Assembly: GCA_035717485.1 (NCBI GenBank)
Contig: DASTIQ010000150.1
Span: 1-41,403 of the forward strand
Length of the DNA: 41,403 bases
DNA from: Thermoanaerobaculia bacterium
GTDB lineage: Bacteria > Acidobacteriota > Thermoanaerobaculia > UBA5066 > DATFVB01
Direction of reading: 5' to 3'
Made by a program: the position numbers and the translations under genes. Shown here one piece after another: positions 1 to 41,403 of the stretch (positions are counted from its first letter, which is position 1; each line of letters starts with the position of its first letter). The notes below the pieces were generated by a model. The model ran no database searches, was not told the DNA's origin, and saw nothing but the letters and a program-made list of their open reading frames with translations.

Positions 1-24
1 GTCCGGCTCGATGCATCGTCGCGC
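1..24 (-). repeat. Edge-truncated copy of the 3'-UTR hairpin element (copy E, after argJ)
   Basis: Only the gene-proximal end of the element is inside the window. Read on the minus strand, the argJ stop codon (29-31) is followed after 4 nt by the arm containing GCGCGACGATGCATCGAGCC, which matches the proximal arms of the copies after clpP and sucD (GCGCGGCGATGCATCG...). The rest would lie left of base 1. Orientation and distance to the stop codon match the full copies. It is a partial match over about 24 bases, so identity as a full element is inferred. Confidence 0.65.
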
Positions 25-28
25 CCAC

Positions 29-1210
29 CTACGATCTGTAGTCCGCGTTGAGGGAAACGTAGTCGTGCCCCAGGTCGCTGGCCAGCACGGTCGCCGACGC
101 CTTTCCCGCCCCGAGGTCGGCGAGGACCGGCACCCGTTCCCTCGCGAAGACCCGGGCGGCATCCCGTTCCCGGTAGGAAGCCGCGGCGCCTTCCACGACG
201 AGGCGAACCGGCCCGGCGGAGAGCTCCACTCGGCCCGTCGAGACCCGGGCGCCGCTCCGGCCGATCGCCGCGAGGATGCGCCCCCAGTTCGGGTCGCCGC
301 CGTGGAGCGCGGTCTTCACGAGGGGCGACGTCGCGATCGCGTTGGCCGCGAGCTTCGCCTCTTTCGCCGTCGCGGCGCCGCGAACCGTGATCTCCATCAC
401 GCGCGTCGCCCCCTCGCCGTCCCGCACGATCCGCCACGCGAGCTCCCCGCAGACGGTCGCGAGCGCCCGGCGGAAGTCGTCGCCGTCTTCGCCTGCGAGC
501 GGCTCGTTCCCGAGGCGCCCGGAGGCCATGAGGAGAACGCTGTCGTTGGTGGACGTGTCGCCGTCCACGGAAATCGCGTTGAACGTCGAATCGACCGCTT
601 CCCGGAGCGCCCGGCGCAGGTATTCCGGCGTGGCCGCGACGTCCGTCATCACGAACCCGAGCATGGTCGCGAGGTTCGGATGGATCATCCCCGCGCCCTT
701 CGCGAAGCCGACGATGCGGCCGCGCCGGGGCCCCAGCCGGAACGTCGCCGACGCGACCTTCGGTCCGGTGTCGGTCGTCAGGATCGCGAGCGAGGCGGCG
801 TCGATGCCTCCGGAAGAGAGCCGGGCCACCGCGTCCGGCAGCGCCGCCCGGATCTTCTCGTCCGGGAGGAGGACGCCGATCACGCCGGTGGAGGCGAGAA
901 AGACTTCGGAAGGCGGACAGCCGAGGAGGGCGGCCGTCCGCTGGCGGACTCGCGCCGCGGCCCGGGTTCCTTCCGCTCCCGTGATCGCGTTCGCGCAGCC
1001 GGAGTTGACGACGACCGCGCGGACGCGGCCGCCACTCCGGCGGAGCGCCGTCCGCGAGAGCTCGACGGGCGCGGCCGAGAAGCGGTTCTTCGTGAAGACG
1101 GCCGCCGCCGCCGACGCGCCCCCCTCGGAGACGATGAGCGCCAGGTCGGGACGCTTCTTCCGGATGCCGCTCCGGACTCCGCTCGCGAGGAACCCCTTCG
1201 GCAGCCTCAT
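29..1210 (-). CDS. argJ: Glutamate N-acetyltransferase / amino-acid acetyltransferase ArgJ
   Basis: This 393-aa protein transfers the acetyl group from N-acetylornithine to glutamate, recycling acetyl in cytoplasmic arginine synthesis; many members also use acetyl-CoA to make N-acetylglutamate. The family signature KGAGMIHPNLATMLGF is present, with the expected self-cleavage site Ala181-Thr182, where Thr182 becomes the nucleophile of the beta chain. Further family blocks are VNSGCANA (about 69-75) and DGDTSTND. The length is normal. Its ATG overlaps the argH stop by 4 nt (ATGA), so it is the last gene of the arg operon. No argA or argE is in the window, so whether it is mono- or bifunctional cannot be told from sequence alone. 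A hairpin-element end follows its stop codon. Confidence 0.96.
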   Translation of the reverse strand: MRLPKGFLASGVRSGIRKKRPDLALIVSEGGASAAAAVFTKNRFSAAPVELSRTALRRSGGRVRAVVVNSGCANAITGAEGTRAAARVRQRTAALLGCPPSEVFLASTGVIGVLLPDEKIRAALPDAVARLSSGGIDAASLAILTTDTGPKVASATFRLGPRRGRIVGFAKGAGMIHPNLATMLGFVMTDVAATPEYLRRALREAVDSTFNAISVDGDTSTNDSVLLMASGRLGNEPLAGEDGDDFRRALATVCGELAWRIVRDGEGATRVMEITVRGAATAKEAKLAANAIATSPLVKTALHGGDPNWGRILAAIGRSGARVSTGRVELSAGPVRLVVEGAAASYRERDAARVFARERVPVLADLGAGKASATVLASDLGHDYVSLNADYRS

Positions 1211-2631
1211 CGTCCCTCCTCCTTCCCGATCCTCCGCCGGGCCGCGCGCGCGGCCTGCCGCACCCGCGCCGGGGACGCGCCTCCCAGGACGCGGCGCTTC
1301 GCGAGCGACCGATCCAGGTCGAGAGCCGCGAGATCACGCGGCAGGATGCCGGGAGAAGGCGGGATCTCCGCCAGCCCGCGTCCGGACGCCAGTGCCTCCG
1401 CGACGTGGCGGCCGACCCGCGCGTGCGCTTCCCGGAACGGCACGCCCCGCGCCGCGAGGGCGTCGGCGAGCTCGGCCGCGAGAATGGCTCCCCCTTCCGC
1501 GGCCGCCCGCATCCTCGGCCGGTCGAGCGCGAGCCCGCCGACGAGCGCGGCGAGCGCGGGGAGAGCGGCGCCGAGCACCGCGCGCATCCGGAAGAGCGGC
1601 TCCTTGTCGAGCTGGAGGTCCTTGTCGTACGCGAGCGGAAGGCCCTTGAGAACCGCCAGGAACCCGGCGAGCTCGCCGACCGCGCGCCCCGCGTGGCCCC
1701 GCACGAGCTCGAGGACGTCGGGATTCTTCTTGTGCGGGAGCCTCGACGACCCGGTCGCGAGCGCGTCGGGCAGCTCGACGAATCCGGCCTCGTCGGAGGA
1801 GAAGAAGATCAGATCCTCGGCCAGCCGGGAGAGGTGCGAGAGGAGCAGCGCTCCCGCATAGAGATAATCCGCCGCTCCGTCCCGGTCGGAAACCGCGTCG
1901 AGCGAGTTCGCCGTCGGCCGCGCGAATTCGAGCTCCCGCGCGAGCGTCGCCCGGTCCACGGCGACCGGCGACCCCGAGAGCGCCCCGGATCCGAGGGGGC
2001 ATTCGTCGGCGCGCGCCGCCGCCTCCCGAAGACGAGAGGCGTCCCGGAGCAGCATCTCGACGTACGCCAGGCACCAGTGGCCGAACGTCACCGGTTCCGC
2101 GCGCTTCGCGTGCGTATATCCGGGCATCGCCGTCGCCGCCTCCTCCTCGCCGCGGCGCGCGAGGACGGCGGCGATCGAGAGAACGTGCGCGCGCGCCTCG
2201 CGGAACGCCTCGCGCAGCCAGAGCCGCAGGTCGGTCGCGACCTGGTCGTTGCGCGAACGGCCCGTGTGGAGCTTGCCGGCCGCCTTCCCCGACGTCTTCG
2301 CGATCGACGCCTCGACGAAGGCGTGCACGTCCTCGTGGTCCGCGGGCGCCGCCGGGGCGCCGGCGCGCGCCACCCGCTCGAGCGCGCGGGCGAGGCGCGT
2401 CTGTTCGGCCCGGGTGATCGCGCCCGCTCTCCGGAGCGCCCCGGCCCATGCGATCGAGCCCCGCACGTCGTGCGCGAGGAGCTCGCGGTCGAAGGCGAAC
2501 GAGTCGTTGAAGCGGCGGAGCTCCTCCGACGGGCGATCGGCGAAGCGGCCACCCCAGAGGTCCCGTCGCTCCGCGCTTGCTCGGGGGACGGGAGATCGCG
2601 GCGCCTTTCGTCCGCGACGGTCTTTCGCCAT
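1207..2631 (-). CDS. argH: Argininosuccinate lyase ArgH
   Basis: This 474-aa enzyme of the fumarase/aspartase superfamily splits argininosuccinate into arginine and fumarate, the last step of arginine synthesis. Visible motifs are HTGRSRNDQ (about 122-130), GYTH with a conserved His (171-174), and the superfamily signature GSSRLPHKKNPD (294-305). The signature departs slightly from the usual GSSxMPQKKNPD. The chosen ATG at 2631 gives TGATG with the argG stop, a one-base overlap typical of coupled translation. The same frame stays open far upstream under argG, but that is GC-rich read-through and not part of the protein. The first 20 or so residues are basic and not conserved, so a slightly later start cannot be excluded. 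Confidence 0.96.
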   Translation of the reverse strand: MAKDRRGRKAPRSPVPRASAERRDLWGGRFADRPSEELRRFNDSFAFDRELLAHDVRGSIAWAGALRRAGAITRAEQTRLARALERVARAGAPAAPADHEDVHAFVEASIAKTSGKAAGKLHTGRSRNDQVATDLRLWLREAFREARAHVLSIAAVLARRGEEEAATAMPGYTHAKRAEPVTFGHWCLAYVEMLLRDASRLREAAARADECPLGSGALSGSPVAVDRATLARELEFARPTANSLDAVSDRDGAADYLYAGALLLSHLSRLAEDLIFFSSDEAGFVELPDALATGSSRLPHKKNPDVLELVRGHAGRAVGELAGFLAVLKGLPLAYDKDLQLDKEPLFRMRAVLGAALPALAALVGGLALDRPRMRAAAEGGAILAAELADALAARGVPFREAHARVGRHVAEALASGRGLAEIPPSPGILPRDLAALDLDRSLAKRRVLGGASPARVRQAARAARRRIGKEEGR

Positions 2632-3869
2632 CAGCGTTCTCCGCCGGCGCGCCGGGGCTCCGGGACCTCGATCGGCGCGAGTCGCCGCCGGCCGCGCGTC
2701 GGGAGCCCGAAGAGCCGGATGAATCCCGCGGCGTCGGCGGGGGTGTAGCCCGCCATGTCGAACGACGCCAGAGCCGGGTTGTAGAGCGAAGAGGCCGACG
2801 CCCGGCTCACGACCGACGCCGATCCCTTGAAGAGCTTCACCACGACGCGGCCGTTGACGTTGGCGGCGAGTGACTCGAAGAACGCGTCGAGCGACTCCCG
2901 CAGGGGCGAGAACCACTGGCCGTAATACACGATTTCCGCGTAGCGCATCGCGAGCCGGTCCTTCTCGTGCGCGGAGTCGCGGTCGAGCGTGATCGACTCC
3001 AGCGCCCGGAGCGCCGCGACGAGGATCGTCCCGCCCGGCGTCTCGTAGACGCCGCGGGACTTGATGCCCACGAGCCGGTTCTCGACGAGGTCGACGCGTC
3101 CGACGCCGTGCCGCCCCCCGACCGCGTTCAGCCGCTCGATCAGCGCGGCCGGAGACAGGGCCTCGCCGTCGACCGCCACCGGAAATCCCTCTTCGAACGC
3201 GATCTCGACCCGCTCGGGAACTCCGGGAGCGTCCTCCGGCGCGACCGTCAGACGGTAGATCCCGGGCTCCGGCTCCCACGACGGATCCTCCAGGCGGCCC
3301 CCTTCGTGGGAGATGTGCCAGAGGTTCCGGTCGCGGGAATACGGGTCCTTCCGGGTGACGGGGACGGGGATCCCGCGCGACGCCGCGAACTCGATGGCGT
3401 CCTCGCGCGATCCGATCGACCACTCTCGCCAGGGTGCGATCACCGAGAGCTCGGGAGCGAGCGCCTGGTAGGCGAGCTCGAAGCGGACCTGGTCGTTCCC
3501 CTTGCCGGTGCACCCGTGAGCGAGCGCGTCGCACCCGGTCTCGAGCGCGGCCTCGACCTGCTTCAACGCGATGAGCGGGCGGGCCGCCGCGGTCCCGAGG
3601 AGGTATTCGCGCTCGTAGATCGCGCCCGACCGGAGGAGCGGAAAGAGATACTCGCGGGCGAACTCCTCCCGCGCGTCGACGAGCCGGAAGTCCGCGGCCC
3701 CCGTGCGCCGCGCCTTCTCGGCGAGGCCGCGGGTCTCCTCCTGCTGGCCGACGTCGACGGCGACCGCGACGACCTCGCAGCCGTAGTTCTCCTTGAGCCA
3801 GGGAATGATGATCGAGGTGTCGAGCCCTCCCGAATAGGCGAGCGCGGCGCGGCGAACGGACGTCTTCAT
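2631..3869 (-). CDS. argG: Argininosuccinate synthase ArgG
   Basis: This 412-aa ATP-dependent ligase joins citrulline and aspartate to argininosuccinate in the cytoplasm. The N-terminal PP-loop ATP site is clear (AYSGGLDTS, 11-19). The citrulline/aspartate-binding block HGCTGKGNDQVRFE lies near 118-131, and family blocks such as DPYSRDRNLWHISHEGG and GIKSRGVYETPGG follow. Length is normal for the family. The ATG at 3869 overlaps the argD stop by 4 nt (ATGA), and the stop overlaps the argH start. Citrulline must come from an ornithine carbamoyltransferase (argF), which is not in this window. Confidence 0.97.
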   Translation of the reverse strand: MKTSVRRAALAYSGGLDTSIIIPWLKENYGCEVVAVAVDVGQQEETRGLAEKARRTGAADFRLVDAREEFAREYLFPLLRSGAIYEREYLLGTAAARPLIALKQVEAALETGCDALAHGCTGKGNDQVRFELAYQALAPELSVIAPWREWSIGSREDAIEFAASRGIPVPVTRKDPYSRDRNLWHISHEGGRLEDPSWEPEPGIYRLTVAPEDAPGVPERVEIAFEEGFPVAVDGEALSPAALIERLNAVGGRHGVGRVDLVENRLVGIKSRGVYETPGGTILVAALRALESITLDRDSAHEKDRLAMRYAEIVYYGQWFSPLRESLDAFFESLAANVNGRVVVKLFKGSASVVSRASASSLYNPALASFDMAGYTPADAAGFIRLFGLPTRGRRRLAPIEVPEPRRAGGER

Positions 3870-5155
3870 GCGGGAACCTCCTCGAGAAGGGTTTCGTCGA
3901 GCGCCCGCACGAAGGCGGCGAGCGCCGTTCTGGGAACGACGTACGGCGGCAGGAGCCGGAGCACGCGCTCGCGCGCGGTTCCGACCACGAAGCCGCGATC
4001 GAGCAAACGGCGGGCGACCGGTCCCGAAGGGCGGTCGAGCTCGATTCCCCACATCAAGCCCGCTCCGCGCACCTCGCGGACGGACCGGTTCCGGCGCGCG
4101 AGCCGCGACAGCGCCGCTCCGAGGAAGCGGCCGAGGCCGCGGATGCGGGCGAGCAGTTCCCGCTCCTCGATCTCGTCGAGGAACGCGAGCCCCAGCCGGC
4201 AGGCGAGCGGGTTTCCGCCGAACGTCGTTCCGTGATGCCCCGGCCGCACGGCGCCCGCGAGCCTCTCGCCGACGACGACCGCGCCCAGCGGGAGCCCGCC
4301 GCCGAGCGCCTTCGCGAGGGTGACGGCATCCGGCAGCACGCCGGCCCGCTCGAACGCGAAGAGCGTCCCCGTCCGTCCGAGCCCGCACTGGATTTCGTCG
4401 AAGATCAGCACGGCGCCGGTCCGGTCGGCGGCCTCCCGGGCCGAGCGCAGGAACGCGTCGGTGAGGGGGACGATCCCCGCCTCGCCCATGACCGGCTCGA
4501 GGAGGATCGCCGATGTTTCTTCCGAAACGGCGCGCCGCAGCGCCTCCGGATCGTTCGGTGGAACGAATCGGGCCCCCGGCACGAGGGGAACGAACGGCCG
4601 CCGGTAATCCTCGTGACCGGTCACGGAGAGCGCGCCGAAGGTTCGCCCGTGGAAGCTTTCCTCGACGGCGACGACCCCGGCGCGGCCGGGGTTGGCGAGG
4701 CGGGCGAGCTTCAGCGCGGCTTCGATGGCTTCGGTGCCGCTGTTGCAGAAGAACGCCTTCGAGAGGCCCGACGCGCGCACGAGACGCTCGGCGAGCAACC
4801 CCTGCGCCGGGTGGTAGTAGAGATTCGAGAGATGCCAGACGCCGCGCGAGCCTTCCGCGAGAGCGCGGACGAGCCTCGGATGGCGCGAGCCCAGAGCGTT
4901 GACCGCGATCCCGGCCAGGAGATCCCAGTATTCCTTTCCGGCGGCGTCGACGAGCCGGGCGCCCCGCCCCGACCGCGGATGAAACGGAGTACGAGCGTAC
5001 GTTCCCAGCACGAACCCGCGATCGCGGGCCTCGACCTCGGCGGGCGCTTCCGCGGAGTCCGACGCGGCCGCGGCGGCGTCAGGCGGCTCCGGCTGCACGG
5101 CGTCAGGCCGCGACAAGAGAAGTCCCTCCCGTCCGTCCGTCGAGGACGTCGGCAT
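3866..5155 (-). CDS. argD: Acetylornithine aminotransferase ArgD (class III PLP)
   Basis: This PLP enzyme, 429 aa as drawn, converts N-acetylglutamate semialdehyde to N-acetylornithine. Conserved features are NSGTEAIEAALKLAR (about 138-152), ESFHGRT (166-172), the PLP-binding acidic block FDEIQCGLGRTG (252-263) and the Schiff-base lysine in TLAKALGGGLPLG (Lys282). The stop overlaps the argG start (ATGA). The start is uncertain: ATG at 5155 overlaps argB by 53 nt and gives a low-complexity Ala/Asp/Glu-rich leader of about 45 residues before the conserved region. A TTG at 5116, preceded by GGGAGG on the minus strand, or a GTG at 5098 would remove most of the overlap. Some members also act on succinyl-DAP. 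Confidence 0.94.
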   Translation of the reverse strand: MPTSSTDGREGLLLSRPDAVQPEPPDAAAAASDSAEAPAEVEARDRGFVLGTYARTPFHPRSGRGARLVDAAGKEYWDLLAGIAVNALGSRHPRLVRALAEGSRGVWHLSNLYYHPAQGLLAERLVRASGLSKAFFCNSGTEAIEAALKLARLANPGRAGVVAVEESFHGRTFGALSVTGHEDYRRPFVPLVPGARFVPPNDPEALRRAVSEETSAILLEPVMGEAGIVPLTDAFLRSAREAADRTGAVLIFDEIQCGLGRTGTLFAFERAGVLPDAVTLAKALGGGLPLGAVVVGERLAGAVRPGHHGTTFGGNPLACRLGLAFLDEIEERELLARIRGLGRFLGAALSRLARRNRSVREVRGAGLMWGIELDRPSGPVARRLLDRGFVVGTARERVLRLLPPYVVPRTALAAFVRALDETLLEEVPA

Positions 5156-5894
5156 GCCGGTCCGGACCGGCGATCACGATCTCTTCGACTCCCTGGGCGA
5201 TCGCGTCGAGCGCGGCCGCGAGCTTCGGCCTCATCCCCCCCGAGGCGGCTCCGGAGACCAGCAGCTGCTGCGCGGCGGCCGCCGTGAGACGCGGCAGCGT
5301 CCGCCCGGATCCGTCGCGCACTCCTTCGACGTCCGTGAAGAAGATGAGACGCGCCGAGCCCAGAGCCGCCGCAACGGCGGCCGCAGCCGTGTCGGCGTTC
5401 AGGTTCAGGATCCCTCCTTCGCGGCCGGCGGCCAGCGGAGCGAGGACCGGCAGGAGTCCCGCATCCAGCAGCGCCCGGAGCGCGCCCGGCCACGCCCGCG
5501 GCGCGGTTCCGACGAGGCCCAGCTCGACGCCGTCGACCGGCGGATGGAGCTCCGCCACGAGCGTTCCCCCATCCACGCCGGAAAGACCCGCGGCCGCGAT
5601 GCCGAGCGAGCGGAGCTCGTCGACGAGACCCTTGTTGACGATTCCGGCGAGGACGGCGACGACCGCCTCCAGCGTGGCGGGACCGGTGACCCGCAGGCCG
5701 CGATGGACGCTCCGCGTCAGTCCCAGGGCCGAAAGGTGCTCGTCGATCTTCTTTCCCCCGCCGTGCACGACGACGACGGGTGTCCCCGCTTCCCACGCGC
5801 GCGCGACCGCGCCGATCGCTCGGCGGCGAAGGGCCGCGTTCTCGAGCAGGCTGCCACCGAGCTTGACGACCCACGGACGTTCCCCGACGTTCAT
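5103..5894 (-). CDS. argB: Acetylglutamate kinase ArgB
   Basis: This 263-aa kinase of the amino-acid kinase family phosphorylates N-acetylglutamate, the second step of arginine synthesis and often the site of arginine feedback. The phosphate-binding lysine lies in VVKLGGSLL (about 9-17), the glycine-rich VVHGGGKKI at 42-50, and the substrate-binding NLNADTAA at about 164-171, with FTDVEGV near 186-192. The length is close to the arginine-insensitive type. I did not see the long N-terminal helix of arginine-sensitive hexameric forms, which would need an alignment to confirm. ATG at 5894 overlaps the argC stop by 4 nt. Confidence 0.96.
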   Translation of the reverse strand: MNVGERPWVVKLGGSLLENAALRRRAIGAVARAWEAGTPVVVVHGGGKKIDEHLSALGLTRSVHRGLRVTGPATLEAVVAVLAGIVNKGLVDELRSLGIAAAGLSGVDGGTLVAELHPPVDGVELGLVGTAPRAWPGALRALLDAGLLPVLAPLAAGREGGILNLNADTAAAAVAAALGSARLIFFTDVEGVRDGSGRTLPRLTAAAAQQLLVSGAASGGMRPKLAAALDAIAQGVEEIVIAGPDRHADVLDGRTGGTSLVAA

Positions 5895-6925
5895 GCCAGT
5901 CCCTCCTCTTCGGGAAATCCCGCCATCCGGTTGAAGTTCTGAACCGCCTGCGACGCGGCGCCCTTCAGCAGGTTGTCGAGAACGCTGACCACGACGCCGC
6001 GCCGGCCCCCCGCGAAGACGGCGAAGCCGATCTCGGCGCGGGGCGTTCCGACGACCGCCTTCAGCTCCGGAAGCTCCCCCGCCGGCAGGACCCGCACGAA
6101 GCGGCTGCGGGCGTACGCGGCGCCGAAAGCGGCGGCGAGCTCCTCGGCCGACGTCTCCCCGGCAAAGCCCAGGTGGAGCGTCGAGAGGATTCCGCGGGGG
6201 ACCGGGAGCAGGTGCGGAACGAAACAGAGATCGACCGGCTCGGTGCCGAGGTGCCTCCGGATTTCCGGTTCGTGGCGGTGCGTTCCCGCGGCGTAGGCCT
6301 TCGCGTTTCCGAAGAGCTCCGTGAACGACCAGGCGAAGTCGGCCTTCTTGCCGGCCCCCGAAACGCCGCTCTTGCTGTCGCAGACGACGGGCTGGGCGCG
6401 GTCGAGAAAGCGGAGAACCGGTTTGAGAGCGAGAAGAGCGGACGTCGCATAGCACCCGGGGTTCGCGACGAGCCGGGCCGTCTCGAGCTCGCCATCGCAC
6501 CATTCCGTCAGGCCGTAGACCGCACCCGGCAGCAGGCCGGGGACCGGGTGCGCGAAACCGTACCAGCGGGGGTACTCGGCGGCCGGGAGACGAAAGGCGC
6601 CCGACAGATCCACCACCCGGACGCCCGGCAGACGGTCGAGGATCTCCGGAACGACTTCCGCGGAAATTTCGTGGGGCGTGGCGAGAAACACGAAGTCGGG
6701 TTCGCCCGCGAGGAGCGCGTCGACCGTGAACGGCGCCGCGTCCGGCCCCGGCGCGCCCGCGAGCGCCGGATGGAGGCCTCCGAACGGCACGGCGCCGCCG
6801 CCGGCGCCCGAGAAGATGCCGCCCCACCGGACGCCCCGATGGCGGGCGAGAATCGCCGCGAGCTCCCCCCCGGCGTAGCCGGTCGCCCCGACGATCGATA
6901 CACGTTTGCCCTGCAGCTCTTTCAA
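5891..6925 (-). CDS. argC: N-acetyl-gamma-glutamyl-phosphate reductase ArgC
   Basis: This 344-aa NADPH-dependent dehydrogenase reduces acetylglutamyl-phosphate to the semialdehyde, the third step of arginine synthesis. The N-terminal Rossmann motif is VSIVGATGYAGGEL (9-22). The catalytic cysteine is Cys158 in VANPGCYAT, and the family blocks SKSGVSGAGKK and HRHEPEI are present. Length fits the long (type 1) ArgC family. It begins 27 nt after the argR stop, with no hairpin or promoter-like sequence seen between them, so argR and argC are probably cotranscribed. Its stop overlaps the argB start (ATGA). Confidence 0.97.
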   Translation of the reverse strand: MKELQGKRVSIVGATGYAGGELAAILARHRGVRWGGIFSGAGGGAVPFGGLHPALAGAPGPDAAPFTVDALLAGEPDFVFLATPHEISAEVVPEILDRLPGVRVVDLSGAFRLPAAEYPRWYGFAHPVPGLLPGAVYGLTEWCDGELETARLVANPGCYATSALLALKPVLRFLDRAQPVVCDSKSGVSGAGKKADFAWSFTELFGNAKAYAAGTHRHEPEIRRHLGTEPVDLCFVPHLLPVPRGILSTLHLGFAGETSAEELAAAFGAAYARSRFVRVLPAGELPELKAVVGTPRAEIGFAVFAGGRRGVVVSVLDNLLKGAASQAVQNFNRMAGFPEEEGLA

Positions 6926-6952
6926 TCCGGCATCCTTTCGAGGAACGCCGGT

Positions 6953-7483
6953 TCAGGAACGCTTCGATCGGCGCGGCTGCGCCGACCGGATTCGAGGCTT
7001 GGCGTCGGTCGAGATCAGGGACCGCAGACGATGGGTGAGGCGGGCCGCGGCAGCCGCCGAGCGGGTTGCCAGGAAAATCGTGTCGTCGCCCGAGACCGTC
7101 CCGACCACCTCGGGCAGAGCCGCCTCGTCGAGGGCGCGGGCCACCGGCGACGCGTCCGCCGGCGGCGTCCGGAGAACGACGAGCGACGAGGCCGTCTCGA
7201 CCCGGAGGACGAACTCGCGGACGACGCGGCTGAGCTTCTCCTCCCGTCTTTCCGGGCGCGCCGGCTCCTCCGCCGCGGACGGCGAGGACGCCTCGGCCCG
7301 CGCGGCGGCGACCGGGAGCACGTAGCCGGCTGGGCCCTTGGCGACCCCGAGCTCGCGAAGATCGCGGGAGACGGTCGGCTGGGCCGCCGGATATCCGCGG
7401 TGGCGGAGGAGGCGCTGCAGCTCGTCCTGGGAGCGGATCGTCGCTTCCCGGATGATCCGGAGCATCTCGTCGCGGCGGCGCAT
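6953..7483 (-). CDS. argR: Arginine repressor ArgR
   Basis: This 176-aa repressor of arginine biosynthesis is the first gene of the operon. The N-terminal winged-helix DNA-binding domain includes the family blocks TIRSQDELQRLL and AAQPTVSRDLRELG. The C-terminal domain, which trimerises and binds arginine, has SLVVLRTPPADASPVARALDEA and the conserved GTVSGDDTIFL. An Ala/Glu-rich linker joins them, and a basic tail of about 20 residues (ending RRSKRS) is longer than usual. I chose ATG 7483 rather than the in-frame GTG at 7516. The GTG would put the promoter -10 and both ARG boxes at or inside the start. Autoregulation is inferred from those sites. Confidence 0.93.
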   Translation of the reverse strand: MRRRDEMLRIIREATIRSQDELQRLLRHRGYPAAQPTVSRDLRELGVAKGPAGYVLPVAAARAEASSPSAAEEPARPERREEKLSRVVREFVLRVETASSLVVLRTPPADASPVARALDEAALPEVVGTVSGDDTIFLATRSAAAAARLTHRLRSLISTDAKPRIRSAQPRRSKRS

Positions 7484-7496
7484 CGTGGCGCCGATC

Positions 7497-7528
7497 GAAT
7501 AAGTATTCACCAACACGAATTTTTATTG
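7497..7528 (-). promoter_or_regulatory. Tandem ARG boxes (ArgR operator)
   Basis: Two palindromic sites match the core of the known ARG box (TGAAT-wwww-ATTCA). Site 1 at 7497-7508 is GAATAAGTATTC with intact GAAT/ATTC arms. Site 2 at 7517-7528 is GAATTTTTATTG with one arm base changed. Their centres are 20 bp apart, close to the 21-bp spacing of paired ARG boxes in enterobacteria. They cover the -10 region and start of the predicted arg promoter, so bound ArgR would block transcription. This is a pattern match to an established operator, with the function inferred. Confidence 0.8.
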
Positions 7529-7547
7529 ATCACATCCCCGGTGTCAA
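7520..7547 (-). promoter_or_regulatory. Predicted sigma-70 promoter of the arg operon
   Basis: On the minus strand a perfect -35 hexamer TTGACA (7542-7547) is followed by a 16-bp spacer and TAAAAA (7520-7525) as the -10. Transcription would begin near 7512, leaving a leader of about 30 nt before the argR ATG. This is one of the few AT-rich patches in the region. The divergent kinase gene starts at 7601, and I see no equally clear promoter for it. Confidence 0.7.
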
Positions 7548-7600
7548 GGGAAAAACGAGGGGCGGGCGCCCGTGCTCCGACGAGCGATAAACTCGTTCCC

Positions 7601-9880
7601 GTGGCGCTCGCCCCGGGAACCCGGTTCGGCCCCTACGAGGTCTCGGCTCTCCTCGGAGCCGGGGGGATGGGCGAGGTCTATCGGGCGCGCGACGTGCGCC
7701 TCGGGCGCGAGATCGCCCTGAAGATCCTCCCCGCGGCGTTCGCCGAGCAGCCGGAGCGGATGCGGCGCTTCGAGGAAGAGGCCCGGATGGCCTCCCGCCT
7801 GAATCACCCGAACATCGTCACGATCCACGACATCGGAAACGAGGGGGGAATCGCGTTCATCGCGATGGAGCTCGTCGAGGGAGAGTCGATCCGCGAACGG
7901 ATCTCGCGCGGTGCCTTCCCCCCCGCGGAGTCCGCCGCGATCGCCGCGCAGATCGCCGCCGGCCTCGCCCGGGCCCACGCCGCCGGGATCGTCCATCGGG
8001 ACCTGAAGCCCGAGAACGTCATGATCGCTCCCGGCGGGCTCGTCAAGATCCTCGATTTCGGGCTCGCCCGCATCGAAGCCGAACGCGTGACCTCGACGCC
8101 CTCTTCCGCGCCGACGCGCACGTCTCCCACCGGCGCCGGCGCGATTCTCGGGACCGTCGGCTACATGTCGCCGGAGCAGGCTCGGGGCGCTCCGACGGAT
8201 GCGCGGACCGACCTCTTCGCGTTCGGCGCCCTGCTTTACGAGATGCTCGCGGGCCGCCCGGCGTTTCCCGGAGGCACGGTCGCCGCTCTCTCGGCGATCC
8301 TCGCGCCCGGCCCCCCGGACCTGTCCGGGATTCCCGACGGCACGCCTCCCGGGCTCGCCCGGATCGTCCGCCGCTGCCTCGAGAAGGACCCCGAGCGCCG
8401 CCTCTCCTCCGCCCACGATCTCTCCCTTCAGCTTCGCGACCTCGCCGTGCCCGCCGCTCCCACTCTGCGGACGCGTTCCTCGGCGTCGCGAGTCCGGCGG
8501 AAGGCGATCGACTCGGTCGCCGTCCTCCCCCTGATCAACGTGGGGGGCGACCCCGCACACGAATACCTGACCGACGGCGTCACCGAATCGATCATCCACG
8601 GCCTGTCGGAGCTCCCGAAGCTCCAGGTGATGGCGCTCTCGACGGTCTCCCGCTTCCGCGGGCGCGACCCGCTCGAGGCGGGACGGGCGCTGGGGGTCCG
8701 CGCGGTGCTCACGGGCAAGCTCACCGGAACCGCCGAAAGGCTGCGCGTGCAGGCGGAGCTCGTCGACGCGCAGACCGGATTCCGGATCTGGGGCGAAGCG
8801 TACGACCGGCCGATGGCGGACCTGCTGGAGGTCCAGGACGAGATCGCGCGGGAGATCTGCGATCACCTTCGCTTCAAGCTCTCCGGCGCGGAGCGGCGGC
8901 GCGTCGCGAAGGCCCCGACGCGCAACGCGCAGGCGTACCAGGCGTACCTGAAGGGCCGCTACTTCTGGAACAAGTGGACGACCGAGGGTGTCAAGAGCGC
9001 GATCGAGCTGTACGAGCGCGCGATCGAGATCGATCCCGCGTACGCGCTCGCCTGGGGCGGGATGGCCGACGCCTACGGGATCATGGGCAGCATGAAGATC
9101 ACGGCCCCGGATCAGGCGTTTCCGAAAGCAAGGGCCGCCGCCCTCCGGGCCCTCGAGATCGACCCGCGGCTCGCCGACGCCCACGCGTCGCTCGCCTACG
9201 TCCACTGGCTGCACGACTGGGACTGGCCGGCCGCCGAGGCTTCGTTCCGGGAATCCCTGCGGCTGAACCCCAGCTACGCGACCGGACATCGCTGGTACGG
9301 GCAGTTCCTGTCGGGATTGGGCCGCGGCGAGGAGGCGCTGGAGGAGGTCCGCCGGGCGCTCGATCTCGATCCCCTCTCGCTCATCATCCACACGGCGGTC
9401 GGGGACGCCCTGTTCTACGCCCGGCGTTACCGGGAGTCGATCGAGTTCTACCGGAAGTCGCTCGAGATGGACCCCGATTTCCAGGCCGGCCACAGCGACC
9501 TCGCGCGGGCGCTCGAGTTCTCGGGAGAGATCGACGAGGCGATCCGCGAATACGAGGCCGCGATCCGGCTGTCGGGAGCCACCGCGGCCGACGCGTCCGT
9601 CGGGCGGGCCAACGCGCTCGCCGTCGCCGGCAACCGGGAGGAGGCGCTCGCCATCCTCGACCAGCTTCAACGGCGGAGAGCGGAGCGGTTCACGTCGCCG
9701 TGGGGAATCGCCTCGATCTACGCGAGGCTCGGAGAGCCCGAGGAGGCCCTCTCCTGGCTCGAGCTCGCCTACGCCGAGCACGACCCGCCGCTGGTCTGGC
9801 TGAAGGTCCACCCGCGGTTCGACGCCCTGCGTTCCCACCCCCGGTTCCTCGCGATTCTCCGGCGGATGAACCTCGAGTGA
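7601..9880 (+). CDS. Ser/Thr protein kinase with TolB-like and TPR regions
   Basis: This cytoplasmic Hanks-type kinase is 759 aa. The kinase domain (about 10-280) has the glycine loop GAGGMGEVY (19-27), the ATP-binding Lys41 in ALKIL, HRDLKPEN with catalytic Asp134, DFG (152-154) and GTVGYMSPEQARG. After a short basic linker without a membrane segment comes a TolB/FlgO-like region (about 305-425; begins SVAVLPLINVGG). A TPR array runs to the C-terminus, with repeated units such as AIELYERAIEIDPAYALAWGG. This architecture is common in Acidobacteriota and suggests protein-protein signalling, but the substrates are unknown. The start is GTG, chosen because the typical opening LAPGTRFGPYEV follows directly; the frame is open upstream. 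The gene is divergent from the arg operon and overlaps the next gene. Confidence 0.9.
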   Translation: MALAPGTRFGPYEVSALLGAGGMGEVYRARDVRLGREIALKILPAAFAEQPERMRRFEEEARMASRLNHPNIVTIHDIGNEGGIAFIAMELVEGESIRERISRGAFPPAESAAIAAQIAAGLARAHAAGIVHRDLKPENVMIAPGGLVKILDFGLARIEAERVTSTPSSAPTRTSPTGAGAILGTVGYMSPEQARGAPTDARTDLFAFGALLYEMLAGRPAFPGGTVAALSAILAPGPPDLSGIPDGTPPGLARIVRRCLEKDPERRLSSAHDLSLQLRDLAVPAAPTLRTRSSASRVRRKAIDSVAVLPLINVGGDPAHEYLTDGVTESIIHGLSELPKLQVMALSTVSRFRGRDPLEAGRALGVRAVLTGKLTGTAERLRVQAELVDAQTGFRIWGEAYDRPMADLLEVQDEIAREICDHLRFKLSGAERRRVAKAPTRNAQAYQAYLKGRYFWNKWTTEGVKSAIELYERAIEIDPAYALAWGGMADAYGIMGSMKITAPDQAFPKARAAALRALEIDPRLADAHASLAYVHWLHDWDWPAAEASFRESLRLNPSYATGHRWYGQFLSGLGRGEEALEEVRRALDLDPLSLIIHTAVGDALFYARRYRESIEFYRKSLEMDPDFQAGHSDLARALEFSGEIDEAIREYEAAIRLSGATAADASVGRANALAVAGNREEALAILDQLQRRRAERFTSPWGIASIYARLGEPEEALSWLELAYAEHDPPLVWLKVHPRFDALRSHPRFLAILRRMNLE

Positions 9881-10623
9881 CGGCGCGGCTCGTGCTGCTC
9901 GGCGCGAGCAACGTCCGACGCGGGCTCCCGGTCGTCGTCGAATCGGCCCGCGCGGCGATCGGTCCGGACCTCGAGATCTTCGGCGCCTTCGGACACGGGC
10001 GCTCCTACGGCACGCGAAGCTGCATCCCGTTCCGCTGTCTTCCGGGGATCCTCGAGTGCGGGCTCTGGGAGGCACTCGCGGCGGGGGGAGGCGCGACTTC
10101 GGCCGTCGTGATGGACGTCGGCAACGACATCCTCTACGGCGAGACCGCCGAGACCATCCTCGGCTGGGTCGCCGAATGCCTCGCGCGGCTCGCACGGGGG
10201 GGCGCCGCCCTCCGGGTCGTCGCCGCCCCGGTGGACCGCATCCGGCGCGTCGCCGCGGCCGAATTCCTCTTGTTCCGGACGATCTTCTATCCCGGCTCGC
10301 GGGTCTCCCGGAGGGCGGCGGTCCGCGCCGTCGAGGAGGTCGACGCGGGGCTCCGCCGCCTCGCCTCCGGAGCGGGCGCCGCGATCGTCGAACCCCGCTT
10401 GCGCTGGTACGGTATGGATCCAATCCACATCCGGCGGTCGATGCGACCCGCCGCGTGGGCGGAGATCCTCGGTGCGGCGGGCCCTCCCCCGCCGATGCCC
10501 GCCGGAGAGGCCCTGAGGCTGCGCCTGGCTCCGCCCGAACGGCGGTGGATCGCCGGGTTCGAGCGGAGGGCGCTGCAACCGGCTCTCCGGCTGAAGGGGG
10601 AAACGCTCATATCGCTCTTCTGA
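9877..10623 (+). CDS. SGNH-hydrolase-like protein
   Basis: This 248-aa protein is not confidently assigned to a named family. It has the SGNH layout: an N-terminal strand ending LVLLGASN, with Ser11 where the nucleophile would be (GASN instead of GDSL); a glycine block GAFGHGRSYG (36-45); VMDVGNDILYG with Asn83; and a late GMDPIHIRR with Asp181 and His184 spaced as a catalytic Asp-x-x-His. A lipase/esterase or deacetylase-type fold is therefore likely, but the substrate is unknown. No signal peptide is seen, so it is probably cytoplasmic. The GTG start overlaps the kinase stop (GTGA), which implies cotranscription and translational coupling with the kinase. Confidence 0.7.
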   Translation: MTARLVLLGASNVRRGLPVVVESARAAIGPDLEIFGAFGHGRSYGTRSCIPFRCLPGILECGLWEALAAGGGATSAVVMDVGNDILYGETAETILGWVAECLARLARGGAALRVVAAPVDRIRRVAAAEFLLFRTIFYPGSRVSRRAAVRAVEEVDAGLRRLASGAGAAIVEPRLRWYGMDPIHIRRSMRPAAWAEILGAAGPPPPMPAGEALRLRLAPPERRWIAGFERRALQPALRLKGETLISLF

Positions 10624-10684
10624 TCAATATGGCGATAGCGGGTCGCGACGGATCCGGAAGATACTCATCGTCCGGAGGGTTTCC

Positions 10685-12118
10685 ATGAGACCGTCCCGGC
10701 GGAACTGGATGATCCCGGGAATCGTGCTGGCCGGCGCCGTCGTCGCCGGAGCTTCTCCGCGCCGGATCGCCGCCCCGGATTTCTCGTTCCAGGCCGCGAC
10801 GCGGATCGCCGGAGCCGACGGTTCGCTGCCGATGACCGCGGCCGGCGGGACCCTGTTCTTCTCGCCGCGGACCGCCGCTCCCCCGGGTGTCGACGATCTC
10901 GGAGAGGTTCCGAAATGGCTGGCGCCGCGGCTCCTCGCCGTGTCGCACGGCGATTCGACGCCGCGGATCGTCGCCGATTTCTCGGGACCGGACGTCGATC
11001 CCGCCGACGCGCCGTTCGTGACGATCCTCCTCGCGGCGGGAGATCGCCTGCTGTTCACGGTCGGGCGCCACGACGGCTCGTTCGCGTTCTGGACGAGCGA
11101 CGGGACCGCCGCGGGAACCGGCCCGATTCCGGGATGGGAATTCCCGGCCGGGAGCGGAATCCCATGGGCGTCGCCGGCCCCCTCCGGAGCCCTGCTCAGC
11201 GTGGATCGCGGCGGCAGCGGATTCGAGCTCTGGTCGACCGCCGGGACCGCGGCGACGACGACGCTCCTCCGCGCGTTCGGGTATGCGGGAGTCTGGCGAA
11301 TCGATTCGGCTCCCCTCGGCGGGTTCACCTACTTCAGCCTCGTCCAGCCCGACCTGCGCGTGGACCTCTGGCGCACGGACGGGACTCCCGAGGGAACCAC
11401 TCCGGTGAGAACGGGAATCAGCCGGTATGGCGAGAGCAGCTTCGCCCGCGCCGGCGATACGCTCCTTCTCCTCGGATATCTCGCGGGCCAGAATTTCTGG
11501 CGGAGCGACGGGACCGCGGCCGGGACGGAGGTATTCGACCAGGTCTATTTCCCCCAATCGGTCGGTTGGGCTCCGTCCGCGGGCGACCGCGCCTACTTCT
11601 TTTCTTCGAACGCCGAGAACGACGGCCAGGACGAGCTCTGGACGACCGACGGGACCGCCGCGGGGACCTCCCGCGTTTCTTCGGTCGCGGCCTGGTGGTC
11701 GGCGGCTCTCGGCAACTCGATCCTCTTCGTCGCCGACGACGGCGTCCACGGACGCGAGCCGTGGGTCACGGAAGGCACCCCGGAAACGACGAGGATGCTG
11801 GCGGACGTCGTCCCCGGCGCATCGGGATCGAACCCTTCCTCCTTCGCGAAGATCGCCGACCTCGTTCTCTTCTCCGCCGACGACGGCTCCGGAACCGGCA
11901 TCTGGCGGACCGACGGAACGTCCCCGGGGACGTGGAAGGTGCCCGATGCTCACGCGGGAGCGGCCTGGAATCTCGTCGCGGATTTCACGCAGGCCGGCGA
12001 AGACGTCTACTTCGTCGCGGTGACGGGCGCGGAGGGCGCGCTGTGGCGAATGCCCAAGTCGCTCCTCGCCCCCGAACGGTTCGCCGCGCCGACGCCCGTC
12101 TTCCGCGGGCCGCGCTGA
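10685..12118 (+). CDS. Secreted ELWxxDGT-repeat protein
   Basis: This 477-aa exported protein has an N-terminal signal peptide (basic MRPSRRNW, then a hydrophobic stretch ending near Gly-Ala-Ser, about 10-25). At least seven repeats of the ELWxxDGTxxGT type are visible, for example FWTSDGTAAGT, DLWRTDGTPEGT, NFWRSDGTAAGT, ELWTTDGTAAGT and GIWRTDGTSPGT. They are separated by beta-rich segments of about 45 residues, which suggests a beta-propeller. The function of these proteins is unknown; they are usually extracellular. A good Shine-Dalgarno (GGAGGG) precedes the ATG. It follows the SGNH gene by 61 nt and converges on the ypfJ-like gene with only 10 nt between stops. No sorting motif is seen at the C-terminus. 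Confidence 0.85.
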   Translation: MRPSRRNWMIPGIVLAGAVVAGASPRRIAAPDFSFQAATRIAGADGSLPMTAAGGTLFFSPRTAAPPGVDDLGEVPKWLAPRLLAVSHGDSTPRIVADFSGPDVDPADAPFVTILLAAGDRLLFTVGRHDGSFAFWTSDGTAAGTGPIPGWEFPAGSGIPWASPAPSGALLSVDRGGSGFELWSTAGTAATTTLLRAFGYAGVWRIDSAPLGGFTYFSLVQPDLRVDLWRTDGTPEGTTPVRTGISRYGESSFARAGDTLLLLGYLAGQNFWRSDGTAAGTEVFDQVYFPQSVGWAPSAGDRAYFFSSNAENDGQDELWTTDGTAAGTSRVSSVAAWWSAALGNSILFVADDGVHGREPWVTEGTPETTRMLADVVPGASGSNPSSFAKIADLVLFSADDGSGTGIWRTDGTSPGTWKVPDAHAGAAWNLVADFTQAGEDVYFVAVTGAEGALWRMPKSLLAPERFAAPTPVFRGPR

Positions 12119-12128
12119 CCCGCCCCGG

Positions 12129-12968
12129 CTAGAAGACGCCCGCTCCCGTCATCCGGCAGACGCCCGGGTCTCCCGAATCGAGGCCGCGCTTCAGCGCCTC
12201 GGTGCGCTGCGCCGACGAACCGTGCGTCCACGACTCCGGCTGCACGCGCCCGGTCGACATTCGCTGAAGGCGGTCGTCTCCGATCGCGGCGGCGGCGCGG
12301 AGTCCCGCCTCGGCGTCTCCCGGCTCGAGGAGCCCGCGCCGGGCGCCGCGGTTCCCCCAGACCCCGGCGAAGCAGTCCGCCTGGAGCTCGACGGCGATCG
12401 ACGCGTTCCGGCCCTGTCCCTCCGGCATGAGGCCGAGCAGGTTCTGCACATGGTGGCCGACCTCGTGCGCGATGACGTACGCGCGGGCGAAATCGCCGGG
12501 CGCGCCGAAGCGCTGCGCGAGCTCCCGGAAGAACGAGAGGTCGAGATACACCTTCGCGTCGCGGGGACAGTAGAACGGGCCGACCGCCGCGGACGTCATC
12601 CCGCAGGCGGAATCGACCTCGCCGTCGAAGAGAACGAGCTTCGGGAGACGGTACTGCCGGCCGTGCTCCCGGAAGACCTGCGTCCAGGTGTCCTCGGTGT
12701 CGGCGAGGATCACGCGCACGAATTTCGTGTCCTGGTCCTCGGCGACGGGGGCCCCTCCCGGCCCGGGCTCCGCGGCGCGGCTCGCAGGCGCCTGCGCCGG
12801 CGAAGACGACGTGAGGAGCTGCAGGATCTGGAGAGGGTTGTGCCCCGTGAGCAGGCCGATCACGATCGCGATGACGACGACGCCGATTCCTCCCCCGGCG
12901 ATGTGCACCGGACCGATCCCGCGTTGGTCCTCGACCTCGTCGCTTTCCCGTCCTCCCATCCAGCGCAT
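12129..12968 (-). CDS. YpfJ-family neutral zinc metallopeptidase
   Basis: This 279-aa predicted membrane-anchored zinc metallopeptidase has a cytoplasmic N-terminus (MRWMGGRESDEVEDQRG) and one transmembrane segment (about 22-41). A Ser/Pro/Ala-rich linker follows, then the peptidase domain. The zinc motif HEVGHH gives His168, Glu169 and His172. Family blocks FYCPRDAKVYLDLSFF (about 132-147), ELQADCFAGVWG and SWTHGSSAQR near the C-terminus are typical. The substrate is not known for this family. Shine-Dalgarno GGAGG precedes the ATG. It lies 53 nt downstream of mqnA on the same strand and may be cotranscribed. Confidence 0.92.
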   Translation of the reverse strand: MRWMGGRESDEVEDQRGIGPVHIAGGGIGVVVIAIVIGLLTGHNPLQILQLLTSSSPAQAPASRAAEPGPGGAPVAEDQDTKFVRVILADTEDTWTQVFREHGRQYRLPKLVLFDGEVDSACGMTSAAVGPFYCPRDAKVYLDLSFFRELAQRFGAPGDFARAYVIAHEVGHHVQNLLGLMPEGQGRNASIAVELQADCFAGVWGNRGARRGLLEPGDAEAGLRAAAAIGDDRLQRMSTGRVQPESWTHGSSAQRTEALKRGLDSGDPGVCRMTGAGVF

Positions 12969-13021
12969 GCGATCCTCCCGAAACGGCGTTCAGCGAAGAT
13001 GATGCCATACGGCGGAGCCGG

Positions 13022-13765
13022 TCAGAGAACGCGGTCCTCCCGGGCGAGCTCGTAGAAGCGGTCGAGCCCCGCCACGTCCGCGGAGGTGAGCCCGTAGTGG
13101 AGGCAATGGCGAAGGTAGTCTTCGATCATCGCGCGCGAAAGCGCTTCGTTCCCTGCCGCCCGGGCGTCGGCCACCTCCGCGTCGACCATCGCGTCGAATC
13201 CGGCCTCCGAGGCCCGGTGCGATTCCCGCAGCACGTTCTCCAGCGCCGGCGACCACGCCTCCCGACGCACCGCCCAGAAGGCGAACACGAACGGAAAACC
13301 GGTCAGGGTCCGCCATTCGGCGGCGAGATCGACGACGACGCGCCCGACCTGGCTCGCCTTCAGCGCCGGGTCCCCGATCACGAGCTCGGCGTCGGCGTCT
13401 CCCGGGACGATCTCCGGGACGATCCCGTAACGCCGTTTGAGCAGGATCCGGACGAGGGCCGCGGAGGTGCGCGAGGCGGGATCGAGCTTCAGCCGCCGGA
13501 TCTTCTCTCTCGAAACCTTCGAGACGAGGAGCACCGAACGGACCTCGGACTCGGCCGCGATGCCCAGGCCTTCGACACGGACGAGATCCGGGATCCTCCG
13601 ATACTCGATCGACGGGATGAGCCCGGCATCCGCCCGGCCGTCGCGGAGCTTGTCCGCGCAGACGGACGGCATGTCGCGCGAGACCTCGACGCCGGCGGGA
13701 GCGTTCGTCAGCAGCCCCCATGTGAGAGGGCGGGCGTTCAGGAAATCGACGACGGAAATGCGCAT
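13022..13765 (-). CDS. mqnA: Chorismate dehydratase MqnA (futalosine pathway)
   Basis: This 247-aa protein catalyses the first step of the futalosine route to menaquinone, dehydrating chorismate to 3-enolpyruvylbenzoate. It is a periplasmic-binding-protein-like fold that acts as a cytoplasmic enzyme. The opening [16 protein letters not shown], the [11 protein letters not shown] block (about 47-57) and LVIGDPAL with [17 protein letters not shown] are characteristic. MqnD is related, but length and motifs fit MqnA better. No other menaquinone gene is nearby. Its presence means that the membrane quinone is probably menaquinone, in keeping with the b558-type succinate dehydrogenase at 30 kb. Confidence 0.92.
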
Positions 13766-13854
13766 CGGCGCTACGCGCCGGTCACGAATCGGAAAGTCCC
13801 GAGTCGCGAGCGGCAGGCGCGGTGGGATTCGGATTTCGATTCACCGGCCTCGAG

Positions 13855-13979
13855 GCGCGGCGAGACGCGAGCGAGACGGGATGCGGGCGGTCCGGCCCGC
13901 GGGCAAGGCGTACCGGCGCGTACGTCGCGCCCGCGGGCGGGCTGCACGCGCCCGTATTCGCTCGATGTATCGTCCGCGC
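13855..13979 (-). repeat. 3'-UTR hairpin element, copy A (after rho)
   Basis: This 125-bp element starts 9 nt after the rho stop codon in the gene direction. Ends are GCGCGG/CCGCGC. The outer stem pairs 13868-13880 with 13951-13964 with a one-base bulge. The inner stem pairs 13896-13904 (CCCGCGGGC) with 13929-13937 perfectly. The tip pairs GGCGTAC (13907-13913) with GTACGTC (13920-13926) around the 6-nt loop CGGCGC. There is no T-run, so it is not a standard intrinsic terminator. The remaining part of the rho-mqnA gap (13766-13854) shows nothing recognisable. Confidence 0.85.
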
Positions 13980-13988
13980 CCGCTCCCC

Positions 13989-15356
13989 TTACCCCTGGGA
14001 CATCATGTTCAGAAAGTCCGCGTTCGTCTTCGTCTTGTCCAGCTTGTCGATCAGGAGCTCCATCGCTTCGACCGTCGAGAGCGGCGTCAGCACCTTGCGA
14101 AGCACCCAGACGCGGTTGAGCTCGTTCTTCTCGAGGAGCAGCTCTTCCTTTCGCGTGCCCGACTTGTTGAGATCGATCGCCGGGAAGACGCGCTTGTCGG
14201 AAAGCTTCCGGTCGAGGTGGACTTCCATGTTGCCCGTTCCCTTGAACTCCTCGAAGATCACGTCGTCCATTCGGGAGCCCGTGTCGATCAGGGCCGTCGC
14301 CATGATCGTCAGCGAACCGCCCTCCTCGATGTTCCGCGCGGCGCCGAAGAACCGCTTCGGCCGCTGCAGCGCATTCGAATCGACGCCGCCCGACAGCACC
14401 TTGCCCGACGGCGGGACGATCGTGTTGTAGGCGCGGGCGAGGCGCGTGATCGAATCGAGGAGGATCACGACGTCCCGCTTGTGCTCGACGAGGCGCTTCG
14501 CCTTCTCGATCACCATCTCGGCGACCTGGACGTGACGCTGGGCGGGTTCGTCGAACGTCGAGGAGATGACCTCGCCCTTGACGGTCCGCTGCATGTCGGT
14601 GACTTCCTCGGGCCGCTCGTCGATGAGAAGCACGATGAGCGTGACCTCCGGGTGGTTCGTCGAGATCGAATTGGCGAGGGACTGCAGGAGCATCGTCTTG
14701 CCGGTCCGGGGCGGAGCGACGATCAGGCCGCGCTGCCCCTTGCCGATCGGGCAGATGATGTCGAGGACGCGCGACGAGAGATTCGTCGGCACCTCGAGCT
14801 TGATCCGCTCCTGCGGGTAGAGAGGCGTCAGATTGTCGAAGAAGATCTTCTCGCGGGCGACGTCGGGGTGCTCGAAGTTGACCGCCTCGACCTTGATCAG
14901 GGCGAAATAGCGCTCCCCTTCCTTGGGGGGCCGGATCTGGCCCGAAACCGTGTCGCCGGTGCGCAGGTCGAACTTGCGAATCTGCGACGGCGAAACGTAG
15001 ATGTCGTCGGGACCGGGGAGGTAGTTGTATTCGGGCGCGCGGAGGAAGCCGAACCCGTCGGGGAGGCACTCGAGCACTCCCTCGGAAAAGATCAGACCCT
15101 TGCGCTCGGTCTGGACCTGCAGGATCTTGAAGATCAGGTCCTGCTTGCGCATGCCCGCGGGATTCTCGACCTCGAGATCCCGCGCGATCTTCGTCAGCTG
15201 CGCCATGTTCATCTCGTGGAGGCTTCGGATGTCGAGGGTGTCGCCCGCCTCGGGCTCCGCCGCCGCGCCTTCCTCGACCGCCGGGTCTTCCGGCATCACG
15301 GGCGGCTCGAGGGTATCGACCGGAGAATCCGTACCATTCTTTGAACGCCTTGCCAT
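13989..15356 (-). CDS. rho: Transcription termination factor Rho
   Basis: This 455-aa hexameric RNA helicase ends transcription at Rho-dependent sites. An acidic N-terminal extension of about 45 residues precedes the Rho N-terminal domain ([29 protein letters not shown] split over about 51-79). A cold-shock-type RNA-binding domain follows ([13 protein letters not shown], about 95-106). The RecA-like ATPase has Walker A APPRTGKT (214-221) and [13 protein letters not shown] (about 240-252), then Q/R-loop blocks such as [11 protein letters not shown]. Length is slightly above the E. coli protein because of the acidic leader. The ATG lies 7 nt downstream of the engB stop, so both are probably cotranscribed. 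A hairpin element follows the stop. Confidence 0.97.
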
Positions 15357-15363
15357 TCCTTCC

Positions 15364-15954
15364 TCATTCTCGCCCGCGATCCGCGAGCGCTTGTCGAATC
15401 TGCTTTTTCAAGATCTCGATCCCTTCACCGGTTTTGGCGGAGACGAACAGGAGCGGGCCGAAATCGCTCTCCATCTGCTTTCGGGATCGGGACCGGTCCG
15501 ACTGACTCAACCGGTCGGCTTTCGTCGCGACGACGACCGAAGCGATCCGCAGATCGTGGAGGTAATCCCGAAATTCGAGATCGTAGTCGGAAGTGGGTAT
15601 TTTAGGGTCGATCAATTGCACCGTCAAGTGGGGCGGATGTTCATGGAAAAAGGACCCGGCGAGCTCGCTCCAGGCGGACCGGGCTTCGCGGGACGCTTTT
15701 GCAAAACCGAAGCCAGGCAGATCCGCCGCGATCCACCCTTCTCCGGAATCATAGAGATAGATCCCCTGCGTCCGCCCCGGCGTCTTCGACGTCCGGGCCG
15801 CGGAGGCGCCGATCAGCCGGTTCAGGAGGGTCGATTTCCCGACGTTGCTCCGCCCGCCGAAGGCGACCGACGGCGCCATCCGCGCGGGCCAGTCCTCCGG
15901 CCGGTGGACGGCGGCGAGGAGGGTGCCGGCCCCGGCGGAGTCCGGGCGTTTCAT
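15364..15954 (-). CDS. engB: Ribosome-biogenesis GTPase EngB/YihA
   Basis: This 196-aa GTP-binding protein acts in large-subunit ribosome assembly. G1 GRSNVGKS is at 34-41, the switch region has TPGRTQG, G3 DLPGFG is at 79-84, G4 TKAD at 144-147, and a late VSAKTGEG block serves as G5. I chose ATG 15954 (MKRPDSAG..., with GGAAG about 9 nt upstream), which gives the usual length. The same frame remains open into the 161-nt gap before lon (15955-16115) with a GTG at 15990, but that stretch has no similarity to the family. The gap itself contains no other feature I recognise. Confidence 0.94.
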
Positions 15955-16115
15955 CGGCGGCGGCTTCCAGGATCGATGGCGATCGAACACCTCGGGTGAC
16001 GGGATCGTGACTTGCGGCTCCTCGGGACGAATTTCGCGGACGAGTCGAAAGCAAACGACGTCGAGGGCGGCGGCAGGCCGGAGGACCCGCTCGACGACCC
16101 GTGTCGCCGAACCCG

Positions 16116-18503
16116 CTAGTGGGGCAATCCGGGCGGCGGAAGCGCGGTCCCCTCCACCTCCGGCGGCTTCGGCGCCGGCGCGGCGGCGTGGTCGAGCGCG
16201 ACCTTGATCACCTCGTCCATGTTCTCGACGGGATGCACTTCGATCGCCTCCCGGACTTCCTTCGGGATCTCCTCGAGGTCCTTCTCGTTCTCGGCCGGCA
16301 GCACGATCGTCCGGATGCCCGCCCGAAACGCCGCGAGGACCTTGTCCTTGATTCCGCCGACCGGCAGGACCTTCCCGCGCAGCGTGATCTCCCCCGTCAT
16401 GGCGACGTCTTTGAGGACCGGAATCCGGGTGACGGCGGAAAAGAGCGACGTCGCGAGAGCGATGCCCGCCGAGGGGCCGTCCTTCGGGATCGCGCCCTCC
16501 GGAACGTGGATGTGGATGTCCTTCTTCTCGTGGAAGTCGGGGTCGGCGTCGTATATCTCGGCGCGGCTGCGGACGTACGAGACGGCGGCGCGGGCGGATT
16601 CCTGCATCACGTCGCCGAGCGAGCCGGTGAGCGTGAGCGCGCCCTTGCCCTTGAGGAGGCTGGTCTCGATCGTCAGGATCTCCCCGCCGACTTCCGTCCA
16701 CGCGAGACCCGTCGCCATGCCGACTTCGGAGACTTCGCCCTTCTTGCGGCTGCGGAACTTGGGCTTGCCGAGATACTCCTTGACGTCTTCCGGCGTCACC
16801 GTCACGGGAGGCGCCACCTGGCCGGCGACGACCTTTCGGGCGACCTTCCGGCAGATGCTCGCGATCTCGCGCTCGAGGTTCCGGACTCCCGCTTCGCGCG
16901 TGTGCTCGGAGATGATCGCGAGGATCGTCTCGTCGGGAAGCGCGACCGCATTCGGCTCGAGGCCGTGCTCCTCGAGCTGCTTCGGCACGAGGAAACGCTT
17001 CGCGATCTCCATCTTCTCCTGGTGCGTGTACCCGGAGAGCGCCAGGAGTTCCATCCGGTCCTTCAGGGCCGCCGGGATCGGGTGCGCGACGTTCGCGGTC
17101 GCGATGAACATGACCTTCGACAGGTCGTATTCGACGTCGAGATAGTGGTCCACGAAGGCGTGGTTCTGCTCCGGGTCGAGGACCTCGAGGAGCGCCGACG
17201 ACGGGTCGCCGCGGAAATCCATCGACATCTTGTCGACCTCGTCGAGGAGAAAGACGGGATTGACGACGCCCGCCTTCTTCATCATCTGGATGATCTGTCC
17301 GGGGAACGCCCCGATGTAGGTCCGCCGATGGCCGCGGATCTCCGCCTCGTCGCGCACGCCGCCGAGCGACAACCGCACGAACGGGCGGTTCATCGACTTC
17401 GCGATCGACCGCGCGAGCGACGTCTTTCCCACGCCCGGAGGCCCGACGAAGCAGATGATCGAGCCGCGCGCCTTCTTCGAAAGCTGGCGGACGGCGAGGA
17501 ATTCGAGGATGCGTTCCTTGATCTTCTCGAGGCCGTAGTGGTCGTCGTTCAGGACCTTCTCGGCGTGGGCGATGTCCTTCGACTCCTTCGCGTACTTCTT
17601 CCACGGCACCGAGATCAGCCAGTCGATGTAGTTGCGGGAGACCGTCGCCTCGGCCGAGACGCCCGGCATCGCCTCGAGGCGCTTGAGCTCGGCCATCGCC
17701 TTCTCGGCGACTTCCTTCGGCATCTCGGCTTCTTCGATCTTCTTCTTGAGCTCCCCGTTTTCGTCGGTCCGGTCGTCGCCGCGTCCGAGCTCCTGATGGA
17801 TCGCCTTGATCTTCTCGTTCAGGTAATACTCGCGCTGCGCCTTCTCCATCTGCTTCTTGACCTTGTTGTTGATCCGGCGCTCGAGGTTGATCTTCTCGAT
17901 CTCGGCTTCCAGCAGGTCGGAGAGGCGGGCCAGGCGCTCGGAGGGCTTGGCGAGCTCGAGGAGCTCCTGCTTCTCCGCCGTCGTGACGTTCAGATGGGCG
18001 GCCAGCGTGTCGGCGAAGCGGTCCGGATCGTCGATCTTCAGCTGGGCCGCGATGCCGTCGAACGCGAGGTGGTGGGAGAGCCGCGCATACTGCTCGAAGG
18101 TCGTGAGCACCTTCCCCATGTAGTCGCGCAGGTCGTCCGAGACCGCGGTCTTGACGGGCACCGCCCCGACCTCGACGAAGTAGGCCTCGCGCTCGAAGAC
18201 GAACGAACGGATCGCGCCGCGCCGGAGCCCTTCGACCATCACCTTGATGTGGCCGTTCGGGAGCTTCTGCGACTGCAGGACCTGCGCGACGACGCCGATC
18301 GCGTGGATGTCCGCGGCCTGCGGCTCGTCGATCTTCGGATTCTTTTGCGCCGAGAGGAAGATCCGCTTCTCGGGCGTCGCGAGCGCCCGTTCGAGCGCGC
18401 GGATGGACGAGTCGCGGCCGACGACGAACGGAGCCATCTGGTACGGAAAGACCACGAGCTCCCGCAGGGGAACCAGCGGGAGCACTTCGAAGGGTTCGGC
18501 CAT
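16116..18503 (-). CDS. lon: ATP-dependent protease Lon
   Basis: This 795-aa cytoplasmic serine protease degrades misfolded and regulatory proteins. The N-terminal LON substrate-binding domain starts at [18 protein letters not shown], and a coiled region follows (about 180-260). The AAA+ module has Walker A GPPGVGKT (354-361) and Walker B VFLLDE (417-422). The protease domain has catalytic Ser678 in PKDGPSAG and Lys721 in [10 protein letters not shown]. All key residues are intact. The start ATG is 2 nt after the clpX stop, so clpX-lon is one translationally coupled unit. This ATG was chosen because the preceding open frame belongs to the clpX region. Confidence 0.98.
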
Positions 18504-18505
18504 CC

Positions 18506-19750
18506 TCACCCCGCCTTGCGGAGGATCGTGATCGGCTTGGTGCGGTTCTTCACCGTCTCCCGGGTGACGACGCACTCCTCGATCTCCTCGTCGGAGGGGA
18601 CCTGGTACATCACGTCGAGCATCAGCTCTTCGATGATGATCTTGAGGCCGCGGGCTCCGACGTTCCGCGCGAGCGCCTCCTCGGCGATTGCATCGAGCGC
18701 GTCGTCGGTGAATTTCAGGCTGACGTTCTCGAACTCGAGCATCGTCTGGTACTGCTTGACGAGCGAGTTCTTCGGCTCCTTCAGGATCTCGATCAACGCG
18801 TCCTTGTCGAGCTCCGAGAGCGTCGCGACGACGGGAAGCCGTCCGACGAACTCGGGGATCATCCCGAACTTGATCAGATCCTCCGGGTGGATCTTCTCGA
18901 GGAGCGCGCCGGTGCGCTTCTCCTTCTTCGTCTGGATCTTCGCGCCGAAGCCCATCGTCTTCTCGGTCTGGCGGCGGGCGATCACGTCCTCGAGGCCGAC
19001 GAACGCGCCTCCGCAGATGAAGAGGATGTTCGTCGTGTCGATCTGGATGAACTCCTGGTGCGGGTGCTTGCGTCCTCCCTGGGGCGGGACGTTGGCGACC
19101 GTACCCTCGAGGATCTTGAGGAGCGCCTGCTGGACACCCTCTCCCGACACGTCGCGGGTGATCGACGGGTTCTCCCCCTTGCGGGCGATCTTGTCCACCT
19201 CGTCGATGTAGACGATTCCGCGCTCCGTCTTCTCCTTGTCGGAGCCCGCGACCTGGTAGAGCTTCAGGATGATGTTCTCGACGTCTTCGCCGACGTATCC
19301 CGCCTCGGTCAGGGTGGTCGCGTCGACGATCGTGAAGGGAACGGAGAGCATCTTCGCCAGCGTCTGGGCGAGGAGGGTCTTCCCGGTTCCGGTCGGCCCG
19401 ATGAGGAGGATGTTGGACTTCTGGAGCTCGACGTCGAGCTTCCGATTCCGCTCGAAGTAATCGATCCGCTTGTAGTGGTTGTACACCGCCACCGCGAGCT
19501 TCTTCTTCGCCTGCTCCTGGCCGATCACGTAGGAATCGAGGAACTCCTTGATTTCCTTCGGCTTCGGAAGCTTCGTCTCGGGAGTCGTCGTCTCGAGGAC
19601 CCGGTCTTCGGCGATGATGTCGAGGCAGATGTCGACGCATTCGTCGCAGATGTAGACCGTCGGCCCCGCGATGAGCTTCTTGACGTCGCGCTGGCTCTTG
19701 TTGCAGAAGGAGCAGCGCAGGACGTCGCCGTTCCCTGTTTTCTTGGACAT
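18506..19750 (-). CDS. clpX: ATP-dependent Clp protease ATP-binding subunit ClpX
   Basis: This 414-aa AAA+ unfoldase feeds substrates to ClpP. The N-terminal zinc-binding domain has Cys13, Cys16, Cys35 and Cys38. Walker A GPTGTGKT is at 118-125, the pore loop GYVG at 151-154 and Walker B GIVYIDE at 178-184. An arginine-rich sensor region and the ClpP-docking tripeptide (here in the stretch around KTMGFGAKI) are present. The ATG has a good Shine-Dalgarno (GGAGG). In many genomes clpX directly follows clpP; here clpP lies upstream but is separated by 340 nt holding a hairpin element and a probable promoter. Confidence 0.98.
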
Positions 19751-19798
19751 TTAACCTCCGGCAGGACCGCCCAGCCCCTCTTGCTAGGCCCTCATCCT

Positions 19799-19827
19799 AC
19801 CATAACCGGGGCCTCCGACTATCGTAA
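19799..19827 (-). promoter_or_regulatory. Possible clpX-lon promoter
   Basis: On the minus strand TTACGA (19822-19827) and TATGGT (19799-19804) are separated by exactly 17 bp, each matching 4 of 6 positions of the sigma-70 hexamers. No CIRCE inverted repeat or other heat-shock operator is seen in the 340-nt clpP-clpX gap. The rest of the gap holds hairpin element B (19953-20075) and GC-rich sequence without obvious features. This is a weak prediction from pattern alone. Confidence 0.4.
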
Positions 19828-19952
19828 CGCCCGTCTCTACAAGGGAAATTCCTCGGTAGACGTCGCGAAAACTCGCGAGGGCCGCCGCCAGCCTCGGCTC
19901 GCGCTCGAAGCGGCGCTGATCCTTGCCGGGTCAATCTTCAGTCATCCCGAAA

Positions 19953-20075
19953 GCGCGGAGAGGCGCGAGCCCGGCGGGATGCGGCCGGCTCGGCCGGCGG
20001 GCGAGGCGTACCGGCGCGTACGTTGAGCCCGCCGGCGGGCCGGACGCGCCCGCCCGGCTCGATGCATCGCCGCGC
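19953..20075 (-). repeat. 3'-UTR hairpin element, copy B (after clpP)
   Basis: This 123-bp element starts 15 nt after the clpP stop codon. The outer stem pairs 19966-19978 with 20049-20061 (12 of 13). The inner stem pairs 19994-20002 (CCGGCGGGC) with 20027-20035 (GCCCGCCGG) perfectly. The tip pairs 20005-20011 (GGCGTAC) with 20018-20024 (GTACGTT, two G-U pairs) around CGGCGC. The gene-proximal end carries CGATGCATCG, the mark of this end in all copies. There is no T-run. Confidence 0.88.
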
Positions 20076-20090
20076 GCCAATCCCCCGCGA

Positions 20091-20699
20091 CTACCCGGCC
20101 GCCTTGAGCGCCGTGTCGTCGCGGGAGGTGAACACGTGGTCGATCAGACCGTACTTCTTCGCTTCGTCCGCCTCGAGGATGAAGTCGCGGTCCGTGTCCC
20201 GCTCGACCTTCTCGAGCACCTGGCCCGTGTGCTTCACGTAGATCTCGCTGATCTTGTGCTTCAGACGGATCAGATCCTTGGCGTGGATCTCGATGTCGGA
20301 AGCCTGGCCCTGCATTCCGGAGGTCCAGGGCTGGTGCAGGAGGAAACGGGCGTTCGGAAGGGCGTGGCGCTTCCCGGCAGCGCCGGCCGCCATCAGGACC
20401 GAGGCCATCGACGCCGCCTGTCCCATGCAGATCGTCTGCACGTCCGGCTTGACGTACTGCATCGTGTCGTAGATCGCGAGGCCGGCGGTGACGGACCCTC
20501 CCGGCGAGTTGATGTAGAGCATGATGTCCTTCTCCGGGTTTTCCGCTTCCAGGAAGAGCATCTGCGCGATCACGAGGCTCGCGATGTTGTCGTCGATCGG
20601 CGTCCCGAGGATGATCACGTTGTCCCTCAGCAGCCGTGAGTAGATGTCGTAGGCGCGTTCGCCGCGACTGGTCTGTTCGATCACCATGGGTACGAGCAC
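20091..20699 (-). CDS. clpP: ATP-dependent Clp protease proteolytic subunit ClpP
   Basis: This 202-aa serine peptidase forms the ClpP tetradecamer. The catalytic triad is visible: Ser97 in GQAASM, His122 in LLHQPW and Asp near 168 in ERDTDRD. The typical opening [22 protein letters not shown] begins at residue 3. I chose the GTG at 20699, which is 6 nt after the strong Shine-Dalgarno GGAGGAGGT (20706-20714). The longer ATG start at 20759 would translate the Shine-Dalgarno itself as a Glu/Gly run and overlap little with the family. It follows trigger factor on the same strand, the common tig-clpP order. A hairpin element follows the stop. Confidence 0.96.
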
Positions 20700-20705
20700 G
20701 GAGCC

Positions 20706-20714
20706 ACCTCCTCC
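20706..20714 (-). promoter_or_regulatory. Shine-Dalgarno deciding the clpP start
   Basis: GGAGGAGGT on the minus strand, 6 nt before GTG 20699. It selects this GTG over the upstream ATG at 20759, since it would otherwise be translated as part of the coding sequence. Confidence 0.75.
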
Positions 20715-20773
20715 TTCTTCTTCCTCGGATCGGAACGGGTGCACGGAATCCGTCAACATCGCCGCACCCGGAA

Positions 20774-22099
20774 CTATTTCTCCACGTTCGCGTGGTCGAT
20801 GAGCCAGCCGATCGCCTTCTGGAGCCGGATCTCCTGGCGGACCGAGCCGAGCCGCCCTTCCTTCTCGAGCCGGCCGCGGAGCGCGTCGAACTCGAGCCCG
20901 CGCCGCGCCGCGCTCGCCCGGATCTCGGCGTCGACCTCCGTGTCGGAAGCCGTGAGGTTTTCCCGGCGGGCGATCTCGTCGAGCACCAGGTATTCCTTCA
21001 CGCGCCGTTCGGCTCCCGGCCGGGCATCGCGGGCGAGCTTGTCCCAGTCGGCCTCTTTCGGATCCATTCCGTTCCCCGACAGGTAGCTCGCGTATTCCTC
21101 GAGCGCCGACTCCGTCTCCGCCTCCACCAGCGCTTCCGGAGGCGCGATCGAGATGCGCGCGACGAGCTGGTCGAGGATCTCGCGCTGGAACTTCCGCCGC
21201 CGGGCCGCCTGCTTTTCCGCACCCAGGTTCTCGGCGATCTTCGCGCGGAGCGATTCGAGCGTGAGCCCTTCTCCCACGTGCGACGCGAACGCGTCGTCGA
21301 GCTCGGGGAGTTTCTTCCGCTTCACGGCCGCGAGGGTCACCTCGTAGTCGAGCGTCCGTCCGGCGTATCGCGCGTTGGGGAAATCGGGCGGGAAAGTCTT
21401 CCGGAACGAGCGGGTCTCTCCCGGCGAAGCGCCGCGGAGCGCCTCGTTGATCTCGGGCATCGATTCCGGGTGCCCGACCTCGAGCGTCACCTTCTCGTCG
21501 CGGTGCCACTCTCCGGCTTTCTCTTCCGCGATCGCGCTTCCCTCCGCCGTGTAGAGAACGGGGCTCTCCACCTCGACGAACCGGTCCGCGATGTCCGCGA
21601 TCGCGTAGTCGCCGTCCTGCGCCGGGCGTCCCTCGACCGGAAGGAATTCGGCGTGCGATTCCCGGATGCGCGAGAGAGCGCCGTCGATCTCCTCGGCCTT
21701 CGGCTCGACCTCGACGTCGACGACTCGGAGCCCCGAGTAATCGCCCGGATCGATCGGGGGACGGACGTCCACGTTCGCCCGAAAGGCCAGGGGCTGGCCC
21801 TCCTCGAACTTCAGATCGTCGATCCGCGGGCGCCCGATGGGCTGGATTCCCTTCTCCGCGATCGCGTGTCCGAGCGCGTCGGGGATCAGGCTCTCGAGGA
21901 GCTCCTCCCGGATCTCGTCGGCGAACTTGCGGGCGACGACCGATTCGGGGACCTTCCCCTTGCGGAAACCGGGAATCGAGGCGCGCCGCGCGTAGTTTCG
22001 CGTGATGCCGCGGCGGGCGCGGTCGACCTCTTCCGGCGGAATCTCGATCTCGAACACGCGCCGGCTGTCGGAAACTTCGGAGTAGTTGCGAATCTCCAT
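20774..22099 (-). CDS. tig: Trigger factor (ribosome-bound chaperone)
   Basis: This 441-aa chaperone binds the ribosome near the exit tunnel and folds nascent chains. The ribosome-binding signature is [13 protein letters not shown] (about 39-51). A PPIase-like domain occupies the middle (around 150-250, with [16 protein letters not shown]). The helical C-terminal domain ends in a long arm ([20 protein letters not shown]). Length is typical. clpP follows 75 nt downstream on the same strand. The upstream gap of 305 nt has no clear promoter that I can point to. Confidence 0.96.
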
Positions 22100-22404
22100 G
22101 ACGGATCGATCTTACCGCACCGGCGGCCAGTCCCGGGTCGCGAGTGCCGAGTCGGTACAGGGGCTCGTGACTTGCGACGGCTGGACGGGCGCGATCAGCT
22201 CAAAGCGACGAGGGCGGCGCACCCTGCCCGCTCATACCCTTTCGCTTGCCGCCCGGCGCCGAGTTAAGCGGCGCAAAGCGACCGCTTCAACTCGGCGACG
22301 TCCACGGTCGACAGCTTTACTGTCGTCTTGCCGGCGCGGACGGTTACCGGGACACGACCGTCTTCGACTCGGCGACGTCCATGCTCGAACCGATCGAGCT
22401 CTGC
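22100..22404. other. Gap between ompA-like gene and tig, with an inverted and a direct repeat
   Basis: This 305-nt stretch has no convincing gene. It holds an inverted repeat, 22257-22271 (CGCCGAGTTAAGCGG) against 22282-22297, 15 pairs with a single bulged base and a 10-nt loop. There is no T-run on either strand, so it is not a standard terminator. The right arm is also the start of a direct repeat: 22279-22304 resembles 22355-22381 (CGACCG then CTTCrACTCGGCGACGTCCA, 19 of 20 identical in the second part). The promoter of tig must lie here or further upstream, but I cannot place it. Confidence 0.55.
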
Positions 22405-23031
22405 CTACGAGAGAACGACGATGACGACTCTCCGATTCTTGGACCGTCCCTCTCTCGTCTTGTTCGAGTCGATCGGCTGGGTCTCGCCGTAGGAGATCGT
22501 GCTCATCCGGTTCAGCGCGACGCCCTTCTGGTTGAGGTACAGCCGGACGGCGTCGGCGCGCTCCTGGCCGAGCTGCATGTTGCGCTCCGGGGAGCCCGTC
22601 GAGTCGGTATGTCCCTGGATCTCGAGATAGACGTTCTTGTCGTCGGTCTTGAGCTTCTCGACGAAGTCGTCGAGCTGTTGCCGGGCTTCCGGAGAGAGCT
22701 CGTGGCCGTTGACCGGAAAATGGGCCGTGTCGTCGGAAAGGACCACCGCGTAGTTGAACTTCCCCTGAGCGAGCTTTCCCGCCTCGTTCGCCCGGGCGAT
22801 CGCGTCCTTCGTCGATTTGTCGAGCGTGTTGAGGCGCTGCTCGTGCTCGTTGACCTTCGACTGCGTCTGTTCGACCTGCGATTCCACGTCCGAGATGTGC
22901 TTTTCCGACTTCGCGCTGCTCTTTTCGACCTCTCCGGAAACGTACTTCTTCGTCGCGCAGCCCGGCAGGAATGCCAGGCCGGCGAACGCCACGGCGATTC
23001 CCGCGAGACGAAACTCCCTCCGCATCATCAT
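22405..23031 (-). CDS. OmpA-family lipoprotein (copy 1)
   Basis: This 208-aa predicted outer-membrane lipoprotein has a lipoprotein signal peptide ending in the lipobox FLPGC (Cys25). A coiled-coil region follows (about 35-85, EKHISDVESQVEQTQSKVNEHEQRL). The C-terminal OmpA domain binds peptidoglycan and contains GHTDSTGSPERNMQLGQERA. It resembles Pal-type proteins in the OmpA domain but has the added coiled coil. It is a close paralogue of the gene just upstream (23210-23830). Whether it joins a Tol-Pal system is unknown, since no tol gene is nearby. Confidence 0.9.
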   Translation of the reverse strand: MMMRREFRLAGIAVAFAGLAFLPGCATKKYVSGEVEKSSAKSEKHISDVESQVEQTQSKVNEHEQRLNTLDKSTKDAIARANEAGKLAQGKFNYAVVLSDDTAHFPVNGHELSPEARQQLDDFVEKLKTDDKNVYLEIQGHTDSTGSPERNMQLGQERADAVRLYLNQKGVALNRMSTISYGETQPIDSNKTREGRSKNRRVVIVVLS

Positions 23032-23149
23032 CCTCCTTCGATTCGGTCCGGTTCCGCCGCCGGCCGAAGGGGCCGCGGGGATCGCCGGAGATCCAGTGCT
23101 CCGGATGATAGCGCAAGGCCGGAGAAATCGCCCCCGCCAACCGAAAAGG

Positions 23150-23175
23150 AAAGGGGGGCCGCGCCGCCCCCCTTT
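23150..23175 (-). terminator. Intrinsic terminator after ompA-like copy 2
   Basis: AAAGGGGGGC (23150-23159) pairs with GCCCCCCTTT (23166-23175) around a 6-nt loop. Read on the minus strand, the hairpin is followed by a T-rich stretch (TTTCCTTTTC). It lies about 35 nt after the stop of the upstream OmpA-family gene and before the start of the downstream one, so the two copies are probably separate or partly separate transcripts. Confidence 0.75.
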
Positions 23176-23209
23176 GCCGGAAAATCGGGACCGCCCCGAG
23201 GTCGTACGG

Positions 23210-23830
23210 CTAGCTCAGGACGATGATGACGACCCGGCGATTCTTCGCTCGCCCTTCCCGTGTCTTGTTGGAATCCACGGGCTGGGTTTCGCCGTAGGAA
23301 ATCGTCGCCATCCGGTTGAGGGCCACTCCCTTTTCGTTGAGGTACAGCCGCACGGCCTCGGCGCGTTCCTCGCCGAGCCGCATGTTGTATTCGCGGGGTC
23401 CCGTAGCATCCGTGTGTCCCTGGATCTCGAGATAGACGTTCTTGTCCTCCGACTTGAGGTGGTCGACGAACTCGTCGAGCTGCTGCTTGGCCTCGGCGGA
23501 GAGCTCGTGCCGGTTCAGCGGAAAGTGCGAGTTGTCGTCCGAAAGAACCACCGAGTAGTTGAACTTTCCCTGCGCGAGCTTGCCCGCCTCGTTGGCCCGG
23601 TTCAGAGCGTCCTGGGTGGCCTTGTCGAGCTCCGTGATGCGTTGCTCGTGCTGTCCGACCTTCGACTGCGTCTGCTCGACCTGGCTCTCCACGTCCGCGA
23701 TGTGCTTTTCCGCGGCCGCGCTGCTCTTCTCGACTTCTCCGGACACGTATTTCTTCGTCGCGCAGGCCGGGAGGAGCGCCAGCGCCGCGGCGGCCCCCAG
23801 TCCCACGCTCCAGGATCGAAGTTTCACCAT
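23210..23830 (-). CDS. OmpA-family lipoprotein (copy 2)
   Basis: This 206-aa tandem paralogue of copy 1 has the same design: signal peptide with lipobox LLPAC (Cys23), coiled coil (EKHIADVESQVEQTQSKVGQHEQRI) and a C-terminal OmpA peptidoglycan-binding domain (GHTDATGPREYNMRLGEERA). The C-terminal 60 residues are nearly the same as in copy 1, including ISYGETQP and DSNKTREGR. A recent or conserved tandem duplication is likely. The start ATG lies 37 nt after the VWFA-gene stop, so it may be cotranscribed with that gene and ndk. Confidence 0.9.
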   Translation of the reverse strand: MVKLRSWSVGLGAAAALALLPACATKKYVSGEVEKSSAAAEKHIADVESQVEQTQSKVGQHEQRITELDKATQDALNRANEAGKLAQGKFNYSVVLSDDNSHFPLNRHELSAEAKQQLDEFVDHLKSEDKNVYLEIQGHTDATGPREYNMRLGEERAEAVRLYLNEKGVALNRMATISYGETQPVDSNKTREGRAKNRRVVIIVLS

Positions 23831-23867
23831 CTCTTTTCCCTCCTTGCATTTCCGCGGAATGCGGAAA

Positions 23868-24827
23868 TCACCGTTTCAGGGCCAGCGGACGGGGGGCGGT
23901 CCCTCGATAGCCGCGGCGCGCTCGGACAACCCGGGTGCCGCCTCCCCTGACCGTGACCACGATCGGCCAGTATCTTACCTCTCCTTCTCCCGACGGCTCG
24001 AAACCGAGCAGGTACTGCCGGCGAAGCTCGTTCTCGATCGCGTTGGCGATCGGCCGGAGGTCTTCGTCTCCGGAAACGAGGAACATACGCCCCCCGGAAG
24101 CCTGCGCCAGGAGCTCGAGGGCGGACAAAGACAGTTCCTTGCGCTCTTCCTCGTTCAGGACGGTGTACGAAGCATTTTTCATGCCGATGGCGTACACGGG
24201 CACGCTCTCGTTCTCCATCACCCGCTCGATGTCCTTCGTCGTGAGCTGGCTCGCATTGTCGACGCCGTCGGTGAAGAGGAGGATCGCCTTCTTCATGTTC
24301 GTTCCGGAGAGGAGCTCGTTGCTCGTCTGGATGACCGCGTCGTAGAGAGCGGTCTTCCCGACGGGCTTCAGGAAGAACAGCTGGCGCAGCAGAGCCGAAG
24401 GATCCTTGTCGAACTTCGCGACGACCCGCACCTCGTCTTCCGAGAAGGTGAAGAGCGCGAAGTCGTCGTCCGGCTGCCGCAGCTCCACGAGGCGCTGGAT
24501 CATTTCCCGGGCACGATCGAGTTTGTCGGCGACCTTCATCGAGCCCGACACGTCGAGGAGGATCGCGAAGGATACGGGCGCGCGGTCGCTCTTCTCGAAC
24601 GATTCGATCGCGACGGGCTTGCCGTCCACCCACAGGTGGAAGTCTTCCCCCTTCAGCGTGTCGACGAAGCCCCCCTTGCGGTCGCGGACGACCACCGGGA
24701 GCTGCACGTACTCGGTTCCCGCCGAAGCCGTGAAATGGCCGACCGGCGCGTCCTGGACGGGGCCGCCGGTCGCCGGCATGGACGCGGCGAGGAGCGCGAG
24801 GAGAACCGGAACCTTCCGGAACCGCAT
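23868..24827 (-). CDS. Secreted VWFA-related protein (acidobacterial type)
   Basis: This 319-aa exported protein has a signal peptide (about 1-22). A beta domain is followed by a von Willebrand factor A domain with an intact MIDAS motif DVSGSM (Asp92, Ser94, Ser96), so it should bind a divalent metal. Blocks DDDFALFTFSEDEVRV, GKTALYDAV and LLFTDGVDNAS are typical of the VWFA-related family first described from Acidobacteria. Its role is unknown, and adhesion or complex assembly outside the cytoplasm is a guess. It starts 13 nt after the ndk stop, so it is likely part of an ndk-VWFA transcript. Confidence 0.88.
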   Translation of the reverse strand: MRFRKVPVLLALLAASMPATGGPVQDAPVGHFTASAGTEYVQLPVVVRDRKGGFVDTLKGEDFHLWVDGKPVAIESFEKSDRAPVSFAILLDVSGSMKVADKLDRAREMIQRLVELRQPDDDFALFTFSEDEVRVVAKFDKDPSALLRQLFFLKPVGKTALYDAVIQTSNELLSGTNMKKAILLFTDGVDNASQLTTKDIERVMENESVPVYAIGMKNASYTVLNEEERKELSLSALELLAQASGGRMFLVSGDEDLRPIANAIENELRRQYLLGFEPSGEGEVRYWPIVVTVRGGGTRVVRARRGYRGTAPRPLALKR

Positions 24828-24840
24828 GGGAGGCGCCCTT

Positions 24841-25257
24841 TTAGAGCAGCTCGCTCTCGGCGAAGAAGAACCCGATCTCCCGGGCGGCGTTCTCCGGCGA
24901 ATCGGACCCGTGGATGGCGTTGCGCTCGATGTCCGTCCCGTACAGGTTCCGGATCGTGCCCGCTTCCGCCTTCTTCGAATCCGTCGCTCCCATCACGCCA
25001 CGCAGACCCGTCACGGCGTCCGCGCGCTCGAGGGCGACGACCCACACCGGTCCCTCGGTCATGAATCGGACGAGTCCTTCGAAGAACGGCCGCGCCTGAT
25101 GAACGGCGTAGAACGCGCGCGCCTGCGCCGGCGAGAGCGTGATCTTCTTCCCGGCGAGAAGCCGGAATCCTTCCTTTTCCAGATGGGCGAGGATCGCCCC
25201 CGCCTTCCCGGCCTTCACCGCGTCGGGCTTGACGATCGTCAGGGTTCGCTGGGTCAA
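24841..25257 (-). CDS. ndk: Nucleoside diphosphate kinase Ndk
   Basis: This 138-aa enzyme transfers the gamma-phosphate between nucleoside triphosphates and diphosphates, balancing NTP pools. It has the start block RTLTIVKPDAV and the catalytic phospho-His116 in NAIHGSDS. Length is normal. The start is TTG (25257), supported by the Shine-Dalgarno GAGAGGAG 9 nt upstream. In many genomes ndk sits beside sucCD, as here, but in this window two hairpin elements and a probable promoter lie between them. Confidence 0.95.
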   Translation of the reverse strand: MTQRTLTIVKPDAVKAGKAGAILAHLEKEGFRLLAGKKITLSPAQARAFYAVHQARPFFEGLVRFMTEGPVWVVALERADAVTGLRGVMGATDSKKAEAGTIRNLYGTDIERNAIHGSDSPENAAREIGFFFAESELL

Positions 25258-25339
25258 CGTCGGTTTCTCCTCTCCGGATCGCGGCGGGATCCGCCCTTCC
25301 CCGTTTCGCGGGCCGAACTGGACCGCGCCAAAGCGTGCG

Positions 25340-25369
25340 ATCTTAGCCCAAACAATCGGTGATCCTTAA
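25340..25369 (-). promoter_or_regulatory. Possible ndk promoter
   Basis: On the minus strand TTAAGG (25364-25369), an 18-bp spacer and TAAGAT (25340-25345) could form a sigma-70 promoter. The same -10 hexamer occurs in the predicted mdh promoter. The site lies in an AT-richer patch just outside the truncated hairpin element. The prediction is weak. Confidence 0.4.
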
Positions 25370-25384
25370 CCCTCACGGGCGTAA

Positions 25385-25479
25385 TGCGTTAGCCCGAACA
25401 GGCAGCGAACGTACCGAAAGCCGTACGTCGAGCGGCCGGCCAGCGGCACGCGCCCGCCCGGCTCGATGCATCGCCGCGC
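25385..25479 (-). repeat. 3'-UTR hairpin element, truncated copy C
   Basis: About 95 bp, with the same right half as copy D: from 25410 to 25495 it matches D and its flank with two differences. The left inner arm is missing (about 20 nt), leaving only a degenerate left outer arm, so the inner stem cannot form. The match continues 16 nt past the element into 25480-25495, which copies the sucD stop codon and last codons, showing that this is a tandem duplication. Confidence 0.8.
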
Positions 25480-25533
25480 CGGCTCAGCGCGAGAGCCAGG
25501 AGACCCGCCCCCTCAGTCGACCATCCGATGAAA

Positions 25534-25656
25534 GCGCGGCGAGGCGCGAGCCCGGCAGGATGCGGGTCGTCGGCCGGCCGTGAAGGCGTACCGAAAGCCG
25601 TACGTCGAGCGGCCGGCCGGCGGCACGCGCCCGCCCGGCCCGATGCATCGCCGCGC
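25534..25656 (-). repeat. 3'-UTR hairpin element, copy D (after sucD)
   Basis: This 123-bp element starts 4 nt after the sucD stop codon. The inner stem pairs 25571-25580 with 25610-25619 (CGGCCGGCCG, 10 perfect pairs). The tip pairs 25585-25591 with 25600-25606 around the 8-nt loop CGAAAGCC. The outer arms are paired with a few mismatches. The gap 25258-25660 (403 nt) is thus filled by a probable ndk promoter, copy C, about 50 nt of unique sequence, and copy D. Confidence 0.88.
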
Positions 25657-25660
25657 CGGC

Positions 25661-26554
<894 letters not shown>

Positions 26555-26576
26555 TACGCCCTCCCGCCCGCGCGGC

Positions 26577-27737
26577 TCATGCCGCGACCACCTTCGTCAC
26601 CTTTTCCGCGGCGTCGGCGAGGTCCTCGGCCGGGGTGATCTTGAGATTCGACTCCCGCAGGATCTTCTTCCCTTCGTCGACGTTCGTCCCCTCGAGGCGG
26701 ACGACGACGGGGATCTCGAGCCCCATCTCCTTCACCGCGGCCACGACGCCGTTGGCGATGATGTCGCAGCGCATGATGCCGCCGAAGATGTTGATGAGGA
26801 CCGCGCGGACGTTCTTGTCCGAGAGGATGATCCGGAACGCGTTCTTGACCTGCTCCTCCGAAGCGCCGCCCCCCACGTCGAGGAAGTTCGCCGGCTCGCC
26901 GCCGTAGAGCTTGATGATGTCCATCGTTCCCATCGCGAGGCCCGCGCCGTTGACCATGCACCCGACGTTGCCGTCGAGCTTGATGTAGTTGAGCCCGAAC
27001 TTCGACGCCTCGACCTCGAGCGGGTCCTCCTCCGTGACGTCCCGCATCTCCTTGATCTCGGGGTGGCGGAAGAGCGCGTTGTCGTCGAAGTTCATCTTGG
27101 CGTCCAGGGCCAGGACGTTCCCCGACTTCGTGACGACCAGCGGGTTGATCTCGGCGAGAGAGGCGTCCGTCTCGACGTACGCCCGGAAGAGCGCCGGAAG
27201 GAACTGGAGCGCCTTCTTGTAGGCTTCGCCGGAGAGCCCCAGGGCGAACGCCAGCTTGCGCGCCTGGAAAGGGAACATGCCGAACGACGGGTCGAGCGGC
27301 TCCTTGACGATCGCGTTCGGGTCCTTGGCGGCGACCTCCTCGATCTCCATCCCGCCGGAGCGCGACACCATCATGACCGGCCGGGAGATCCCGCGATCGA
27401 GCGTGATGCCGAGGTAGAGCTCGCGCTCGATGTCGAGCGCTTCCTCGACCAGGACCTTCCGGACTTCCCTCCCCTCGGGTCCCGTCTGATGGGTGACCAG
27501 CGTCATTCCGAGGATCCTCTTCGCGAGCGCGTAGGCGTCGTCGGCGTCCTTCGCGACCTTCACGCCGCCCCCCTTGCCGCGGCCGCCGGCGTGGATCTGG
27601 GCCTTCACGACGCAGCGTCCGCCGAGCCGCTTGGCGATGTCGCGAACCTCGTCCGCGTTGTCGGTGACCTCGCCGCGCGGGATCGTGACGCCGAATTTCT
27701 GGAGCAGGGATTTGGCCTGGTACTCGTGGACTTTCAT
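26577..27737 (-). CDS. sucC: Succinyl-CoA synthetase beta subunit SucC
   Basis: This 386-aa ATP-grasp subunit of succinyl-CoA ligase contributes the nucleotide site. The opening [17 protein letters not shown] and the ATP-grasp block [17 protein letters not shown] (about 40-56) are present. The C-terminal power-helix region includes [15 protein letters not shown] and FLDVGGGA. It pairs with sucD downstream. The 91-nt gap to sdhB upstream carries two hairpins. Confidence 0.97.
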
Positions 27738-27780
27738 CGTCGTTGATCCTATCAGCTCAAACGAATGAGATCCTTCGCGC

Positions 27781-27826
27781 TCCCGCGCCCAGTGACTTCG
27801 CGGGATGACGCGTGCGAGAGCGCACG
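27781..27826 (-). other. Two tandem hairpins between sdhB and sucC
   Basis: Directly after the sdhB stop in the minus direction come CGTGCG/CGCACG (27811-27816 with 27821-27826, loop of 4). Next is TCCCGCG/CGCGGGA (27781-27787 with 27799-27805, loop of 11). Neither is followed by a T-run, so they look more like RNA-processing or stability hairpins, or a Rho-dependent end, than intrinsic terminators. Confidence 0.5.
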
Positions 27827-27828
27827 AA

Positions 27829-28587
27829 TCACTTCGAGAAGATGTTCTTGATCGCCTGCGCCGTCGTCGCGCGGTACATCGCGGCGATCGAGGTCGTGAG
27901 CGGGATCGACTTCGGACAGGCGCGCACGCAGTTCTGGGCGTTGCCGCAGTCGTTGACGCCGCCCTCGCCCATGATCGCCTCGAGGCGCTCGGCGGCGTTC
28001 ATCTTCCCGGTCGGGTGCGCGTTGAAGAGCGCGACCTGCGAGATCGCCGCCGCGCCGATGAAATCCGACCGCTCGTTGACCTGCGGGCAGACGTCGAGGC
28101 AGTTGCCGCACGTGATGCACTTGGAGAGCGTGTAGGCCCACTCGCGCTCGTTCTCCGCCATCCGGGGTCCGGGCCCGAGATCGTACGTCCCGTCGATCGG
28201 GATCCATCCCTTGATGCGCTTCAACGCCCCGAACATCCGGGAGCGGTCGACCGCGAGATCGCGGACGACCGGGAACTTCGCGAGCGGCTCGATCACGATC
28301 GGCTGCTCGAGCGTATCGACGAGCGCGGTGCACCCCATGCGGGAGACGCCGTTGATCCGCATCGCGCAGGAGCCGCAGACCTCCTCGAGGCACGCCGAGT
28401 CGTAGCAGACCGGCGAGGACTTCTTCCCGTCCACGGTGACCGGCTTCTTCGCGTATTCCATCAGGCACGCGAGGACGTTCATCTTCGGGAGATACGGGAC
28501 CTCGAGATCCTCCCAGAACGGAGAAGCGTTCGGCGCCGCCTGGCGCTTGACGCGGAGTCGGACGGTTCTTCCTGTGCTTCCGGCCAT
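27829..28587 (-). CDS. sdhB: Succinate dehydrogenase iron-sulfur subunit SdhB
   Basis: This 252-aa subunit moves electrons from the flavoprotein to the membrane anchor through three clusters. Cys66, Cys71, Cys74 and Cys86 ([12 protein letters not shown]...GC) fit the [2Fe-2S] site. [12 protein letters not shown] (Cys156, 159, 162, 166) and [11 protein letters not shown] (with Cys213, 219, 223) fit the [4Fe-4S] and [3Fe-4S] sites. The start ATG is 2 nt after the sdhA stop. Motif style resembles the Bacillus-type enzyme. It is the last sdh gene; sucC follows after two hairpins. Confidence 0.96.
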
Positions 28588-28589
28588 CG

Positions 28590-30425
28590 TCAGTACTTCC
28601 TCTGCCGCGGCGGGATCTCCGAAACGTCCACCGGACGGTACGAGATCTTCGGCCCTTCGGGAGTGTATTCCGCGATCGTCGTCTTCAGGAAATTCGCGTC
28701 GTCGCGGGGCATCGCGTTGTCCCCCTCGAGCGGAGCGTTCAGGTCCTTGACCTTGAAGTGCGCGCCGCGGGATTCGTCGCGGAGCAGCGCGCCCTTCGTC
28801 ATCACGCGGGCGAGGTCGATCATGTTCTGGAACTGGTTCAGATACGACAGCTCGCGGTTGGCGAACGACGACGAGTCGGTGAGACCGCAGCGCGTCCAGC
28901 GGTCGGCCAGCTCCTCGATCTTGTCGATCGTCTGCCGGAGCCGGTCGTTCTGGCGGACGACGGTGACGTTGTCGGTCATCCACTCGCCGAGCTCGTCGGT
29001 CAGGACGTGGGGGTTCTCCGGACCGTTCATCGCGGCGAGCTTCTTGAACCGCGCCTCCCAGTCCGACCGGGCGGAGGCGAGCGCCGACTCGGCGGAAGGA
29101 AGCTTCGCGCCGGTCTCGCGGGCGTACCGGACCATCGCGGGACCGCCGATTCGCCCCGACCAGATGCACGAAAGGAGGGAGTTCGCGCCGAGCCGGTTCG
29201 CGCCGTGGTAGGCGAAATCGACTTCTCCCGCCGCGTACAGGCCCGGCACGTTCGTCGCCTGGTTCCGGGCGGACCCTTCGACGATGCCGCCCGTCTTCTC
29301 GTCCTTTTCGTACGTGGTCCAGAGGCCGCCCATCGAGTAGTGCATCCCGGGAAAGACCTTCATCGGTTCCTCGCGGGGATCGACGCCGACGAATTTCTCG
29401 TAGATCTCGAGGATCCCCCCGAGCTTGCGGTCGAGCTCCTCCCGGGGAATGTGGGTGAGATCGAGATAGACCTCGCGCTTCCCGTCGATGCCCTTCCCTT
29501 CGAGGCAGATCTTGAAGATCTCGCGCGTCGCGATGTCGCGCGGCACGAGGTTTCCGTAGGCGGGATATTTCTCCTCGAGGAAGTACCAGCGCTCGCTCTC
29601 CGGGATCGCCTTCGGCTCCCGCTTGTCGCCGACCGTCCGCGGCACCCACATCCGGCCCCCTTCGCCTCGCGCGGACTCCGACATCAGCCGCAGCTTGTCG
29701 GCGCCGGGGATGCTCGTCGGGTGGACCTGGATGAACTCGCCGTTGGCGTACCACGCCCCCTCGCGGTAGCAGGCGCCCGCGGCGGAGCCGGTGTTGATCA
29801 CGGAATTCGTCGACTTTCCGAAGACGATGCCGGGTCCGCCGGTCGCCATCATCACGGCGCCCGCCGGGAAGGCGTCGATCTTCATCGACTCCCAGTCGAG
29901 CGCGACGAGGCCGCGGCAGTTGCCGTCCGCGTCCCGCACGAGACCGAGGAACTCCCAGTATTCGAACTTTCGCACCAGCCCGGCGACCTCGTGCCGCCGC
30001 ACCTGCTCGTCCAGGGCGTACAGGAGCTGCTGCCCCGTCGTCGCGCCCGCGAAGGCCGTGCGGTGGTGCTTCGTGCCGCCGAACCGGCGGAAATCGAGGA
30101 GGCCTTCCGGAGTGCGGTTGAACATCACCCCCATCCGGTCGAGCAGGTTGATGACCTGCGGGGCCGCGTAGCACATCGATTTCACCGGCGGCTGGTCGGC
30201 GAGGAAGTCGCCGCCGTAGACGGTGTCGTCGAAGTGGATCTGGGGCGAGTCCCCCTCCCCCTTGGTGTTCACCGCGCCGTTGATGCCGCCCTGCGCGCAC
30301 ACGGAGTGCGAGCGCTTGACGGGCACGATCGAGAAGAGATCGACCGGAACGCCGGCCTCGGCCGCCTTGATGGCGGTCATCAGCCCGGCGAGTCCGCCGC
30401 CGACGATCGCGAGACGCTCAGCCAT
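28590..30425 (-). CDS. sdhA: Succinate dehydrogenase flavoprotein subunit SdhA
   Basis: This 611-aa subunit oxidises succinate to fumarate with covalent FAD. The FAD-binding motif is AIVGGGLAGLMTAIKAAEAG (6-25). The expected FAD-linked histidine is His40 in SHSVCAQGG, and substrate-site blocks HPTSIPG, SESARGEGG and HYSMGGLWT are present. Length and motifs fit the Bacillus-type family. It follows sdhC after 56 nt and is coupled to sdhB (2-nt gap). Confidence 0.97.
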   Translation of the reverse strand: MAERLAIVGGGLAGLMTAIKAAEAGVPVDLFSIVPVKRSHSVCAQGGINGAVNTKGEGDSPQIHFDDTVYGGDFLADQPPVKSMCYAAPQVINLLDRMGVMFNRTPEGLLDFRRFGGTKHHRTAFAGATTGQQLLYALDEQVRRHEVAGLVRKFEYWEFLGLVRDADGNCRGLVALDWESMKIDAFPAGAVMMATGGPGIVFGKSTNSVINTGSAAGACYREGAWYANGEFIQVHPTSIPGADKLRLMSESARGEGGRMWVPRTVGDKREPKAIPESERWYFLEEKYPAYGNLVPRDIATREIFKICLEGKGIDGKREVYLDLTHIPREELDRKLGGILEIYEKFVGVDPREEPMKVFPGMHYSMGGLWTTYEKDEKTGGIVEGSARNQATNVPGLYAAGEVDFAYHGANRLGANSLLSCIWSGRIGGPAMVRYARETGAKLPSAESALASARSDWEARFKKLAAMNGPENPHVLTDELGEWMTDNVTVVRQNDRLRQTIDKIEELADRWTRCGLTDSSSFANRELSYLNQFQNMIDLARVMTKGALLRDESRGAHFKVKDLNAPLEGDNAMPRDDANFLKTTIAEYTPEGPKISYRPVDVSEIPPRQRKY

Positions 30426-30481
30426 GGGTCATTCCTGCCTTGCTCGTCGTTGCCGAACTACGGTTTTCGTGCATTATCTCG

Positions 30482-31099
30482 TCACACGAAGGCGAAGATC
30501 GCCCGCACGCCGATCAGCGAGAGGACGACGAACACGACGACGGAGACGTATTCCATCAGCCGCTGCGAGCGCGGCGACTGCGTGATCCCCCACACGATCG
30601 AGAAGGACCAGATGCCGTTGGCGAGATGGAAGGTGGCGGACAGGATCCCGAGGATCGTGAACGCCAGGAGCCAGGGGTTGTGCACGACCCCCTGCATCGT
30701 CGCGAAGAGATTCACGTCCTCGTGATGCGCGACGTTGACGAAGCGGGTGGTCCAGAGGTGGAAGAGGATGTACGCGAACAGGATGACGCCCGTGAACCGC
30801 TGGAGGGTGTACATCCAGTTCCGGCGGTACGACAGGTAGTTGGGAGCGGCGGTCGACGTGATGAACAGGCCATAGATCCCGTGGAAGAAGATCGGCACCA
30901 TGATGACCGCGATCTCGAGGGCGAGCGCGAAGGGAAGGCGCTGCAGAGCGAGCGAGACTTCGTTGTAGTGTTCCGCGCCGCGGAGCGCCGAATAGTTCTC
31001 GTAGAGGTGGAACGCGAGGAACCCGCCGATCGGGACGATCCCCGTGAGCGAATGGATGCGGTGAAGCCAGAAATTCCGTTCTTCGGCCTTCGTCAGCAT
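30482..31099 (-). CDS. sdhC: Succinate dehydrogenase cytochrome b558 subunit SdhC
   Basis: This 205-aa membrane anchor has about five hydrophobic segments (near 15-33, 58-80, 100-120, 140-162 and 180-203). Conserved histidines suited to bind two haems (in RIHSLTG, FFHGIYG, LFHLW and TFHLANG) mark it as the single-subunit, dihaem b558 type that reduces menaquinone. No separate SdhD is present, as expected for this type. This agrees with menaquinone synthesis by mqnA at 13 kb. The ATG lies 13 nt after the mdh stop. Confidence 0.94.
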   Translation of the reverse strand: MLTKAEERNFWLHRIHSLTGIVPIGGFLAFHLYENYSALRGAEHYNEVSLALQRLPFALALEIAVIMVPIFFHGIYGLFITSTAAPNYLSYRRNWMYTLQRFTGVILFAYILFHLWTTRFVNVAHHEDVNLFATMQGVVHNPWLLAFTILGILSATFHLANGIWSFSIVWGITQSPRSQRLMEYVSVVVFVVLSLIGVRAIFAFV

Positions 31100-31112
31100 C
31101 GCTCGCCGCCGA

Positions 31113-32039
31113 TCATACTTTCAGCAGGTCGCACAGCTCTTTCACCGCCGCGGCCGACTTCTGGAGCCCCGCCTTCTCGTCGGCCGACAGCTCGATTTCC
31201 ATCACCTTCTCGACGCCCTTCCGGCCGAGCTTCACCGGCACCCCGATGAAGAGGTCTCGGATGCCGTATTCGCCCGCGAGCCTCACGGCGCACGGGAGGA
31301 TCTTCTTCTTGTCCTTCAGGATGGCGTCGACCATTTCGACCACGGCCGAGGACGGCGCGTAGTACGCCGAGCCCGACTTCAGCAGGTTGACGATCTCGAT
31401 TCCGCCGTTCCGCGTCCTCGTGACGATCTCGTCGATCTTCTCCTTCGGGAGGAGCTCGGTGATCGGGACGCCGGCGACCGTCGAGTAGCGCGGCAGCGGG
31501 ACCATCGAGTCGCCGTGGCCGCCCAGGACGAACGCGTGCGTGTTCTCGACGGAGACGTTCAGCGCTTCCGCGATGAACCAGCGCATTCGCGCCGAATCGA
31601 GGATTCCGGCCATTCCGATCACCCGCTCGCGCGGGAGGCCGGTGACGCGCATCGCGACCTCGCACATGGCGTCGAGGGGGTTGGAAACGACGATGAAGAT
31701 GGCGTCCCGCGAGTGGCGGAAGGCCTCCCGGCAGACGGCGCCGACGATCTCGGTGTTCTTGTGGAGGAGGTCGTCGCGGGACATCCCGGGCTTGCGGGCG
31801 AGCCCCGCGGTCACGACGATCACGTCGGACCCGGCGGAAATCTCGTAAGCGTTGGATCCGTTGATCTTCGCGTCGAATTTCTCGACGGGCGCCGATTCCA
31901 TCATGTCGAGCGACTTTCCCTGAGGAAGGCCCTCGATCACGTCGATCAGGCAGACGTCCGCGATTTCGCGCTCGACGAGGCGCTGGGCGGCCGTCGCACC
32001 CACGTTTCCGCCGCCGATCACGGTCACTTTGTGCTGCAT
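31113..32039 (-). CDS. mdh: Malate dehydrogenase (LDH-like type)
   Basis: This 308-aa NAD-dependent enzyme makes oxaloacetate from malate. It has the Rossmann motif [14 protein letters not shown] (5-18), the substrate-selecting loop with Arg82 and Arg88 in [13 protein letters not shown], Asp148 and Arg151 in GILDSARMR, and catalytic His175 in GGHGDSMVP. Arg82 favours malate over lactate. The Shine-Dalgarno AAGGAG is good. It is the first gene of mdh-sdhC-sdhA-sdhB-sucC-sucD, with a likely promoter at 32067-32096. Confidence 0.96.
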
Positions 32040-32066
32040 TCGCCGCTCCTTTTTTCCCGGTGCTCG

Positions 32067-32096
32067 ATCTTATCGCGTGCGAGAAATTTTTCACAA
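32067..32096 (-). promoter_or_regulatory. Predicted promoter of the mdh-sdh-suc unit
   Basis: On the minus strand TTGTGA (32091-32096), an 18-bp spacer and TAAGAT (32067-32072) lie in an AT-rich patch 28-57 nt before the mdh ATG. Each hexamer matches 4 of 6 consensus bases. The position, just after the intrinsic terminator of pilY1, supports it. Confidence 0.55.
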
Positions 32097-32145
32097 GCAG
32101 TGCGTTTGCATCAATCGCGCGGGTTCCCCGGGACGCGCCGGGCGC

Positions 32146-32172
32146 AAAAAAAGGCGGCGATCGCTCGCCGCC
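32146..32172 (-). terminator. Intrinsic terminator of the pilY1 operon
   Basis: In the minus direction GGCGGCGA and TCGCCGCC (32165-32172 with 32153-32160) form a perfect 8-bp stem with a 4-nt loop, followed directly by seven T (32146-32152). It starts 25 nt after the pilY1 stop and is the clearest intrinsic terminator in the window. Confidence 0.93.
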
Positions 32173-32197
32173 GTTTCGATATCGAAGAAACCCGGTT

Positions 32198-35100
32198 CTA
32201 GTTCTCTTTCCAGCTCTTGATGTTCACGTTCGCGAGCCCCCCGCCGCCGACCTTCGGCACCTTGAGATCGTCGGTCGCCGAAACGACGATCGTCTCGCCG
32301 TTCGGGGCCTGGTACACGATCGGATCGGATGCGACCTGCCCGCCGGACGGCGCCTCGCTCGGCACGATGTTTCCGTTCGCGTCCGTGTAGAGGCTCACGC
32401 CGGTCAGATAGTTCACTTCGTAGAGATGCGCCTGGCCCACTTCGCCGCACACGCCCTGGCCCACCTGCGTCACGCTGCCGTCCGCGTTGGTGATCTGCTG
32501 GGTGTTGTTGAGGAACGTATTGAAGAAGATCGCGCCCGAGAAGACGAGTGGATTCGCGTTCATGATCTCGGCGATCTGGTCCCCGCCGTAGACCGTATCG
32601 ACCGGGAGACTCAGGTAGTATCCGACGCCCGTTCCGTTGAAGCATCCGTTCGGGACGACGGTCGGGTCGCAGGCGTTCGAGGTCAGGGACGCCTGTGTCA
32701 GCGTCGACGCCGTGCTTCCCGAGCTCGGCGTCTTGAACACCGGATAGGTCGCGCTCGGATCGTCGAGAACGACGAAGAAATAGTTCGGGTTCGAGTCGCG
32801 GAGGGCCGGCATGTTGTCCCGGTCTCCCGTCCCGAAGGCGATACCAAGGCGGGGCTGGCCGGAACCGGTCGTACCGAGGAGGAAGACGGCCGGACGCGTG
32901 AAGATCGGCTGTCGGACGCCGGTTCCCGTCGGCGGAACGGCGTCCTGGAACTCGTCGAAGAGGAGCGACGGGCTCCACTGCGTGGACGCGATCCGATAGT
33001 CGGCGGAGGTGCAGTTCGTGCCGGCCGCCGAACAGAGGTCGGCGGGCGACGTCATGTCGATCTTCCAGAGCCGTCCCTGCGTGTCGCCGAAGTAGATGCG
33101 GTCGAGGTACCCGTCGAAGTTGACGTCGACGACCGCCGCCTCCCCCGGGACTCCCGCCTCGAGGTTGCCGGTCGTGTCGGTCGAGCTGGCACCCGACGAC
33201 CAGACGCCGATGTTCCTCTTGTAGAGGATCTTCCCGGTCTCGATGTCGAGCATGTACAGATAGTTGGCCGTGTCGCCGGACGTGTTCGTCCCCGCGATCG
33301 TGGTGGTGTTGTGCCGGAAGCCCGCGCCAAAGATCGCCACGAACATGTCGTGGTGGTTGCCGCTCGCCACGTCGTTCACCTTGATGCGCCCGATGACGGG
33401 CTTCGACCAGGTGTACCCGAGATCCCACACTGACGATTCGGCGCCGCCTTCCGTCGGCGTCCCCGGGTTCGCGCTCGTCGCCTGGTCGTCGCGGAATTCC
33501 CACAGAATACGCGGGTAGGGCGCGTTGCAGCCGGTGTTCGGAGAGCCGCTCGACGGATCGAAAGGATTCGGTGTGCCGGTCACGAGGCACTCCGGCACGC
33601 CCCGAGTCGGCGTCTGCCCGGTCGCGACCCCCGTCCAGGTGTTCTTCATGTGTGCCGCCTCATCGGGGTCCGTGATGTCCAGAGCGAAGACCGATCCCCC
33701 GCCGCCGTTCGGCGTGGTGTTGACGCCGCCTTCGCGCTCCGTCCCGATGAGGACCGTGCGCCAGGCGGGGGTCGTTCCCGAGATGTTCGCGCACGGGTTT
33801 CCGCACGCGTCACTCGAGACGATTCCCTGCGGATTGCCGCCGACTCTCGCGACGTCCATGTAGATGTCGTCGACGGACGGAGCGCCGTCGATCGTCCAGT
33901 CGTGGCTCGTGGCGTGGGCGAGATAGAAGAACTTCCGCACCGACGCGCGGGGCGCATAGCCGAAAATCTCGCGCCCGGACCCGAGATCGTACTTGTTGCA
34001 GAGCGGGCAGACCGTGATCGTCCCCTGGGTGTACGTCGACGTGTCGCCGTTGTAGACGCCGACGTCGAACGCGTGAAGGAATCCGTCATCCGCGCCGGCA
34101 AAGAGGACCTTCCGGCGGTGCCGGTAGTTCGCGAAAAACGTCTGGTACGAATCGTTCCGGTCGCCGTACACGCCAGGACTCGAAGCGCCCGGATCGACCG
34201 ACAGGAAGAGCCGCGTGTTGCTCGGGAACGACACGATGACCGGGTTCGAGTGGAAGACGTCGCCGAGGATCTGGTCGTAGTAGCAGGGCGAGCTCGAGAA
34301 CCCGTTCAGCTGAGTGCAGCTTTTCGTCTGGGGGTTGCCGAACGTCGAGCTGATGTGGAGATCCTCCACGACGACGTCGCGGTTCCCGCGAATGAACGAG
34401 AACGAGTTCTGGAGCGCCTGGTTCCTCGCCGCATCCGAGGTCGGCAGACCTGCGGAAGCTTCCGTGCCCGCGGGCGAGGTCCCGCTCGGGTATACGAGCG
34501 GGTTCGGGATGTTCGCGTAGATCGTCTGCGTCGCCGGATTGCTGTTGTCGCGAACGATCGACCACCAGGACGGGCTCGAATCCGCGGTCGGCGGGTAATT
34601 CGATTGGCATCCGGTCATCGGGAGAGTGCAGGTCTTCGACGGGCCCGTCGTCCCGGACGGGATCTGCACAAGGCACTCGTACGTGGCTGAGTTGCACCCG
34701 CCCTCGCCGGCCCTGAGGCCGAAGAAGAGATTCCGGCCGAATTTCGGCGTCGTCACGGCCTGGTCGTTCGTGGTGTCGCTCCACTGGGCGCCATGGGTCA
34801 ACGTCTGGGTCGGGTCGATGAACTTGTTCCTGTCCAGTCGGCCGATGACGCCGATGTCGTTGGTGGTCGGTCTCGTGTCCTGCCCCGTGTTGCCCGCGTC
34901 CCAGACGAGGCTCCCCGAGGGGGCGATCGCACCACTCCCGAAATGGTACGCGGTCAGAAGCGGGTATCCGCCGCCCGTTGACTGGACGAGACCGCTCGTC
35001 GGGTCGAGGGCAAACGCCCGCAGGTGGCCGGACCAGATCGAGTGCTCGTTCTGGGGATTGAACTCGGAGAGGTACGCGAGCCCTTCGGACGTGGCCGACA

Positions 35101-37114
35101 CCGACGGAATCGTCGCCGTCGCGAAATCGCGAGTCTCCTCGTTCAGCAGATTCGCGATCGACGTGAGCGCGGCGATGAGGTCGCTCGCGCTGCTCGCCGT
35201 GTAGTAGCCCTGCCGCTCGATCGTGACGCCGTCCGACGACACGATCGTCGCACCGGACCAGAGCGCGATGCACTGCCCCCGGTTCCCGCCGGTCGTTCCC
35301 CCGTTACCGTCCGGGATCGTGCAGACGTTCGTGGGCCCGAGATCGCCCGAATTGATCCCGAACCCGACCACGTAGACGGGGACGTTGATCGCGGCGAGCG
35401 GCGAGACGTCCGCCTGCGTCACCGCGGATTGCGCCTGGTAGGAATCGGTGATCAGGATCACGGCCGCGTTCCGGCAGTCTTTGCGTGGATCGTCGATGCG
35501 TTTGGCGCCGCAGAAGTTGTCGACCATGCTGTTGGTCGCGCAGCCGGTGCCGGACACGTTCGGCTTGTTCGCGCCGTTGAAGTACTGGAACACGTTGGTC
35601 ATGACACCCTGGAGCGGCGCGACGTTGCCGTTCTGCGTCGGGAAGATCGGCGCGATCATCCGGTTGTTGCTGCTGTTCTGGTAGACGAAGTTCGACGTGT
35701 TCGTGCTGCTGTCCGGATTTCCGATGATGTGGACGCCGGTCTGGTAGTAGCCGTCGCTCTCGAGATCGCAGGCAATAGTGTTCGGTAGCTTGCTGTAGTT
35801 GTGATCCGGCGTCTTGGTGATGTCCCACACCGGATAGTCGTCCGACTCCGTGTACGTCGCGGAGGGCGAGCCGATGTGGACGACCGAGGCCGTCGGTCGA
35901 AGCGCGCGCAGGATGCAGGGGTTCGGGCTCTGGATGTAGGTCTGGGATGCGCTCGACGGTTTCCCCTTTGGACCGCTGATGTACGGGAGCCACGGCTGGT
36001 AGTCGTGCGGGATCAGGACGATCGGCTGCGGATTGACGTTCGACTGCTGCATCCAGCCCGAGGCGTTGCCCGAGCTGTTGTTTCCGTTCCAGTCGAGCAC
36101 GGTCTGGTTATTGTCGACCTTCGGCACCGAAACCCAGCCGATCTCGCGCCCGACGTCGACGCCGTAGCCGAAGATCTGCGGAAACGCGCACGTCGATGTG
36201 GTCTCCGAGCAGTATTCCGGCGGGACGACGAATGTCGCGTTGTAACTCTGCGCGCTTCCCAGGCTCGCCGGATCGCACGGCGCCGTCGGATTGCCCCCAC
36301 CCGTGCACCTGCCGATCGTGAAAGTGACCGTGAACGACTGCCCGCTCTGAAGGATCGAATACGGCATGATCCCGGAAGGATTCGTGCCGGTGATCGCGAT
36401 CGTCATCTCCGCGGCGGGATCCCCGCTCGAGTTCGAACTCGAGGGAACCCCGGTGATCAGTATCTTCTTCGTACCGTCCGAGCCGCCGAAAGGGAGGTGG
36501 GCCGTGTCGCTCGTCGTCTGCGGAGCCGACGGATAGAAATAGGTCCGCGTCGTCAAGGAAGGATCGGTGATCGTCCCGGTGCCATTCGTGAGGTTCGTGC
36601 CGCTCCAGGCGAGCACGGAATACGAATTGCCGCTGTACGTCTTCTTCTGGGAGGAAGGGAACGTGCCGCCGCCGAAGTTGAACTTCGTGTGCGCCGGAAT
36701 CGTGAACGTGAATCCGGAATAGGTCAGGGCGACGTCCGCGTTCGGCTCGAAGACGAAGTGCTTCGTCCCGCCGGCGAGATCCGCGCGCGTGTAAGAGAAC
36801 GACGAAAGCCCCCAGTTGATGCAGCCGCCGGTGCCGGCCGCGCATCCCGCGGCGATGTTCTCGACGACTTTGGTGATCGCGTACTTGCCCTGCCCCATCT
36901 TCGAGTTCGTGCCGTCCACTCCCCCGAGGGGATCGAGCGTCGTCGTTCCCGGCAGGTTCGCCATCGTCGTCGTGTTCGAGATGATCAGCATGACGTTCGG
37001 TGGCGCCGGCTTCTTCTCGATCAGGAGCTGCCGGTCGTCGCCGCGGGAGCTCGCGGCGGCGAGGAGAGCCGCGGCGGCGAACGTGGAGAGGACCCGAAAT
37101 CTCGATCTGGCCAT
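32198..37114 (-). CDS. pilY1: PilY1-like pilus tip / biogenesis protein
   Basis: This 1638-aa secreted protein is the large gene at the end of a minor-pilin operon. PilY1 proteins sit at the tip of type IV pili and help assembly, retraction and surface sensing or adhesion. A signal peptide (about 1-25) is followed by a VWA-like N-terminal region. The first MIDAS element is LIISNTTTM (43-51) instead of DxSxS, so metal binding there looks degenerate; a later strand is AVILITDSYQ (about 550). The C-terminal half is the PilY1 beta-propeller, with GADDGFLHAFDV, REIFGYAPRA, YMLDIETGKILYKRNI and a calcium loop DVNFDGYLDR (near 1330-1339). Many Cys-containing segments suggest disulfides. It starts 16 nt after pilX. 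Confidence 0.9.
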   Translation of the reverse strand: MARSRFRVLSTFAAAALLAAASSRGDDRQLLIEKKPAPPNVMLIISNTTTMANLPGTTTLDPLGGVDGTNSKMGQGKYAITKVVENIAAGCAAGTGGCINWGLSSFSYTRADLAGGTKHFVFEPNADVALTYSGFTFTIPAHTKFNFGGGTFPSSQKKTYSGNSYSVLAWSGTNLTNGTGTITDPSLTTRTYFYPSAPQTTSDTAHLPFGGSDGTKKILITGVPSSSNSSGDPAAEMTIAITGTNPSGIMPYSILQSGQSFTVTFTIGRCTGGGNPTAPCDPASLGSAQSYNATFVVPPEYCSETTSTCAFPQIFGYGVDVGREIGWVSVPKVDNNQTVLDWNGNNSSGNASGWMQQSNVNPQPIVLIPHDYQPWLPYISGPKGKPSSASQTYIQSPNPCILRALRPTASVVHIGSPSATYTESDDYPVWDITKTPDHNYSKLPNTIACDLESDGYYQTGVHIIGNPDSSTNTSNFVYQNSSNNRMIAPIFPTQNGNVAPLQGVMTNVFQYFNGANKPNVSGTGCATNSMVDNFCGAKRIDDPRKDCRNAAVILITDSYQAQSAVTQADVSPLAAINVPVYVVGFGINSGDLGPTNVCTIPDGNGGTTGGNRGQCIALWSGATIVSSDGVTIERQGYYTASSASDLIAALTSIANLLNEETRDFATATIPSVSATSEGLAYLSEFNPQNEHSIWSGHLRAFALDPTSGLVQSTGGGYPLLTAYHFGSGAIAPSGSLVWDAGNTGQDTRPTTNDIGVIGRLDRNKFIDPTQTLTHGAQWSDTTNDQAVTTPKFGRNLFFGLRAGEGGCNSATYECLVQIPSGTTGPSKTCTLPMTGCQSNYPPTADSSPSWWSIVRDNSNPATQTIYANIPNPLVYPSGTSPAGTEASAGLPTSDAARNQALQNSFSFIRGNRDVVVEDLHISSTFGNPQTKSCTQLNGFSSSPCYYDQILGDVFHSNPVIVSFPSNTRLFLSVDPGASSPGVYGDRNDSYQTFFANYRHRRKVLFAGADDGFLHAFDVGVYNGDTSTYTQGTITVCPLCNKYDLGSGREIFGYAPRASVRKFFYLAHATSHDWTIDGAPSVDDIYMDVARVGGNPQGIVSSDACGNPCANISGTTPAWRTVLIGTEREGGVNTTPNGGGGSVFALDITDPDEAAHMKNTWTGVATGQTPTRGVPECLVTGTPNPFDPSSGSPNTGCNAPYPRILWEFRDDQATSANPGTPTEGGAESSVWDLGYTWSKPVIGRIKVNDVASGNHHDMFVAIFGAGFRHNTTTIAGTNTSGDTANYLYMLDIETGKILYKRNIGVWSSGASSTDTTGNLEAGVPGEAAVVDVNFDGYLDRIYFGDTQGRLWKIDMTSPADLCSAAGTNCTSADYRIASTQWSPSLLFDEFQDAVPPTGTGVRQPIFTRPAVFLLGTTGSGQPRLGIAFGTGDRDNMPALRDSNPNYFFVVLDDPSATYPVFKTPSSGSTASTLTQASLTSNACDPTVVPNGCFNGTGVGYYLSLPVDTVYGGDQIAEIMNANPLVFSGAIFFNTFLNNTQQITNADGSVTQVGQGVCGEVGQAHLYEVNYLTGVSLYTDANGNIVPSEAPSGGQVASDPIVYQAPNGETIVVSATDDLKVPKVGGGGLANVNIKSWKEN

Positions 37115-37130
37115 GGCGCGCCCTTTCTCC

Positions 37131-37661
37131 TTACTGACCGACGTCTTCGACGCTGAGCGGAACCGGCCCGATCACGAAGTCGACGGTGATCTGCTTCTGC
37201 GATTTGAGGAAAGAGTCCGTCGCGACGCTCGAGAGGCTGTATCCCTTGTCGTAGAGCGGCGTCGAGTCGACATTGATCTGGCTCCCGGGGTCGAGCTTGA
37301 AGTCGTTGAGACGATACGGCGAGACCTGGACGGAGAGCGTGTGCGTCGTGCTCCCGGGCATCAGATCCGGAAGATCGAAACACCAGAACTGCGACTTCGA
37401 CCCGCCGCAACTGTTGGTCGTTCCCGTGCCGCTGTAGACGGCGTGTTTCCCCTGGAGGAACGCATACTGGATCCCGGAGTCGGCGGCGTAGAACGTCTTG
37501 TTGACGGTCGCTTCGGCGCCCGCGATCTGGAATTCCGTCGTCGTCGAAAAGAGGAGGGCGAGGCCCAGGATCGTCAGGATGAACATCACGAGTACCGAAA
37601 GGATGAACGCGGCACCGCGCTCGGAGCGGCGACGTCTGACAGCAGCGGAAAACCTTCGCAT
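37131..37661 (-). CDS. pilX: PilX-like minor pilin assembly protein
   Basis: This 176-aa protein has a basic N-terminus, SERGAAFILSV as a probable prepilin-peptidase site (Gly then Ala), a hydrophobic helix of about 20 residues (LVMFILTILGLALLF) and the TTTEFQIAGAE block of the PilX N-terminal domain. The rest is a short globular domain of uncertain fold. PilX acts in pilus priming with PilVW and PilY1. I chose ATG 37661, which has GGAAGAAG just upstream. The longer in-frame TTG at 37685 would overlap pilW by 14 nt. Confidence 0.85.
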   Translation of the reverse strand: MRRFSAAVRRRRSERGAAFILSVLVMFILTILGLALLFSTTTEFQIAGAEATVNKTFYAADSGIQYAFLQGKHAVYSGTGTTNSCGGSKSQFWCFDLPDLMPGSTTHTLSVQVSPYRLNDFKLDPGSQINVDSTPLYDKGYSLSSVATDSFLKSQKQITVDFVIGPVPLSVEDVGQ

Positions 37662-37671
37662 CGTCTTCTTC

Positions 37672-39222
37672 CTATTGAAGGGCAAAGTTTCGGAGCTGGA
37701 GGCGCACCGTCACCGCGCGCCGGTGGTACGGCATCGCCACCGTGGAAAGGGCCGCGTTCTTCGTCATCCGCGAGACCGTGAGCGCCGCGCTGTCGAAGAG
37801 CGGGAAGTCGAGCGCATTCGGACCTCCGTACTGCGGATCGGGATTCTGCCCCTTCGCGAGGATCGTCACTTCGAGCGCCTTCAGGCGCGAGAGGTCGGAT
37901 GCGCGGTTGAACGTCGCGCCGCCGGGCTCGCCCCCGACGTTCCAGATCCATTCGTCGGCGTCGGCCGTTGCGGACTCGGAAGCGTCCGAGCCGGCCGCAG
38001 GAATCGAGGAGCCCCGAGCCGCCGTCACGGCGTTGTTGAACGCGGTCTGGTCGGTGATCGAGATCGATCCGTCCGAGGGATACCCCAGAGGCAAGCCCGT
38101 GACGGGATCGTTCCGGGTCGGCGCCGGACTCGTAAACGTTCCCGTTCCGGCGACGGCGTCGTAGAAATCCATCCCGTATGCCACCTGAAGGTCCTCGACG
38201 TCGTCCGCAACCGGTGTCACCGTCGCCGTGGAGAACGGCGTCCCGGCCGCATCGCCGTCCACCCAGTCCGCTACGGCGAGCTGGGGATGGCAGGGGCCGG
38301 GCGAGATCGTCGCGTTGGCGGGCGTGCAGCTCTGACCCGCCGTCGTGCCGTCGTCGACGAAGAAGACCCGGTCGTCGAGCACCCCGCCGCGGGACGGCGT
38401 GCTCAAACCGGTCGGAAATGCGCCGCCGGGGCTGATCGTCTGCCAGTACGCCGTGTCCGGCGACGCCGAACTCCCCACGTCGATCGTCAGGGTCACCTTC
38501 GTCCCCGTTCCTGCGCCGACAGTCACGGTCGACGGCAAGACATCGGTGATCTTCCCGACGCCGGAATTGCCGAGGAGGTCGGTCATCACGAACAGGCGAC
38601 CGTTCGTCGGCTGCGAGGCCGATGGAACACCGATCGGGAAGAGCGACATATCGTTGGTGCCGTACGGGTAGCACAGGCTCGAGGGGTCGGCCGCGGCGTC
38701 CTGGTACTTCGTGCACGGCTGGATGACGAGCGTTCCCGTCGAGCCGCTCCCCCCGGGACCTGCCCAGGACCCCGAACCGAGGTCGTAAACCGAGTTCAGG
38801 AGAACGCCCCGAACGTGCAGGAGATCGGTGCCTGCGCGAACGTGGTGTGCGCCGGCGGTTCCGCATGTCCCGCCGATGCAGACGGTGTCGTTGACGGAAT
38901 TGACGTTGTTCGAATCGAAGTCGGCGCTCGTTCCCCAATGCGACGAGCCGAGATTCAGCGAGACCGCGAGCTGCCGGAAATTCCCGCCGTCGGCGACACT
39001 GGCGGCAATTCCCCCCGCTCCCGCCATCCGCGCCTCGCGGACGAGCTGGTACGAACCGTACCGCGCACTCTGCTGAGCGTCCGTGACGGAATTCTCGGCC
39101 TTCGCCATGCGGTTGCTCTTGTCGAACAGCGTGGACATCGCGAGGATCACGATCACGACGATCGCGAGCGAGACGATGAGTTCGACCAGCGAGAAGCCGT
39201 GGATGCGTCCCGATTTTCTCAT
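37672..39222 (-). CDS. pilW: PilW-like minor pilin
   Basis: This 516-aa protein has a type IV prepilin leader (MRKSGRIHG) cut before Phe10, with Glu at +5 in FSLVELIV, and a hydrophobic N-terminal helix (about 10-32). The long C-terminal part contains several Cys pairs (for example CIGGTCGTAG) and Gly/Ser/Thr-rich stretches. It is longer than the Pseudomonas protein (about 275 aa). PilW-type pilins form the priming complex at the pilus tip with PilV, PilX and PilY1. The ATG lies 4 nt after the pilV stop. Confidence 0.85.
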   Translation of the reverse strand: MRKSGRIHGFSLVELIVSLAIVVIVILAMSTLFDKSNRMAKAENSVTDAQQSARYGSYQLVREARMAGAGGIAASVADGGNFRQLAVSLNLGSSHWGTSADFDSNNVNSVNDTVCIGGTCGTAGAHHVRAGTDLLHVRGVLLNSVYDLGSGSWAGPGGSGSTGTLVIQPCTKYQDAAADPSSLCYPYGTNDMSLFPIGVPSASQPTNGRLFVMTDLLGNSGVGKITDVLPSTVTVGAGTGTKVTLTIDVGSSASPDTAYWQTISPGGAFPTGLSTPSRGGVLDDRVFFVDDGTTAGQSCTPANATISPGPCHPQLAVADWVDGDAAGTPFSTATVTPVADDVEDLQVAYGMDFYDAVAGTGTFTSPAPTRNDPVTGLPLGYPSDGSISITDQTAFNNAVTAARGSSIPAAGSDASESATADADEWIWNVGGEPGGATFNRASDLSRLKALEVTILAKGQNPDPQYGGPNALDFPLFDSAALTVSRMTKNAALSTVAMPYHRRAVTVRLQLRNFALQ

Positions 39223-39226
39223 CGCG

Positions 39227-39778
39227 TCACTGCGCCTTGTATGCGGTCATGCGGATCTGCTTTCCCGTATAACCGGCGGGAAAGAGACCGGCGATCGTGT
39301 TGGAGCCCTCGGCGTAGGTCGAGCCAGACAGGCTGCTCCGCGCGGAAGCGACGTAAACGGTGATCATCTTGACACCGGGCGAGAGGGTCCACGCCGCATT
39401 GCTGTCATCGACCGCGTTCGCCTCGTCGGGGGCCGCTCCGGGAGCGGGAATGGCGGTATTCGGAAAATCGCGGACGACATACACCAGCTCGTAGGGACCG
39501 ACGAGCGGCCGCCGGTACGCCTGCCCCGCGTGGCCGTTGAAAGTCGCGCCGGCGGGAACCGCGAGGCGAGCGTCCGTGAACGAATACTGGAGAATCTCCT
39601 CGAGCTGCCTTTTGGCGAGCGCGTTCAGGCTCGAGTAATCCCACCCGACGGCGTTACTCTTCATCGAGTTCGCGAAAAGCGGCGCGATCGCGAGCATGGC
39701 GAGGGCCATGAGGCCCATCGCCACGATGACTTCGACGAGCGTGAATCCTCGGCTGCGGCGCTTCGGCAGGAAGTTCAT
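39227..39778 (-). CDS. pilV: PilV-like minor pilin
   Basis: This 183-aa prepilin has leader MNFLPKRRSRG, a cleavage site before FTLVEVIVAMGLM with Glu at +5, and a hydrophobic helix. The C-terminal globular part has no motif that I recognise. Order and size fit PilV (PilV/GspI-like). It starts 1 nt after the gspH/fimT-like stop. Confidence 0.85.
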   Translation of the reverse strand: MNFLPKRRSRGFTLVEVIVAMGLMALAMLAIAPLFANSMKSNAVGWDYSSLNALAKRQLEEILQYSFTDARLAVPAGATFNGHAGQAYRRPLVGPYELVYVVRDFPNTAIPAPGAAPDEANAVDDSNAAWTLSPGVKMITVYVASARSSLSGSTYAEGSNTIAGLFPAGYTGKQIRMTAYKAQ

Positions 39779-39779
39779 C

Positions 39780-40400
39780 TCAGTACCACTTCCAGGGCGG
39801 CGTCTGGTACAACGGCGTCCCGCCCGTCACGAGTTTGGTCAGCAGGACCTTACCGGTCGCGGCGGTTCCAACCGCGATCTGCAGGACGTTACCGTGCGTG
39901 TCGAGGACGTAGACGCCCTTGTCGCCGCCGCTTCCCACCGACCCGAACGACGTGAAGACGAAATAGGCAGTCGCGGTCGAGGTGGAAGGAGAAGACTGAT
40001 TCGGATTGTCGATGCGGAGCTCCACCCGGTGTCCGGGAGGATCGAGCGGGTCGGTGTGCAGGATGACATCTGCGGGCGTCGTGGTGGTATCGAGAACTCC
40101 GTTCGAATCCGCATCCAGGAAGGTCACCGCGGCGTTGTATTCGCCGTAGGGTGCGGAAGGGTCCGTCGAGATGACGACGCCCACGCTCGAGCCGCGCTTG
40201 ATCGATTGCAGCCGCGCCGCAAGCACGGTCATGTCGACCTCCCGCGCAAGACCGTCCACACGGCTGCGATGCATCACGGTCGCGAAAAACGGGATTCCGA
40301 TCGCCAGCACCAACCCCATGATCGCAATCACGACTAGGAGCTCGACGAGGCTGAAGCCCCGCGGACGGCGGCGAGGAGAAGGCTCCGTTTTCACGAACAT
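39780..40400 (-). CDS. gspH: GspH/FimT-type pseudopilin
   Basis: This protein is about 206 aa from ATG 40400. It has prepilin leader MFVKTEPSPRRRPRG, a cleavage site before FSLVELLVVIAIMG with Glu at +5, and a GspH/FimT-like C-terminal region (LAREVDMTVLAARLQSIKRG near the helix end, then beta-rich). It is the first gene of the minor-pilin operon, where FimT/FimU usually sits. The start is uncertain: ATG at 40421 and ATG at 40445 are also in frame, and none has a clear Shine-Dalgarno. The AT-rich stretch 40446-40500 probably holds the operon promoter, but I cannot fix its boxes. Confidence 0.82.
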   Translation of the reverse strand: MFVKTEPSPRRRPRGFSLVELLVVIAIMGLVLAIGIPFFATVMHRSRVDGLAREVDMTVLAARLQSIKRGSSVGVVISTDPSAPYGEYNAAVTFLDADSNGVLDTTTTPADVILHTDPLDPPGHRVELRIDNPNQSSPSTSTATAYFVFTSFGSVGSGGDKGVYVLDTHGNVLQIAVGTAATGKVLLTKLVTGGTPLYQTPPWKWY

Positions 40401-40515
40401 CGACGAAGGGAGGAAGAGCATCCGGCATGCCGCCGGCCGGGCCATTCGAACCGCTTATCAAAGTATTCATACCAAAGTGATTGTTTTCAAATGCCTCATC
40501 CGTCAGGGAGAACCG

Positions 40516-40555
40516 AAAAAGCACTGCGCAGTTTCTCCACACCCGGAGTGCGCAG
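40516..40555 (-). terminator. Intrinsic terminator of the histidine kinase gene
   Basis: In the minus direction CTGCGCA (40549-40555) pairs with TGCGCAG (40524-40530), extended by CTCC/GGAG (40545-40548 with 40535-40538) across a small bulge. The T-run of five follows after TGC (40516-40520). It lies 3 nt after the kinase stop, so the kinase and the pilin operon are separate transcripts. Confidence 0.8.
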
Positions 40556-40558
40556 AAA

Positions 40559-41403
40559 TTACACGGCGGGGAGACGAACCGAGAACACCGTCGAACCGGG
40601 TCGGGAACTCATGCGGATCGTACCTCCGTGTTCGGCGACGATCTGCCGACACAGGGCAAGCCCGATCCCCGTGCCTCCCGGCCGCGAGCTGACAAAGGGC
40701 TCGAACACCCGCCCGTGGATCTCCGGGTTGATGCCCGGACCGTCGTCTTCCACCTCGATCACGGCGAACACTCCCTCGCCTTCGTCACGCCGGGCCCGGC
40801 AGCAGATTCGGACCGGGGCATCCGAGGAGAGGATGGCGTTCTCGAAGAGATTCGAGAACACGCTCTCGATCCTGTCCGGGTCGGCATCCGCCAGGGAAAC
40901 CTCGGTCGAAGGTGAAACCTCGATTCTCGGTTCCCGCCGCGGCAGGCGCGCACGAACGGCGGCGGCGGCCGATTCGAGAACCGGACGGAGGGGAAGTGCG
41001 CTGGCGATCCGGCGGGGAACGCGCTGCAGGACGAGCATCTCCTCCATGATCCGTGCGAGGCGGCGGCTTTGGCGTGAGATCAGCTCGAGGTGCACCGCCA
41101 CCCGCGCATCCCCGGCGAGGAGTTGCTCGAGGGCAGCTGCGGCCGACGTGATCCCAAAGAGCGGGTTGCGCACCTCGTGGGCGACGCCCGCGAGGAGCTC
41201 GACCGTCGCGGCACGGCGCTCCGTCACCCGAAGCTGCGCCTGGACCGCGCGGATCTCGTCGCGCATCACGATGGTCGAGTGGACGAGCACGCCGATCTCG
41301 TCGTCCGTGGGCACGATTTCCGGGGTCGGCTCCTCCTGGTTTCGCGCGAAAGTGCGCGTCTGCAGGTCCAGATCGCGCAACGGTCGCGTCAGCCCCCGTC
41401 CCG
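40559..41403 (-). CDS. Sensor histidine kinase with HAMP domain (N-terminus outside window)
   Basis: At least 281 codons are in the window, and the frame is open to the edge, so the sensor and membrane part are missing. The first visible residues, GLTRPLRDLDLQTRTF, are typical of a HAMP domain following a transmembrane helix. The DHp phospho-acceptor is GVAHEVRNPL. The ATP-binding domain has an N box FSNLFENAILSS, DDGPGINPEIHGRVFEPF (G1/F) and GGTGIGLALCRQIVAEHGG (G2). All catalytic motifs are intact, with Asn in the N box. It sits upstream of the pilin operon but has its own terminator, so a regulatory link to pili is only suggested. A cognate response regulator is not in the window. Confidence 0.93.
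   Translation of the reverse strand, partial: GRGLTRPLRDLDLQTRTFARNQEEPTPEIVPTDDEIGVLVHSTIVMRDEIRAVQAQLRVTERRAATVELLAGVAHEVRNPLFGITSAAAALEQLLAGDARVAVHLELISRQSRRLARIMEEMLVLQRVPRRIASALPLRPVLESAAAAVRARLPRREPRIEVSPSTEVSLADADPDRIESVFSNLFENAILSSDAPVRICCRARRDEGEGVFAVIEVEDDGPGINPEIHGRVFEPFVSSRPGGTGIGLALCRQIVAEHGGTIRMSSRPGSTVFSVRLPAV

Follow-up and report, generated by a model that had tools for sequence, protein, structure and literature searches.

A predicted leaderless argR start codon embedded in the ARG-box operator of an arginine biosynthetic operon from a Thermoanaerobaculia bacterium

The window, by which we mean the whole 41,403-nt stretch of DNA that was analysed, is an entire contig (C150), one of the 339 that make up a 3.8-Mb genome, and it carries an arginine biosynthetic operon on its minus strand (Table 1). 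Profile searches bear out the proposal, made in an earlier sequence-only reading, that argR stands at the head of argCBDGHJ: argR itself and argC, B, D, G, H and J were all recovered, although many relatives of argD align only from about residue 36. The gap between argR and argC is 27 nt and, from argC onward, the called genes overlap their neighbours by 1 to 53 nt, which argues for one predicted transcript. When scanned from ATG 7483, the repressor exceeds the thresholds of both PF01316 (50.1 bits; cut-off 27) and PF02863 (71.7 bits; cut-off 25), but it falls below that of the TIGR01529 equivalog (111.7 versus 130.45 bits). Since all five of the NCBIfam models that it matches are arginine repressors, we read it as a divergent ArgR rather than as a member of another family. 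In alignments with solved repressors among its PDB relatives, GTVSGDDTIF is matched to GTIAGDDTIL and GTICGDDTIL, such that the GDDT motif, through which the C-terminal domain of ArgR binds arginine, is present.

Table 1. Predicted features of the argR-led operon and its operator–promoter region (window coordinates)
Feature	Position	Strand	Basis or remark
-35 hexamer TTGACA	7542..7547	minus	sequence and promoter scanner
-10 region, TAAAAA after N16 or AAAAAT after N17	7519..7525	minus	inside upstream ARG box
ARG box 1 (upstream), TCAATAAAAATTCG	7516..7529	minus	8/10 core bases
Predicted transcription start, 7511 +/- 2	7509..7513	minus	promoter geometry only
ARG box 2 (downstream), TGAATACTTATTCG	7496..7509	minus	9/10 core bases; first argR codons in preferred reading
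argR, from predicted start GTG 7510, 185 aa	6953..7510	minus	Pfam profiles; HTH and C-terminal domains
argC, TTG start as listed	5891..6925	minus	TIGR01850, 339 bits
argB, GAGGAGG upstream	5103..5894	minus	TIGR00761, 195 bits
argD, start uncertain	3866..5155	minus	TIGR00707, 418 bits
argG, GAGGAGG upstream	2631..3869	minus	NF001770, 565 bits
argH	1207..2631	minus	TIGR00838, 470 bits
argJ, bifunctional type by model name	29..1210	minus	NF003802, 468 bits

A divergent gene (7601-9880, plus strand) encodes a Ser/Thr kinase with TPR repeats. A shared operator role for this gene was considered and rejected: across 40 loci searched, the kinase adjoins argR only in the sister genome (L049), and the other kinase matches (L084 and L055) lie far from argR.

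The TTGACA element, the -10 element and the two ARG boxes upstream of argR that the sequence-only reading described are confirmed, with one adjustment: the promoter scanner chooses AAAAAT with a 17-nt spacer (7524-7519) over TAAAAA with a 16-nt spacer (7525-7520). This promoter gives 10/12 matches, and it is the 1 site found, compared with a mean of 0.0 in shuffles. Across the class operon loci described below, the -35 hexamer matches at 5 or 6 of its 6 bases in 29 of 31, whereas the -10 matches are poor because this element is tied to the ARG box. A transcription start near 7512 had been suggested previously and agrees with our own placement, both being promoter-based estimates. The two palindromes lie over the promoter with a centre-to-centre spacing of 20 bp; in Escherichia coli, tandem ARG boxes are spaced by ~20-21 bp centre to centre. 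The expectation that the ARG-box core is shared with other bacteria also holds, as the core TGAAT-N4-ATTCA matches the consensus forms of other bacteria that appear in PMC4865122.

The promoter and its two ARG boxes are real and lie far above chance. Taken singly, ARG boxes are unremarkable here, with six matches at ≤2 mismatches in the window against 3.61 expected, as would be the case if the boxes were simply chance AT-rich promoter sequence and not an ArgR operator. The pair, on the other hand, is kept together with its spacing and position in all 31 of the loci compared, and elsewhere in the phylum, too, box pairs are encountered next to argR, argC, argF or argG. A search of the whole 3.8-Mb genome found the pair pattern at three places with ≤3 mismatches, that in the window being the sole one at ≤1 and the two others having three mismatches each; the reversed-pattern control gave 0 matches in the same genome. 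Moreover, an operator model built from 29 other operon loci, with the genus of the window left out, scores 47.5 bits at the window site (and 30.1 bits at the same place on the opposite strand), compared with -1.1 bits at the second-ranking separate site of the window and a maximum of 3.5 bits in 1 Mb of order-1 random sequence. A chance origin for the boxes is, thus, scarcely credible.

The comparison was drawn from the class. Of 148 class genomes searched, 87 contain an ArgR match and 61 do not; among the 108 more complete genomes, the number without a match is 41, such that loss or replacement of argR may be frequent. In 31 loci, the window genome (G000) included, argC lies within about 300 bp after argR, and all 31 of these related, and hence not independent, loci have the ARG-box pair with 20-bp spacing. 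L189 and L193, in which argC is >1 kb downstream of argR, were not counted among them and have no good pair (11 and 13 of 20), and elsewhere in the class no pair exceeds 13/20 in L176-L211, or 11/20 in L254 and L255. Nine more class loci were covered by a single-box scan, which found a few weak boxes (7-8/10) in G029 and G050; the box analysis excluded G011 and G032, as well as the second argR of G048. Most genomes of the large genus g17 (family f8) were left out of the fetched argR regions; in those that were read, argR follows argH or has no argC nearby. A relatives search over 60 genomes matches the pair pattern in 30, that of the window among them, with 0 for the control, and 24 of these 30 carry the operon, whereas six do not (G020, G039, G041, G053, G057 and G059). 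Four f7 genomes (G022, G031, G040 and G046) have a second box-pair match away from argR, that of G031 being at L103 (G031:C8:90183-90214).

The recurrence of the 20-bp box pair in 31/31 class loci means that autorepression by ArgR is well supported by comparison, and it would be ordinary; indeed, argR of E. coli is autorepressed. The sequence-only reading went further, holding that ArgR represses both its own gene and the whole pathway from one operator. The first part of this stands, by comparison, for argR and its operon, but 'whole pathway' is an overstatement because argF sits in an arcA-arcC-argF cluster lacking ARG boxes (G000:C243, L086 1089-4266). This cluster encodes the single ornithine carbamoyltransferase over the model cut-off, its arcA being below the model cut-off, and a scan of 9.7 kb here found no ARG box of ≥8/10. 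The boxes that the sequence-only reading proposed to look for before argF elsewhere in the genome were searched for and not found at this cluster, and the presence of ARG boxes before every arg transcription unit breaks down at argF. The argF search of the relatives matched 60/60 genomes, and across 30 argF loci (one from the window genome and 29 from relatives), the best box pair reaches 14/20. Given its position in a deiminase-type cluster, the sole ornithine carbamoyltransferase over the cut-off may serve both catabolism and biosynthesis.

The position of the argR start codon is where we depart from the sequence-only reading, which had chosen ATG 7483 over GTG 7516. The rejection of GTG 7516 is upheld, as this codon is not conserved, but the choice of ATG 7483 is contradicted by the comparison, which points instead to GTG 7510 inside box 2. 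In 27 of the 31 loci, the triplet at position -1 of box 2 is either ATG (14 loci) or GTG (13 loci), is in frame and is open into argR; in the window, the triplet that overlaps the first two bases of box 2 (A/G followed by TG) is GTG 7510. In G010 and G014, argR starts one codon earlier, with GTG, and the starts in G028 and G031 are at +9 and +29, respectively, both without a clear TTGACA. A start-like triplet at box 2 is unsurprising on its own because the ARG-box consensus tends to A/G-TGAAT. Nevertheless, in 20 of the 27 loci the stretch from box 2 to the conserved Arg-rich N-terminus is free of further ATG, GTG or TTG codons, and the distance from box 2 to the Arg-rich motif varies by whole codons (index 8, 9, 10 or 11) in 26 of the 27, the motif not being recognized in G055. 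By a stricter count, which takes in the next 24 codons including the HTH, just 7 of the 27 loci are without another in-frame start. Overall, the conservation of the box-2 start, the scarcity of alternatives and the nearly constant distance from the -35 hexamer indicate that argR probably starts at GTG 7510 and not at ATG 7483; if true, this corrects a start that might be assigned to the downstream ATG in annotation.

Two other placements of the start have to be weighed. Were the operator the same but argR translated from ATG 7483, there would be an untranslated leader of ~28 nt holding ARG box 2. Judged by its domains, a protein begun at 7483 would be a complete ArgR, in G046 the equivalent ATG has a fair Shine-Dalgarno-like pairing (-6.6 kcal/mol), and many loci outside the class start argR downstream of box 2. 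Against this, a codon like ATG 7483 is seen in only 7 of the 27 loci (G000, G001, G004, G022, G046, G062 and G065), the other 20 offering none before the HTH domain, the pairing at this position in the window is just -1.7 kcal/mol, and the segment between the two starts shows coding-type substitution in close groups; we consider a start at ATG 7483 unlikely. Less likely still, and in our view improbable, is a start a few nucleotides upstream, at TTG 7513 or GTG 7516, which would place box 2 fully inside the coding sequence. Both codons are in frame in the window, and in-frame starts at -4 or -7 are present in 12 of the 27 loci; however, the -1 start is present in 27 of the 31 loci, whereas those at -4 and -7 occur in eight and seven of these 27, respectively, and in the window the two upstream codons lie at or before the predicted transcription start.

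With argR starting at GTG 7510, its message is predicted to be leaderless because the start is 36-39 nt from the -35 hexamer and has no clear Shine-Dalgarno sequence. The former distance, counted from the first base of the hexamer, applies to 29 of the 31 loci and is 37 nt in the window. Anti-Shine-Dalgarno pairing before the box-2 start has a median of +0.4 kcal/mol across the 31 loci, with a lowest value of -3.3 kcal/mol and +0.6 kcal/mol in the window, such that these starts are without the Shine-Dalgarno sequence that leaderless mRNAs lack; argB and argG of the window, unlike argR, carry the Shine-Dalgarno-like GAGGAGG. Pairing before the downstream position is stronger, with a median of -1.7 kcal/mol, and drops below -5 kcal/mol in 6 of the 31 loci. 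Of these six, G046 alone has an ATG at this position, which favours the downstream start in that genome, and is a possible exception to the box-2 leaderless start, whereas the other five have no ATG, GTG or TTG there. As reported in PMC3160421, leaderless genes are predicted in 207 of 953 bacterial genomes, Acidobacteria and many other groups among them, and have -10-like signals ~12 bp ahead of the start codon.

The first bases of argR also bear marks of a dual role. After the box, substitutions at codon positions 1, 2 and 3 number 57, 54 and 122 among 10 genomes of one family, and 6, 0 and 11 among four genomes of one genus, although the third-position excess is weak over 19 genomes (400, 398 and 482); among the 10 family members, 118 codon differences change the amino acid and 46 are silent. 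Within the box, codon 2 of argR is AAT in 26 of the 27 loci, whereas the six enzyme genes of the window use AAC 37 times and AAT twice. Codon 4 ends in T in 27/27 loci; in the rest of argR in the same 27 genomes, by comparison, AAC, CAC and TAC together occur 98 times, against 45 for AAT, CAT and TAT. These frozen wobble bases inside the box indicate an operator laid over codons, and the predicted N-terminus in relatives is usually M-N-x-[H/Y]-[S/A]. ARG boxes within coding regions are reported for Streptomyces in PMC5839063.

Our favoured model, which we regard as likely, is of an ArgR-led, autoregulated operon in which argR starts at GTG 7510 within box 2 and is translated from a leaderless message. 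In the presence of arginine, ArgR bound at both ARG boxes would cover the transcription start as well as the -10 element, silencing argR and argCBDGHJ together. Transcription would be initiated on GTG 7510 or no more than about 2 nt from it, and, with this codon overlapping the first bases of box 2, the box would also encode the N-terminus of the repressor; a single segment is, thus, predicted to act as operator, transcription start and first codons. The output of repressor could be low relative to that of the enzymes, since argB and argG have Shine-Dalgarno-like sites: if so, placing a gene without a leader ahead of enzyme genes that have Shine-Dalgarno sites, within one message, would be a simple way to keep the repressor low.

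Much of this arrangement has precedents. A two-domain ArgR acting at two boxes over a promoter is common to the ArgR/AhrC systems of E. coli, Bacillus subtilis and Streptomyces and to the present case; here, however, argR leads the biosynthetic operon, a single operator pair was found in the genome, and the start codon appears to overlap the downstream box in a message that is predicted to be leaderless. At E. coli argC, the ArgR sites lie in the promoter and 5' UTR, and a leader is present, whereas here a box is placed at the predicted coding start. The closest parallels for the message are in phage: cI of lambda is named as leaderless (PMC3160421), and cI and cro of PY54 are leaderless repressor genes by RACE (PMC4488713). 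In these, the message begins at a start codon near to operators, as is predicted here, but they are phage switches, whereas here the operon is biosynthetic and the operator itself would contain the start codon. We found no report of an operator-embedded leaderless argR start in the open-licence literature, as searched by title and start of abstract, and argR is not called leaderless in the portions of the Klebsiella and E. coli literature that were available. Both an ArgR operator and a leaderless autorepressor are, therefore, of known kinds, and it is their combination that is new. The operator-embedded leaderless start appears to be the part of real interest, as a modest, though conserved, departure from a familiar switch: if correct, the same bases form the operator and the first codons of a repressor in a chromosomal, conserved setting, and the evolution of operator and protein is, as a consequence, inseparable.

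Whether the arrangement extends beyond the class is less clear. A scan of the phylum with a pair pattern carrying A/G-TG matched 68 of 396 genomes, many of the examined matches not being near arg genes, and the reversed control matched at least three genomes. Among 111 argR loci from outside the class, a non-random set comprising 100 chosen for spread among the matches listed and 11 picked for their boxes, pairs reach ≥16/20 (relaxed core) in 57. As assigned by script, the argR start in these 57 is in frame at -1 in three and at +9, in the second half-site, in 16, some of which have alternatives; a further eight have an out-of-frame mini-ORF touching argR, the remaining 30 are of other types, and inspection by eye added a few more box-2 starts. 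That argR translation tends to start at the downstream ARG box throughout the phylum, from leaderless messages, is, thus, a tentative generalization that we doubt somewhat more than we believe; if true, changes that tune the operator would also alter the N-terminus of the repressor. In an outgroup of 36 loci (mostly Proteobacteria and some Clostridia, at ≤44% identity), just two pairs of ≥15 were found before argR, neither of which has the argR start at -1.

In the eight mini-ORF loci (L238, L241, L242, L394, L403, L407, L412 and L447), the ATG or GTG of box 2 opens an out-of-frame stretch of 6-33 codons, the end of which overlaps an argR start by 4 nt. Coupling through such mini-ORFs was examined and set aside, with 9 of 36 loci showing it compared with 7 and 5 of 36 for the other two frames, and hence no clear excess. 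When the count is confined to the 18 loci with ATG or GTG at -1, the overlap is seen in eight, versus one and one, although this split was made after the fact and family f24 contributes six of the eight; mini-ORF coupling is, therefore, a weak lead.

Within the window genome, there are suggestive signs of a wider leaderless usage. The pattern TTGAC-N17/18-TANNNT, outside which the window's own promoter falls, occurs at 40 sites, compared with 10 for the reversed control. At 6 of 30 such promoter loci (31 sites), an ORF of ≥70 codons starts 7-9 nt past the -10 element; these strong promoters with a long ORF close behind are at L294, L297, L305, L309, L313 and L318.
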